Of a stretch of 64,000 bases of DNA, positions 1-64,000 are shown in pieces. The DNA lies in assembly GCA_001792895.1 (NCBI GenBank), contig MARA01000021.1:62001-126000 (forward strand), given 5' to 3'. The stretch's first letter is position 1. Each line of letters starts with the position of its first letter. The stretch comes from Lentinus brumalis (taxonomy: Eukaryota; Basidiomycota; Agaricomycetes; Polyporales; Polyporaceae). The notes under the pieces were generated by a model. It did not search any database and was not told the DNA's origin. It worked only from the letters and a program-made list of their open reading frames with translations. The position numbers were made by a program, and so were the translations under genes.

Positions 1-334
1 CAGTATCCAATCACAGCAAGCCTTTGGCAGTTTTGGTAGCTCTGGCCTGTTTCATGAATCCCGCATTGTTCCTGGTCCGTCGCTTACTGTTCATTTCATT
101 GTGGGCCTGAGACTTATCATGTACCTCAGGCAGAAGCAATAGGGATCCGTGTGCTGCCCATTGACACGCTGGGGCTCGATCAGTGCGTCGGAGTCCTGGG
201 TTCCCAGACTTTGGAGGGCTCGGCCAGGTAAATTCGGAGCTGCCTCTGTTACTCATTGCTAGCATTCTCACCAAGGCAATCCAGGAGTAGTGCGTGTCTG
301 CTTGTCTACCCGCTGATCCCCCTTTCCGAAACAG

Positions 335-1278
335 TATCCGCACAGCATATCTCGCCACAACCATTACGGCTAGCGTAGGCGACATCATAACATGCTATGT
401 GGTCATTGTCAAGCTTGCACCCCCTCCCACCCAAGCTCGCGTGGAAAGGTCTCTCTCAGATGTGCTTTATTGGGATGGTGAGCTTATATGGCTGCGTGCG
501 ATCCCGTGTTCTGATCGTGCATTGTTATATGTAGCGGTGATGGGTCTATTGTTCGTAAACGCTGCTCTGTACTATACGCAGCGGCTGACACCTCGCCATC
601 CCCCAGGACGCTGGCTGCGAACATGCTGGTCAATCTCGTCCTGGTTATCATCTACGATAAGGTCTACAATAATCCGACCGCAATTCTTTTCTTCCGGGCA
701 TGGGCGATTTTTTACCCCGTGTAAGTACTTACATGTCCTCTGCACCGTTATACCTCTTGCCGAGCTGCTAAAATGCACTCTAAATATGCAGGGTTGGGTC
801 AATCAGTATCACGCACCTCCTTCCCGAGCTGCAAGAGGTCAGCAGATATCCGACTGTCGTCCTGAGCCTGGACGACTCCTCGCTGCATTCCTCGGACACG
901 TTATCTGTCACCTCGTCCATGGCCTTCAGAGACCCGCCGGAGTCCTCCGACGATGAGCTCGACATACTCGACGTCCCCCGCGTTCGTCCTCCGGCGGCAC
1001 ATGACCCCGAGTCTCCTGAGTGCAGGAGAGACGCATCGCCCTCTCGGCCAGATCCATTTCCTGTGCGAGTTGACCCAGAGACGGGCTCGGTGGCCTTCGA
1101 CTGCTCCTCCCGTCGAGATTGGAAAGCCGAACTCGGAGAGGCATCATTCCCAGCTCAGTATAATTGGGACAATGGCCCCTTTCCGAGTGCTAGAACTCGG
1201 TCTTACTCCCCATCGTTCTATGCGGGGGATTCGGTGTCCACTTTGGACGGCGTGGAATTGGTGGTGGAATATCGGTGA
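335..1278 (+). CDS. DUF6533-like multi-pass membrane protein, 5' part unresolved
   Basis: Only the C-terminal half can be read. One exon (335-477) encodes a membrane segment with LATTITASVGDIITCYVV that aligns in position with the helix before 'LLLRDG' in the DUF6533 proteins further right; here that motif reads 'DVLYWDG'. After one or two introns a further segment (MLVNLVLVIIYD ... ILFFRAWAIFYPV) ends at a donor at 721. The last exon (792-1278) starts SISITHLLPELQEV, matching 'SRFMLDLRGL' of the other copies, and continues as an acidic, serine-rich tail to the stop at 1276-1278. I could not place the N-terminal DUF6533 domain; it may lie left of the window or in poorly readable exons before 335. 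The join between 478 and about 600 is uncertain: an intron 478-580 keeps frame. The function of the family is unknown. Confidence 0.5.
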
Positions 1279-1479
1279 CTTTCAACATGTGGAGCGCATC
1301 CGAAGAGTGCGTTCTGTCGTCTGGGACTCGACGTCGTCGGACTGACAACGTATGCTTACACAGTCACGCTCGAGTCTTCAGTACACCCCTTGCGACGTGA
1401 TTGCACTAGGTTTCTCAGCATCGATAGACCGTGTAATTAGGTAACACATATAGAGCACAAGCAGTCACGGCTAGATCCG

Positions 1480-3363
1480 TCATTTGCTATCTTCGCCTTC
1501 CCAACAGACATCCAGACCACTCTTCAGGAATTTCTCCACCATACCGAGATCCCCGTATATCGACTGACATCGGTCTAGATGGAGTACGCAAGGTCGCAAC
1601 CTATCGACCAACTCCGGCATACCCTCGACGAATTTCTCAGACAGCACCGAGCGCGCCAAGGTCACCGTTTGAAGTTCAGGAACGAAGCCCTCCGCCGAGT
1701 GCGCCCGTCTGCGCGCGATATATGACAGAACCTCCGGGTCGGTCGTCCCTTGCAGCACCAGAGTATTTAGTCGCGGTGTCGCGTGGAGGATCCGGACGAC
1801 CTCAGTGGACTGACGGAAGCCCTCGAGTTCGAGATGCCGTACGTTGCTGAGATAGGACTGCGCGATCATGAATGCGAGGAAGCTGTCGAAGGCACGTTCC
1901 ATGTCGTCGTCTTCGTGGATTGCCCGGGCGCCGAAGGTAACGCGGAAGCGCAGCGGCGCTGAGGGGCGCCATGTGTGCCCGCTCCCGCACGCTCTGCCGG
2001 CGATGCGCTGCCCGTAGCCCATCGACAGCGAGTCCATCCTCGCGAGTGCTGGTAGCGCACCAGGGGAGACCGTTGAAAAGAGAGCGCCGCCCGCTTGCAG
2101 CAGCAGCTTGTTCCACCTGGACCCAGCCCAGTGCCTCATGTTGGTCACGACGATGTCGATGGTCGATAGCGTATCCCGGGAGGTTAGGATGTTCTCGAGG
2201 ACCGTCCCTATGGTCTGCATGTACATGTCCAGACGTAAGCGACGTAGCGCCGTCAGCGGGGCCAGACTTGATCGCGACTTGCAAGCGCTGGGGAGGAGTA
2301 ACGCTTCCCAGGCAGACACAGGAGGATGTCGGAGAGCCAGGTCCTCGAGGTTCGGACACCCAGACAACAGGCGGTACAGGCCACCATCTCTGCTGGAATC
2401 CTCCTTCGAGTGCACTGGTGGGCTGTCGTACTCGATACAGAGTTTGCGGAGGTGGAGGAAGTAAGCAGAGATATGGGGCAGGCGGCAGTTAACGAACGTC
2501 ATCTCCCGGACGTTGACATAGGCCCCGCCATCCGGTATCGAAACACGATAGTCGGGCCAGGAGTGTGCGTTGCCAGCGTCGATGTAGAGCGTGAGCAGTG
2601 AAGGCCACGGCGGCGAGGAAAGATCCAGCCACTCTGCGTTCTGGGGTATAGGAAAGAGGTTGGTCACAGAGAGATGTCTGATCCGCGCCTGGTGCTCGAG
2701 AAAGAGCTCGCGTTTGCCTGGTTTTCTTCTCCCTGCATCGTCCACTTCTCCGTTCCAATCCCGGTGTTCTGCCAACCCATCCGGATGAAAGGTGAGGCAG
2801 TTCACAGTGACGTCGAGGTGCGACCCTAGGGAAGACAGCAGAGCGTAGCGAGTCTCTTCCGATGTCCTAGGAATGGTGAATGTGGTCCAGAAGGCGGACG
2901 ACGAGTGGCAGAGAGTGCGCCATCGCGAGCACGTGGCGGCGATTCGTGTTTTCCGTCGGGGACGGTCAGTCGCCTTGATGAAGATCGAAAGCAGGACCTC
3001 GTCCGGTAGAGTGTTGATATTGACGAGCGAGTTGCGTTCGCGGCAAAGGGCGGTCTTTACATTCATGAGGGCGGTGTTGAGTGTATGGATGACTTCGTCG
3101 ACCTGCATGATCGACGAGTCCAGTCGGCAGATTCCTTCGTGGTGAGATCTGCTATTGGGTCTGCAAGTATGTCGAGCAGTATGAGTTGTCAGATTCCGAA
3201 GGTTGCAGTGTGGTCGAAAGCTTAGGACTCACGTTTGTATCCTGACGCACGAGGAGTTGACTACCTGAGTCTCCAGGTCCTTTCCGCAACAGACCAAGCC
3301 AACTAAGAGAGCATTTAGGCCCTCAAACGAGATTGCCTCTCCCCTGGTGCAACAATGAGCCAT
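1480..3363 (-). CDS. F-box domain protein
   Basis: A 603-residue model from two exons: 3363-3233 (131 nt) and 3160-1480, with a 72-nt intron in phase 2. The F-box core is visible near residue 90 (INTLPDEVLLSIF, followed by the W of 'CSRWRTL'). The remainder has the irregular leucine-rich character usual in basidiomycete F-box proteins. Such proteins normally hand substrates to an SCF ubiquitin ligase through Skp1; the substrate cannot be inferred. The ATG at 3363 is preferred over the internal Met at 3108 because the 131-nt first exon splices in frame and has exactly the same length in the F-box gene at 21136. The two are probably old paralogs. Confidence 0.8.
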
Positions 3364-3863
3364 GCCGAACCGCTAGGCGAGGCTAGTGGGAGTCTTGATG
3401 TACAAATTAGAGCAAGTTGCGGCATCGGAGTCTGATCGTGAACGTCGTAGTTTTAAATGTGGCCAACCGGCAAAACCGGCATGTTTTCTCCGATAATGTA
3501 TTTGATCTCCGCCGCACTTTCAACGCTTTCGACCATCAAGTTACTGCTTGATTCTACAATCACAACTTCACCTACATGCTACATCGCCCCGTCAGCTTGT
3601 CTCAGATGTCAGACTTGCTGGGACATAGTTGCTACGCAGCCGTACTCACCTACCACGACGGAGACGCGCTCAACATCATCGGCGCACGACCAGTACTCGG
3701 GCTATGTATACAATCTGCCTGCCAGGCCGCATACCAGTGCAATGTCGACACTGCGAACGTCCGTCAGACGTCTGTAGCAACTTTTGACTGTGAACGCTCA
3801 TATTTGAAGCTCTGGAGTTGCTACGATGGGCCCCGAATGGCTAGCTGTAGAGGCGGTGCAAGA

Positions 3864-4207
3864 TAGGCTTGAATCGTTTAACAGGGGGGGTGCAGGCGAC
3901 CCCCCGTGGGAACGGCGGAGGCTGTCTGAGTCTGAATCCTGCCAGAGAGAGCGACGAGCGCCTGAGCAGAGCACAGCCGCTGGACGCGACGGGACCCATC
4001 CTCCTCCTCATAGCCGCAGCTCTAGCATCCAGGATATTACCAAAACTTCTGGGGGCATGGAGATAATTATACTTGAGGACTCCATAAGGTTTTCGGGACT
4101 AGCTCATGGCCATACACATGGTGAAGCTGTCGCTCTCCAGGTGCTTGAAACTCCGCTTTCTCACGGGGGGTCGCCTGCACCCCCCTGTTAAACGATTCCA
4201 GCCTCTA
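3864..4207. mobile_element. MITE-like element with about 50-bp terminal inverted repeats
   Basis: The left arm (about 3864-3917) and right arm (about 4153-4207) are near-perfect reverse complements sharing AATCGTTTAACAGGGGGG followed by TGCAGGCGACCCCCCGTG. Differences are a 7-G versus 6-G run and a few substitutions near the inner and outer ends. Each arm also contains its own hairpin (GGGGGG, 9 nt, CCCCCC). Both ends carry TA (3864-3865 and 4206-4207), compatible with a TA target duplication. TTAA also occurs symmetrically inside the arms (3878-3881, 4188-4191), so a TTAA-targeting origin is an alternative. No transposase is encoded. It sits between the F-box gene and a DUF6533 gene, upstream of both. 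Family assignment is not possible from sequence alone. Confidence 0.75.
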
Positions 4208-4989
4208 TTCGAAGAGGAACGACTGTCTTCCGCAACTTCGAACTAGAGGCTGGCTTGCGAGCCTAGTGCAAGACATGTACATAGGTCAGTCGCAGCAGGG
4301 GCCCTGTCTGTACAGCATTCCCGGACTTACGCCCGTCGTACCTACCGTCACCCACAGACCCTCACGGATATTCCCAGAGCACAGCAGGAAGAAGATACGC
4401 ACCATGAGCTCCAGAAGCCACGCGGATGCTGTAACGCTGCGACGGTGCCGGTGTTTTGTCCGTCCGACACCGATACCGTATGACTATTCCCAGTCCTTTC
4501 CCCGAGACTTGACAGACGTTGGGCGGTATTGCTCCCATATATCCCACGCACGTCTAGCTTGGAGATGTCGAGTCTCTCGCCCTTGAAGTTGTGTCCTCGT
4601 CCATAGATGCAACTGTCGTCCTTGCGATGCGTATGAGGCGCTACACTGCCTCCGAAGCCTCGACGCATGTGCGCTCGCCGCTGGTCTTCCATTCTGCATG
4701 ATGTTGATCTCGTGCGGCCCACAGTCGCACAGATCCTTTCGCGCGCCGACCTCGAGCGCTGCGATAACCTCCGCCACCCTTTGGCTCCGGGCGCGGAGCG
4801 CGCGCTGCGAGGCATCTGCCTGTCGATGGGGTTCCAAGAGCCGGAGAGCGAGAACGTGCCTCGTGTCGCTATATAATCGCTCGCTCACGGCGTAGTTCGG
4901 GTCGCAGCGCTGCCTCTGCATCCTCCTCCCGGGCTTCACTGTCGTCTGCGGAGACTCCTCCTCTAACCCCCGAGCAGGAGCTCATCAAA
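4208..4989. promoter_or_regulatory. Intergenic region with TATA box for the DUF6533 gene
   Basis: I find no convincing gene here; short reading frames on both strands lack homology cues and consistent splice structure. TATATAA at 4870-4876 lies 114 bp before the ATG at 4990 and is a plausible core promoter. Confidence 0.4.
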
Positions 4990-6857
4990 ATGGCCGACAT
5001 CTCTGACTTATCCCGGTTGTGAGTGTCTTTCGGGAGTGTGCGCGGTTATACAGCTGACGATATGTCTAGATCCGTTGAGAACTACTGCATTGTGGCGTCT
5101 ACAGGTAACTATCACATCCTGCTACCCCAGTATGCTGCTTGGTTGTTCACCATCGAGCCCAGCGTTGCTATGGTTTGACTTCGCCCTCACCTTCACGACC
5201 GAGGTCCGGCGCATCTGGCGACGAAAATTCACTGGCGCCACCGTCGTCTACCTATTCACCCGCTACACCGCGCTTATTGAACGCGTCTTCTTCGTCCTGG
5301 AAGTTTTGCTCTGGAACTCCACAGATGAGGTGAGACCGTTACCAGCCAGCCGAAGACACAATATTGATGTTGTGTCCTAGACGTGTGGCCGCATCGACCG
5401 AGTCGACGATATTCTCACGATAATCAACTACTTCGCCTTCGCCTGTGAGTGTCCGCAGCCGTACTCCGCCATATACAGTCCAACTGACATGAACTCCAGC
5501 GTTCACAATTCTGCGAGTGTTCGGTGTCTGGGGACGAGATTGGAAACCTCTCCTCCTAGTGATTCCCCTGACCCTCGTGAGGCCTGCTCTCTATATTGTG
5601 AGTTTGCGCAGGACCACCGTGTTCTATAAGGCTGATCGGCAAAACACGAAGGTCGAGACCTCGAACTATGTTCCTATACAATATGGGCCTCCGTGGGGAT
5701 GTGCCGAAGTCTACGGCTATTCCAACGAGATGCTTGCAAAGTACGCATTTGCCTTCGTGTCGAAGATCTATGTATCCTGCAATTGCTGACCGATCACGTA
5801 TTGCAGATGTGCGTCGTTGTTCTATAGCCTTCAAGCCTACCTGTCGGAGTCGTCGCTGACTCCTCTCATGGGACTGCTTAGTTTCCACCATCGCCAAGGC
5901 AGCAAGTATTGCAGCAGACGCGATCCTCATCGCGCTAACCTGGGTGAAGACGTTCGGGATCAACAAGGACTCGTCAAGGCTTGGTGTCCGGACCCCTCTG
6001 GCTACGTTGCTTCTTCGTGATGGTAGGTGATTTTGACAACTCCATATCTAACGCTTCCTAACTCGACATCCGCAGGTACTGCGTACTTTCTGTATGTACT
6101 TGGCAAACAACCCGCGTGGAAGCACGACTGACCAATACCCCGTGTCGCAGTATCCTGCTAGTCATCCAAGTTGTCACCATCGTGACCAGTCAAGTCGGAT
6201 CCGTAAGTGATCTCCTCCGTCTGCATCCTACAGCAGTTGCTTACCGAAGCCCAGTCTCTCACCGTCTGGCTTGTATGGCCATACTTTGACCAGGTGTACG
6301 TCCGCAGCCTTTCTCAACTGCCTGTGCTTGGCACGAGCTCAACTTCGCTACCAGCTTCACTGTGATCTTCCTATCACGCTTCATGCTCGACCTGCGTGGC
6401 CTTTACTTCTCCGAGCACGTCAACGCCGATGGGAACGCGACAGACACGACCACCCGCTCCGGCCGCGTGCTCTCGGACATCCGGTTCACGACGTCGAACA
6501 TCGTCGGCAACCTCGGTGCGACGCTCAGCACGACCCTCACCTACTCCGACTTCTCGACGACGTCTTCCGTCTCGTCGCATCCAGAAGAAGACACGCATGC
6601 ATCAGAGAAGGCAGGCCTTGGGCTGCCAGAGTGGTACAAGGACGAGGTCCCGCGGTATGCGAGCCATCCGTTCGAGGAGGGCATGATGTTCCCTATCTGG
6701 GTGGACGTTCCGCGCGTGACGGACGTCGAGCTGGGGGAGGTTCAGTCACCCATAAGCCCGGTAAGTTCACCTTGTTCACGTCGATTATGGGTTGCGAGAG
6801 TTCACGATGGCCGTCTTTGTCATGCAGGATTCTCCGCAGAGCCCGTCGGCGGTATGA
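4990..6857 (+). CDS. DUF6533 seven-helix membrane protein, copy 1
   Basis: A 389-residue model from 13 exons: 4990-5018, 5070-5104, 5163-5329, 5381-5444, 5500-5597, 5652-5740, 5807-5808, 5882-6022, 6076-6091, 6151-6202, 6255-6295, 6355-6760, 6828-6857. All phases agree. The N-terminus carries the DUF6533 signature (ENYCIVAST, then ALLWFDFALTFTTEVRRIW). Several hydrophobic helices follow, then the family's 'PLATLLLRDG' motif, the last helix (FTVIFLSRFMLDLRGL) and a hydrophilic tail of about 150 residues. The family (Pfam DUF6533, PF20151) is very numerous in mushrooms, membrane-embedded and of unknown function. Exon 7 is only two nucleotides long; without it the frame breaks. This copy has an intron (5445-5499) that copies 2 and 3 lack. 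Confidence 0.85.
5807..5808 (+). other. 2-nt microexon (AT) in DUF6533 copy 1
   Basis: Sequence reads TTGCAG|AT|GTGCGT. The upstream intron is 5741-5806 (66 nt) and the downstream one 5809-5881 (73 nt). The exon before ends in phase 2 and the exon after needs phase 1, so two bases must remain between them. The same layout occurs at 14879-14880 and 17375-17376. Confidence 0.75.
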
Positions 6858-7646
6858 CGAACTCTTGAAACGTGCGCTCACGTTGGACGCTGCTAGCTAC
6901 TGGATTCTCCGAACGAAGCTCAAAACTGTACTTACTGTATACCCCGAGACTCTCTCATCCTGTCTCGCCGCGTGCGCGTCTATGACCGGCAGAGGCCGCC
7001 GCTGTATGCTTGGTGGCAGCCGCTGCGCCTCAGTCTACTGCTAGCTCCATTGATCAGGTACGAAGAATGTCTAGAATTCTACTGACGTTTATGCGACTAT
7101 GAAGGATCATGAATCGGAGATGGTGAGGTGAGTACGACCTTCAAATCGTCCTGCCAGGTCAAATCCTCTTCGACGAAGCATTGAGTGAAACTGACGGCCA
7201 TAGGTCCCGAGTCTGTTGATAGGGATATTACTCATTCGACGGGGGTTCTACTTCTATCTGCAACGCCACAGCGGACGAGGACCGTCCAATCGAGAAACTG
7301 GTATTCCTGCAATCCCTACCACTACTCCCTGGTATCTCGCTACCCTCTGACCCCCGCTGACGACGCAAGGCAGGTTAATTAGGATACGCATGAGTCGGCG
7401 ATGAAACATGCTGCTGCGGCCATCAATCTGAGCTCTTCGGTACATGAAACTGATGTGGCCAAGACCCCCTGTTCCTGTCTAAGTACTCGGTTCTGACCAC
7501 CTCCCCCGCTGGTAGGATTCATTTGACCGACTCGTCTGACTCTCTGAGCTTCAGGCTCCTGTTCACGTATTTTGTGAGTATCGGACCTCTACGTAACAGC
7601 ACTGCCGAACTCACCATCATTCACAGTTCACAGGCCATCTACACTC
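6858..7646. other. Gene-poor interval
   Basis: About 790 bp between the end of the DUF6533 gene and the deaminase start. Short open frames are present but none has a convincing start, splice pattern or recognisable motif. It probably holds the 3' end of the first gene and the promoter and 5' leader of the second. Confidence 0.5.
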
Positions 7647-9038
7647 ATGCCTCACACCACGCCCCACCCCTCAATCCTCGCATTACTCGCAGAGGCACGC
7701 AGCGCTTCCCCAGTGCAGCTCGCGCGCAGCATGAAGCATGCCGTATATCCGGCGATCAGTGTCCCCTCCCCTGAAAGGAGTCGCTCGCAATTCGTCGAAG
7801 TGCGCATGCTCGACGCCCTGTCGACGCTGTGCTCGATGCATCCTCTGTGCGAATCTGTCGCCGTCTCCCTCGAGGCCGAGGCCGAAGGCTTCTTTGTACT
7901 CTTCGCCACCGCACAAGAGAGCGATGTGGAGGTGCGGAGTTTCATGGAAGATTGTTTCAATCATGTCCAGTCGCTCGCCGACAGTTACCAGGCTTATCGC
8001 TCTCGTGGCCCCGGTTTCGACATTAGCGAGGACCAGGTCTTCATGGCACGGAAGCGCGCCTTTGCGGTCTTGGTGCATAGGCGATGCTACAACAAGTTCC
8101 GCCAGGTCTTCAGGACAGGCGACTTCGAGACGTTTCGGCACACGCTGGCCCCGGCCTGCCGCGACGGGACCCCGCCCGCTGGACCCGCGGGGTTTTACCG
8201 TCTCACTCATCAGTGCTTGCAAGCCATCGAGAATCTGAGGAAGTTCACCGAGCCGGCATCTGCAGATGAGGTGGCCGAAGACGTGCTTTGGGAGATATTC
8301 CTTCTAGGGGATTGGATCTATTGGCGGTTGTTCGATTCGTCATTCAAACAATATCTCAACAATGTCGTCGGTACGTCAAACATGAGCGGTGGGCTGAAGA
8401 TCAAGCATATTCATGAAGTTTTTGCAGACAGTGCTGCTACGCGGATCCTAATCGCCGCGAGTTCTCTCGCGAGCTGCATCGTAAGCCTCATGACCGTCGC
8501 AGGGACTCGCACGATCCAGCGCGTCATCGCAAATACTGGCCGTGGAAGCTTGCGGGCACGATGGATCGACTCTTCCATGGTTCCCAGCATCATCTACAGA
8601 TTTGAAGACCTCACTGCAAGTGACACCCCGACGCCGGCTGGCGACCCGTCTAAACCAAACCAAGGGACTTGTGCCCCCAACCCCGGCTCCATCCAAGCGC
8701 ACCCCGAAATCATCCTCGTGCAACACCTCGTCGACAGACACATCGTTGTCCGTCCTCACATCGCGCTGTCTCAGGCCGCCTGCCACGCATGCTGCGCCTA
8801 CATCGCGTCGGTGAACGCAGCCCACCACCGAGACTTTCGCATCCGCCATTGCAGCGGCACCATCCCTGCGACATGGGTGTGTCCTTCTGGCGACGATGCA
8901 TCCGCAGACGCCCTCGTCGCGCGACTTACGTTGGACTTAGGTGTGCTTAGGACTCAGCAAAGTGCTGGGACGCCCGAACCCGCCGGCCCCCAACGTGTCT
9001 ACAAGTTTTTTGACCTTAGTCGAGCATTGGACGCATGA
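7647..9038 (+). CDS. OTT_1508-like deaminase-fold protein
   Basis: A single-exon frame of 463 codons. Near the C-terminus it has the paired zinc motifs of the deaminase fold: H352-P-E354 (in QAHPEIILVQHL) and C379-x-x-C382 (CHACCAY), followed by a conserved-looking stretch 'RIRHCSGTIPATWVCPSG'. This layout matches the OTT_1508-like deaminases (PF14441), which bacteria use in polymorphic toxin systems and which fungi carry as expanded, uncharacterised families. In the cytidine-deaminase superfamily the His and the two Cys bind zinc and the Glu moves protons. The N-terminal 330 residues are helical-looking with no motif I recognise. The substrate is unknown. The ATG at 7647 is the first Met of the frame. 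No intron is visible, unlike its neighbours. Confidence 0.6.
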   Translation: MPHTTPHPSILALLAEARSASPVQLARSMKHAVYPAISVPSPERSRSQFVEVRMLDALSTLCSMHPLCESVAVSLEAEAEGFFVLFATAQESDVEVRSFMEDCFNHVQSLADSYQAYRSRGPGFDISEDQVFMARKRAFAVLVHRRCYNKFRQVFRTGDFETFRHTLAPACRDGTPPAGPAGFYRLTHQCLQAIENLRKFTEPASADEVAEDVLWEIFLLGDWIYWRLFDSSFKQYLNNVVGTSNMSGGLKIKHIHEVFADSAATRILIAASSLASCIVSLMTVAGTRTIQRVIANTGRGSLRARWIDSSMVPSIIYRFEDLTASDTPTPAGDPSKPNQGTCAPNPGSIQAHPEIILVQHLVDRHIVVRPHIALSQAACHACCAYIASVNAAHHRDFRIRHCSGTIPATWVCPSGDDASADALVARLTLDLGVLRTQQSAGTPEPAGPQRVYKFFDLSRALDA

Positions 9039-9123
9039 GGCAAAGAGTGGCGAAGCGGAAGTGGGAAGGGCCAACGCGCTGCATGTGTGGAGATACTGTT
9101 GTCACACGAGTAGAGTACAGTAG

Positions 9124-9343
9124 GGCGTCTTCCCCGTCGTCGGCGGGCGGAAAGTCGAGCAGCTCGAAGCGAACATCGAGGCGTCACTCTCTCCGAGGAC
9201 CAGATCAAGTTCTTAGAGAGTGCGCTGCCGTTCGATCCGGGATTCCCCCACTCGTTCCGCGTGAGTATCCTCTCCAAGCTATAACTACGCGACTGACCCG
9301 GGATTAACTGTCACACAGGGCGACGGATCTGAACCTCATCAGG
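9124..9343 (+). pseudogene. Decayed 3' fragment of an aldo-keto reductase
   Basis: This stretch matches the 3' end of the reductase gene at 23207-24783: [19 protein letters not shown], then (after a frame change) [18 protein letters not shown], then a relic of the last intron and GDGSEPHQ. Relative to the intact gene a 7-nt block is missing after 'GAGGCG' (about 9182), which breaks the frame. The intron donor and acceptor of the parent are still recognisable. No 5' part is present, so it is a truncated duplicate rather than a gene. Confidence 0.8.
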
Positions 9344-9521
9344 CTGCCTCGAGGGCAATAAACGAGGATAGAAAGAATAGAAGAAGACCTGTGACCGCTG
9401 CCCATTTGTATTGTAGTCAGGATGAGTCGTCTCGAGAGAGGAGGCTTGTACAGTGGTATGCGCAACGAACCACGATGTCTTGTTCATGCAACCCGAATGC
9501 ACCCGTGGCCCGCCTCGGAGT

Positions 9522-11857
9522 CTACCTGAACAGCCGCGAACCCGTTTCGACCGCTCGAACGATCCCCGCGTCCTGCAATGCCGCGAAGAGGTTGAACAAC
9601 ATGAGATCCTATGCCCCGCGAATATTTAGCTTGTACGTCCCTGCTTGTTGGATGCGTGTACTCACGCAGCCTTTCGCAGCGATGAAGCTGATCGTCACAG
9701 GGAGGAACTCTGTCTGCCCAGTGATAGTCGAGTTGAACGGTGCTTCGCCAACTGCCCATGGCCCAACTCATGATCAGCGTCCTCGCCCGAATTCCTTGAC
9801 CGCGAGCAGCAAACTCACTCGGTACGACCATGTCGGGTACTCCGGCATACACGGCGATGCGGGGTGCCGTTACGACTACCTCAGGTACTTCGGCTTGCTC
9901 CGCGAAATTTGAGAACCTTGACGATGCAGCAGCGGCGGCACTAGGACTAAGTAGTCGTCATAAGCAAGTGCGTCTACGCTCCCATGCAGACGTCTTCCAC
10001 ACACCATACGTAGCGATTGCGATAGTTCGTCGCGCCGATGCTTTGGGGGTAAATCAGGATCGAGTCCGAGCAGCTGGCCGCGTCAGGCTGTACAACCGAA
10101 CTCGAGAACCACTCCATGAAGACCGTCTTGTTAGCAAGCGCTTCCTCCTTCCGCCCAGCAGGCAGCGAGCGCCCGTAGGTCCAGCGTGCGAGGGGAGAAG
10201 GGTCGATGAACGGCATACGTCCGCCGTTCGCTGCGCCAAAGTCGGCGATGAAAGGGTCCGCGACAAGCTCGACCTGGTCAAGTGCGATGAGGTCCACGTA
10301 CGTCGTGCTGAGGAGCGTCTGCAGAGAGGGGGTGGACACATCTGCCGGTTTTGTCGCGTTCCAGATAGCTGCGAGGCTCATCTCGGTGCGCGTCGTGTTC
10401 AGGAAGCCCTCCAGCTTGGTGATGAACGTGTCGAAGGTGTCCGCTACGGAGCCCGCGCCTGGAGGGCTCGTGAGATAGCTACTGCCGAAGAACTCGACAG
10501 GAAAGAGGAGCTTCTTGGGGAATTGCGAGGACTATGACGCGGTGAGCATGTCTCGAGAATACTTGTAGACGTGCGGCGCTCACTGATGTAAAGTTCTGAT
10601 ACCACCATTGGCCAGCGGTCGCCCACAACTTCGCATCTCGCGAGAAGATACCCGCCGTGTCGAGCTCAGGTGATAATGGCATGACATTGTCGAGCGAGAC
10701 GGCGCCATGCGAGGGCCTGTTCCCGAAGACGCCATTCGCACCGGCAGGACCTCTCATCGAGCCTCCCGTATCGGTGCCCACGGCGAGATCCAGCCACGGG
10801 TAAGCGGCCATGGCAGTACCAGAGCCCGTGGACGAGCTGCTGCCGTCCTGGTACCCGTCTCCCCGCGGGTTATACGGGGCGTGTAGGTCGACCCAATCGC
10901 TCGTCGCGACCTCTCCGTTAGCGAACTGGGACGTCTTCGTCTTTCCAACGAGCACCGCGCCACCGTCGAGCAGTCGCTGGATCGCCGGCGCGGTGGTCTC
11001 TTTAGGAGGGTATAACTGCCAGAACGCGCGGTTTCCGCATCCCGTACGGAGACCCTTGACGTCGTAGATGTCTTTCACGGCGAGACGCATGCCCGCGAGC
11101 GGCTTCTCGGTGGTTGCGGTGAAGTAGAGTCGGGAGGGCACACCGATGGTCTCGGTGGCTGCGCCGGGAATCTTCGCAGACAGGACCTGAAAGCCGTCAT
11201 TTCCGTCAGTTACTGTACCGTAGACGAACGATTGGTTCTCGTCGTTGTACAGACGGAGGGCTGTAGATGCAGGGAGTCAGATGGAAACTCCCAGCATGCA
11301 GCATTTCGTACCTTGATATATGTTGCCAGAAGCTGGTTCCAGGAAGTATGGTCCGGCGGGTAGCGCTTTTGCGAGGTCAACGCCAAGGGGATAGCTCTTC
11401 GACAACAAGACGAAGTCGATCCCGGATGTCTCTTGTGCCAAGAGACTCGATGTAGTTGGGAGAGCACGGGACCCGTTATATGTCAAGTAGATCCCTGCAA
11501 AGTCGAGATCAGCATGCCTTAGTGTCTGCCTGGCAGGACGCGCGACGCACCACGCAGAAATTCCTTGCTCCACACGTCATCTTTCGTGGACCAGTCCTGG
11601 ACGATGTCTTGCAGAGCACCGCCGTCGAAAATGGATTCCGAGGTAGGGATGACTGAGAAAGGCACAAGCCCATTAGACGTGCTTTTTGCTGCAGCGGACA
11701 GCGAGGAGCTGTCGTGCAGCGCAGAAACTGGAAAAATAGGGACGAAGTACGAAACGCCTCCGAGAGTCAGCGTGCGCCCGGAGTCCTGGATGGCAATTTG
11801 CGCTGCCCCCGAGACTTGAAGGGCAAGAGCCAGAAATGCCGCAGCGCACAGCGGCAT
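9522..11857 (-). CDS. Secreted amidase (amidase-signature family)
   Basis: A 664-residue model from seven exons: 11857-11551, 11494-11312, 11260-10584, 10531-10005, 9946-9819, 9751-9666, 9608-9522. The first 20 or so residues form a signal peptide ([20 protein letters not shown]). The amidase-signature triad is visible: Lys in RLAVKDIYD (near residue 222), the Gly/Ser loop SSSSTGSG (near 310) and [18 protein letters not shown] (near 328) with the cis-Ser and nucleophilic Ser. The C-terminus shows the usual '[21 protein letters not shown]'. It probably hydrolyses an amide outside the cell or in the secretory pathway; the substrate is unknown. Residues 20-160 precede the catalytic domain, an extension common in fungal secreted amidases. 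The acceptor of exon 5 (9946 or 9940) is uncertain. Confidence 0.85.
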
Positions 11858-12460
11858 GCTTCACCTTCGAGTCGTGGGCTTGCGGGTTCTGTGCTCTGTA
11901 CTTGCGCGTTCTTATGTATACCTGGCGACCACACTACTGCGAGAGAGCTGATGGAAGAGCGGTTATCAGTAATCCCAGTCGGCTTCAAACAGCCGTGACA
12001 TATCCTGCAGACCGACGCCATCATGGGTTACGAGACGTCTCGATGCTATGACAGCACAATGCAGTGAGCGCCCGTCCTTAGCCCGCAGTTTGGCTGTGAG
12101 AGGTTGGCTAATACCTCTCGCAGCGAGTCTCGTCATTGACCATGGGCACTTCGCTGTTCCTGCTGCCCACAGAATGTCCGTGGCTAGTCCTGGCTGGTCG
12201 CTGGAATTGATGGCGACGAGTTACGAGTGTGGACTCTTCAATTGACCATCGTGGTGGTATTCGCTTCGGATTGGTCACTAGACGACAGCGTGCCGCCGGA
12301 TCGCGATGATGCTTCCTCGCGCAAAGGATACATTCAGACATCAAGACAAGTAACCAAGTAGTACATTACCGCGATTCTTCTTCTCTCCGGACATACCAGT
12401 ACGAGTCCTCAAGCCGCCGAGCCTTCCTCCATGCAGAACAGCTCCCTTCGGCAGACACAC
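11858..12460. other. Intergenic region
   Basis: Holds the promoter of the amidase (minus strand) and the 3' end of the penta-EF-hand gene. I see no gene in it. Confidence 0.5.
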
Positions 12461-13648
12461 TCACGGCAAGCTCAGCACGGTGTGCATAAACTGCTCGTAG
12501 TTGATCTGCACCCATCCGTCGCGGTCGGTGTCGAGCTTCTGGAACGTCTCCGAGATCTGCTTGATGACCACACACGCACGCACGAAGCGGTCGAACGTGA
12601 TGCCCTGCTGGGGCGCACCGTGGCGTGCCTGTGGGCCCGTACCTGTCGCGAAGTCTACCCCGTGAGGGGAGACTGATCAATGACGTGCTCATGCTCGAGA
12701 AGGGGGAAAGGATGGAGTGTGATACATGGATACATGGATTAGGGGGAATGATGGAGGCGAATGGGTGTATGCGCATATATGCCACATTGCGCAATGGCGG
12801 AGCGGAGTGGCAGGATGGGCATATGGGGGTCGTGCGGACAAATGAACAGCATGCTTACCGTACTTCGCCTCGACGAGGTGCAGGATCTGTGGCGACAGCC
12901 TGTAGCCGAACTGGTGGAGGGCCTCCTGAAGCTCCTTTCCATCGATTGAGCCGGAGTTGTCCCTATCGAAGTGGCGGTAGACGTTCTGCCAGTCCTTAAT
13001 GTACTTCCATAGTCCAGAGAACTCGCTGAAACCAATCGTCCCGCTCCGATCGGTGTCCTGCATGGCACGCGGTTAGCATGGAAATGATGCTTGTGAGTAG
13101 CGCTAAGAAAACTCACGAAGATGGTCATGAGGAGCTTGACAGTGTCGAGGTCGAAAGCTGACACGCCACAGAACATGAGTCGCATCCGCAATCCAGAGAA
13201 GCTGCCACTCACGACTCCAGTCACCGTTGATCAGAGCCTTCTCTGAAGTGGCTCTCATGAGTTGCATGAAATACAGAGATCAGATGTAGCACTCACGAAG
13301 CTCATTGACGGTGATGTGCCCGGATCTGTCGGTATCGACAGCAGAGAACCAATTCCACAGCCTGCGCACGTGTCACAACTATATGATATGGAGGAAATGG
13401 CAGTGACTCACTGAAGATCTGCACCAGGAGGAGGGCCAGCAGGAGCAGGTGCGAAACCACCGGGCCCTGGGCCTCCGCCACCGTACCCCGGGGGAGGGCC
13501 ACCGTATCCGCCTCCGCCGTGTGCGCCGCTGTATCCGTCACCGTATCCCTGAACGATATGTGAGTTCTCGAGCTCATCGCACGCGTTTCCAGCGCATATA
13601 GGGAGACGCGACGCGATGATCAAAACGCGAACTCACGCCGTAGGACAT
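12461..13648 (-). CDS. Penta-EF-hand calcium-binding protein (ALG-2/peflin type)
   Basis: A 221-residue model from seven exons: 13648-13637, 13548-13412, 13361-13297, 13242-13213, 13157-13117, 13057-12859, 12642-12461. The first exon codes only MSYG. A Gly/Tyr/Pro-rich tail of about 50 residues is typical of this family. Then come calcium loops DTDRSGHITVNEL, DTDRSGTIGFSEF, DRDNSGSIDGKEL and DTDRDGWVQINYE; a degenerate hand lies between the first two (NGDWSPFDLDTVKLL). Relatives (human ALG-2 and peflin, yeast Pef1) dimerise through the last hand and act as calcium sensors in ESCRT- and COPII-linked membrane events. Identification is by loop spacing and the 'WKYIKDWQNVYRHFD' helix. Confidence 0.92.
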
Positions 13649-13737
13649 ATCTTCAAAGTATAGGAGAGAGTTCGAGTTTCTGGTGGTGGTGGTTCGGATG
13701 TAAGAGTGAGGGTCGATTAAAGAGGGGCTTTCGCAGC

Positions 13738-13744
13738 TTATATA
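13738..13744 (-). promoter_or_regulatory. TATA box of the penta-EF-hand gene
   Basis: TATATAA on the minus strand, about 90 bp upstream of the ATG at 13648. Confidence 0.5.
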
Positions 13745-14152
13745 CCTTGGCTAGAGCCAGAGACAGGGATATGTAGTGGTAGAAGACAAGAGGAGACACT
13801 GGATTGTGCCAAGGACCCCCGCCACAGCGCGCACCGCCCACTCAATCTCGATCGTGCAAGATGTCATCGTTCTCCGGCCCGAATTCCCGCTGGCCAGTTC
13901 GAACCTGCCTCTAGGCAACTCTAGGCAGACTTGTGGGTTTGAGTTGCAATTCTGTTGAAGGGCATTATCTGAAACCTCCGACGTGGTGAGGACAGCGGCA
14001 GCGGAATCCTGACGGACATGTTCTACTGGATGGTTAGTTTCCTGAGCAGCGAACACCTGCAGAGTGTTCACGTACACACAATAGTGTGCGAAGGTTCACC
14101 GTGCTGCACCTCATCCATGAGTCTGTCAGCAGTTATCCCAGAGTGCACATCG

Positions 14153-15679
14153 TCATTCCCCCTCGGTCAGTGTCTCCATTGTAGGCATATTCGGTGTGGG
14201 GTTTGACTCCAAGGTTGGTATGGGAGACAGTCCGCGAACGTCGAGGATAAAGTGGGACAGGATTATAACGTAGATGCTGGAAACACTCAACTCAGCAATC
14301 TCCAGAGACCCAATAATTCAGGCTTCGAGCGCACATTTCGTAAAAGTATGGCCATACGAGGAAGAGCGTGGTACTCTGCGGTCCAAAATGAGCACGCTGT
14401 GCAATGCCGGGAGGGACGCCAGCAATGGCAGACACTCACATTCTTCTACACGTCCTGTCAGCTCAAGTTCACAATCCAAACGGACATGAAACGTACAGGA
14501 TTTGCGTAGAAGTTTGCGAACGCGTTGAACACCAAGAGCCTATGTACTCGCAAATCAGACACCGCCTGGGCGCAGGGGCCGATGGGGATGATACGTACAC
14601 CAAGAACAGGATTCCTACGGGTGGAATGTTAGCGCAGTTCGTATAAGGCGGAGTCCACCTAAGCATTCCTAGGAGGCACTCACCGTCTCTGAGCAGCAGC
14701 GTCGCCAGCGGCGTGCGCATGCGGCTCCTCCACGCAAGTCTCTTGATCGAGAACGTCTTGACCATCGTAACGAAGACGAGGACGGCGTGAGATGCGACCA
14801 TCGTTGCAGACGCTATAGTAGTGTCTTTCCCTCAATCAGGACTTGCGAATACAATGAAGGAGGCTGAGAGGACCTCACATCTTGGAAAATGAGCGCATGG
14901 GGATTGACAACACTCAGCAAACCGCACCAATCATGACTTACCGTGCTAAAGAGGTTGCAGACAGCGTGTAGTCGTAAGTGCATCCATATGGAAATCCGCC
15001 CTGGACAGGGAAGTATCCTGCGCTTTCGATCTGCCCTTCGCGGTCACGACAAGACCACCACAAGAACATCCGGAAGTGAGCACTCACCGAGTACAAGATC
15101 GGGCGTACAAGGTTCAGGGGCAATACGAAGGGGATCCATCTCCAGTTCTTGGTGGAGATCCCGTATACACGAATGATGACAATGACGGCGGTCGCGAGGA
15201 GGTTCAGGATGTACAGAACGTCGTTGATATGGGTAAGAACACTACATGCCTGACGAACCACAGATCCATCAGTAGGCACGTATCGTAGAATAAATTATGC
15301 AATGCATGCGCACCACATCGTCTATGTTCCACAGCAGGACCTGCATTGTCAGAGTGGCCCTACCGAGGAGTATGCTGTATCGCATGCATAAGTATGCAAG
15401 CGAGACGCAAGAGAACTCGCGGTGCCATATGCGTTGGATCTCGGGGATGAGCGTCAAGCCGAAGTCGTACCACAGAAGTGCTGAGCGGACATACTTATGA
15501 GCTCCTCCGAGTCGTAGAGCGTCAATAACTGACAACGCACCGGAAGACGCCATGATGCAGTAGTTCTGTGTCATACTGCGGAGCATGTTAGTATCGCGAA
15601 CACGCCACGCCAGCCAACAGGTCACTCACACTCTGGAGGGGTTCTGTATGAGCGCGCTATGCTCGTACGAGTACGACAT
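14153..15679 (-). CDS. DUF6533 membrane protein, copy 2
   Basis: A 285-residue model from 11 exons: 15679-15630, 15575-15541, 15480-15314, 15249-15088, 15030-14942, 14880-14879, 14812-14684, 14614-14599, 14539-14497, 14375-14335, 14276-14153. Exon lengths 35, 167, 162 (64+98 in copy 1), 89, 2, 16 and 41 nt equal those of copy 1. It has the DUF6533 motif (ALLWYDFGLTLIPEIQRIW), 'PLATLLLRDG' and the final helix (YVIILSHFILDVRGL), then a tail of about 25 residues, much shorter than in copy 1. The 2-nt exon at 14879-14880 is required for frame. It is a multi-pass membrane protein of unknown role, and the tandem partner of copy 3. Confidence 0.85.
14879..14880 (-). other. 2-nt microexon (AT) in DUF6533 copy 2
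   Basis: Minus strand reads TCCAAG|AT|GTGAGG, with flanking introns of 61 nt (14881-14941) and 66 nt (14813-14878). It is needed to join CG (phase 2) to CGTCTGCAACG in frame. Confidence 0.75.
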
Positions 15680-15752
15680 ATCGAACCGAGTAGTGGATGC
15701 GTCGGTATTGTCCTTGGTCTAGCGGAATTACTCGTAGACCTTGCCCTAGCCC

Positions 15753-15759
15753 TTATATA
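15753..15759 (-). promoter_or_regulatory. TATA box of DUF6533 copy 2
   Basis: TATATAA on the minus strand, 74 bp upstream of the ATG at 15679. Confidence 0.5.
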
Positions 15760-15821
15760 ACGGGAGGAAGAGAAGATCGCCCATGTTTCGACTCCAGGAC
15801 AATACCAGAAGTCGTGTCCCA

Positions 15822-15871
15822 CGTCATGCCAAAGCAGTCAGCGCCGAGACGGTGCGCCCTGTTCACGGTTT
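15822..15871. repeat. Duplicated upstream segment, unit A
   Basis: CATGCCAAAGCAGTCAGCGC and the following GAGACGGTGCGCC...GTTCAC recur in diverged form at about 18299-18345. Both lie 140-200 bp upstream of the starts of DUF6533 copies 2 and 3, so the tandem duplication carried promoter sequence. Confidence 0.6.
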
Positions 15872-16541
15872 TAAGCACTGCCAGGAAATCGTGATACATG
15901 GGAGGTGCATACATACCATGTCTGCTTGGAAAAAGCGCGAGCTACTGGAACAGATGTTGATTCGGTAGCGCCTTGAGGTCCACCGTCAGGAATACAAGGA
16001 CGCAGGAAGCAGACGCACTACTTGAGGCGCTGCTGTATGTCTGTTCCTGTCCGATGGTGCCTAGATAAGGTAGGTGCAGTCGGAATACGACCCGCTGCAG
16101 ACGCAGGGTTACGTCGTCGCGCCTCGTGGTCTTGCGAACGGTGACCACGTACTTTGAACACCATATGGCATAGTCCAGAGCATCGCGACACCGCCTACGA
16201 ACACAATCCACTGCACTGCCCAGAACTTGGTCAGTGGCGTATCGAGAGTTTGCAGAGAGGGGTCAGTGGCGAACCTTATAGCAAATGGCCGCCGCAGTAA
16301 GTCCGATATCATGGCACGAAATCCTGGCGCCGAGTCGGCGGGTCGTAGAATCAGCGTGCTGGGCACAACAAACAGGACATTGACACTCGTACGACTTGAA
16401 GAGTCCGATGGTTGATGCCCAATCGATACAGTGCGCAATGGTTCTGACGAAGGGTGGTACCGGCGGCGTCTATCGAGGCGATAACCTCTACAGTACAATT
16501 CATACAGCCCAGAGAAGATATTCGATAACTCGTCAGTGGCC
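15872..16541. other. Unresolved interval, possible decayed DUF6533 exon
   Basis: The minus strand of 16120-16350 can be read as a hydrophobic stretch (TKFWAVQWIVFVGGVAML) resembling a membrane segment of the DUF6533 family, but frame, splice sites and flanking exons do not assemble into a gene. It may be a relic or chance. Otherwise only the 3' end of copy 3 and the upstream DNA of copy 2 are expected here. Confidence 0.3.
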
Positions 16542-18151
16542 TCAGCCCCCACCGTTCTCGCTTTCAAGTACGGCGACGAGGTCTTCTGGTAGTACATCCT
16601 GGGTGTCATCTGTCTCCACGACATACTCCGGGGTAAGGTTTGATCGTTCCCGCGTGACCGTCGCAGTGGGTGCGATCTTCGGCAGTTCGAACATGGGGAG
16701 GCTGATTGTCGCGTACGGTCCGATATCGTCCCCTTGCACGGCATGCAGTCCGCGGGCGTCGAGGATGAAATGGGAGAGGATGATGACGTAGATGCTACAA
16801 GCCCCGTTAGCTTTGCCGCCAGTCATCGGAGAGCTCGAAAGTATCGCGTACATCTCGTAGAAGTACGGCCATACGAGGAAAATCGTGGTACTCTGCTCCA
16901 TGATGAATGTGATGTCCACATTGAGAAATTCATGACCAGACACGCACGTCTGTCTGTGCAGGCTGTCAGACGTCGCCGTTCGAGCAGGCTGAGGACAAGC
17001 GTTGATACGTACGGGGGTCGCATAGAAGTTCGCGAACGCGTTGAATATCAGGATGCTGCTCTCCCAGTCAAGACACGTCTGCGCAGGCCCATGAACAACA
17101 CGCACACGAGGAACAGGATGCCTGGGAAACAGAGCTGCATCAGTGCACGATACATGGTCTACCAGGGATACCGATTTACGTACCATCTCTGAGCAGCAGC
17201 GCCGTCAACGGAGTGCGCATGCGGCTGTTCCAAGCATGTCTCTTGATAGATAATGTCTTGACCGCTGTGACAAGAACGAGGATACCATGCGATGCCAGCA
17301 TCGTCGCAGATGATATCGTCGTAACTGTCGACGTATGAGGCCGTGTCAGGGGCAAGCTGGAGGAAGGGACTTACACCTAGGAAGAGACATATCAGACTTG
17401 TCGATGCACATGCCAGAGATATTCACTCACAGTGCCAAGGACGTTTCCGACAGAGTGTAATTATAAGTACATCCAAAGGGGGACCTCCCTGTAGGGGTTG
17501 ATAGCGCGCACTCTCTAACTGCCGAGACAATGTCACCATGGGTGTTTATAGAATGACTCGGATCGCTGTGAGCACTCACCGCGTACAAGACCGGGCGGAC
17601 GAGGTTGAGGGGCAAGACGATGGGTAGCCACCTCCAGTTTTTGGCAGAGATCCCGTAGACACGGATAACGATGATTACAGCGGTTGCTAGAAGGTTGACG
17701 ATATAGGCGACATCGTTGAGATGAGTGAGAATGTTACACGTCTAGTCAGAATGGTTAGTAATACATGGCGCTGGCATACGGAGATGTTCGTACCTCGTCC
17801 TCTGCATTCCACATGAGTACTTCCAAGACTAGAGTGGTCCGGTCAATCAGGACGCTGTATCGCATACAGATGTACGCGACGGAGACACAAGAGAGCTCCC
17901 GATGCCATATGCGCTGGACTTCGGTGGTCAGAGTCAAGCCGAAGTCGTACCAGAGAAGTGCTGAAGCAGATCGGCTTCAGTTATCCGTGCATCACCGAGT
18001 CGAAGACGAATCACCGGAAGACGCCATGATGCAATAGTTCTGGACCATGCTGAAAATGGTCCTGAGTGAGGTATATACACCATTCAAGCATGAGCACTTA
18101 CACTCTAGAGGGATTCCGGATAAGCGCACTATGCCCGTACGAATACGACAT
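16542..18151 (-). CDS. DUF6533 membrane protein, copy 3 (one-base frame break)
   Basis: Eleven exons: 18151-18102, 18049-18015, 17960-17794, 17741-17580, 17518-17431, 17376-17375, 17324-17184, 17121-17106, 17055-17013, 16892-16852, 16794-16542. It would encode about 332 residues. DUF6533 motif: ALLWYDFGLTLTTEVQRIW. The last helix is YVIILSHFILDARGL, followed by an acidic tail of about 70 residues. Exon 5 is 88 nt instead of the 89 nt of copies 1 and 2: its start reads LESARYQPLQGG in one frame and its end FGCTYNYTLSETSLA in the next, with the change at a five-G run (17478-17482). Every other exon is intact, so an undercalled base is as likely as a real pseudogene. The 2-nt exon is 17376-17375. 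Confidence 0.75.
17375..17376 (-). other. 2-nt microexon (GT) in DUF6533 copy 3
   Basis: Minus strand reads TTCCTAG|GT|GTAAGT with introns of 54 nt (17377-17430) and 50 nt (17325-17374) on either side. Position and phase are as in copies 1 and 2. Confidence 0.7.
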
Positions 18152-18295
18152 GGCCGGAACCCGGCGATGGGTATGATTTCTTGAGTGGGGGAGGCGCTGC
18201 TCTGGTAAGACGAAGCAAATGCTTTAAGTGAACAGAGCGTGTACGCAACGAGGCGAGAAGTCGGCTTACCCTTTGGTAAGACGAAGACGACGGTC

Positions 18296-18345
18296 CCATG
18301 CCATGCCAATGTGGTTAGCGCCAAGATGGTGTGCCGTTCACTTCC
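18296..18345. repeat. Duplicated upstream segment, unit B
   Basis: CATGCCAATGTGGTTAGCGC and following bases; the diverged partner of 15822-15871, upstream of DUF6533 copy 3. Confidence 0.55.
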
Positions 18346-19047
18346 AGTCCAAGAACCCAAGATAAGGATTTCCTGCCGCACGCAGAACAGTTCAGCGGAC
18401 GTCCATGGCTCACACGTTGTGTTCTTGTCCTGACGCGCCTATGCAAAGCGCCGTCGAAGGCTCTGTTTGACCGACCGCGGACCAGGTATTCACGTCAATC
18501 ACGTCATGCCGCCGGCTGTCAGAGGTCCACGGTAAGGGTGGACTTGCTATGCTTCGTCTTGTGGGCTCGCAGATAACGTCCAGGTAAGGTGTCGTCTTGT
18601 GTCAGGATGATGGGCGGAGTTGCGGATGAGGCTATACGTGCTCATCGATCCTCTCTCAAGCACCGGGGCGTTGCCCAGGTCGCGGTATAGAGAAGATCTT
18701 GACGGTACGTAGTCAGTAACAGACCACGACGGTGGATCCTGTACGCACCTCAAGGTTGTGACAACCTGAAGTGTTCGGTTGACACGCAAGATCAGTTCGC
18801 TGGCCAATGGAGGACAAGAGATAACAGACTCCAAGTGCCCGAATGAGAGAGGAGGGCTTGCTATGATCAATGCAAATGGCACGACGTTGTAACACCGACG
18901 ATCATTCGATTTCGTAAGTCGAATGACAGATGCAGCCAGCAGCTCGCAAAAGCGTCATACCATATACATACTCGATCCAAGAACAACGTGCATTAAATCC
19001 ATGCCGCCGAGCAATACATGCACACATTCTGAAGTCACAGATACAAG
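18346..19047. other. Intergenic region
   Basis: About 700 bp upstream of DUF6533 copy 3 and downstream of the next minus-strand gene. No supported gene seen. Confidence 0.5.
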
Positions 19048-19090
19048 TCAACAGACGACTCCTGCGTAGAAAAAGCAACTCACCCCTTCT

Positions 19091-20654
19091 TCACTCTTCG
19101 TCCTCCTCGTCGTTCTCGTACACGATCTCGACGATGAATTTGGAGTTCGGTTCCGCGCCCGCCTCCCCATCGTCCCGTCCCGGTCGCACACGAATTTTCG
19201 CTGGTACACAATCTCGCCGTCTGCGTCTGGCTCCTCGACAAGGAGTACCAATCGCGCGCTGCCGGACGCCAAGTCAGTCGTCGGTAACGTGAGGATATGG
19301 CGTACAGCACACGCACCTGTCGTAATATTCCTCCAGGCCAAATGTGCGGCACGCCTGCATGAGGACCTTCGACACCATGTGTCGTCCGCGCGTCTTGAAC
19401 AGCGAGCGGCTCTCGGGGTCCTCGCTGTACTCGATCATGATCAGGAAGCTCTCGTCCGCCTTCGGTTGAGAGTGGGGGGGCTGGCTGGACTGGGAGACTG
19501 CTGCAATCCCTCAGATAGGAAATCGACGGCGAGAGTCGTCAGTGGCTTACCGTCGGGCGTGACCCGGACCTTCTCTGTTTTGATCTTCTCTGTTTTGGTC
19601 TTCTCTGTTTTGATCTTGGGCTGTTCGGGTGGAGAAACTGGGAAGAGTCAGATGCTGGTACCACATGCGGAACAATCTAACCTGGCTCACCGTCGAGGTT
19701 TCGCACGGGAGAAGACCGTGTTGCCTTCCTCGCACCCGATACAGATCGCTCCTTGTCCAACTCGACGAGCGAAGCACTGCTGTCCCGCGACTTCGACGTC
19801 GCCAGCTTCGATGCGCTCGTGCTGGCGAACTCCGAGTCTTCGAGCTGGTCGAACTCCTCCTCGTCCGAGGCATCAGCGTGGAGGCTCTCGTTGGCAAACC
19901 CATCGTCCCCGTTGTCCCCGATGCCGTAGTCGGACATAATCCGAGGCCGGACACTGCGCTTCTTTGTCGGAGAGAGAATCCGAACTTCTTCTTCTTCTTC
20001 CTCTTCCAGCTCCTCGACTTTGGACGTCGGGGGCGGCGTCACGAGAGACCTGGCAGACTGGGGGCTCATTACCTTGACGAACGACGGCCCTGCGTCTTTG
20101 TGACCAGACGCGATGCTGGACTGGCGCGGAGAAGGGCACGGGACAGGCGCCTTCCTCGCGGAGACCGATTGTCTCTCGACTGCTGGCATCGCAGAAATGT
20201 GACTGCCATTGGAGAGTCGTAGCGGGGCCACGCCAGCCGCCGACATGCGCTTCTGGGAGGATATGTGACGCGAGCCACCGCCAAGCGCTTCCGATGGTCG
20301 TGGTCGGACTACCGGTGCAGCCGGTTGTACAGTCGCAGGTTTCACGGTCACCGAGCGCAATACGGAGCAGATCCCCGCCCATGCCGAAGGGTGAATGCGA
20401 ACGTGGCTTCCTTCGAGCAGTTCATCGGTGTGGAAGTCGAGTTCTCCTGCGAGCGCAAATACGTCGCGTGCAAGCCGCTGCGCCTCCTACAATGAAGTGA
20501 AATGAGTCTGCGACGTGCTTATGCGTAGAAATTCGAGAAAACACACCTCATATGTTCGAGGAAGCGGCAGCAACACGCGACTTTGTGCGTGGCTGAAGAT
20601 TATGAGTTCCTGGGAAGCCTTTGCGTCGGCATCTCCGGTAGATTTAAACAGCAT
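19091..20654 (-). CDS. Disordered protein with lysine-rich repeats and small C-terminal domain
   Basis: Five exons: 20654-20547, 20486-19691, 19637-19551, 19500-19317, 19258-19091; about 447 residues if one missing base is allowed in the last exon. The N-terminal 75 residues look folded (LIIFSHAQSRVLLPLPRTYE, then DELLEGSHVRIHPSAW). A long Ser/Pro/acid-rich middle with an eight-residue glutamate block follows, then three tandem copies of a five-residue KTEK-type unit. The last 105 residues (FLIMIEYSED ... MVSKVLMQACRTFGLEEYYD ... ARLVLLVEE) have a beta-beta-alpha-beta pattern that could be a ubiquitin/SUMO-like fold; this is inference. The final exon starts in one frame (VYQRKFVC) and ends convincingly in another (SKFIVEIVYENDEEDEE, stop 19091-19093), with the change within 19150-19190. 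If no base is missing, the frame instead ends at 19048. I do not recognise the protein. Confidence 0.65.
19570..19614 (-). repeat. Three tandem 15-nt coding repeats
   Basis: Three adjacent copies of a 15-nt unit (AAGATCAAAACAGAG with one C variant on the minus strand), encoding repeated [IT]KTEK. IKTE fits the psi-K-x-E consensus for SUMO attachment. Confidence 0.85.
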
Positions 20655-21135
20655 AGGACCTGTTTCAGCGACCAGTCGAAGCTAGTCGAAAGGTGGTGGT
20701 CGAGGTGAGAGTGCCTCATGGCCGCCGGCTTCAACTTCCTGGAAGTCCAACAGTCACGTGAACGGCGCTTAGCTACACGAGGCGTCCTCCATCGTTGCGT
20801 CCTCAGCCTGACTTCTCTGAATTTTCATCGCAAACGTCGAGATTGCGTTGCTTTCCAAGTTGGTAAGTACAGTACTTTTTTCTTGGCTTGACAACTGTAA
20901 CTAACTCACACGCAGTGGTTACGTATAAAGTCAAATCAAGTAACTCGGTTCTGCAGTATTACACGGCTGGACCGTTCAAGTAGGAAGTTGCCTTTCTTCA
21001 GGATTGTGACACGCGTGCAGGGAGTCGGAAGCGGCATGCGGGGACTCGCCAGCGCGGTGCTGGTACTAGTAGGGTGCTGGCGGGCTTACCAGCACCCAGG
21101 TTGACATCCTCCAGCATCCTCCTATCGCGTTGGCT
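20655..21135. promoter_or_regulatory. Divergent promoter region
   Basis: A 481-bp gap between the minus-strand gene starting at 20654 and the plus-strand F-box gene starting at 21136. A TATAAAG lies near 20924. No gene seen. Confidence 0.4.
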
Positions 21136-22996
21136 ATGTCTCACACCTCCAACTTCCAACGGACTGCTGATCTCGCCCTCAAGCTGCAAGAGGCTGCTGC
21201 CCGAGTCGCCGATGTGGAGTCGTATGTCCTTGCTCAAGTATCGACTGGGCACAGTCGCGCGATCGTGTAAGTGCGCCCATCATTCCCTCCACGCTCTTGA
21301 GTTAATGGGGACTACTTGTAGCCCCACCGCTCGGACGGACGTAGACGAGATGGGCGGCTTGGATGAACTGATATCTGATGTCGCTGCCCTGCTCAAATCC
21401 ACGACCAAGTCACTGACTCGAACGCTTCGCGCCGTGGCTCGTCGCCGTAACGAGTTCGTCAATATCAACTCCCTTCCTGAAGAGATATTGCGTCCCATCT
21501 TCCTTCACGCCTCGGGAGACAATATGTACTACAAGTTTTCGATTGCCGACACGTGCGTACCGTGGCGCAATATCTGCATTGCCTTCCCTGGTTTCTGGAC
21601 CGACTTCGAGGTACCACACGCGTACGACGTCGCGAGCCGAGCTTTCACTATAGCAGAGCAGGCTGGGCTCCCCTTACGCCTCAAGATCGATTGGAACGCG
21701 ACACCGTACAAAGTTATCCAACTTGTTGATGCCCGTGGCAAACTGATCGAGCACCTTGAGATCACTGAGTGGTCATCCCGGTACCAATTCAATCCGCTCA
21801 CCTCTACATTCCCGCTACTGCGCAGACTTCACGTAGAAGCACGGTCTTCGGGTTGGACACCTGACTACGTCTCCGCTGATCTCGTGCCGAGCGGTCAACT
21901 GAAGGAGGTGGTCTTGGTTGGGTGTCACCTCGCAAACCTTTTGCCGGCGTCATACGCAGGCCTGACTCGGCTCAGCCTAGTCCACGCCTTTCAACGGGCC
22001 TCGCACTCTCTTACACACGTGGTTAACCTGGTGGAGGTTCTTCGCGCAAGTCCGGAACTCGAAGAGCTCATCTTACACCGTGTTCCGATACTTCCTCCGG
22101 ATAGTCTGCTCGACCTACATTCCCAAATCGCGACCGCGGCCGTCATACCCCTCCCACGCCTTCGCTATCTGGATCTCACGTTATATCCAGAGGTCATGAC
22201 GTACCTTTTGGCGAGGTTCAGAACCTCGCATGTGTTGTACGCACTGGTATTGACGATAGACATTCCAGTGTCTTTCGAGGAGAGGCAGGCAGAAGAGTAC
22301 CTCGTGGAAGTGAAGGACTACCTCCTATGCCTTCCGTCGAGGGAGTGCTTCCCGATGCTTTCGACCATAGGGGGTCTCTTCATCCATCACAAAAAAACTT
22401 CGCCTACAATCAATCGCTACAGACCGCCGGGGAAGGGCCCTGCTAGCGCCGTCGTTCCCAAATCCTATCCTGTACCATTCCTGTTCATAAACCTCCTCTG
22501 GAACGTTAACGGGGACATGCACCGAACCCTCGAGGTCGCATACACCAATCTCTTCACTTCCATCGCCAGCCACCATCACATGCCCTCCTTGTCTCGCGTG
22601 TCAATCTATGCTGGCGTTGGCAGCTGCGGCGAACCCTACCTCTCCCCAACCACCCTGAGTCACATTGTACCGATACTCGCTGCCGCCCCGAACATCGCCT
22701 ACCTCGAGGTCATAGGGTTCATTGAACCTACCGGGCCGGTGGAGGTCTTCCTTTCATGCATCTCGAGTGCACCTATGCTCGGGGAACTCAGCTGGCTCCT
22801 CTTCGGCACATGCGATCTCTCCGAGCAGGCCATAGATCAACTCGCGGAAGGGATCACCCGCTTGTCGAAGTTGGAGAGGTTGGAGTTGGTTAATTATTTC
22901 TCTCACATGGATGTAGTCGACGTCAAGCGACGGCTCCGGAGAGACGGACTGGCGATGAGGTGTAAACCAGTGAAGAGGAGTTGGCTTGGCATCTGA
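21136..22996 (+). CDS. F-box domain protein
   Basis: Two exons, 21136-21266 (131 nt) and 21322-22996, giving 601 residues. The F-box core is near residue 93 (INSLPEEILRPIF), followed by 'CVPWRNICIAFPGFWTDFEV', the usual W-containing second half. The rest has repeated leucine-rich stretches, probably the substrate-binding part of an SCF ubiquitin ligase receptor. The start at 21136 is preferred to the upstream Met at 21074: it gives a helical N-terminus (TADLALKLQEAAARVADVES) and a first exon with the same length and phase as the F-box gene at 1480-3363, whereas the 21074 reading translates the intron. Confidence 0.85.
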
Positions 22997-23206
22997 GCCG
23001 ACGGAGGAGGAGTTGTTTTTCAGGCATCTATGTGGACGTACGACTGAAGCTGATGTAGACCAACAGAGATAAGTATCTGTTGTGACGACTCATCATGACG
23101 CCGATGTGCCATGACGGTCCTTTATACATGTATGACAGCTCTACGCATCTATGTATAGAACACAGGGCACCGGGCTTGGAGCGACAGTACTTATGCCGAA
23201 ATAGCA
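22997..23206. other. Convergent 3' region
   Basis: Short gap between tail-to-tail genes; presumably both 3' ends. Confidence 0.4.
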
Positions 23207-24783
23207 TTACTGCCGAATAGGTTGCGCCCGAGGCCACCTCACGAAGTTGGCAGCGGTCTTCTGCAGCCTGATGAAGTCAGATCCGTCGCCCTGTGTGACA
23301 GTGAACTCCGGGGTCAGCCGCGTGATGATAGGTACTAGAGGATGCGGATGCTCACGCAGAACGAGTGGGGGAATCCCGGATCGAACGGCAGCGCACTCTC
23401 CAGGAACTTGATCTGCTCTTCGGAAAGGGTGACGTTCAACGCCTCGATGTTCGCCTCGAGTTGCTCGACTCTCCGCCCGCCGACGATGGGGAAGACGTGG
23501 GTAGTCTTGTGCATCACGTATGCGATGGCCACTGTAATCACCGTCAGCTCGTGTCGCCGTGCTCGCATACGAGCGGTGATTCGACCGATCGCGTACGTAC
23601 CTGCTTGGATGCTCCGCGCCCCGACTTGCTTTGCGACCTCCTCCAAGGCCTTGCAAACTTTACGCTGATCCTCGGTGCGCTCCCACTCGACCGTGGTCCA
23701 CTGCCGACCTAGCGGACGAAGTCGCCTTCAGAGTAGCTACAACTATGCTGCTCGAGAGTACCCACCTTTCTCGCCTGTCTGGCGACGCCGCTCTTCCTCC
23801 TCGTCGGTCCGAATCTTACCACCCGCCAAGACGTTCCATGGGGCGAGAGCCATCCCTGTGTGCACCAGATCAATACATAGAAGGAACGCATTGCATGCGT
23901 AACGACCTCACCTTCATCCCTCGCCATAGGAATGATGTCGCGCTCAAAGTCACGCTGGAGGATGCTCCAAGCGCCTTGGTAGATGACGAACGGGGTCTTG
24001 CCCTGGCACCGGGCGTACTGGTTACCTTGGCGACGATCCAGGCCGGGGTATCGGAGATGCCCTGGAGGGTAAGGAGAGATGAGCGACTGCCGCGGACACA
24101 GACCAAGGTAGGAGATACGTACCAAGTACAGGACCTTCCCGGAGGTCACGAGATTGTGGAGTCCGTTCATGATCTCCTCCATCCCAGTATCCCAGTCCCA
24201 CTACAGGTAAGCGAGTCAGTCGAGTGTGGTATGGATCAGGAGCAGAACAACATACCCAGTGGACATACAGGATGTCGATGTAGTCCGTGCGCAGTTTCCT
24301 CAGCGACGCCTCCACGGAGATGTGCATGGCCTTGACGTTGTTACCCGTGTAGTGTACTTGCTGCCTGACGCTCTCGTTTCCACGCTTGTAGTTGGTCGTG
24401 TACTGCGCGTGTGCAAACACAGATTCACCTCAGCTCGTCACGTATGGCACGGCCGCGTTGAGCGCAAGTACCTTGGTAGCAATGACCATCTGGTCACGAA
24501 TTTCGCGCTTCTCCATCCATTCGCCGATGAACTCCTCCGAGGACTCGTCCTGGTAGTTGTTCGCCGTGTCGATGAAATTCCCGCCGGCCTCGTAGAAGGC
24601 GTCGAGAAGCTTGAAGCTCGTCTCCTTGTTCATCACGCCCATGCCGTACTTCTCCCATTTGTCGCCAATGCTCATCGCCCCAAGGGCGAGCGGGGAGACG
24701 TGCACGCCGGCGAGAGGTGCGAGCTGGCGGTAGAAGCCGAGCTTGGTCGGAGGGGCGTCAGCGGGCTTCCAAATGTTGGACAT
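23207..24783 (-). CDS. Aldo-keto reductase, aryl-alcohol dehydrogenase type (one-base frame break)
   Basis: Eight exons: 24783-24472, 24402-24256, 24200-24123, 24061-23912, 23855-23766, 23708-23601, 23531-23356, 23290-23207; 381 residues if one base is restored. The catalytic tetrad of the superfamily is visible: Asp and Tyr in [10 protein letters not shown], Lys in MVIATK, His in ILYVHW. NADP-site features include '[20 protein letters not shown]'. Relatives reduce aryl aldehydes with NADPH and are numerous in wood- and litter-decaying fungi. In exon 4 the reading passes from WIVAK to [12 protein letters not shown] in another frame at about 24023-24030, a one-base loss. All other exons and splice sites are sound, so sequence error is plausible. 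A decayed copy of its 3' end lies at 9124-9343. Confidence 0.82.
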
Positions 24784-24868
24784 GGTGCTGGAGCGATGTG
24801 CGGTGAAGTATGTGATATAGAGGGAGTTTCTGTGGTGGGATGGTGAACGAGTTGAGGAACTCAGATGT

Positions 24869-24874
24869 TTTATA
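24869..24874 (-). promoter_or_regulatory. TATA box of the aldo-keto reductase gene
   Basis: TATAAA on the minus strand, about 86 bp upstream of the ATG at 24783. Confidence 0.5.
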
Positions 24875-25492
24875 GAGTCTCTGTGAGCGGCTTGCAATGT
24901 CGTTGCTTGTCCTCATCCCGCGCCGAAAATATCCTTACAAGCGTCTTGCTGACGAACTCGTCCGAACTGCTACCGGAGAATGAACAGATATGGTTGATCT
25001 AAGGAAGACCAAGCGCACGCCTTTGAGTAAGTGTAGGAATCCCGATCGCGCTTTGTGCTCGTGCTTACTTCTGTGTACCGAACGGTCATTGATGACACAG
25101 AAAGTGAAGGACATAACTACACTGGGATACGCAGACGCTACGACGTTGAGAGCGCTATGATTTCTGAGGAGAACGGCGTGTATATGAGCATCTCGGGCAT
25201 CGCAGAAGCAGAGGGTCTGGGCATACCTAAACTCTTATGTATTTATTGATGTGGCGCGGCTTGCGCTAACTTGAGACGGTTGGTACGTCTGTGCATCGAT
25301 GTGATATGGCAACATGGAAAGCAGCGGTATATACGTATAGTGGGGGTACTGTGCGTACGTGAGTGCCTATGTATGGAAAGCCTATGTATGTACAGAAACA
25401 TATGGACAGAACCGAGATGATAGACGGTAGTAACAGGGATGGATGGCATACAGATGACGAGTCGAGTGATGACTACAGTCCTACAAGAGATG
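24875..25492. other. Intergenic region
   Basis: No supported gene. A few short frames near 25055-25249 and 25243-25449 have no recognisable content. Confidence 0.5.
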
Positions 25493-25692
25493 GGACATGG
25501 AGGGGGAGGGGGAGGGGCCCGAACAGGGTTGGGGACAGTGAGGGGAGCGGAAGGGGGGAGAAGCGTACAGAGACAACACTCAATTGATAATATGACACAG
25601 CAAAAAGGAAGAGGGTAATGGAAGGATGGCCATGGGAGGGGTCATGGGAATAGGGATGGGGATAGGGATGGAAATGGGATTGAGGGATGGGG
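25493..25692 (+). repeat. G-rich, strand-asymmetric simple-sequence tracts
   Basis: Two dense runs: 25499-25560 with repeated GGGGGAG units and 25620-25692 with many GGGATGGG/GGGATAGGG units. They lie about 400-600 bp downstream of the Cdh1 stop, probably in or beyond its 3' UTR; the Cdh1 transcript would carry the C-rich strand. The spacing of G-runs is compatible with G-quadruplex formation. Confidence 0.7.
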
Positions 25693-26092
25693 CAACAAGA
25701 AGAGCGACGAACAATGGACAAATTCCGTTACAGTTGTACAGAGAGCAATGGATAATTACTGCGGCTAGTTTGTAGATGCGGGACGGACAGGATGGAGCAG
25801 ATATGCAGAGCGTCCAGGGACAACTAGATGGCAGCGTAACGTAGGATAAAAGCGGACTCGAAGGACTTTGCAGCGGCGGGGAAAGCCAAAAGCACTACGA
25901 GAACATACGATATATGATCGACAGTCAGTCCTGCCACGTGATGGGCGATGTGGGGGATGAAGGAGCGAGTATGCGGCCTGGCAAGGTAGACGAGAGTGAA
26001 GGAGGCACCTTGCGTCAAGAGGGGGAGGGAGGTGATCGCCGAGATGGTCGTGTCGTTGATGTCTCCGGAGCTTGGGGCACCACTCCAGTGAC

Positions 26093-28092
26093 CTAACGTA
26101 TGAGGCGACCATAGTCTAGACGACTCTCCTGTCGCGCCTGATGATTCTCCTTCTTGGGGAATGCGTTCCAAAATCGAAGGGTCTCGTCGCCAGCGCCAGT
26201 GACAATGGTCTCGCCCTCGGGGCTCATCGCTAAGTAGAGTACACGATGAGTGTGACCGGTAAGAGAGGCGACCATATCTAGCGACGGGTACTTCCAGATG
26301 CAGATCTGGTTCTGCGCGGTGGTGGACGAGAACCCGTGGGTGGACACGATCTCGTGCGATGTCAGCGACCATATCAGGTTGCACACCTGGAGTAGAGTTA
26401 GCACAGTGCTCGTGACATGAAACGATGAGTCCACGCTTACCTGACTGCCGGTGTCCAGCTCGCTGAGCATGGTGCCTGTCTGAACGTTCCAGAAGCGGAT
26501 GTGCTTGTCAGCGGTACCGCCGCCCGTGGCCAGAACGCCGGAGACGTGTGGGTCCCATGCCAGAGCCTTGACTGCAGCGGTGTGCTCATGGAACTTCCAC
26601 AGCGGTGCATCGCCGTCGTCCGTACTCGTCCCTCCTGCGGCGCTCGGATTCCCCGGGACGTTGCCGACGCGCCCCGGGGTCGTCCCAAGTCCGCCTGGCC
26701 GCTTCGAGCCGCGTAAGTCCCAGATGCAGACCTTGTTGTCGTTCCCGCCGCTCGCGAGAGTAGCGGCTTGGGGTCCTCCATCCCCGCTCCACCGTAGCCC
26801 ACACACCTCCTGCCGGTGTCCCTGACATCGCTTGAACGGCCGTGGGGCAGCTTCTCGGACGTCTCTGTGATGCACCATACGGTCGCGGGACCCGGAGCTG
26901 AGTATGTGCGAGTTCCACGACAGCGCGCCGATCCGTTGAGTATGGGCGCGTTCGTACGTTCGCGTCAGTTGCAGCGTGCTTGCGTCGTAGATGTGCAGCC
27001 TGCCGGACAGCGTGCCCACAGCCAGCGTTGTTCCCTGTGGAGGGTGGTTAGTGCTGTACGGGCGCGTAAGAGACCACACATGGAAGCGCGTCGCCCAGGT
27101 GTTCAGCCTGCGCGGCGCTTCGACTACTATTGTCCACTCCTTCAGTCACTATTGTCTGCACACGCCGCGAGATCTTCATGCCATCCCCGACATCGCAGAA
27201 ACAGCGTGTTGCATTCGAACTCGGGTACCGACAGGTGGCATTCGAACTCGAGTACCGACAAATGATTACATTCTGCGTAGACGCGTACCTTTTGCACCCA
27301 TGAAACCGAGCTGATCGTGTCGTGAAGGCTGCCGAGGTCGCACAGCTTCGAGACCTGTGCCGTGTGCGCGGTCCAGAGGTATACGCACGAGCCGAGACCG
27401 ACACCGAGGACGTTCGTGCTCGACCAGTCGACGAGGTTGAGGTAGAAGTCGTCGGCGAGCTCGGGCGCGTCCAGAACGCGGTACGGGGTCTTGCATACGC
27501 TGCGCAGCTGCCGTCGAGGACTCTCCAGCAGATGCCGGCTTTCGTTGCGGACGGGGCTGAGGGAGTAGGCTTCGTCGGTGGGCATGTCTAGGCGTCTAGA
27601 GGGAGTCGCCGGATTCGAGCGCGAGGGCGAGTTGTAGGCGAATAGCCGGCGTCGGGTGGGCGTGGTGGGCAGATTCGAGGTCGACGCGGTGGGCTGACGT
27701 ACCGGCGAGCCTGAGCGTTGTGGCGACGCCGGGGTGACCTCCGTGTACAGGATCGTCCCAAACAGTGAGTTCGACTGTTCCTTCTGCGCATCTGACTCGG
27801 TAGGAATGATGCGGCTCTTGGATGGCGTGGCAGGCGTCGCGTCCTCCATGAGATGGAAAGTGGTTCGAAGGTCGCCCGCGTCGCGAGAGGGCACGAACCG
27901 GTCCCCGTAGTCGCGCTTGTCCGGACTCTCTGGACTCGCGCCCTCGCTCGTCCCTGGCCTCGAGTCGAGAGACGGCGTGGATCCAGAAGGAATGGGAAAC
28001 GCGGGTTGGAACCGGCCGCGGTTCTTGCGTGGGCTGTCCTCGTCTGCTCCGCGCAGTCGTTTGCCGAATGGTGAATTCTTGAGCCCTGCCAT
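26093..28092 (-). CDS. CDH1: APC/C activator Cdh1 / Fizzy-related
   Basis: Three exons, 28092-27289, 27034-26441 and 26386-26093, encoding 563 residues. The diagnostic C-box is present (DRFVPSR, near residue 65). A Ser/Thr-Pro-rich linker with many TP/SP sites, typical CDK targets, precedes a seven-bladed WD40 domain beginning near residue 210 (LDAPELADDFYLNLVDWS). Family hallmarks include ERAHTQRIGALSWN, SGGNDNKVCIWDLR and EIVSTHGFS. The protein ends in LIR, the Ile-Arg tail that docks on the APC/C. The protein activates the anaphase-promoting complex in late mitosis and G1. A KEN tripeptide occurs near the C-terminus (FPKKENHQ). The start at 28092 (MAGLKNSPFGKRLRG) is preferred to 28179. 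The first intron is 254 nt, long for this window, and contains a duplicated 27-nt unit. Confidence 0.93.
27211..27264. repeat. Tandem 27-nt repeat inside the Cdh1 intron
   Basis: Two adjacent units (27211-27237, 27238-27264) beginning GCATTCGAACTCG and differing at three of 27 positions. Each holds the palindrome TTCGAA. Confidence 0.9.
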
Positions 28093-28379
28093 GTTTCCTG
28101 GTGTCAAAGATGTCGAACAGAACAGAAATCGAGCATAAGCCGAGCGCAACGGGATGGAGGAGATGAGAGTCGGTGGCAAGGACGAAATGCAACGGGCTTA
28201 CCGAGTCGCGTCCCATCTCCGCCTCAATCTCCGATAAAGCAGGATGAAGTCCGCTCTAGTCCGCTAAGAGGAGGTCTGCTATATTGAACTCGGCATCTCG
28301 CGGATATTACGAGCGGAGTCTCAATATCCTCCTTGTTCCGCTACCCCCACCGCCTCCCGCATGGACCGGGCATGAATGT
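28093..28379. promoter_or_regulatory. Divergent promoter shared by CDH1 and SPT7
   Basis: Only 287 bp separate the two start codons, so both core promoters and leaders must fit here. No clear TATA box is seen on either side. Confidence 0.6.
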
Positions 28380-31300
28380 ATGCCCGCTCGCCATCCAGCC
28401 AATATTGTTGTTGCTGACGACGCTGTTGCCCAGAATCTCCTCAGGACTCTCACCGCGAGCCAGGTCAAGTCGTCGTTACCGGAATCCGAGCTCAAGTTAC
28501 TGCTTAGCGCCGTTAAGGAGACTCGGGTAAGTGGTTATTGTCCCGCAGTGCGCGGAGGAGACTGAGACTGTTGCAGAGGTCCTCCAATGATCCGGCCAAG
28601 CTCGCCGACGCGTTCTACGACTCCCTGGAGGGTCTCCTACATGACCTCCGAATGGTCACGATGGTACGGTGTGCTTCAGCCACAGCTATGCCTCACGTCA
28701 GTTCAAGCATGGTTTCGTAGGACAATCGGGATGCGGAGGCGTTTCTGAAGCCAGTGGCTAAGTCGGAGGTGCCGGATTACTATGAAAGTGCGTGTTTCTC
28801 GCGTTCGGACCGCTTCCGCTGTGCTCAGTGACGAGCAGTCATCTCCAATCCCATGGACCTTCAGACCATGCTCAAGAAGGTCAAGCAGAGGCATTACAAG
28901 TCTAAGAAGGAGTTTAAGGATGACTTGGACCTCATATGGTCCAATTGTTTCACCTATAACGCGACTGAGGTGAGTAGCAACGCCGTACGTACCCGACCCA
29001 AGGAGGTTCCTGTGCGGTCCCCAAGACAGACCAGAACGCAGTGCGGTCTTCTTCCTTTCAACGCATAGAAGCCTGCGCTTATCTGGCGGATGAATAGAGG
29101 CTCACAAAGGCCACAGGACCACCCCTCCGACAATGCGCCACCCGCTTGAAGGCGAAGGCCGAACGCCTGCTGAAGCACATCACCGACTACAAGGAACGCG
29201 CGGATCCAGTCATTCCCGGCGAAGTCCCTGTTCGAGGCATCACCCCTCGCTTGAACGGCGTCACGTTGAATGGCACCAGTCGCCACCATTCCACCTTCCG
29301 TTCTCCCAGCCCAACCAAACCGACCGTCGTTTTGCCCGGCCAGTCCAAGAAGATACAGCGTGACTCTACTTTTGCTGAGTCTACGGCCCTTCTTCGCTCT
29401 CAGGCTGGCATGACAGCATTTCTCGAGCTGGAGCGAGACGTCGATGACTACTTGACTCGTGAAGACAGCTTGGATGCCTCCGACCCTGCTGTTCGACAGC
29501 TGAAGGAGCGATTACTCCGATACGCCTCTGCTGACGAGGACGGAGAGAGTCCTTTGTCGGGGGAAGGGTCAATGAGTACAATCGACGGTAACATTGGAGC
29601 GAAGCGGAAGCTGTCAGTTTCAATGCCACTTTGGTTGTTTATATTGCTGACGTTTATATAGAAACGGATTCGCTGACGACCGTCCTCGAAAACGTGCTCG
29701 TATGCTTGGCTCCACGGACAAGGAAGTTATCGAGCTGTGGTGGGACGCCGTACGATCCGACGAGCTGGTTGCGAATGGTGTTCCGACCCTTGTCAAGACT
29801 TCCTCTGAGGTCGCTTCACCTGCGTCGAGCGCCGTCACGGATCCTCTCCGTCAATCAAACCGTCGACGGAAGAAGAAGAAGGAAACATCGGCGGACCCGA
29901 ATACCCTGCTGTACCATATGAACAACAACATCCGTACGCTTCGACGAGTCCGAACAACTCATGCGAAGTTATCTGTCGTTGCCCAGAGTTTGGAGGAGGG
30001 TGGAGGTGTTATTCAGCCACCTGTGCCGGACGTCGCGGAGGAATTGGACGACGTGCTCGACGAGCGACCTTGGAAACCAGTTGGAGCTGGGATCGATCTT
30101 GGCGAGGAGAACGCTAATGACTGTCTACACTGGATGGGAAGTAAGGTGCTGGAGCATGCTGGCTTTCAAGGTGCGTCATTATAACTGTGCTAACTACTGG
30201 AATTGACATATATGTGTATTTTCTAAAGGTACATCGAAGATGGCCTTGGACGTGCTTTCCAGTGTCGCATCGGAATATTTATTTAACGTCGGCCGGACCA
30301 TACGGTTTCTTTGCGATAAGCATGGGAATGAAATGACTGCAGAGGTATGGATGGGTTACTCAGCTGCTGCTATCCGTGCTGACCTGTTCCTTGTAGGAAA
30401 TCATACTGCATACCCTGTTTGAGAGTGGGATCACCCGCATCAACGACCTTGAACGATACATCAAGGACGATGTTGTGCGGTATGGGGGTCGTCTATCGGA
30501 GCTCGAGAAGAAACTCGGGAACGCATATCGAGAAGCGGTAAGTCCTCATCTAGTGTCTCGATGCCATGGCGCGTCAATAATGCCTCAACAGACGACAGAG
30601 GAGGCCTGGGACGATGAGGCGCTCTTTCGTATGGAGGATGAGGAAGATGAAGGCGAATTCGTCACGTGCGTTCACATTGTCTGTTCATATAACGCGGCCG
30701 TCCTGACAATCTCGTAGAGGCAATTTTGCCGAGTCCTTCGGCGACGATTTCTTCGGTCTCAAGGAACTCGGTATTGCTGACGAGTTCGGTCTCTCGAGCC
30801 TCACCGTACCCAAACGGTTACTCAAGGGCAAGGGCAAAGGTGGCATCAAGGAGGATCCTGCAGCGTATGTCCTCGTTGCGATCGTGTATATGTGCAGTGA
30901 TGCAGTACTGATTTGCTGTTCGTAGTGCCAAACCGACAGAGCCCCCACCACCATTCCCGCCCCCACCTCCCTTCATACCCCTGGATTCAGATGCCGTCGA
31001 CAATCAGATCGGTCTGCTCAAGCCATTCTATCAAGCCCGCATCTCCGAGATATCCGCCTCCCTCCTCGCCCCTCCACCTGCAGGGTTGCCGACAACCAAA
31101 GCTGAGCCTGGCTTCCCTCTACCACCCGGAGTCATGCCCTCTGGTGCGATACCTCCTGCCTCGTTTCTCCCACCAACGCCCGCCAACCTGGCTCCCGCAC
31201 CCATGTCTTTCGGTGCACCGGCGCCCGAACTGCCATCCGTCATCATTCTGCCCGACGATGCTCCAAGCCCATCACACGCCAAGATTGGGCCACTTGGTAC

Positions 31301-31556
31301 CGTCAATAAGGTCACTCCTGCGGCGAATGCCTCTAAGAAGAAGAGCAAAGCGAAGCCTCCCGCGCCTGGTCCGTCTGGTCCAGGAGGTATGGACGGGGAC
31401 GCACCTCTCGCCACCCCAGGTCCCCCACCGCCGCTCCCGCTCATGACGGCCTCGAGCACCGGCGGGGAGCCGAAGAAGGGCAAAGGCGCGAGTACCCCAA
31501 GCAAGAAGAAGGCGAAGGTCGAGCCTTTCCCGCCTGTGGTTATGGCCAGCGCATAG
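28380..31556 (+). CDS. SPT7: SAGA complex subunit Spt7 (bromodomain and histone fold)
   Basis: Eleven exons: 28380-28526, 28577-28663, 28721-28787, 28839-28969, 29110-29612, 29662-30170, 30229-30344, 30397-30537, 30592-30665, 30718-30864, 30926-31556; 850 residues, all phases consistent. The bromodomain spans about residues 80-150 ([20 protein letters not shown], then [10 protein letters not shown] with the acetyl-lysine-binding Asn). A histone-fold/bromodomain-associated domain follows near residues 480-540 ([20 protein letters not shown]). The C-terminus is Pro- and Lys-rich. This order is that of Spt7, the scaffold of the SAGA coactivator that pairs through its histone fold with Taf10. The acceptor at 29110 is the least certain; the start ATG 28380 follows an out-of-frame upstream ATG. 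Confidence 0.92.
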
Positions 31557-34232
31557 CTGAGCTCGTCGTGCACGACTTCGTATCGGGATCGGGGCTCCCT
31601 CCGTAGTGCGTGGATGCGTGTTGTTGTGGTATATTGCATACATGTGGATTATATTTGTAGCTGTATCATTATCGGATTATTCACGGTTTTGCATGACTAG
31701 ACACATTCTGATCTTCACACTCAATCAGGACTACTCTTGGTGTGTCGATAGACGATGCAGGCAAGAGGCGCGATGCTTTCTCCCATATGTCGGTGAAGTG
31801 ACCCTCTCTCCCTTACCAACTAGTGACACAATCTTTGTTCCCTCCACTGGGTCCTACAGGCCTACATGCCAGCACAGCATCCACTTGGGCAGGCGAGTCC
31901 TGCGGCCTGCGCGACCGTCTGCTCGACGTTACGACGATTGCTTTGCGCGACGAGTTGAAGGAGGACCTCTTCATCGATGGCACGGTGAGTGTGAACATAC
32001 GCGATTCGCTATCCGATCTCTCGCCGCTCGGGAGCTATTAAGGTACCCTTGTGCGGCCTGGTGACGCGGCCCTCCCGTTCCTTGTCGGGGCGCAGGGTTT
32101 CGTCCGACGCGATACCCGGCATGGCGAGCGGACGACGCGTGTCGTGGTTGCGCCCACAAAAGAAGTTCGGAACACGCGTGTGCCCGAGCCCATGGGCACG
32201 CCGCAGAGGCTCTGAACACAAGTTGTCCGCTTCAGGACAAAGCATCTCGAAGTCTATGAGACGGAGACGTCCGCACATGCACGATGCGGTCTTCGCCAGG
32301 TTGAGGGTACTTCATCACAGAAAAGGCGTCGAGCTGGTAAGTTCCGCAATAATTAGTTCTCTAAGAATGACACTATAAGGGATGTCATTATGGCACTAGG
32401 GTGATAAGTAGATTGTAAGTCCGACGCCATTCCGGCGCCAGTTGCAGCCATCGCGAGCCTTGCACCGCGTTGCCACGATCTTCCAACTCCCTTGCGACGT
32501 CCTTGCTACACGCTACGATCTTGCATCCTCCTTGCGACTTTCTGGCGACTGCTTCCGGACTCCTTCCAACCTCGGCGCTTCATAGGCCTCCGCGCGGCGA
32601 TCACCAATCACAACTGTACAGTTCACGGCGGGGTTTCAACTTCCCGCCCCAACATAAGGTCAGCTCCGTCGCCTCTCCTCTATCCCTTCCCCCACCCCAC
32701 CTCCGCCCGCGAGTTGAACAACTCGGACGTTCGCCCTTCAAGCTTCAAGCTTCAAAGCCCCGCGGGATCTCATCGCAGGCTCGGTCAACGGGTTCTCGCT
32801 GTCTGGCCCCCGGGATCCCTTCAGTGCTGGCGGCTCTCAGTCTGGTGGCTGGATTCTGGGTCTGTCTCACTATCCTCTGGGTGTCCTCAAGGCTGTTGTC
32901 AATCAAACTTCGCCGGTCTGTGAACGCTGTGGAGTCTCTTCTCTGGGTCTTCTGGCGGTTGCGGCCTCTCCCTCTCCTCTCCGTGGTCCTTCACGACACG
33001 ATAGACTTGCCCTTCGCAAGTTGCCTTCCCTCGCGCTTCCCTCATCTACATTCTCGTCTTCATGCATATATGTACAACGTCGACGCATGTCACGCAGGAT
33101 TCATGTCGTAGGAATAGTGAATATATATTGGTTTTCCTATCTACCACGTACATCTATGCCAGCGTGAGCCTGACGACCGTCGACCATACGACGACGATTG
33201 ATAAAAATGAACGACGATACTGGATAGGCTCGGAAGCCCATTGTAATCGGCTGTGACCGTCGGGAGACTCGCGAAACTTGGAATTATTGCGGTCCTTGGA
33301 ATGGCCTTGGATCACTTGTAAGGAGACGAGTCCCCTCCTAGCGTTGTTGCCATGGATTGCATGGTTGCCATTCTCTTATCCCTTATAATCACTTATCAGC
33401 GGATGATAACCCCCTTTTAAGCCAATACAATTTCGCCGCCAAATCTGTGATGTTACCCTTGCCTCGCACGGTTCTGACTCATCGTCATATGCTGGACATG
33501 TCCTTGAGGATCCGTGGAAGTGGGTGCTGGGAGCGTTCTTCCGAATGCTGCTTGTGCACGCTTCTCGTCGGGACGCCCTGTACTGTTGCGTCGCCTTCGA
33601 CTGCACATTCTTTGTCCGCAGATCTGGGGTGCAAGCCGTCGTGGCATCGCGGGGCCTGCATCCCGGACATCGGGTATGGAACCGTTGGGAACTGCTCACG
33701 TTATGAACTGACACAACAAGCTGTTTCCTGCCCTCGTATCCTGCGAAGATCCTCAGTCGCTGTTGTTGTACCGCATACAACAATCCGTTGTTGCGACTCG
33801 GTACTACTAGTACAAGGCAGGGTACGAACCGCCGAGACGAGTCAGCTCTAACGGTCGCGATTTGAGTCGAGCATGACCTCTGAGTTTCAAGATCCGTCTA
33901 CATACATATATCATCGAACGGCAGCCTGCTAGGGCGCTGTATCCCTACCGCAGCCTCATGTTTTTGGGCGTTCTTCTATGCCTCCGAAAGGTTGGGCCTT
34001 TGCACCGCAAACGGCCCGCCTTCTTCCTCATGCGCAACATCGACTGCAGTCTGATGGAACGGTAGACATGAGGCCGACGTCCCTTGCGCGGGTGGTCTAG
34101 TGACGACCTTCGGGGGATAGCCATATCCCTATATCTGTGCTCAGCTCTCCGACCAGTTCAGTGTCTTCTCTCTCTCGCTGAGGTCAGGACTTTTCCCGTC
34201 ACTCTTACAGAGCCTCCCAACCCATCTCCCTC
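31557..34232. other. Gene-poor interval with one possible gene remnant
   Basis: About 2.7 kb. The most protein-like piece is on the plus strand at 31856-31983 (DRLLDVTTIALRDELKEDLF) plus 32045-32215 (TLVRPGDAALPFLVGAQGFV), separated by an intron-like gap, but the phases do not join and no start is evident. An open frame at 32470-33111 is Ser/Pro/Leu-rich with no motif and is probably non-coding. Nothing supported elsewhere. Confidence 0.4.
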
Positions 34233-34948
34233 ATGGCGGCTGAGACTGTTTTCGCTTTCTGGGAGATGTTCGTCTTGATCTTCGCGACCATGACGGTCCT
34301 GCCGTTCGTGTACAGAGGTTTCCGCAGCTGTCTGCCTTCCGGCCGCGTTCGCGCACTGCTTAGTGCCCTGAGTGAGCTGGACGGGCTCTACTACTACTCA
34401 CTCGAGTCCGGCTTCATGAGCGACTTCGCCGCCACAGCCTTCCGCGGTCAAGTACATGCGTGAGTAGCTCCCTTTCATCACTGGTATCCATGCGCTGACG
34501 GTCCATCTTCTCGGTAGCCTCCACGCTCGCGCCGACGCTCTCCGTTTCCGCGCGATGAAAGCCACCACCCTCCGTGCGGGGTTAAAGGACTGGTCCCGCG
34601 GCCTCTCACGCGAAATTTCTGAAGCTATACGCGACGTCAAGGCTCTCCGAAGCAAGATCTCGGTATGTGCACGACGTCCCATACCATTGGCCACCTCGTG
34701 CGTGACTGACTATCATCCTAAGGCGATGGGTCTTGATGTGCTTGAGGCCCAGCAACGGCAGCCCGTATACTTTTATTGCGACGTACAGGTGGCGGTCCCG
34801 CCTCACTATGGTACGTTCACCCGGCCCCGGATCCAGCTGATGAAAACTAGGTTGACCCGCTGCACTGACAGACATGTCTGCTGTCGTCCAGGAAGAGGCT
34901 GTTGACATGGTTGTTGAGAGCAAGGAGGCGGCCGTTGCTGCTGCCTGA
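34233..34948 (+). CDS. Small membrane-anchored helical protein, family member A
   Basis: Four exons, 34233-34459 (227 nt), 34518-34662 (145 nt), 34723-34810 and 34872-34948; 178 residues. An N-terminal hydrophobic helix (FWEMFVLIFATMTVLPFVY) is followed by a pattern shared with members B and C: LPSGRVRALLSALSELDGL, an acidic turn, then in exon 2 an amphipathic helix (LHARADALRFRAMKA ... LKDWSRGLSREISEAIRDVK). The tail is short. The exon lengths and phases match member C exactly for exons 1 and 2. I do not recognise the family; it looks like a single-pass membrane protein with a cytoplasmic coiled coil. Unlike B and C it has no kinase gene upstream. Confidence 0.7.
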
Positions 34949-35517
34949 AAGCCGGGCGTGAGTCTCGTCGAACCGCCCCTTGGCGCACCCACGTCGTAGA
35001 CTCAGTCTAATGCGAGCACATTGTCAATTTCGCGAATGCGCTCATAGCCAAATTCTCTTCTCTTCTTCAGCGCCCATCGCGCTCTCGACCATCTCCCTCT
35101 TTTGTACCTTTTGTACGATACGCTATCAGTGTAAATTTGCTATTGTGTCCCATCGTGACCTTGCCAGTGCTTCCACCACCTCTCGACCGATCTCAACAGG
35201 ACAACTTCAGGTCGGACCACGGCCTGGCAGTCGAGGCTTAGGGCGCCTATGTTGAATTGGAAGGAGGATGGACGATTTCCACATCGTACGATCCGATCAC
35301 GTCCAGCGTGACCGCGATATATCCGATTTCAATAATACAAGAAGTGCGTACAGAGCATGATGAGTCTAGCCGATGTGAGCGTCGAAAGCACGATAGCGAT
35401 ACAGTTTCCGGATGCTGGCCATGAGTATTCCCAAACCACCTGCCTACCTCATCAGCATCGCATCCATGGAAAATGAGCGAGTACTCACAGAAAATCAGGA
35501 CTGGGAACTACCAAGGA
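34949..35517. other. Intergenic region
   Basis: About 570 bp between converging genes; no gene seen. Confidence 0.5.
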
Positions 35518-36871
35518 CTACCTTACGAGCCGCTTCAATTGGCTGAGGCCCTCCCATGCGACGGCGACGGTGTCGTTGAAAATCCGCTCGTACGCCGGCT
35601 CGGACCTGGGTCCTAGTCGCCAGCGATGTGACGAAGGCTGCTGCCTGTCGCATATCTGCCCGAACCTGCTCACTAGTTCACTGGCCGAAGGTCGCGCTTT
35701 TGGCTCCACCTGCTTCATTGCCTCGATGAGCTCGAGCAGAAAGTCGACGTTATGATATTTCTGCGCCCTATCAGTATTCCGCAGCTGAAGTGAAAAAAGG
35801 AAAGAGACGCCAACGTACCTGCACGAACTCTTTGTAGAAGAGATTGCCAAGAGCATATATATCGGCCTTGTATCCGTCGTATGGAACAGTTGAAGACAGT
35901 TCCGGCACCTCTGCATCGCGCCCTACGTCTCCAACGACGAGCGATGACGCTCCAGGTGAGAAGCGTTCGGAGAGGCCGAAGTCAATATAGAAGTAGCGGA
36001 CGGGATGATCCATGCGAGACAGCGGTTTTGCTTCATATATAGCGTCCGGAGAGAACCGCCTTCGAATAGGATGAAAACCTCCCGGGTAAAGAGGCGAACC
36101 ATCCATCATGACGTTCTGCGGAGCGATGTCGCTAACAAAGTATATGCGGAATACAGTGAGCAGTACTTCAGCTTCGAGTGCAGGATGTCATGTACCGATG
36201 AACAACGAAATTTGCGTGCAAGAATGCTAGGCCCTGATATTGTGGAGTAGATTGAGTTAGCACCGCAACTTTGGTCAAAGCAAATTGGGTTCCCTTCACC
36301 TTGAGCATCTGTTCTACAAATTCAATGACTTCACCAACAGCCACAAATTCTGGATCGTCGAAAGGTCTTAGCCACGGCATGACCAGCAGCGTCCGCCCGG
36401 GGTCGAGGGGGTCAGGAAAGGCATCGAGGACTGGAACGCAGTGATTGTCGGGGTGGATGATGGATGAAAGAAATTGAGCTATTTCGACCTCATGCGCGTC
36501 ATCAAATTCGATGTATTTGATAGCAACGACGGTCCCGTCTGCACGCGTAGCGTCAATGATGTCGATATGCTAGTAGCACTGGGGTCAGCATTCCTTGTGA
36601 GACTTGAAACGCCCAGCGCGCGTACCGTTATTGAGACAGAATCCTCGCAGTAGAATGGGTTGATGTTAGTTCCCATCCATGACGGCTGCCAGTTCGGCTG
36701 ATAACGTCGTCTGAGCGCGTATCCTCGTTGCTGGAGACCCGCCTGACGATCCCTCCATGTCTTTTCGGCAGGAAGGAGGGCGTACAGGCCATTGCGCGTT
36801 TGTTCGGCTTGCCTGAGAGTGTCTTCCGGCGAGGAGTAGGCGTAGCTCGGAAGGCTTCTCCTGTCGAGCAT
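35518..36871 (-). CDS. Basidiomycete-type protein kinase, copy 1
   Basis: Five exons, 36871-36626, 36569-36300, 36233-36196, 36131-35819 and 35760-35518; 369 residues. The N-terminus has the 'PSWMGTNINPFYCEDS' block typical of this mushroom kinase family. Kinase motifs are complete: VAIK lysine, Glu in HEVEIAQFL, catalytic loop HRDIAPQN (split by an intron inside the Arg codon), DFG in YIDFGLS, VPEL in the APE position and 'DIYALGNLFY' in helix F. It is expected to be catalytically active; no targeting signal is evident. It ends with a conserved extension (RWRLGPRSEPAYERIF). It starts 576 bp from, and divergent to, the membrane protein at 37447, suggesting joint regulation. Confidence 0.85.
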
Positions 36872-37446
36872 TAACCACAGTGTGGAAGTAAGGGATTGAG
36901 CCTCCTACCAACTTCAACTTTGTTTCTTGCTCCCTGACACGAGGCTGTCCTAATCTAGACAAGACGCTGAGGAGATAGACGCCCTCCCCTTGTTCTCCTC
37001 CTACCCGGTGCGGACCTGCAGCCCGCAGGTGGCTACATGGACTGTCGCACGACCAGCGCACTGCGCGCACATAATCAGAACCTATGTTGCTATGTCTGAC
37101 ACGCTCGCAACAGTCTTTCGATACGCCGGCTTCTGGCAGCCTCGAGCAAGCCTCGAGGTTCAGGCCGTTCAGCGGTAACTCGGCGGGAGTACTAGTGTCA
37201 TTCATTGCACCGCCCCGACCTGTCGGTACCCTTGGGCGCCGCCCGTAGATCTCTGATGCGCGTGGTCAGCATGAACATGGAAGTCCTTCGGTGCTGCGAG
37301 GCATGGATCAGATATAAAGACCTCCCAACTGTATCCAAGCTCAGGCCGCGCGACTTGCTCTCACCTTCCTCGCAGCCACCGCCGTAACCGAGTCACTTGG
37401 CCGCTTTCTACATTGATCACCTTTCCTCACCCCTCCACGTCTCTAG
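36872..37446. promoter_or_regulatory. Divergent promoter, kinase 1 / membrane protein B
   Basis: A 575-bp head-to-head gap. TATAAA at 37313-37318 lies 129 bp before the plus-strand ATG. Confidence 0.5.
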
Positions 37447-38631
37447 ATGGCGGACTTCCAGTATATCTGGGCCATCGTCACCGGGGTGCTCAGCATCCTG
37501 GCAATGATCCCGCTTGCTGTCCGCTATATCAACAGTCAGTTGCCCACTAAGAAGCTGCAGCCAATGTTCGAACTGCTGGGAGACGCAAACTCGCTACTTC
37601 TCTCGTGTGTCGAAGAAGGCCTGGTGTACGGACGCAAGGCTCAGAATTATGAGACTACATTGTCGCAGTAGGCGAGCCACGGTGCTTACTCGGGCTAACG
37701 CTCACATCGATGTCTTGCAGGTTACGGTCCAAGGCCGAGGACGCTCGACTGCGAGCTACGTCCGCCAAGACCTACTACGAGGACCTCGCAAACTGGTGGA
37801 AGGGCTTGACCCAAAATATCGGCGAGATATGCATGAACGTCAGGGACGTTCGAGCGGACATCTCGGTACGTCTCCGGCTGACCTCTGATTCGCTTACTCA
37901 TGTCCCGGACAGTCCAATAGCTTGAGAGAGCGCGAACGATTAGATGCACAGCGTCGTGCCTCTATGGCTTGGGCGGCGAATGGCGAACAAGGTCAGCGTG
38001 CGCCACTCTGGCTGACACGACCCAGTACTGAGATAGCCATTTTGTAGTTGCTGCTGATGATCCATCTGCGTCCACCTCGTCCGTAACGGCGGCACTGTCC
38101 GACGTCGCTGTAACCCATCCCCATGACTTTGTCGATCCCACCGACGCAAGCGCACCTACTGTATCTCCACAGCATCACGCTACGCATACGTCCTCGGTCT
38201 CCGGTACACGGGATGTATCCTTGTTCCTGCGGCTCTCCTCGGATTCGTCCTCCGAGACCCTCGTGACACCGTCAACGCCCTCATCTATCGCCATGGCCCC
38301 CACAATAACATCGTCGGCCAAATCTAGCCATCATGACCGCCGTTGTTCCGTATTCAGCGCATCTTACAGAAACTCTTCAATGAAGAGCGTCCGCGTCCGC
38401 TTGAAGCGGGGAGGAAACCCACTTTCCCGTGCTCGTATCATGGCCCGTTTCGTCCGCCAGGCTCGCGCCACTCGTTCGGGGCTCGTATTCATCGTGGATC
38501 CGCATCGCCTGACTGCCCTTGAGCTGGTTGGCACGGACGATGATGAAGACGATGGTGACTGGGTCGATGAGCAAGCCGTCCTCGTTGTCGCTCACGCTAG
38601 TTCCGCCATGCCAGTTACGGCGCACCGGTAA
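37447..38631 (+). CDS. Small membrane-anchored helical protein, family member B
   Basis: Four exons, 37447-37667 (221 nt), 37721-37865 (145 nt), 37913-37991 and 38048-38631; 342 residues. The N-terminal hydrophobic helix is WAIVTGVLSILAMIPLAV; then KLQPMFELLGDANSLLLSCVEEG, and an exon-2 helix LRSKAEDARLRATSAKTYYE ... WWKGLTQNIGEICMNVRDVR. Exon 4 encodes a Ser/Thr-rich stretch with many possible phosphosites, then a basic patch (SVRVRLKRGG) and a folded-looking end (SGLVFIVDPHRLTALELVGT). The function is unknown. Its head-to-head partner is kinase 1, so the Ser/Thr-rich tail is a candidate substrate; that is inference. Confidence 0.78.
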
Positions 38632-39855
38632 GTATTCTCCCGTTACTACGTTGCTTAGATGTCTATTTATGTGTCGGACTGTGCACGTCGTCTTGCTGTC
38701 TATTGTTGTCCCGCTCTCGGTTCCCCTCCTCCCCTGTTGTACGATAGGTTACGCGCGTTGTACTATGTATTCCCTGTTGTATTCGAGTCCGTGTGTCATT
38801 GTGCGCGTTGTTGTACGATTTGGACGGATCTCTGCATAGTCATATCTTGATATTGATAGGCAGGTTCATACTGCGAGGACATGCCCGCTTCGGCACTAGC
38901 GGGCGGAGGAGTTGCGCTGCGCACGTACTGAGCGTGTTCAAATTCCAATCACAGGCCATCCCGAATCGGAGACTGGTACTATTCAGCGGAGTTTCGTGAT
39001 GCAGCGGTCGCCCGCGCTGTGTCGCCGACTTCAATCAGCGCCGACATCTGCATCACGCTTCGCATCGGCAGGGGATGACCGAGTGCCTCCAAAGGGCCCG
39101 AAGACCTTGAAGTAGACCCTACATTTCCCAGTACGTCAGGCCTTGAGGCATGGATATCCGGCTCGTGCATGTAAGCCGCACTACTTGACTGAATGTGCAT
39201 CGACGATGTGGAGATAATGCTCTCCCATGCTAGCATTGCACGCATGTCTGTTGGTATCAATCGCTCTCAAGGGCCGAGTGGACACGTAAGGCAAAGATCG
39301 TGCGTACCGGAGAAACAGTTCGTGCTGCGGTTGAGCGACTAGGAAGTCCGACACCACTCCGTTCATTCACTGGGCTTTGTTACTTGTCGTCCTGACATGC
39401 ATTCTATGCCGCACGAGTTATCATGGTTGACATTCGTGCAGTCCGTTGGATGCCTCGTTTGCTCATACAGCCTACACGGCAATATCGATGGGTGATAGAG
39501 GGCCGTTCCTGCGCGAGGAAGTGTAGGTATGTATCCAGACTGCATTGAAGACTTGGCACTAGATACATTGGCAGGCCAGATCTGCGAAACCCGGGTTAGT
39601 ATGGTACGATCAAGACGATCGAAGAGCCGACGCTTACCGTCAACGAGAGCGGTACAATGTAGAGTACACGAGAAAATGGGACATCCACATCGGAAGACAA
39701 CGAGCATCCAACAGCACGAAAGCAGACCGACGACGGGAAAGCGCGGATAGACGCGAATAAATGTTATGACGAATGATACACCTGATACGGTGTGAGGCCT
39801 TCCCGAGACTCAGAGCGGAACGGCAGACATACCTAATGCCACCAGAACCCAACAT
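38632..39855. other. Gene-poor interval
   Basis: About 1.2 kb between tail-to-tail genes. A possible extra exon at 38975-39113 (plus) follows an acceptor-like site and stays open but cannot be linked to a gene. Nothing else supported. Confidence 0.45.
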
Positions 39856-41201
39856 CTAGTGAACGAGCTTCCTCAGGCTATAGAGCCCGTTCCACGCGTA
39901 CGCGACCGTATTGTTGAACATACGCTCGATTGCAGGCTCCGACTTGGAACCAAGCCGCCAGCGGTACAGCGAGGGGTTTAAAGCCGCCTTGATTTCCGTC
40001 CAGAGAGCGAGTGCTTCGTCCGCGGTAGGCCGCGCCTCGGGCTGAGCTTGCCGCATAGGAACGAGCAGCTTCTCCATGAATTCCATGCTATTATATTTCT
40101 GGCATACCTGTCAGCCCTGCCGCATCGCGGATCTCAAAGCGAGGGCGGAAATGGGAAGGCGGGCGCACCTCATAGAACTCCTTGTAAAAAAGATTTGCGA
40201 GCGCGAAGATATCGACCTTGAAGGGGTTATAGGGAACGGTGTCCGACAGCTCCGGGACCTCTGTGTCTCGTCCGACGTCGCCTACAACCAATGGGTCGGC
40301 ACCAGGGGGGAATAGAACGGAGAGGCCGAAGTCGATGTAGTAGTACCGCACTCGACGATCCGTCCGTGAAAGAGGGGATATCCTGTACATGCCGTCCGGG
40401 GTGTAGTCTTGCCGAACTGGGTGGTATCCTTCGGGATATAGTGGCCTGGCATCCATCATGATGTTCTGCACGGCAATGTCGCTGTGCAAGTTGTAAGAGG
40501 TGTAATGAGATAGCCGTGAGAGAACTCACCGGTGAGCTATTCGGTGCTCGTGCAGGAATGTAAGCCCCTAGCTTCATCTCAGAGTCGTCTGGATGTCAGG
40601 TGGTTTAAGACATACCTCCAACATCTGATCAATAAGGTCGATGACTTCTCCCACATTGGTGAGAGGTGGGTCGTTGCATTGGCGCAAATAAGGCATGACG
40701 AGCAATGAAAATTCGGGATCAAAGGGATCGTCGAGGACATCGAGGACTGGTACGCAGTGGTTACGTGAATCCCGGACGGAGGTTAAATATTGTGCGATAC
40801 GAAGTTCATCAGTATCATTCGGCAGCGACTTCACAGCGACAAGCGCATTGTCACTGCGCCGGCGAGCGTCCATGACTTCATCGGTCTGAAGCAACAGTCA
40901 GTCCGATGGAGGTCGAGTGCATCATCTGGGTTGACAGGCTCACTGCTGACATGATGGAGTCTTCGCAAAACTCGGGTTCCAAGTTCGTCCCTATCCATGA
41001 TGGTTCCCAACCAGGTTTGTATCTTGGCCTCAGGACATAACCATGGTCTGCTAGATGAGAGTACCGAAATTGCCAGAAAACCTCAGTGGGAATGAGATTA
41101 TAGGCGCCTAACTCAGTGGTCCGTGCTGACCGCGCGAGGGCACGGTCATCACTTATAATGGCATGGCGGGGCAATCGCTTCTGCTTGCCCGCGCCGAACA
41201 T
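39856..41201 (-). CDS. Basidiomycete-type protein kinase, copy 2
   Basis: Five exons, 41201-40944, 40885-40616, 40567-40530, 40481-40169 and 40098-39856; 373 residues. Exons 2 to 5 are 270, 38, 313 and 243 nt, identical to kinase 1. Motifs: PSWIGTNLEPEFCEDS, VAVK lysine, Glu in DELRIAQYL, HRDIAVQN restored across the intron, YIDFGLS, VPEL, DIFALANLFY and the tail RWRLGSKSEPAIERMF. All catalytic residues are present. An in-frame Met at 41291 would add 30 residues; the shorter start gives a protein comparable to kinase 1. It is divergent to the membrane protein at 41683, repeating the pairing at 36871/37447. Confidence 0.85.
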
Positions 41202-41682
41202 CGCCTGAGCCAAATGGGAGCGGAGAGGGAGGGAGCTGAGCGCTTGATGTGCGATGGAAGCCAGCAACGTGTTGCGCGCGTGTGAGGCCAAACGCGGTAA
41301 GTATGTTTGGGCGGCATGGACGCCCGTGCGAACTGGAGTTGATAAAAACGCCGGCCCTTGCCTTCAGCGACGCGTACACTCATCGGGCGGCGGGCCAGTG
41401 TTCAATTAAGGCTCAAGCTCACCGAGTCACCCCAAGCACTTATTGCGCCCGAGATCTTGAATCGAGCCGCTTGCATGTGCCCCTCCGCCCCACGTTCCGT
41501 ACACGATGCAACTCCCTGATGAAGTCTTATATGTTGACCTGCTCTCCCAGTGGCGATCACCTCCCCCTTCCCCCCAGGCTAAACACCATCACCACCGCTG
41601 CAGCTTCTCTCATCATCTCCCAAACGAGTCACGACTCCCGAGCACACTTCGCCGCCCCAAACGCTGGCTTCTGAGTCCCGCC
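41202..41682. promoter_or_regulatory. Divergent promoter, kinase 2 / membrane protein C
   Basis: A 481-bp head-to-head gap (391 bp if the kinase starts at 41291). No gene seen; no strong TATA box. Confidence 0.4.
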
Positions 41683-42829
41683 ATGTCAGGAATGGGTTTC
41701 CAGATGTTCGGCTTCGTAGCCAGCGTTATAGGCACTGCAATCTCATTTGGCGCTGTTTATACCTGGTTGCGGGACGCCATGCCCCCCGCCAAGATGCGAG
41801 CCCTCGACGCCCTTCTCAGCGAGACGGAAATGCTCCTGCGTTCCGCCATGGAGGAAGGCACGATCGACTATGGGCAATATGACCGTTTCTTCCGCTCTCG
41901 GATCTGGGCGTACGTCTACCTCTGTTCACTGTCGTGCCCTTTCAACACGCTCAGTATGTGGCAGTGCGAAAGTTCGTACGGACAACTTGCGGGCAGACGT
42001 CTATAACATCAACGGCCGTTGGCACGAGCTGAGACACTGGCTGGGTGGCATGTCCAGTAATATATCAGCGGTCATGGTCAGCCTGTACAAAATTCGTGCT
42101 CAAGTTGCGGTGCGTTTTATTCTCTCGCACATCGCGTTCCAACCCATGACTCCTCCCTCCCACAGGTCAGCAGCTCCCGAGGAAGACAGCGACTGGCGAA
42201 GCAAGGCATGACTGCTAACCCCACACTCGAGCTGTATGCGAGACGAGGTGAGCTTCCATGCAACCGCTGTCTGACATATCCTGATCTCCGATTGTATAGA
42301 CCAAGTCTCCAGCCTGCCGCTGCCCGACCCTCCAGCCGTTGCGACGCTTGCAGTCTCAATGCAGCCTTGTTTGTTGGACAGGGTGGATGCCATCGCGGAC
42401 TCTACAGTCCTCACGCGAGAGGTCGCGCCCAGCCGCGGGATCACACAACCGTCCCCTCGACCCTCTTCTGCTGAATCGCTCGCAGCTGAGCCACCGGCTT
42501 ATGACGGACCAGCCGACGTTCAATCGGATGATGCTCTACCGTCTCTCGCCTTCCCTTCGAAGGACAAACCTGCCTTCGGCGGGCGCCGCATACTGGACAG
42601 GCTTGTTCTCTATCGATTCGGCAAGCACTCATCGAGTGTCAACGACGCCCACTGTGAGCACAAGCGGCGCGGCTTCTCCGGTCCCTTCCGGATATTCTCC
42701 GAATCCTTCCAAGGTTCACCGGCTACGCTCCCCCGGCCACCTCCCGTCTCGTCTCGCCGCCTGTCGAGAAAGACGCTCATTTGCATACCGTGCCATGGGA
42801 GGAAAGAAGTCATGTTGCTGTGCAGATAA
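41683..42829 (+). CDS. Small membrane-anchored helical protein, family member C
   Basis: Four exons, 41683-41909 (227 nt), 41965-42109 (145 nt), 42166-42247 and 42300-42829; 327 residues. The N-terminal hydrophobic helix is MFGFVASVIGTAISFGAVY; then KMRALDALLSETEMLLRSAM and an exon-2 helix LRADVYNINGRWHELRHWLG. The tail is Ser/Pro-rich and diverged. The end is uncertain: two other frames over 42760-42940 also give plausible endings (one with an acidic 'VIDDDDDSAVAL' resembling the end of member B), so a missing base or an extra intron is possible. It pairs head-to-head with kinase 2. Confidence 0.7.
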
Positions 42830-44306
42830 AGCTACCTGTCTAGTGGGCTTCGTCATCGACGACGACGACGACTCTGCCGTCGCCCTTACCGTGTTGAAAT
42901 CGCGCCCTCAGATCGCTAGCGGGTTAGCCGCGGTATAGGACACCTTGGAATCCCGCTTAGTGCCCGTCGTCGTCCTCGTCCACGACTCTTCCATCGCCCT
43001 CCGTCCTGACTTCGTGCGATCGGACCCTCGCCACGCTCCATGTCCTGCGCACGCGGCTTAGTCGTGTACCAGGACATGTTTCCCTCCTACACTCTCCATG
43101 CTGTCCATCAGTCTCATGCTCTTCTTATGGACATCCTCCTCTTCTCCGTACTATCTATTCACCGAAGGTTTTATACGTTGTGGCGACGTCCCTTCATCAC
43201 TAGTGTCTGGTAGGCGACTAAGTAGTTTCAGGAAGCTGGGCTACTTATATTCACAGGCCGTCATGGTGAGCTCGACACATCTTCAAACAGGGAAGGTCCA
43301 GTCGTCATTGGGCTCCGTGGACGCGTTCAAGTTGTATGTCTTGCTGATGTCGCCGGAGCTGTACCAGTACTTATATTTATTTGGAGTCCTCCTAGTCCTG
43401 CTGATGTTGTATAGTACTTGTAACATCTTGTACCTGTGTCTCAGTCGAATGAAGAGTGGCTCGTTTAAAGTTAGAGCTACTGGCTCTCTGAGTAGCCTGT
43501 TCGGATGTATGATGATGTTCGTCTCGAAGGAGCGCCAGCGGCGCCACGAAGGCCGCCGCATGACCTAAAAGGGTAACCGAGGCGCGCACTGTCGGGCGCT
43601 CCCTCGAGACTTGACCTAAATCTTGAACTCACACCAGTACTCCGACCGAGGTGACTTGCCTGAGCACGAGAAACTGACCCCTTCTTGGCGCAAGGATGCG
43701 TGCTTGACTAGGATCCTACGACTCTCGTACTGCACCCAGTCCCAAGAGATCAAGACCCCCTGCAACAACTTTTTTTGAGCCTTAAGGCAGAAGAAGTGCG
43801 TCGTGTCACAGCGGACTCCTTACCCGCCTACAACATGAAGACTTGGCTTGTGACATATCTGCCCCTCATTTTCTATGGAAGTCTACGTGTCCGGACGTTG
43901 GCTCTTGCCCTCCCAGAATAGAAGTCCTTCATGACCTCCTTTGTAGGCGCGCAAAATTACAAGGCAGTCGCGTGGACGTCGACCACCGCTATCATCGCCG
44001 AGAACAACGTCGCTCTTGTACTCGAGCTTGTGAAGGCTACGGGGTCTCCCGAGTGGAGCTTGCTGCTGTCAAGCTCGTCCTCGACGACGTTCAGTTGCTA
44101 TTGGCCACCTTCAAAGCTCTTGTTCTTTCCTTCAGCCATAGACGGACCTCGATACTGTGCCGAGCCACAGCATCGTTTATGTGTCTCGAATAGCGTGCTA
44201 CCTGATCTGCGGGATGCCTCACCACATCACTTGGCTTGTCCTAGGACTCCCTCTTCGCTGACTGCGTCGCTACCTCCGTCACTTGCATCTTTTCCAAGAC
44301 GTCGAC
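42830..44306. other. Gene-poor interval
   Basis: About 1.5 kb. An open frame at 43098-43568 has long hydrophobic stretches but T-rich composition, no homology cue and no support from neighbours; I do not annotate it. A T7 run at 43770-43776 could end a Pol III transcript, but no tRNA or 5S fold is visible. Confidence 0.4.
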
Positions 44307-45637
44307 ATGGCCACCTCGACCGCAGTCCAGGAGCAGTACTGCTTCGCAGATGTAGTCCATGCATTGACAGGAGAACCCCCAAGCCCGTACAGCGAATGGC
44401 CTGGAGGACGCCTCTACAGCCTCGCGGCCCTCTTCGCGTACACACTCGCACACCCCGCGCAGTTCCTTGAATGGGCCCATCAGAGCTGGAAGGCGAATAG
44501 GTCCGACTCGCCAGACAAGAGGCTCGAGTGGGCGAAAGTGAAGCATGACGTGCGCCATTTCTTCGCGTTGTGGCACCTTGCTCTGTGTGGCGAGCGGGAC
44601 CTCCTCCGGGGCCCGCTCGACCTCTCCAGGAGTATGTTCATCGACTACAACGGCACCCGTCCTCGCAAGCGCGTGCGAGGACGCATTTGGGCTCCACCAG
44701 AAACTGAGTAAGTCGCTGCTTCCGTCTGCTTTGCCCCGTTCCTCTCGGGCAGCTTGGATGTCCTACTCACTTCTGTTGTCAGATGGGTGCGCCTCAGATG
44801 GTACCCGGACATTGAAGCCACAAGGAAATGGCCGGACGACCTGGGCTTAGTATGGGTTGATCTACAGCGCGGGCCGGAAGGCGGGCTCGATCTTACCCCT
44901 GCGATCCGTTTCCTCGGTATGGAGAACTGCTATGTGCGTTTTTTCTCGTCATTTCTGCGCTCGTCTCATTGAGTACGTCTGCCTCCAGGTCATTGACGCC
45001 AACAGAGGCAAGCCCCAGCTGAGTCGGAAGCCGGTCGAGACACTCTCCGCCCTCGCGGTTCAGGTACTCCTAGGAGAGGAAAGGGAAGGAGTAGACAGGC
45101 ATGGTGTGATCGGAATCGTTGGTACGTGCTAGTCGCCATGGGCCGGACGGGATGCTTTGTAGCTGATCTTGCGGTATCAAAGAGCAACCGACGCAGCTCA
45201 TGCAAGAGGCACGGGAACTCCGGGCTTGGTTGAAGGGACGGAGGTACTTCCTCGAAGGCTTCCTGCAGCTTCCCGCCCCGACTCTCCTCGCTGAGGCATA
45301 CGCGCACTCCGTGCGGTTCCTCTACGAGATCGCCGACAAGGTGTCGAGTACTGTGTTGCTCTGCTTCTTGGCCGTCTTTGTCGTTCTCCTCCTCACCATC
45401 GCCGACACCACGCGACTCGCGCTAGCACACAGCAAGGTCGTCTGGCCGCTCCTCATGGCCGTCCTCTTGCCAGTGTTCTGGCTGGTGGTCGAGTCTGTCA
45501 TGCGATCGGTGCGGGCTACGTGGCCCTGGATCCGGGCGACGATGGAAGCAGCTCTGCTCAACGAGGGTGAAATCGAGGAGTGGGAGCGTCTGCAGCGAGG
45601 TGATCCCCCTCCGAGTCCGTGTTCGTGGAGTGACTAG
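44307..45637 (+). CDS. Orphan membrane protein
   Basis: Four exons, 44307-44707, 44783-44933, 44989-45121 and 45183-45637; 379 residues with consistent phases. The N-terminal 250 residues are soluble and Trp-rich (LYSLAALFAYTLAHPAQFLE, DVRHFFALWHLALCGERDLL). The C-terminal part has two or three transmembrane helices (STVLLCFLAVFVVLLLTIAD; VVWPLLMAVLLPVFWLVVES) and a short acidic tail. I do not recognise a domain; probably a lineage-restricted basidiomycete protein. The acceptor at 45183 (AAAG) is chosen because it alone keeps frame. Confidence 0.7.
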
Positions 45638-45950
45638 AGAAGGAGAGTACTGATTCTATGCGATTATGCCCTATATGCCTGTACATGCACTACTACCCTA
45701 TGTCATATGCCCTTCTATGCTACTGATCCGTACCGTCTTCAAGTTGCGTGCTTGTTTCGCAGGTCATAAATAAAAGTTCAAGAAGTCTCCAGGAAGCTGC
45801 TGACTGATGCTCACAACTGACATCATATCAGGATGAACCATATTCGCAGACATTCTGCGCCGACATATATAGCCTCCGACGACCTTGTAACCTTGCTTCT
45901 CACCACAACACGACCGCACCATTAACCTCGCCTTGCAACAAGTATACGAC

Positions 45951-46996
45951 ATGGTCAAATACGTTGTCACAGGCTCTACGGGCGGACTAGGATCGCAGGT
46001 GTTCAAATACCTCCTGAAACTCGTGCCAGGTAATTGTCCAGCATCTCACATAAATCGTCCATGGCCACTAATGACACCGTTGCATGCACTTCCAGCATCT
46101 GACATCATCGTCTCGCTGTACAACCCCGCAGGGGCGACCCAGGCCATCAAGGATTCTGGCGTCGAGATCCGTCGCGGGACTACGGCGACCCCGCGTCGCT
46201 CGACGCAGCGTTCGCGGGGGCCGACAAGCTCCTGATCGTCTCCTACCCATCGATCGCGCACGAGCTGCGCGTCGCGCACCACAAGAACGCGATCGACGCT
46301 GCGAAGCGTGCCGGGATCAAGCACGTCTACTATACCTCGCTGGCATTCGCGGGCGACAGCGTCGCGGCGGTCATGCAGGCACACATCGACACCGAGCGGT
46401 ACCTCAAGGAGAGCGGGCTGACGTACACGATCCTCCGCGAGGGGATCTATAGCGAGAGCTACCCGCTGTACTTCGGATTCTGGGACCCCAAGGAAGGTGT
46501 GGACGAAGTCATAGTCCCTCACAGCGATGGCGGCATCGCGTGGGTGTGTCGAGAAGATCTAGGGGAGGGAACGGCGAAGATCATGGTCGCGGTAAGCTCT
46601 GTGTAGCTGCCGTATGGGATGACGTTCTGACCACGTATCTCGCAGGGCGGATACGAGAACGAGACTCGTCTGCTCTCTGGGTCGAAGACGTACACGCTGA
46701 AGGAGCTCGCGGCACTAGCTTCCCGGCTCCTGGGCCGCGACATCAAGCTCGTCGTCGGCACGGAAGACGACTACGTGCGCAGAAACGTGGGCAAGCACGG
46801 TCCTCGCGGGGAGGAGGAGTTCCTGCGCAAGTGGGCGACGACGTACAAGGCCCTGGCGAGGGGAGAGCTTGATGTCGTCGACCCCCTGCTGCAGAAGGTG
46901 TTGGGGAGGGACTTGAAGCCGTTCGAGAAGACGCTGAAGGAGAGCTTGGGTCTCGCGTCGGGAGTGGGATCAATCGTAGAGCAATATGCAAAGTGA
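45951..46996 (+). CDS. NmrA-like NAD(P)-binding protein, copy 1 (one-base frame break)
   Basis: Three exons, 45951-46029, 46096-46591 and 46646-46996; 308 residues if one base is restored. It starts MVKYVVTGSTGGLGSQVFKY, the glycine-rich Rossmann turn of atypical short-chain dehydrogenases. Typical NmrA-family stretches follow (HHKNAIDAAKRAGIKHVYYT, ERYLKESGLTYTILREGIY). Relatives bind NAD(P) and act as redox sensors or as quinone or isoflavone reductases. In exon 2, 'GVEIRRG' and 'DYGDPASLDAAF' are in different frames, with the break at a three-G run (46176-46178); the paralog at 56619-57637 is intact there. Sequence error is likely. Confidence 0.82.
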
Positions 46997-47151
46997 GATA
47001 GGATGTGTAGGATTGTACGATATATGTCAGGGAAATCCGGATTCAATGGATGAAGCTAGCGTGTGGCGAGCGCGAGCTGACCTTGCAGCGGTCTAGCTCT
47101 GCAAAGAACGCGAGGTCAGCGCGGAACGAACCCATCGGAGTAAAACTGACC

Positions 47152-49057
47152 TCAAGGATAGATCCTCTGGCCCTTGCCGCTATCTAGTCTAAATCTCTGC
47201 ACGCCTTCTTCAGGACCCCAAGGGACCTCCTCTTCCCAGTGACTCACGACGATACAAGCCTGTTCATCAGTCAACCCGCCGCCTCCGTCACGGAGGTACT
47301 GATGGGCTGCCTGCACCATCGCCTTGTCCATTCCAGCCCACGCCTCATCAAGCAAAACGAGCGGCGGCGCGCCAACCAGCGCACGCATAAGCAGAACCAT
47401 CGACTGCTCCCCGGGCGACAGGTCCGCGAACGGGCGACGGAAGTACTGCTCGTCAGAGATGCTCTCCGGGTGCGTGTGCCACTGGCTGGGGCCGAGCGCA
47501 CGCATGACTTCGTGCATCCTGCTGAGCCGCCACTGTTCCTCGTGTCCGCCAGCTTCGAGGCGCTCTCCGTCTGCGCTGATACCGACGCCTCGTTGACCCT
47601 TAGGTACGAAGCCACCGTCAAACCCGGTCCCGATCGCGTCCCATACTGTCAGGGAGTGCCGGCGAGGGAAGGCGTTGAACATCTCGGGGGACACGCGGCC
47701 GATATTGCGAATGAGGAGAGGCGTAGCCCACTTCGCGCGTTCGCGGTCGAAGAGGAGGAGGTCCGAGGATTGAGTGTAAGACTGCGGATGCTCGCCGGTG
47801 AGAAGCGCGAGGAGGGTGGTCTTCCCAGCGCCGTTCTCGCCGATAAGATGCCAGCGCGAGTTCGCGCGGATTGTCCAGTGGATGTCGGAGAGGACCTTGC
47901 GTGGGCCGTAGGCAACGTTCACTCCTGTCATGTCTATGATAGCCTTGCCCTGGGCTCGTTCCTTGTATCCCGAGGAGGCGGAGTCGGTGGTCGCGGATGA
48001 GGAGGTGGATGATAGCGGGGCTGAAGGGGTGAACGTCGTGGAGAAGACGTCTTCCTTCTTGCCGGTCTGCACCTTCCCGTCGTCTTCGATCAAGGCGACA
48101 TGGGTTGTCCAGTCTGGCAGGGGATCTTGGGAGCGGAGACCCATGATTACGTGCGGTGAAGCACGCGTTCGCTGCAACTCATCCAGGAGGTCGAGGAGGA
48201 TGGCGCGCGACTTCACATCAAGACCAGCTGCATCATACACACCATTAGCATGCCACGCAAATAAGAGGATCCTTCGAAGTATAGCCAAGGACTAAGAGGA
48301 GGACTCGATAGCATTCGCGAGTAGATATGAACATCAGAAGAACTCGAAGCGGGTAGGAACTCACTTAGAGGCTCATCCAGCAGGAGCAGCTTAGGGTCCG
48401 ACAACAAGGCCTTCGCAATCCTTGCCCTCCGTGTCTGCCCATTGCTCAAGGCAATCATGGGCAGGTCCAGCAAGTCGGTCAGCCGCAGACGAGTCGTCAG
48501 GAAGTCAAAGTAGGCCTTCTTTCTCTCCTTCGCCCGCGCATCTTCTTCGCTGAGAGGCTCTAGCTGCTCCGCCTTGTACAGCGAGGAGACGGCCAGCTCG
48601 TGTATCGGACGCGCCATCTCCGGGAAGAACGTCTCGCGCAGTGTCCGCTTGTCCTCCTCGCGCACCGCCCCATACCGCGCCGTGAAGTCGTAGAACCCGG
48701 ACCCGGACCCTTTTCCTCGATGAGCGAAGCGCACCATCTGGACGTACCTGTGCGGGTCCGCATCCTGGAGGAAGGGGAACAGGCCCCGGGCGGCGGCGCG
48801 GGCGGGGAGATCCTGTGTGTCCCCATGAGCGCACCGAAGAGTGCAGCCTTTCCCGCCGCCACGTCTGCGCTCACGACGGCCCACGAATCGTGAGGCTGGA
48901 CGACGAGCGAGACATCCTTGAGAATGGGAGCCTGCTGGTCAAGCTCGTAGATGGAGGACTTTGGGATGTTGACAATGGGTAGGGCGGTCGCGTCATTATG
49001 AATCCGGGAGACCAGTCGAGAAACGCATGGTAGACGTCGCCACGGGGCGCATTGCAT
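47152..49057 (-). CDS. Tandem ABC ATPase, mitochondrial-type N-terminus (one-base frame break)
   Basis: Two exons, 49057-48365 and 48227-47152; 589 residues if one base is restored at the C4 run 48785-48788. The Arg-rich, acid-free N-terminus (MQCAPWRRLPCVSRLVSRI) resembles a mitochondrial presequence. The first ATPase domain has signature LSNGQTRRARIAKALL and Walker B LLLLDEP, but its Walker A is degenerate (SADVAAGKAAL). The second is canonical: GENGAGKTTLLALL, LSPGEQSMVLLMRAL, LVLLDEAWAGMD. No membrane segments, so it is a soluble ABC ATPase of the ModF-like tandem type with unknown substrate. The intron (137 nt) falls just after Walker B of domain 1. The frame break lies between 'ALMGTHRISPPAPPPG' and 'LFPFLQDADPHRYVQMVRF'. 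Confidence 0.82.
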
Positions 49058-49429
49058 ACCGTCTGCAGCTCGACGGACCACGCACAAGAGAGATCAAGCG
49101 GATGGTGGTTCAGGTGCAAGCATCACAGCGGCTGTCTGCGTGACTCAGACCAACGTACTTCATGTTATCCCCGTCAGACGGTGGTCAGACGAGCAACTAT
49201 GCGCAATTCCGATTCACGTCCTCCGGCATGAGTGGGATGATCGTGATACCCTTGGCAAACTTGCGAGTCGCGACTGAACGATCGCAGCGCGGAAGGAGCG
49301 GTACGCATACATGGTCATATCATGGGGTGGGCGTGGGCAGCACCAGTGGCTGAGAGTACAAGACATGCAGGAACATATCATAGACGACGACGACGAAGAC
49401 AGAAGGACAACGATCGACACCCCAAGTAC

Positions 49430-50126
49430 CTAGATGAAGCCAATCTGATAAAAAGGGGGCGTCAGAGAGAACGAAATCAGCGGTTTAGAACAGGACTGAC
49501 CTTGTTCGCGACGTCGAGGGCGTCGTGGTCCGCCGTCAACCGTACGTAGGCCTTTTTCTTGCCATCCGGCCTGCGAAGAGCGAATGAGCGATGAGGTTAG
49601 TCGATGGTGTTGGGAAGGACTTACCGGATCAAAGTGTTAATTTTGGCGGCGTTAACGTCGTAGAGCTTCTTGACCGCGTCCTTTATTTGGCGCTTGTTTG
49701 ACCGGATATCGACGATGAAAACGAGGGTGTTGTTCTCCTCAATCTTCTTCATGGCCGACTCCGTGGCCAGCGGCCTGTAGAGACAGTAGCATTAACCACT
49801 GTGCGCACGAACGGTCCACAAATTGGTACTCACGACACGATGGTGCGGAACTCGTCCATACGGGGAGCATGGTTGATGCTCTTACGGGGGTACTTGGGGG
49901 TGCGGGGAAGGCGGAGGGTCTTGGGGCGGTGGAAGGAGACGGAGTAGCGCACTTTGCGCGCTGCGTGCGCGTGCGTGCCGTGGAGCGCGGCCTTCTTCGC
50001 AGCCTTTGCCTTGGCATCCTTCGCGGAAGCTGGTCATGAATGGGGAACATGAGACGAGCTCGGATACGTGACGAGAACAGACGTACGCTTCGTGGCCTTG
50101 CCCTTGGGTGTCTTCGTGGTGGCCAT
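49430..50126 (-). CDS. RPL25: 60S ribosomal protein uL23 (L25/L23a)
   Basis: Five exons, 50126-50087, 50029-49834, 49774-49625, 49570-49501 and 49444-49430, giving 156 residues, the usual length. The basic N-terminus ([12 protein letters not shown], then [16 protein letters not shown]) precedes the conserved core: [52 protein letters not shown] and [20 protein letters not shown]. The last coding exon is 15 nt and encodes IGFI plus the stop, a very conserved end. The protein binds 25S/28S rRNA near the peptide exit tunnel and receives signal recognition particle. It has many introns, as usual for basidiomycete ribosomal genes. Confidence 0.97.
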
Positions 50127-50728
50127 TTGGAGTCTTGAGCTGAGCAACAAATCCAGAGTCAGTAATGAGACCTAAGGGTCTTGCGAGGTCTTGCGATAGG
50201 GAGTTCGACGGGACGATGCGTCTTGCTGCCTGGATGAAGCCGTTGGGTCGCAGAGTCCGTCCAGCAAGCACCCCCAAACCCGGCCCTGCCCACCCCGTCA
50301 TCCTGAACCCAATCCATGCATCCAGCCCTTTCCGCCCAACATTCTGCTCCCAGACTCCGCCAGTATCTTCGAGGACCCATCGCAAGACCTGCAGGAACGT
50401 TCTTTCAGCGTAGGGGACGATACTCACCTTGCGGATGCGGCCTGCGTTGTGGACGGCAAGATTTTGGCGGGCGCGCGGTGTCGAAACGGCTGTGACTGTG
50501 ACTGCACCAAATTGAGGCAGCATGGTGTCACCCATCGCTGGCGCTTATATCAAGCGCTACGAACAAGTACGTCATTACGAGCACTACCTGAGCTCGTCGT
50601 GCACGACGACGTCGACGCACGTCCGACCGACGACCACAGGAACGCGACGACAGTTGACTTTCTACAACGTGCCTGCTTGCCTCTGCTGCATGGTATATAC
50701 CCGTTTTTGATCCACGCCGACGTCGACG
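50127..50728. promoter_or_regulatory. Divergent promoter region, uL23 / M28 protease
   Basis: About 600 bp between divergent starts. A C/T-rich leader expected for a ribosomal protein gene lies on the minus strand. No additional gene seen. Confidence 0.4.
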
Positions 50729-53700
50729 ATGCCTATGTCGGCGAAGTTGGCTTCGCCGTTCAAGTTTGCACCCATCCCCGTCGCTGTCCTCACTCTCATC
50801 ATCTACGTCGCTGTCTTTGCAAGCGTACTTATTTATGATGAACTCGCCGACGTTCCAAAGAACTTACGCGGCTTGGATTTGGACCGGGGATACGACGCGT
50901 TGAGCAAGGTCCGTGCGCAGAGCTTGAACGTAACCCGACTCGCCCAGCTCACATGTGCCGCAGATAACTGCTCGTCCTCACCCTTACATCTCTCACGCAA
51001 ACGACGATGTACGGGCATATATCCTCTCTCGTCTCCGACGTCTCGCAGACCGCCATGACTACATCCACCTCTCCGACGACTTAACGTCGAACGTCACCTA
51101 CATTGCTGCCAGGGACCACGCGGTATACTTTGAGGGAACGAATGTTCTGCTCAAGATAGACGGCACGGACTCTCCTCTCGCCTCTCCCGAGTCCGCACCA
51201 GACGGCGTGCTCTTCTCCTGCCACTACGACTCTGTCTCTTCAGCCCCGGGTGCGACAGACGACGGGATGGGGTCGTGACGTTGCTGGAAATGGCAGAGTA
51301 TTTCGCCCAGCCCGACAGGCGTCCACGCAGGACAGCCATCTTCTTCTTCAACAACGGCGAGGAAGACCAGCTCAACGGTGCCCACGCGTACTTCGAGCAC
51401 CCATGGTCGAACCTCACGTCTACGTTCATCAATCTCGAGGGAGCGGCGTCCGGAGGGTGAGTCTTCGCGCTCAATACGAAGTACCGACGGCTAATCCTCC
51501 ACAGCCGTCCAGTCGTCTTCCGTTCCACCTCGCTTGGCGCGGCGCGATCCCTCCTCAACTCCGCCGTGAAGCACCCCACGGGAACATCTTGACCTCGGAA
51601 GCCTTCTCCGCCGGACTCATTCGCAGCGCTACCGACTATGAGGTATATGCGCGAGGAGTCGCGGGTGCGGCCCCCGGCATTCAAGGCTTCGACTTTGCTT
51701 TCTACAAGAACCGTGCGTATTACCACACGCCGAGGGACTCTATTCCCGGGATGGGTTACGGCGAAGGACGCAAGGCTCTGTGGGCGATGATGGAGCTTGT
51801 CCGTGGCGCAGGCTTGAGCTTGTTAAACGACGCCGAACCCGTGTCGGATTCCAGAGGATCGGTCTACTTCGACAGTGAGTACCCCATAGAGTTCCCGTTT
51901 CGGCCGCTCAACATGTGTTGCAGTCCTGGGACGCGCCATGATCCTTTTCTCCATGGACGCCTTCTATGTCTTCAACATCGTGTTCCTGGTCATTGGACCG
52001 CTGAGCGCGATCGGTCTGATCGCCTGGGTGATGCTCGCGTCCAAGCAACATTCCAGTGAGTTTGTTCCTCTCTGTCCGAGAGCTAGTGCTGACCCCATGC
52101 CCCAGCGCCCGAATCTGTGTCGGCCACCAGCGATCACAGCAAGATGGGAAAACTTAGACTGGCTTTGAAGTCATTGGCCGGATGGGAGCGCTTCTGGATC
52201 GCTCTTATCATCGGCGTACTCGCTGATGTGGGCCTCGTCTCAGGATACGTCCATCTTAACCCATATGTAAGCCAACACTTCGTCCTCGCGAACCACACTT
52301 ATCTCATCGCAGGTGATCCACTCGCATGCATACGCAGTCCTGACCGCTTTCTTGTCGCTGTCATTCCTCGCCCTGGTCCTGCCGCTGCAAGCGCTGCACT
52401 TCCTCCTTCCGCCTACCTTCGTCTCGCAGAAGTTTGCAGTCACGCTCTCTCTGTATTCCTTCACCTGGCTGCTGCTCCTGTTATCGACCGCGGCCATCGC
52501 GACACGACAGCTCAGCTCACTGTACTGGACGACCGTTCTGTATCTCAGTGCCTGGCTTGCCCTTGTTCTGGAGCTCGTGCGGGCGGTCAGGCGCGGCGAC
52601 CCGGGCAACGAGATGGGCAGCCGCAGCGACTTGTTCAGCACCCGGGCGGAGCGCGAGGCACGCGCGGAGGGTCCCATCGCTGGGCGCCGGCTGGTGCGCG
52701 GTGTGCGACACGAGGTCCCGAGCATGGCGATGAGGACGCTGAGGCTCGCAGCCCCGTGCGGGCGGAGGCGGCGCATGCTGAAGAGGGCGCGATCGTCGAG
52801 ACCGACCCGACCGAGATCACCCCGCTCATGCACCAGCACCGGCGTGTGTCGCAGGGCGGCAGCGAGTATCTTACCCTGGGTCGGCCGGGCGATGTCACGG
52901 TCGTTGGGAAGTCGGCCGACGAGTATGGATGGTGGATCGGGCAGATGCTCGTGCTCGTGCTCGCCACCGTGTTGCTGCTGTTCCAGCTTGAAGTGTTGTT
53001 GCTGAATGCTCTGATGCATACCTTGGTGGACGGGAGCAGTCCGGCAATGGGTAAGCGATGTCCTCTCGATTCGCGGGATCTGCGCTGAAGACTGTTTGCA
53101 GTGTACCAGATATTGGCGGTGTTCTCCGTGCTCATATTTGTTCCCCTGACGCCGTTCGCGCACAAACTGCCTCAGTGGTTGAACGCGCTTGTTGCGGCGG
53201 TCTTCGTAGTCCTTCTTGCTGCAACCTGGATGGCAACTCCCTTCACCCAGGAATGGCCGTTCCGGGTCTACTTCCAGCAGTCCGTCGAACTCTCCCTTGC
53301 GTCTGGTCTCGCCGTGAACCCGTCCGTCGGCGGTCGTGCTCCATCCGTCGATGTCGTCCGTGCGGACACGACGCTCACGGGGCTTAAGGGATATGTCGAC
53401 AAGTATATTACACCCGACATCCCTTCGTCGTGGACGAGCGATGTAAATTGCGACAAGAAGGGCCTCCGTCCAGACCTCATGACCTGCAGATGGGCGACCA
53501 ACCTCCTCCCGTCCCCGACCGGCAACGCCTCCTTCCCCGCTTCGCAGTGGCTCGACGTCAAGACGACGCGCCTGAACGCGTCGAGGGCGCTCATATCTGT
53601 GCGCGGCGAGAACACGCGCGGGTGCAGGCTGTACTTTGACCGCGCCATCAACTTTGTCTACGTGCACGGCCAGGACGGCGCACAGGACGCGCCTGCACCC

Positions 53701-54015
53701 CATGCAACGATGCGCCTGCAGGGTGGGTACGAGATGCCCGCTGCGGGCGTGAAGGAGGCGAGGCTGTGGAGCAGGACGTGGGGCAAGGAGTTCGTCGTCG
53801 AGGTCGGTTGGGATGCGGCGAGCGACGACGATGAGGAGACGACGTTGGGCGGACGCGCGGCATGCGAGTACGCGGAGTATGCGAGCGCGCTGGGGCCGCC
53901 GGGGAGTGGGCGGATACCCGCGTTCGAGGAGGTGAAGCAGTTCTTGCCGCTGTGGGCGCTGCCGACGAAGCTGGCGGACGGGTTGGTGGAGGTGTGGACC
54001 CGGTTTGAGTTGTGA
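50729..54015 (+). CDS. Vacuolar membrane M28 metallopeptidase (PFF1-like), three apparent base losses
   Basis: Seven exons, 50729-50908, 50964-51456, 51505-51874, 51924-52055, 52106-52266, 52313-53050 and 53102-54015; about 996 residues once three single bases are allowed. An N-terminal transmembrane helix is followed by the luminal M28 peptidase: zinc ligands in SCHYDSV, GATDDGMG, NNGEEDQLNGAH and YYHTPRDS. Then comes a multi-helix membrane domain and a long luminal C-terminal domain. This is the layout of the fungal vacuolar membrane protease family. Frame breaks: G4 at 51269-51272 (DDGMG / VVTLLEMAEYF), C4 at 51573-51576 (SAVKHP / GNILTSEAF) and CCC at 52717-52719 (linker). Domains on both sides of each are intact, so these look like undercalled homopolymers. 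Confidence 0.85.
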
Positions 54016-54894
54016 GGGCTTGAGACACTCGCTATATGGACAGCTGTGGTATGTACGAGACTTGTGTTTGGAAGTACTATTCTCTGTCCTCTGTTGGCAA
54101 TGTAGCATGAGTGCTACATTCACTGCGCTTGCAGCATCATTGATTGTCATAGTCATTGCGGACTCATCATCTTACCATCACCGGCATCAGTCAACATCAT
54201 TGCAACCTCATTCGATACTTCCACAATTCCTCACACTCGGCCTCACGCAAGCTCAGCATCTCAGGTACGTGGGAGCCAAGCCGCGCATGGACCGTGGCTG
54301 GTCACTGACAGTACCGCGGTGACATTGTGCCTGGTGCTCTTGGAATAGGAAAATTAAAAGTACTCACTCGTCTCGTAGGTAATGGCTGCATCTCCTTCAG
54401 CGCATGTAGGTTAGTCGACTGCGCCAAATTTAAAGACTACGTACGGTGAAATCATTGTCAATTTGGCTAGCGCTTCATGAGAGCTTGAGACGCTGAGTCG
54501 ACCTTGACCCTATAGCTGACCATGATGTAGTTCGTGGCACTTCAAGTCAACTCTAGAGCAAACTCAGCAAAAGGTGCATCATCTCACATTTGTAAGGAGG
54601 TACGGCGTTGTATTTCGGGCGCGAGAAGGCTGAGAAGGGACTCCGAGATCACAGCGGGGCTCGGTAACCGGCGGGCGAGGCGGTGATTGTGCGCTGCAAC
54701 CCGTCTGATTTGGTGGATTGCCACCCACCAGCCGTGGGTCGCCTGTGAGTGCCCGAGCCTCTTTACACCTTGAGGTCGCATCCCAGGTCTCTTTTCTCCT
54801 TTCCATTGCCTTTGTACCCTTCGTGTACGGCGTTATATGCAGCCAGCTTCAGTTCTGTGAGTTCCTCTTCTCGTTGACTTAGAGCACTTATTAC
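54016..54894. other. Intergenic region
   Basis: About 880 bp: 3' end of the protease gene, then promoter and leader of the next gene. No gene supported. Confidence 0.5.
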
Positions 54895-56368
54895 ATGGTG
54901 AGTGAGCTCGACTGTTCCGATATCTGCCACATCGTGCTGACCTCTCTCGAATGCTGGTATCTCTGTAGTCCTCCACGGGGTGGCGTACGGCATGCACTGT
55001 CATTGTGATTATCGTCGGGGCCGCACTGCTCACGTTCGCGGTGTACATATACCGTCGTCAGAAGCTCATGCGACGATTCCCGAAGACACCGGAGATGCAG
55101 CAGCGCTTCAAGCGTTCGTATGCGGCGGGTGACCCAGAGGCACACATGCCGTTGCTCGATACAGAGGCAATCCCGCCACTCCCTCCTAAGACGGAGACCG
55201 CGATGCACCACCGGAACCTGTCTTCCATGGATTGGACGCAGACGCACCAGCGGAACGACGGGTCGTCTCGCGGGGGTTTGAACGAGTGGGAAACGAAAGT
55301 ACGAGGTCCTCCTTCTCGCGTCCCTGTCCCTCCCATGTTTCCGGAGCCCATGGTATTCCCCAGCAGCGGTACTCCTTCCACCACAATCCAGATACCGCCA
55401 TGGCCATGCCCGAGCCCGAGCCCGCCCCTGCCCCTCGATCTCCCCTCTTCCACCTTCCCCAGTTCAGCTTCCCTCGATTGCAGATCAAGACCGACGGCAA
55501 GAAGGGCCGCATCCCGTCTCTCCGCATAGAGTTCATGCGGGAGTCCAATCAAGTCGTATCTTCCCCGGCAGAGGCGGCGAGCGAATGGACGCACGTCTCG
55601 CATCCTCCCGTGAGCAGCGTCTCCGCCCCATCGACCATTGGCCGGCCGTTCGCCACGATGGCCGCCTCTCCGCTCCCTGAAATACCGCGCCTTTCGTCGA
55701 TATCCACCATAGACATCACACGAGCATCGCCGTCATTACCGCCCTCGGCCGGTTCGCCTCCTCAGTCGGCGGTGAACTCGGTCGTCCAGTCCGATGTTAG
55801 CACCCCAGGCAGCATCGATGACGTCGGGGTCAACCTCTTCTCGCGCAAGCTGTCGACGGAGGGCACGTCCTTCCAGACGGTCTCGCGCAACTCCTCTGCG
55901 CAGGCTGTCTCGCGCACGTCGTCCGTTCGGCCCATATCAGATCCAGGGCGCCCCAAACGGAACGGCTCGGTCTCGTCCGGTTCCTCCGGTTCGGGCAACA
56001 GCGCAGGAGGCCGTGGGGCTCACCTGAGGCGGGCGACGACGTGGGTCCCGAACGTGTTCGCGAGCTACTCCCCGTGGCATGGTGTGGTGCCGGGGACTGG
56101 AGAGGAGAGGTCCAGAGAGCCCTTGGAGTCTCCGACTGGGCAGTTGCGGATCCCTGATGGGTACCGCCCTATGCCTACGCTCGAGGAGACACCGGAGGCC
56201 ACACCGGCAACCATACCAACACCGCTCCCGGGAGACTCGCTAGAGTCACCATCATATCTTGCGGAGGACCCCCTACCGTTGCCGCCACAGCTTGCCGCTA
56301 TACCATCATCGCGACCTCCAGAAGCTTTATCACAACCTGCAGAGCACCCACCACCTCCCGCAGGCTGA
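54895..56368 (+). CDS. Single-pass membrane protein with long disordered cytoplasmic tail
   Basis: Proposed exons 54895-54897 (only ATG), 54969-55298 and 55364-56368; 445 residues. Splicing ATG|GTGAGT to TAG|TCC TCC gives MSSTGWRTACTVIVIIVGAA, a short luminal end and one transmembrane helix, followed by a basic stop-transfer (YIYRRQKLMRRF). The rest is Ser/Pro-rich and low in structure (SRTSSVRPIS, SVSSGSSGSGNSAGG). The intron 55299-55363 (GTACGA...CCCCAG) keeps phase and removes an otherwise apparent frameshift. It is type I-like in topology; the function is unknown. Many SP/SS motifs suggest phosphorylation. Confidence 0.65.
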
Positions 56369-56618
56369 TGACAGTGGATGATTTCTGGACATGACGTGCG
56401 TGGACACGATATGATTTCTGATATGCTATCATTTGGACGCTTTCTTGTAATCTGTAGCAACTTCATACTCACGCATATTCTTATTCGGCCTGATTCACGC
56501 AAAGCTCCCTGCGAGAGGTCTCATCCGAATGGCACAGCTGGAACACCTGCACTACGTATCGTACAACAATTTCGATGTCCGTCAATCTGAGGGATCTTCC
56601 TGCCTTCAAGAGCGAGCC
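56369..56618. other. Convergent 3' region
   Basis: Short tail-to-tail gap, no gene. Confidence 0.4.
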
Positions 56619-57637
56619 TCACGGATTCAAACCCAAGCTCTCTCTCAGCGTATGCTCGAAGGACTTTGGCTCCCTACCTAACACGTTCTGCAAGAGTGGG
56701 TCCTTGAGATCGAGCTCACCCCTCTCCAACGCCTTGTACGTCGTCGCGAACTTTCGTAGGTGGGCTTCTTCACCGCGAAGCCCGGGCCTGCCTAGGTTTG
56801 CCTTCACGTAGTCGTCTTCGCTGCCAACGATGAGCTTGACATCGCGTCCGAGCAGTCGTGAGACCGTTGCTGCAATCTCCTTCAGGGTGAACGAACGTAT
56901 CCCAGTCAGCAGTAGTGTCTCGTTCTCGTATCCGGCCTGCAGGAAGTCAGTCAGCGGTGCATCCAATGGGGATCGCCGTCGGCTCAGCAATCAGCATACC
57001 TCCACCAAGATCTTCGCAGTGGCCTCGCCGAGGTCGTCAAGACATGCATACGCGATCGGACCATCTCCATGGGGGATGACGACCTCGTCGCTCGTCTCCG
57101 CCGGGGTCCAGAAGCCAAAGTACACCCGCCAGGCCTCCGAGTACACGCCCTCCCTGAGGATCGTATACGGCACGCCGCCGCTCTCCTGCAGGTATCGCTC
57201 GGTGTCGAGATGTGCGCGCATGATGAACGTGTCGGTGTCGCCCGCGAACGCCAGGGAGGTGTAGTAGACGCGCTTGATGCCCACGCGCTTTGCAGCGTCG
57301 ATGGCGTTCTTGTGGTATGCGACGCGGAGCTCGTGCGCCATTGCTGGGTGCGAGACGAGCAGGAGCTTGTCGGCTCCCACGAAGGCGGCGTCGAGCGACG
57401 CGGGGTCGGCATAGTCTCCGCGGCGGATCTCGACGCCTGACTCCTTGATGGTGGAGCTTGCGCCGGAGGGGTTGTAGAGGGAGACGATGATGTCGGATGC
57501 TACGAGCAGGCGTTAGCTTGATAGCGAACATGGGCATGGCGCAGGCGTGGCGGCGTACCTGGTACGAGCTTTAAGAGGTGCTGAAGCACCCGTGAGCCTA
57601 ACTGGCCAGTGGCACCGGTCAAAACGAACTTCGTCAT
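56619..57637 (-). CDS. NmrA-like NAD(P)-binding protein, copy 2
   Basis: Three exons with starts and junctions as in copy 1: first exon from 57637 (MTKFVLTGATGQLGSRVLQH), second from the acceptor near 57500 to about 56998, third to the stop at 56619. The glycine-rich motif TGATGQLG binds NAD(P). Family stretches: VEIRRGDYADPASLDAAFVG, YHKNAIDAAKRVGIKRVYYT, ERYLQESGGVPYTILREGVY and a helical C-terminus (DPLLQNVLGREPKSFEHTLR). It is intact and clearly a paralog of the gene at 45951-46996. A redox-sensing or quinone-reductase role is usual for relatives; the substrate here is unknown. A TATA box lies 65 bp upstream. Confidence 0.9.
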
Positions 57638-57701
57638 GAAGGTTAAGTAGTATCGGGACGTCGATGGAAAGTGAGTTGTAGCCGCTGCGTCTTACGCTGG
57701 G

Positions 57702-57708
57702 TTATATA
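57702..57708 (-). promoter_or_regulatory. TATA box of NmrA-like copy 2
   Basis: TATATAA on the minus strand, 65 bp upstream of the ATG at 57637. Confidence 0.5.
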
Positions 57709-58500
57709 GCTCCTGCATGCCTGCGCTCGCAGCTTGGCTCGCAAGGAGAAAGAGAAATGTCGTAAGTGCGAGTCAGCATTGGATGGACAGGTAACGAGAT
57801 CATCGTGAGGCATGTAGAAGTCGGTAATGCGTAGCCGTACGTCGCCGCTGTGTACGAACTTGATGTTCTTTCGGCGTCCTAGACAGGGACTCGAATGAGT
57901 CAGCAGAGCAATATCGGAGACGGAGAAAGTACCGGGGAATATGTAACGTACTGCTGGACGCACAAGGGAGATAGTAGTATGACTGTAAGCCCGTGTCCAC
58001 AGCGTCGGTCGGGTTCACGGGAGTCAGACACTCGAGTCTTGGTCCGCAAAGGCAGAAGGTACATGCATGTCAAGCAGAGCGCAGCAGCATCTAGGCTTTC
58101 TAGTCCTTGAAGTTCTGCAGATAGATACAAAGGCATATGCGATGTCAGTTCATGATATCGTCCTTCAGGAAGCTGGAGCCCATCGTTGAGTGGTTTTCAC
58201 GCAAAACGACCTTGTGGATGAGGATGATCACAGTCAAAAGACCCTCGTTAAATTAGTGCCATCCGTGCTCTCCTGTGTATGAGGAATGCGGGGCATATGG
58301 AGTCGTGGTGGAGGTCAACTTGAGACTGATGTACATATGTAAGTACTTTCTTACTTCACTGTAGTCTTAGAGGGCGCTCCGACATTGTCGGACTCGTCTG
58401 CCCTCCTCGAAGTCCAATCCTCCTCTATCCTCCTCCGCTTCAACCTTGTTATTCCTCATCTCCTCCTCCTCACCATCTTCTTGACGGAGACGGTAACCGG
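57709..58500. other. Intergenic region
   Basis: About 790 bp between divergent genes; nothing supported beyond promoters. Confidence 0.5.
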
Positions 58501-60278
58501 ATGGTCCTTCAAGCTGCCTACACCGCACTCACAACAGTTCTACCAACGAAATACTGGCCGCATGCTGCTGTCGTTGCCGCAATCCTCGTCGTGATCTATG
58601 CGTATACGCAAGGGCCTACAACAAATCGTGAACGAGATCTACATGCACGAATCATCATCCTTACGGTGAGCTCCTCTTTCCTGTCACCACTTCTTGAAAT
58701 TGCCGGGACGCGTGCGGAAGGATTGGAGGACATGTGCACGTCACCGAAGATCGCCCCACGTCGTAACGTGCGCAACCCGGCATCCCGTCAGTTCATTGAC
58801 TTGAGCCAACAACTCTTTCTGTCCATACGAGCCCCATACCGTATGGTTGCCTGGAGCAGCCGCGCACGGTATAGCTTTGTTATAAACAAGGAAGACGTGC
58901 GCATCCAGCGGTAGCCGTATACGATCCCTCGCATAACCTCCCCTCGTGTCTAGTCCTAGGAGCTGACAAGAGCTTGTAGGGACCATTCACCCCGCTAGGC
59001 ATCGTCACACTGACTGCCCTTGCGAAACGCGGTGCACACATCATCGCGCTCTCTCCTTACCCTCTCTCACATCCCATACCATCCCTGTTAATACCCCTCA
59101 TCCGCTCTACAACCAACAACGAGAATATCTTTGTCGAATATTGCGATCTAAATTCGGCAACCTCCATCCGCAACTTCTCCACTACTTTCCTCACCGGCAA
59201 CGATACTCGCATCGACGCCATCGTCTTTGCACACGAGTATCCCAGCATCGGCCGGATATGGTTCTTTGGCGGCAAAGCAAGGCGCGAGAAGGAGCAGCGA
59301 GAGGCTGAGCAACGAGAGTCTGCATCGCTCGCATCTTTCTTACTGGTGACTCTTCTGTTGCCCGCTTTACTGGTCGCGCCCGTCGAGCGCGATATCCGCA
59401 TCGTCTCCGTGGTGAACCCATTCTACGCCGCTGCTCTCCCGACGTTCCCCTCCTTCCTCGAATCGACGCCCAGCTCTCCAATTCGTCCGGAATCTATCCT
59501 CATCTCCGAGGGACACCGAGCCTTGCGCTCGATCATCGTCACCCGTCACCTTCAGCGCATCCTCGACTCGCTCCCCAATCGAGCGGCTGATGCGAGGTCC
59601 GACAAGCCTCCCGCCCCTCATCCGTCGAACATCATCGCGGTGTCCGCATGTCCAGGAGTTAGTCGGCGAGACACGGTCGCCCCCTTCCTGGGAACAACTG
59701 AGAGGGGCTGGTCGCTCGCATACATCGTGCTACTACCTTTCCTCCTGTTGTTCACCAAGTCCTCGACCTCCGCGCTTCAGACAGTCCTTCACGTCCTCTT
59801 CCTGCCAACACCGCTGAAACGCGCCCAGGCCAAAGTCGACGCAGCCGCCGACGAAGAGGCACGTAAGGCTGAGGCGGCGCTGGGCAACACCCCAGAAACG
59901 TCGTCAGAGCCTGCCGAGCCGAGAAGAATAGGCCCCGTGGAAGTCCTCAAGCCTGGTGCTTTATATCGGGAATGCGCCATCGTTCGGTTGGAGGTGCCGC
60001 GTCCACCTGCGCCTGCACCAGGCACAGATGAGAAGAAGGGCGAGGAGCCGAGTGCGTTGGAGGACGACGGCGACTTCGGTGGTGAGATCGTGGGACGGGC
60101 TGTTTGGGAATGGTATGAGGCACGCTTGAAGGAGTGGGAGGCACGAGATAAGGAGCGCGTTGAGGCTGAGGAGAAGGCCGCTGCCAAGGAGAAGGCCGAG
60201 GAGGAGGCGAAGGGGACGACAGCGCAGGCAACGAGTGCTGCAGAAGGGAAGGACTCTGGGCCGGCAACGGACTCATGA
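58501..60278 (+). CDS. Membrane-associated Rossmann-fold (SDR-like) protein
   Basis: Two exons, 58501-58665 and 58980-60278, 487 residues. An N-terminal helix (HAAVVAAILVVIYAYTQGP) anchors it, then the spliced sequence reads ARIIILTGPFTPLGIVTLTA, a Rossmann-type beta-turn-alpha with a modified glycine motif, and IDAIVFAHEYP in the position of the SDR 'NNAG' strand. Two more hydrophobic segments occur (SFLLVTLLLPALLVAP; SLAYIVLLPFLLLFT). The C-terminus is an Ala/Glu/Lys-rich helix. The Tyr-x-x-x-Lys of active SDRs is not evident, so catalytic activity is doubtful. The intron of 314 nt is long for this genome; an extra exon inside it cannot be excluded. Confidence 0.65.
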
Positions 60279-60591
60279 TTATGTGTGGATTGTGGTACGT
60301 GTGATCAATACACTATGTGTTCGTGCTGTATAGGCGAGCACATTGCCTATGACGCCAGATGTGTCTCGACTGGGAGTCGCGCCTTCCGCTTGCTAGTCCC
60401 GCCCTGGGAGGCGCGTGAATCGCATCCGGATCGGAGCGACTTAGCGGGTCGCAGTTGCTAACAACGCATGCGGCCGTATCCAGGCCGATCGTTTAGACTG
60501 CGTCCATCAACAAGGCTCACTGGTTCAGCCAGAGTCCAGCGTACAAAAGGATCCCTGTACACTGAAGGGACAGGCTGGTCCACCCCCCTCC
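60279..60591. other. Intergenic region
   Basis: No gene seen. Confidence 0.5.
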
Positions 60592-60597
60592 TATAAT
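60592..60597 (+). promoter_or_regulatory. TATA-like box of the Tos1-like gene
   Basis: TATAAT about 120 bp upstream of the ATG at 60717. Confidence 0.4.
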
Positions 60598-60716
60598 TCC
60601 CTGTCCTCTGGTAGGCCACACAAGAGATTCGACCGCTTCTACTGAGTCTGCAGCCGATACCCTCATACGCCCCGAGCATACCCACTTCTGACACGACACG
60701 ACGGTTGTTCTCCATC

Positions 60717-62103
60717 ATGCGTCTCTCCGCTACTTTCGCCGCCCTCTCGTCCTTTGTGTACGCTGCGCTTGCGCAGGATATCGTCACGCCTTCGTCTACG
60801 TCAGGCTCGCTCACCGGCCTGAAGTACACCTCCGTGGGCGGGTCAGGCTCGTACAATCAAGTCACGAACATGATCCCAGGCAACTTCCCCAACTGTGATG
60901 CAAACCCGTCTTGCATCACTGCCCCCAAGTCCGTCAGCGGTGCGTCATCAACTGATATCCGTTGCTGCTTGCTTCTGTTCCTAACGATGTGGTTTGTGAT
61001 TGACGATGCTGTGCTGGACGCTTGGCCCGGATCCGTGCCTCCGACGTCCGTTGCCATCCGCTTCCTGATCGGATTTTTGTGTCCTTGCGTCACACATCGG
61101 GATCAAAAGGCAATCTCGCCCCCTTCAACGAGGAATTGACGTTCAACTTCCGCGGCCCGCTGAACCTCTTCAACATCGCCGTGTACCAGCCTGACAGCAG
61201 CGGCGCGACATGGACGCAGACGAGTTCGTGGGCTGCCGGCCAGGCCCCGAACAACCTTGTCTTCATGAACAACTTGGGTGGCGGCGCTAGCGGCGAGTTC
61301 TCGAGTACGTCTGGATTCAAATGCCCGCGGACGTCTACTCACCACTGTGCTATGTCCTTGCCTACCGCAGTCTGCCACGGGAACAGCCAGTCGTTCGCTA
61401 GCGGCGACTTCACGGCCGCAGTGGCCACAGCCAACGCTGACATCTCAAACGGCGTCCTCGATCAGGATCACGAAATCGTACGTTTGCCAATGGCCCTCCG
61501 CAGTCCAAGTGACGGACATTGACTGACGACGCATGATTTCTCGCCGCCTGGCAGAACATCATGACCGCGGAGACATGCGCATCCCGTGCATGCGACGGCT
61601 TCTCGCGCGGCACAGCCAACCACGGCTGGGCCGACTCCAAGATGCTCGTCGTCACTTTCAACATGCCCGCCTCCGCGGATGCGTCCAAGGTGCCCGCCAT
61701 CTGGGCCCTCAACGCCCAGGTCGTGCGCACCGCGGAGTACGGCTGCAACTGCCGCGGGATCGGGAGCCCCGGCGGGTGCGGCGAGCTCGACATCCTCGAG
61801 ACCCTCATCGGCGCCGACCCGAACAACGGCATCTCCGAGATCTACTCGTTCAAGGGCGCGACCGGCTCTGGGAACAACAACTTCTTCGCACGGCCGACGG
61901 GCGACAAGGTCACGTATGCGGTCGTGCTCGACGAGCAGACGGACAGCATCGCGATACAGCACCTCACGGGCTGGGATTATGGCTCAAAGTCGGTCCCGAG
62001 GTCGACGATTGATGGCTACCTCAATGCGGCGGCGTTAGAGGTCAACTTTGCAACGGGTGCTCGGAAGCGCGGTGTCATTGGCGGACGCAGACGTGCGCAC
62101 TAG
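60717..62103 (+). CDS. Tos1-like cell-wall protein / putative glycosyl hydrolase (DUF2403 + DUF2401)
   Basis: Four exons, 60717-60939, 61110-61304, 61371-61477 and 61555-62103; 357 residues. It has a cleavable signal peptide (first 19 residues, ending ALA|Q). The N-terminal part carries the DUF2403-like stretch (GLKYTSVGGSGSYNQVTNMI). The C-terminal DUF2401 domain is well conserved: ETCASRACDGFSRGTANHGW, PAIWALNAQVVRTAEYGCNC, then RGIGSPGGCGELDILETL. The acidic ELDILE motif resembles the ExDxxE active site of glucan-acting GH16 enzymes, and the family is regarded as putative cell-wall glucan hydrolases or transferases, as in yeast Tos1. It lacks a hydrophobic C-terminus, so no GPI anchor is seen. 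Expected to be secreted to the wall. Confidence 0.88.
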
Positions 62104-62284
62104 TAGTGGTGCTTCGTCAAGGCTGCCGTAGTATTAGTACCATAAACGCTGTCGCCATAATCCTATCTGCCCCTTTATTCGTTCTTCATTCTGAGTCGAG
62201 GGCTGGACTTTGCAGCTTGCGGTTCCGGCGCGAAGTGGAGCTCTCTGGACTGGCCAGCAAAAAGAAGACAATGGAATTATCTCA

Positions 62285-62375
62285 CTCTCTGTCGGGGAGT
62301 CGAACCCCGCTTTCGCGCGTTCAGCGGACTAGTGGCCGTGACAGGCGCGTGTACTAACCGATATACTAACAGAGA
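62285..62375 (-). tRNA. tRNA-Asp (anticodon GTC) with 19-nt intron
   Basis: The cloverleaf can be drawn by hand on the minus strand. Acceptor stem TCTCTGT pairs with ACAGAGA, the D arm is GTATATCGGTTAGTAC, the anticodon stem CGCGC pairs with GCGCG, the anticodon loop CTGTCAC carries GTC, and the T arm is CGGGG TTCGACT CCCCG. A 19-nt insertion follows position 37, the canonical place of nuclear tRNA introns. The mature length is 72 nt. The anticodon GTC lies at 62340-62342. Confidence 0.93.
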
Positions 62376-63534
62376 TGTGTGTCCTTCAGATCTTGCATTG
62401 ACTAGGCGGTATCGACCCTCACCTAACCCCATTCGACCTTCACCTTCTAGCAGTCTACCCATACTTGCCCGCTACGGCCACCAAATGACCAGCCACAAGC
62501 CCCCAGACACTTTCCCCAGCCGCACGCGAGTATTGCCACGACACCCGACAGGTTCAACCGCATACCTGACCGGTGTCGTTCGCTTCCAGAACCCAGGCAG
62601 AACGCACTAGTACTCACTTTTGACACACTTCAAGTAAGTATTGGCGTCGACCATGTTGCCGCGGTGCAATTGTGCATGCCTACAGACGCGAAAGAATGAC
62701 TCGGAGCTGTGGTGCGATATCGCTAGCTCGCAGCTGGAGGAGTACGCCCCGACGACGCCGGCTCCAACCCCTACCACAGGTAAACGGGATGCCGCATCGT
62801 CCGAGGGGCATGCAAAGATCCAGGTTAAGCTAAACTTCCTTGGTCCTGGTGGACGCCGCTCAGGCCTCCTCGAAACAGGGGTTTTTGAGCTGAGCCTGGG
62901 ACGTTTGTATCCCTTTCACTGATCGAGTTTTTGGCTGGTGCATGTCGTGAGGCAGAATGCGCTGAAGTACTGCTGGGCAGGCTCGCGTGCGGATTACAGG
63001 CGCTCGAAGACGGCGTCGCGCAAGACGTGAGGCCGGTGATCACTGGTGTATCGCTGGGCGCATGCCTCATTTTCTTCGGACCCATCTGGTGGCTGTCAGT
63101 ATTCGCTTTCCGTGTTCTCTTGTGGTTTTGTTCGCGGTGACGTCTCATGCTGTTGTCGTATCCGCTCTGTAGCATCTCTCTTCTGCTATCCATCATCCTG
63201 CACCTGCACCTGCACCTGTAAGTAGTCTCGTCTGCTGCGACACATGCCTATAGATTGCGTACTTCTTCAGGAACTGTATCTGCGCGTGCACTGTCGACAC
63301 GTAGTGGACGAGTGGCCAGGTCAGGTATTGCTAGTGTCCACTTGTGCGCAGGGGGCATTGATATGATACACGTACTAGAGCGATACATTAAGTAGCTGTT
63401 CTACCGAAAGCGTCCGAGGAGATACGGAGCATCCGATCCAGAGCCCATCATCCTGCCATAGTATAAGCACGTCCTCGACCACCACATCCCACAGATGATA
63501 ACTGCATGCATAAAGCACGATACTACTACTTTTC
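62376..63534. other. Gene-poor interval with a possible small gene
   Basis: A plus-strand reading from about 62653 (MLPRCNCACLQTRKNDSELW) and a hydrophobic segment at about 63022-63138 (PVITGVSLGACLIFFGPIWW, then FAFRVLLWFCSR) could belong to one small membrane protein, but I could not join them by introns in phase. The rest shows nothing. Confidence 0.3.
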
Positions 63535-64000
63535 TCACTCGTAACACAGTATGAAGATCTTCCCGTCCCGCACCGAGATGATGATCGCGCCCTGGCTCTG
63601 GTCGATGTTGATCGTCTCCACCGTGTCCAAGTCGAGCTCGTCCGGGACGTCGAGCGTGTGCACGACGCCCTCGAGCGACGCCGCCGTGCGCCCCCCGCCG
63701 TACGTCATCTCCTCCCGGTCGGTCGTCACCGGGGGAAACGTGACGAACCGCAGCCGCTTCTCGTCGCGCTCCAGCTCGGGCGGGTACGTGAACTCGACCC
63801 ACACCGCGTGCCCGAAGTCGACCGCCATGAGCGGCCGCGGGCGCTCCTGCGCGCCGTCCGGGTCCATGTCGTCGTCCATCCCGTCCAGGACGCACACGAC
63901 CTCGAACGGGTCCGAGACGTACCAAAGGCGCATCATCGGGGTTTCGATGGTGCCCGTTCTGTGGGTGGGCGAGGCGGATTCTCGGGCCGCGAGGCCGGTC
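63535..64000 (-). CDS. C-terminus of an F-box-type protein (5' end outside window)
   Basis: An open frame enters from the right edge and stops at 63535-63537. The visible 150 or so residues include DPFEVVCVLDGMDDDMDP, RPLMAVDFGHAVWVEFTYPP and the end ETINIDQSQGAIIISVRDGK IFILCYE. This ending is characteristic of a large basidiomycete F-box protein family whose N-terminus carries the F-box; the domain itself lies outside the window. The function beyond SCF association is unknown. Confidence 0.7.
   Translation of the reverse strand, partial: TGLAARESASPTHRTGTIETPMMRLWYVSDPFEVVCVLDGMDDDMDPDGAQERPRPLMAVDFGHAVWVEFTYPPELERDEKRLRFVTFPPVTTDREEMTYGGGRTAASLEGVVHTLDVPDELDLDTVETINIDQSQGAIIISVRDGKIFILCYE

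What the first reader, a model, noticed from the sequence alone, without database searches (positions are those of the whole stretch)
5741..5881. A conserved 2-nt microexon in the DUF6533 membrane-protein family
In all three complete DUF6533 genes the coding sequence stays open only if exactly two bases survive between two adjacent, normal-sized introns: AT at 5807-5808, AT at 14879-14880, GT at 17375-17376. Each pair is flanked by a proper acceptor (GCAG, CAAG, CTAG) and donor (GTGCGT, GTGAGG, GTAAGT), and each intron is 50-73 nt. Removing the whole block as one intron (141, 129 or 106 nt) would shift the frame in every copy. The upstream exon ends in phase 2 and the downstream exon needs phase 1 in all three. 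Copy 1 lies about 8 kb from the tandem pair and has diverged, so the feature is old. Exons this short are rare and need either recursive splicing or unusual exon definition.
Basis: partly seen in the sequence, partly recalled or inferred. Interest (0 to 1): 0.88.

Follow-up and report, generated by a model that had tools for sequence, protein, structure and literature searches.

The report
Two-base exon in mushroom receptor-like genes
A large family of receptor-like membrane-protein genes in a wood-decay mushroom appears to need an exon only two bases long, sitting between two ordinary introns in nearly every copy examined, which would explain why these genes are so often mis-annotated in databases.

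Summary
The three window copies have the stated anatomy: phase-2 donor, 54-66-nt intron, 2-nt exon (AT, AT, GT), second short intron, phase-1 acceptor. The genome has at least 150 DUF6533 matches; I could read 86 distinct paralogue junctions. An enumeration free to choose any middle exon of 0-30 nt puts 2 nt first in 69 of 86. With boundaries fixed (18 by hand), AG-NN-GT with 40 nt or more on both sides is in 83 of the 84 kept, shuffle mean 9.0; one of the 83 is doubtful, the 84th has 8 nt. A CTRAY branch site precedes the mid-block AG in 59 of 83, shuffle mean 10.0. Eight intronless database ORFs, probably cDNA, show the spacing the 2-nt model predicts. Of 195 scorable database homologues 142 break at this junction; 151 of 183 pass the next intron cleanly. 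Best reading: a constitutive, family-wide 2-nt microexon opening TM5 of a 7-TM, Ste2-like protein. Exons of 1-5 nt are known elsewhere; the scale is new. Not shown: RNA reads from this species, splicing order, DNA of other species.

The parts
5652..5740 (+). copy 1, coding exon before the block, ends in phase 2 (..NEMLA + AA)
   Evidence: spliced model
5741..5806 (+). copy 1, intron 1 (66 nt, GTACGC..GCAG, CTGAC branch site)
5807..5808 (+). copy 1, 2-nt microexon AT (third base of a Lys codon, first base of a Phe codon)
   Evidence: L. tigrinus protein P0002 reads NEMLAKFSTVAK
5809..5881 (+). copy 1, intron 2 (73 nt, GTGCGT..TTAG, CTGAC branch site)
5882..6022 (+). copy 1, coding exon after the block (TM5), begins in phase 1
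14942..15030 (-). copy 2, coding exon before the block
14881..14941 (-). copy 2, intron 1 (61 nt, GTAAGT..CAAG)
14879..14880 (-). copy 2, 2-nt microexon AT
14813..14878 (-). copy 2, intron 2 (66 nt to ATAG; or 14825-14878, 54 nt, to AAAG, which fits the paralogue protein length better)
14684..14824 (-). copy 2, coding exon after the block (starts 14824 or 14812)
17431..17518 (-). copy 3, coding exon before the block
17377..17430 (-). copy 3, intron 1 (54 nt, GTGAGT..CTAG)
17375..17376 (-). copy 3, 2-nt microexon GT
17325..17374 (-). copy 3, intron 2 (50 nt, GTAAGT..ACAG)
17184..17324 (-). copy 3, coding exon after the block (TM5)

Best explanation
A constitutive 2-nt exon, common to nearly all DUF6533 genes read in this genome, is retained between two normal U2-type introns. 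It supplies the third base of one codon (usually Arg or Lys) and the first base of the next (usually Leu or Phe) at the start of transmembrane helix 5 of a 7-TM protein, and so restores the frame between a phase-2 donor and a phase-1 acceptor. Shown from sequence: the anatomy, its recurrence, the frame need, branch sites in both introns. Inferred: that the spliceosome uses it, by intron definition with the two short introns taken out one after the other, since the two bases are too few for the factors at acceptor 1 and donor 2 to sit there together. In the expanded clade the second intron has the better sites, which would suit its removal first; in the other loci the two introns are about equal. 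Also inferred: that the pair of introns is as old as the family in polypores.
For: Unconditioned enumeration: best middle exon 2 nt in 69 of 86; by reading, a fitting 2-nt site is present in 13 of the other 17. Fixed blocks: 83 of 84 against 9.0 in shuffles. CTRAY 8-26 nt before the mid-block AG in 59 of 83 against 10.0. Residue 1 is R/K in 56 of 83 and residue 2 L/F in 70 of 83; introns 44-75 and 44-100 nt, medians 54 and 56. With the 2 nt, the conserved Cys falls exactly 13 residues before the junction residue in 71 of 83, and Cys-32 residues-Thr spans the junction in 66 of 83; 8 of the 10 jgi/lgn/ena proteins that could be measured (P0043, P0048, P0050, P0081, P0097, P0098, P0099, P0113; whole ORFs on contigs of 1.1-1.8 kb, so probably cDNA) also show 32. 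The L. tigrinus orthologue of copy 1 (P0002) has exactly the predicted NEMLAKFSTVAK. Of 195 scorable database homologues, 142 stop or gap at this junction, whereas 151 of 183 pass the next intron cleanly.
Against: No RNA reads from this species. 'Probably cDNA' for the short contigs is inferred from length and lack of introns. For 66 of the 84 fixed blocks the outer sites were taken from the best k=2 solution and for 18 by hand, so the 83 of 84 is conditioned; the unconditioned figure is 69 of 86. Some in-frame single GT-AG intron can be written in 57 of 82 loci, though only 4 of 82 score 4 or more. In the expanded clade (39 loci) donor 1 is weak and acceptor 1 is AAG in 34 of 39. L015 lacks a good 2-nt site, L019 has a broken upstream frame, L009 has 8 nt, and three distant fetched loci (L012, L045, L070) were not resolved. 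Only 3 of the 13 non-NCBI proteins are called ungapped by the junction profile; two of the eight above (P0081, P0098) are called 'stop' and three (P0043, P0048, P0050) are unscorable by it. P0199 shows 31 and P0076 shows 22.
Confidence: 0.92

Rival explanations
1. A single intron with other splice sites keeps the frame in each gene, and the AG-NN-GT is a coincidence.
For: An in-frame GT-AG pair can be found near the block in 57 of 82 loci with lenient limits; database gene models often use such solutions.
Against: Only 4 of 82 reach a site score of 4; the solutions fall at different places and add or remove residues, while the 2-nt model gives the same Cys spacing in 71 of 83. It explains neither the AG-NN-GT excess (83 against 9.0) nor the branch sites before the mid-block AG (59 against 10.0).
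Confidence: 0.04
2. A stwintron: an internal intron splits a splice site of an external one, and no bases between them are exonic.
For: Two adjacent short fungal introns taken out in sequence is the stwintron layout (listing and abstract starts).
Against: Both introns have complete donors and acceptors of their own, and removing everything shifts the frame in all 84 fixed blocks, which are phase 2 and phase 1. In [D1,2] stwintrons the donor itself is interrupted, which is not seen here.
Confidence: 0.02
3. The two bases are included in only part of the transcripts, so that skipping switches the protein off by a frameshift in TM5 (a regulated gate).
For: Skipping or retaining intron 1 (82 of 83) or intron 2 (75 of 83) would disrupt the frame; in the expanded clade donor 1 and acceptor 1 are weak.
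Against: No expression data. In the other 44 loci the sites of both introns are equally good (mean donor scores 2.9 and 2.7). Weak sites can also mean decay.
Confidence: 0.12

Closest known systems
1-nt exon of CYP621A in Fusarium (PMC12940212; part 1 of 3 of the text read)
   Same: Fungal, found because two exons would not join in phase, flanked by two short introns, AG-N-GT, missed by annotation
   Different: One nucleotide, orthologues of one P450 gene; confirmed there by RNA reads. Here two nucleotides, over 80 paralogues in one genome, no RNA reads seen
1-nt microexons of plant APC11 and VPS55 (PMC8831610, passages; PMC4674806, listing and abstract start)
   Same: Constitutive ultra-short exon, old, widely mis-annotated
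   Different: One or two genes per plant genome; plant introns
4-nt microexon of human MPC1 (PMC9929638, listing and abstract start only)
   Same: Constitutive microexon whose length is not a multiple of three
   Different: 4 nt, vertebrate; no paralogue family
Stwintrons of Ascomycota (listing and abstract starts)
   Same: Two adjacent fungal introns removed in consecutive reactions
   Different: There a splice site is interrupted and nothing between is exonic; here both introns are complete and two bases stay
P450 microexons of Phanerochaete chrysosporium (PMC1184071, passages)
   Same: Very small exons between 45-55-bp introns in a white-rot polypore
   Different: Shortest exon reported there is 6 bp

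Membership tests
ultra-short constitutive microexon | exon of 15 nt or less flanked by two complete introns | tested here: met
   both introns have their own GT and AG in 83 of 84 fixed blocks, medians 54 and 56 nt; branch-site excess for intron 1 59 against 10.0 and for intron 2 31 against 10.1
ultra-short constitutive microexon | needed for the reading frame | tested here: met
   phase 2 before and phase 1 after in all 84 fixed blocks
ultra-short constitutive microexon | included in mature mRNA | tested here: inconclusive
   no RNA data; 8 intronless database ORFs have the predicted spacing but are not from this species and their cDNA nature is inferred
stwintron | a donor, branch or acceptor element of one intron is interrupted by the other | tested here: not met
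   both introns are complete, and removing both with the two bases shifts frame
zero-nt recursive (ratchet-point) splicing | AG and GT juxtaposed with no bases retained | tested here: not met
   k=0 does not keep frame; its excess (40 of 84) follows from donors GTAGGT
DUF6533 (PF20151) | match to the Pfam profile over its cut-off | tested here: met
   whole-genome search with PF20151: window copies 1 (C51:67153-67278) and 3 (C51:79845-79970) over the cut-off; copy 2 is not among the 150 listed and rests on homology to copy 3; a 57-aa piece of copy 1 alone gave no Pfam hit
GPCR-like 7-TM receptor (class D, Ste2) | 7-TM fold matching Ste2 | tested here: inconclusive
   [not shown]

The most novel reading that the evidence does not exclude
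The 2-nt exon is a frame gate for a receptor repertoire: in the expanded clade (39 loci read) selection has weakened donor 1 and acceptor 1, so that inclusion is conditional (for example on the stage of fruiting-body development) and decides which of the many DUF6533 receptors are made in full. The same gate would exist throughout the family in Agaricomycetes.
Probability: 0.12. Interest if true: 0.88.

Novelty: new member of a known kind. Interest (0 to 1): 0.72.

Why it matters
If right, one genome holds over eighty natural versions of a 2-nt exon with different bases and splice-site strengths, which makes it possible to test how a spliceosome includes an exon too small for its own footprint, in which order the introns go, and what sets fidelity. 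It also means that many DUF6533 models in databases are wrong at the start of TM5: 142 of 195 scorable homologues here break at the junction. The family includes snb1, needed for mushroom fruiting-body patterning (PMC10949477, passages). Gene finders for fungi need a 2-nt exon option here.

Tried and rejected
Single-intron solutions were enumerated and rejected as the general account. Stwintron and zero-nt recursive splicing were considered and fail on completeness of both introns and on frame. A regular expression for TM5 found few loci and was replaced by iterated profiles. A first count of the control junction (133 of 185) was spoiled by a pattern that matched too early; the recount is 151 of 183, which also rests on a pattern rather than on the junction profile, so the comparison with 53 of 195 is not fully like for like. 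A Pfam scan of a 57-aa piece of copy 1 gave nothing. Distances to a stop after skipping were computed on unspliced DNA and are not used.

Rows dropped before counts: 86 distinct junctions (identical 90-nt stretches collapsed); L062 minus strand (cut by the locus edge) and L019 (upstream frame broken) left 84; L009 (8 nt) left 83. Of 239 database proteins, 44 were too weak to score, leaving 195; 12 of these had no exon-end motif, leaving 183 for the control.

Literature: eight searches. No paper in that library holds any of six phrases for a 2-nt exon, and none holds micro-exon with Polyporales. This does not cover subscription journals. PMC12940212 says that exons of 2-5 bp were found before in Arabidopsis, Drosophila and humans, so 2 nt as such is not new.

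Full report
The finding concerns three DUF6533 genes in a 64-kb window of a 53.4-Mb fungal genome in 136 contigs. Nearest annotated relatives of window copy 1 are Lentinus brumalis (94% identity), L. tigrinus and Polyporus arcularius, so the organism is a polypore close to these.

Observation. Each has a phase-2 donor, an intron of 54-66 nt, two bases (AT, AT, GT), a second intron (73, 66 or 54, and 50 nt) and a phase-1 acceptor. For copy 2 the second acceptor is ambiguous: AAAG at 14825 preserves the protein length of the other copies, ATAG at 14813 has the better acceptor base.

Recurrence. PF20151 gives 150 scored matches out of 226 candidates in the genome, a lower bound. I fetched the loci of part of them; 61 of the 150 stayed unread. 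A profile of the exon after the block, iterated over the six-frame ORFs, gave 86 distinct junctions at E 1e-7 or better. For each I enumerated every pair of canonical introns with a middle exon of 0-30 nt that keeps frame: 2 nt ranks first in 69 of 86; the other 17 are 5 nt (3 loci), 8 nt (2), single loci with 17, 0, 7, 14, 6, 30, 29 or 3 nt, one without a solution and three without an upstream profile match. Reading these 17 by eye, a fitting 2-nt site is present in 13; the exceptions are L009 (8 nt, exactly two codons more), L015 (no good site), L019 (upstream frame broken) and L062 minus strand (cut by the locus edge).

Control. With outer sites fixed (18 by hand, 66 from the best 2-nt solution) the interior was scanned for AG-N(k)-GT with at least 40 nt on each side. 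For k=2: 83 of 84 observed, 9.0 in shuffles; stricter, 81 against 1.8. k=0 and k=6 are enriched as a by-product of donors GTAGGT and GTNNGT and do not keep frame. A CTRAY branch site lies 8-26 nt before the mid-block AG in 59 of 83 (shuffle 10.0) and before the final AG in 31 of 83 (10.1). The mid-block AG therefore looks like a real acceptor.

What the two bases encode. NN is GC 40, AT 15, AC 9, GT 6, CT 4, GA 3, CC 2, and TG, AA, TT, GG once each; never AG. The codons read R or K in 56 of 83 and then L or F in 70 of 83. The 83 loci lie on 16 contigs and fall into 53 clusters at 70% and 15 at 40% ungapped identity, so the structure is not one recent duplication.

Length test. In the 2-nt spliced models the conserved extracellular Cys lies exactly 13 residues before the junction residue in 71 of 83, and Cys-32 residues-Thr spans the junction in 66 of 83. 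Of 13 database proteins from jgi, lgn or ena sources, ten could be measured: eight have spacing 32, P0199 has 31, P0076 has 22 and looks like unspliced genomic DNA (sequences). The eight are whole ORFs on contigs of 1.1-1.8 kb, where genes of this family have several introns, so I take them for cDNA; that is an inference. By the junction profile alone only P0097, P0099 and P0113 of the 13 count as ungapped.

Database annotations. The four best hits to copy 1 give four different solutions at the junction: P0001 lacks GYSNEMLAKF, P0002 has the exact predicted sequence, P0003 diverges after NEMLAK, P0004 has a replaced stretch. Over 239 homologues from three searches (the last lists 120 of 182), 195 are scorable: 53 pass without a gap, 28 have a gap, 114 stop at the junction. 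The junction profile was built from my own 2-nt models. At the next intron 151 of 183 pass cleanly. Thirteen of the 53 ungapped ones have Val as the second residue, never seen in the 83 loci here; I suspect that the models took the AG of the second acceptor for the two missing bases.

Mechanism. Introns of about 54 and 56 nt suit intron definition. I expect consecutive removal because two bases are fewer than the footprints at acceptor 1 and donor 2 (general knowledge, not tested). In the expanded clade (39 loci) donor 1 is weak (mean -2.9 on my scale), acceptor 1 is AAG in 34 of 39, while donor 2 (mean 2.9) and acceptor 2 (CAG in 37 of 39) are good; in the other 44 loci the donors are about equal (2.9 and 2.7). 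The next intron in the same expanded genes mostly has GTATGT (19 of 39), so the weakness belongs to intron 1.

Verdict. A real, old, family-wide 2-nt microexon is by far the best account (0.92). In kind it belongs with the 1-nt exons of plants and Fusarium; in number of genes within one genome it exceeds those in the papers I saw. RNA evidence from this species is the missing step.

Noticed in passing
[not shown]
   Followed up: partly
loci on C35 and C45 (L016-L043, L047-L054 and others): An expanded clade has weak donor 1 (GTTTGG, GTTCGG) and an AAG acceptor at intron 1 but strong sites at intron 2.
   Followed up: partly
83 loci, last base of the microexon: The base before donor 2 is G in only 2 of 83 (C 51, T 26, A 4) while before donor 1 it is G in 41 of 83; NN is never AG.
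   Followed up: no
window 14813-14825 (minus strand): Copy 2 has two in-frame acceptors 12 nt apart, so TM5 may start with or without four extra residues.
   Followed up: no
L009 (G000:C1:871913-875176): A divergent paralogue has an 8-nt exon ACTTGAAG at the same place: two codons more, same phases.
   Followed up: partly
L019 (G000:C35:323612-326878): The 2-nt site is present but the upstream exon frame is broken, perhaps a pseudogene.
   Followed up: no
database homologues P0009, P0013, P0032, P0127, P0131 and others: 13 of 53 ungapped database models carry Val at the second junction residue, as if two bases of the downstream acceptor AG had been taken for exon.
   Followed up: partly
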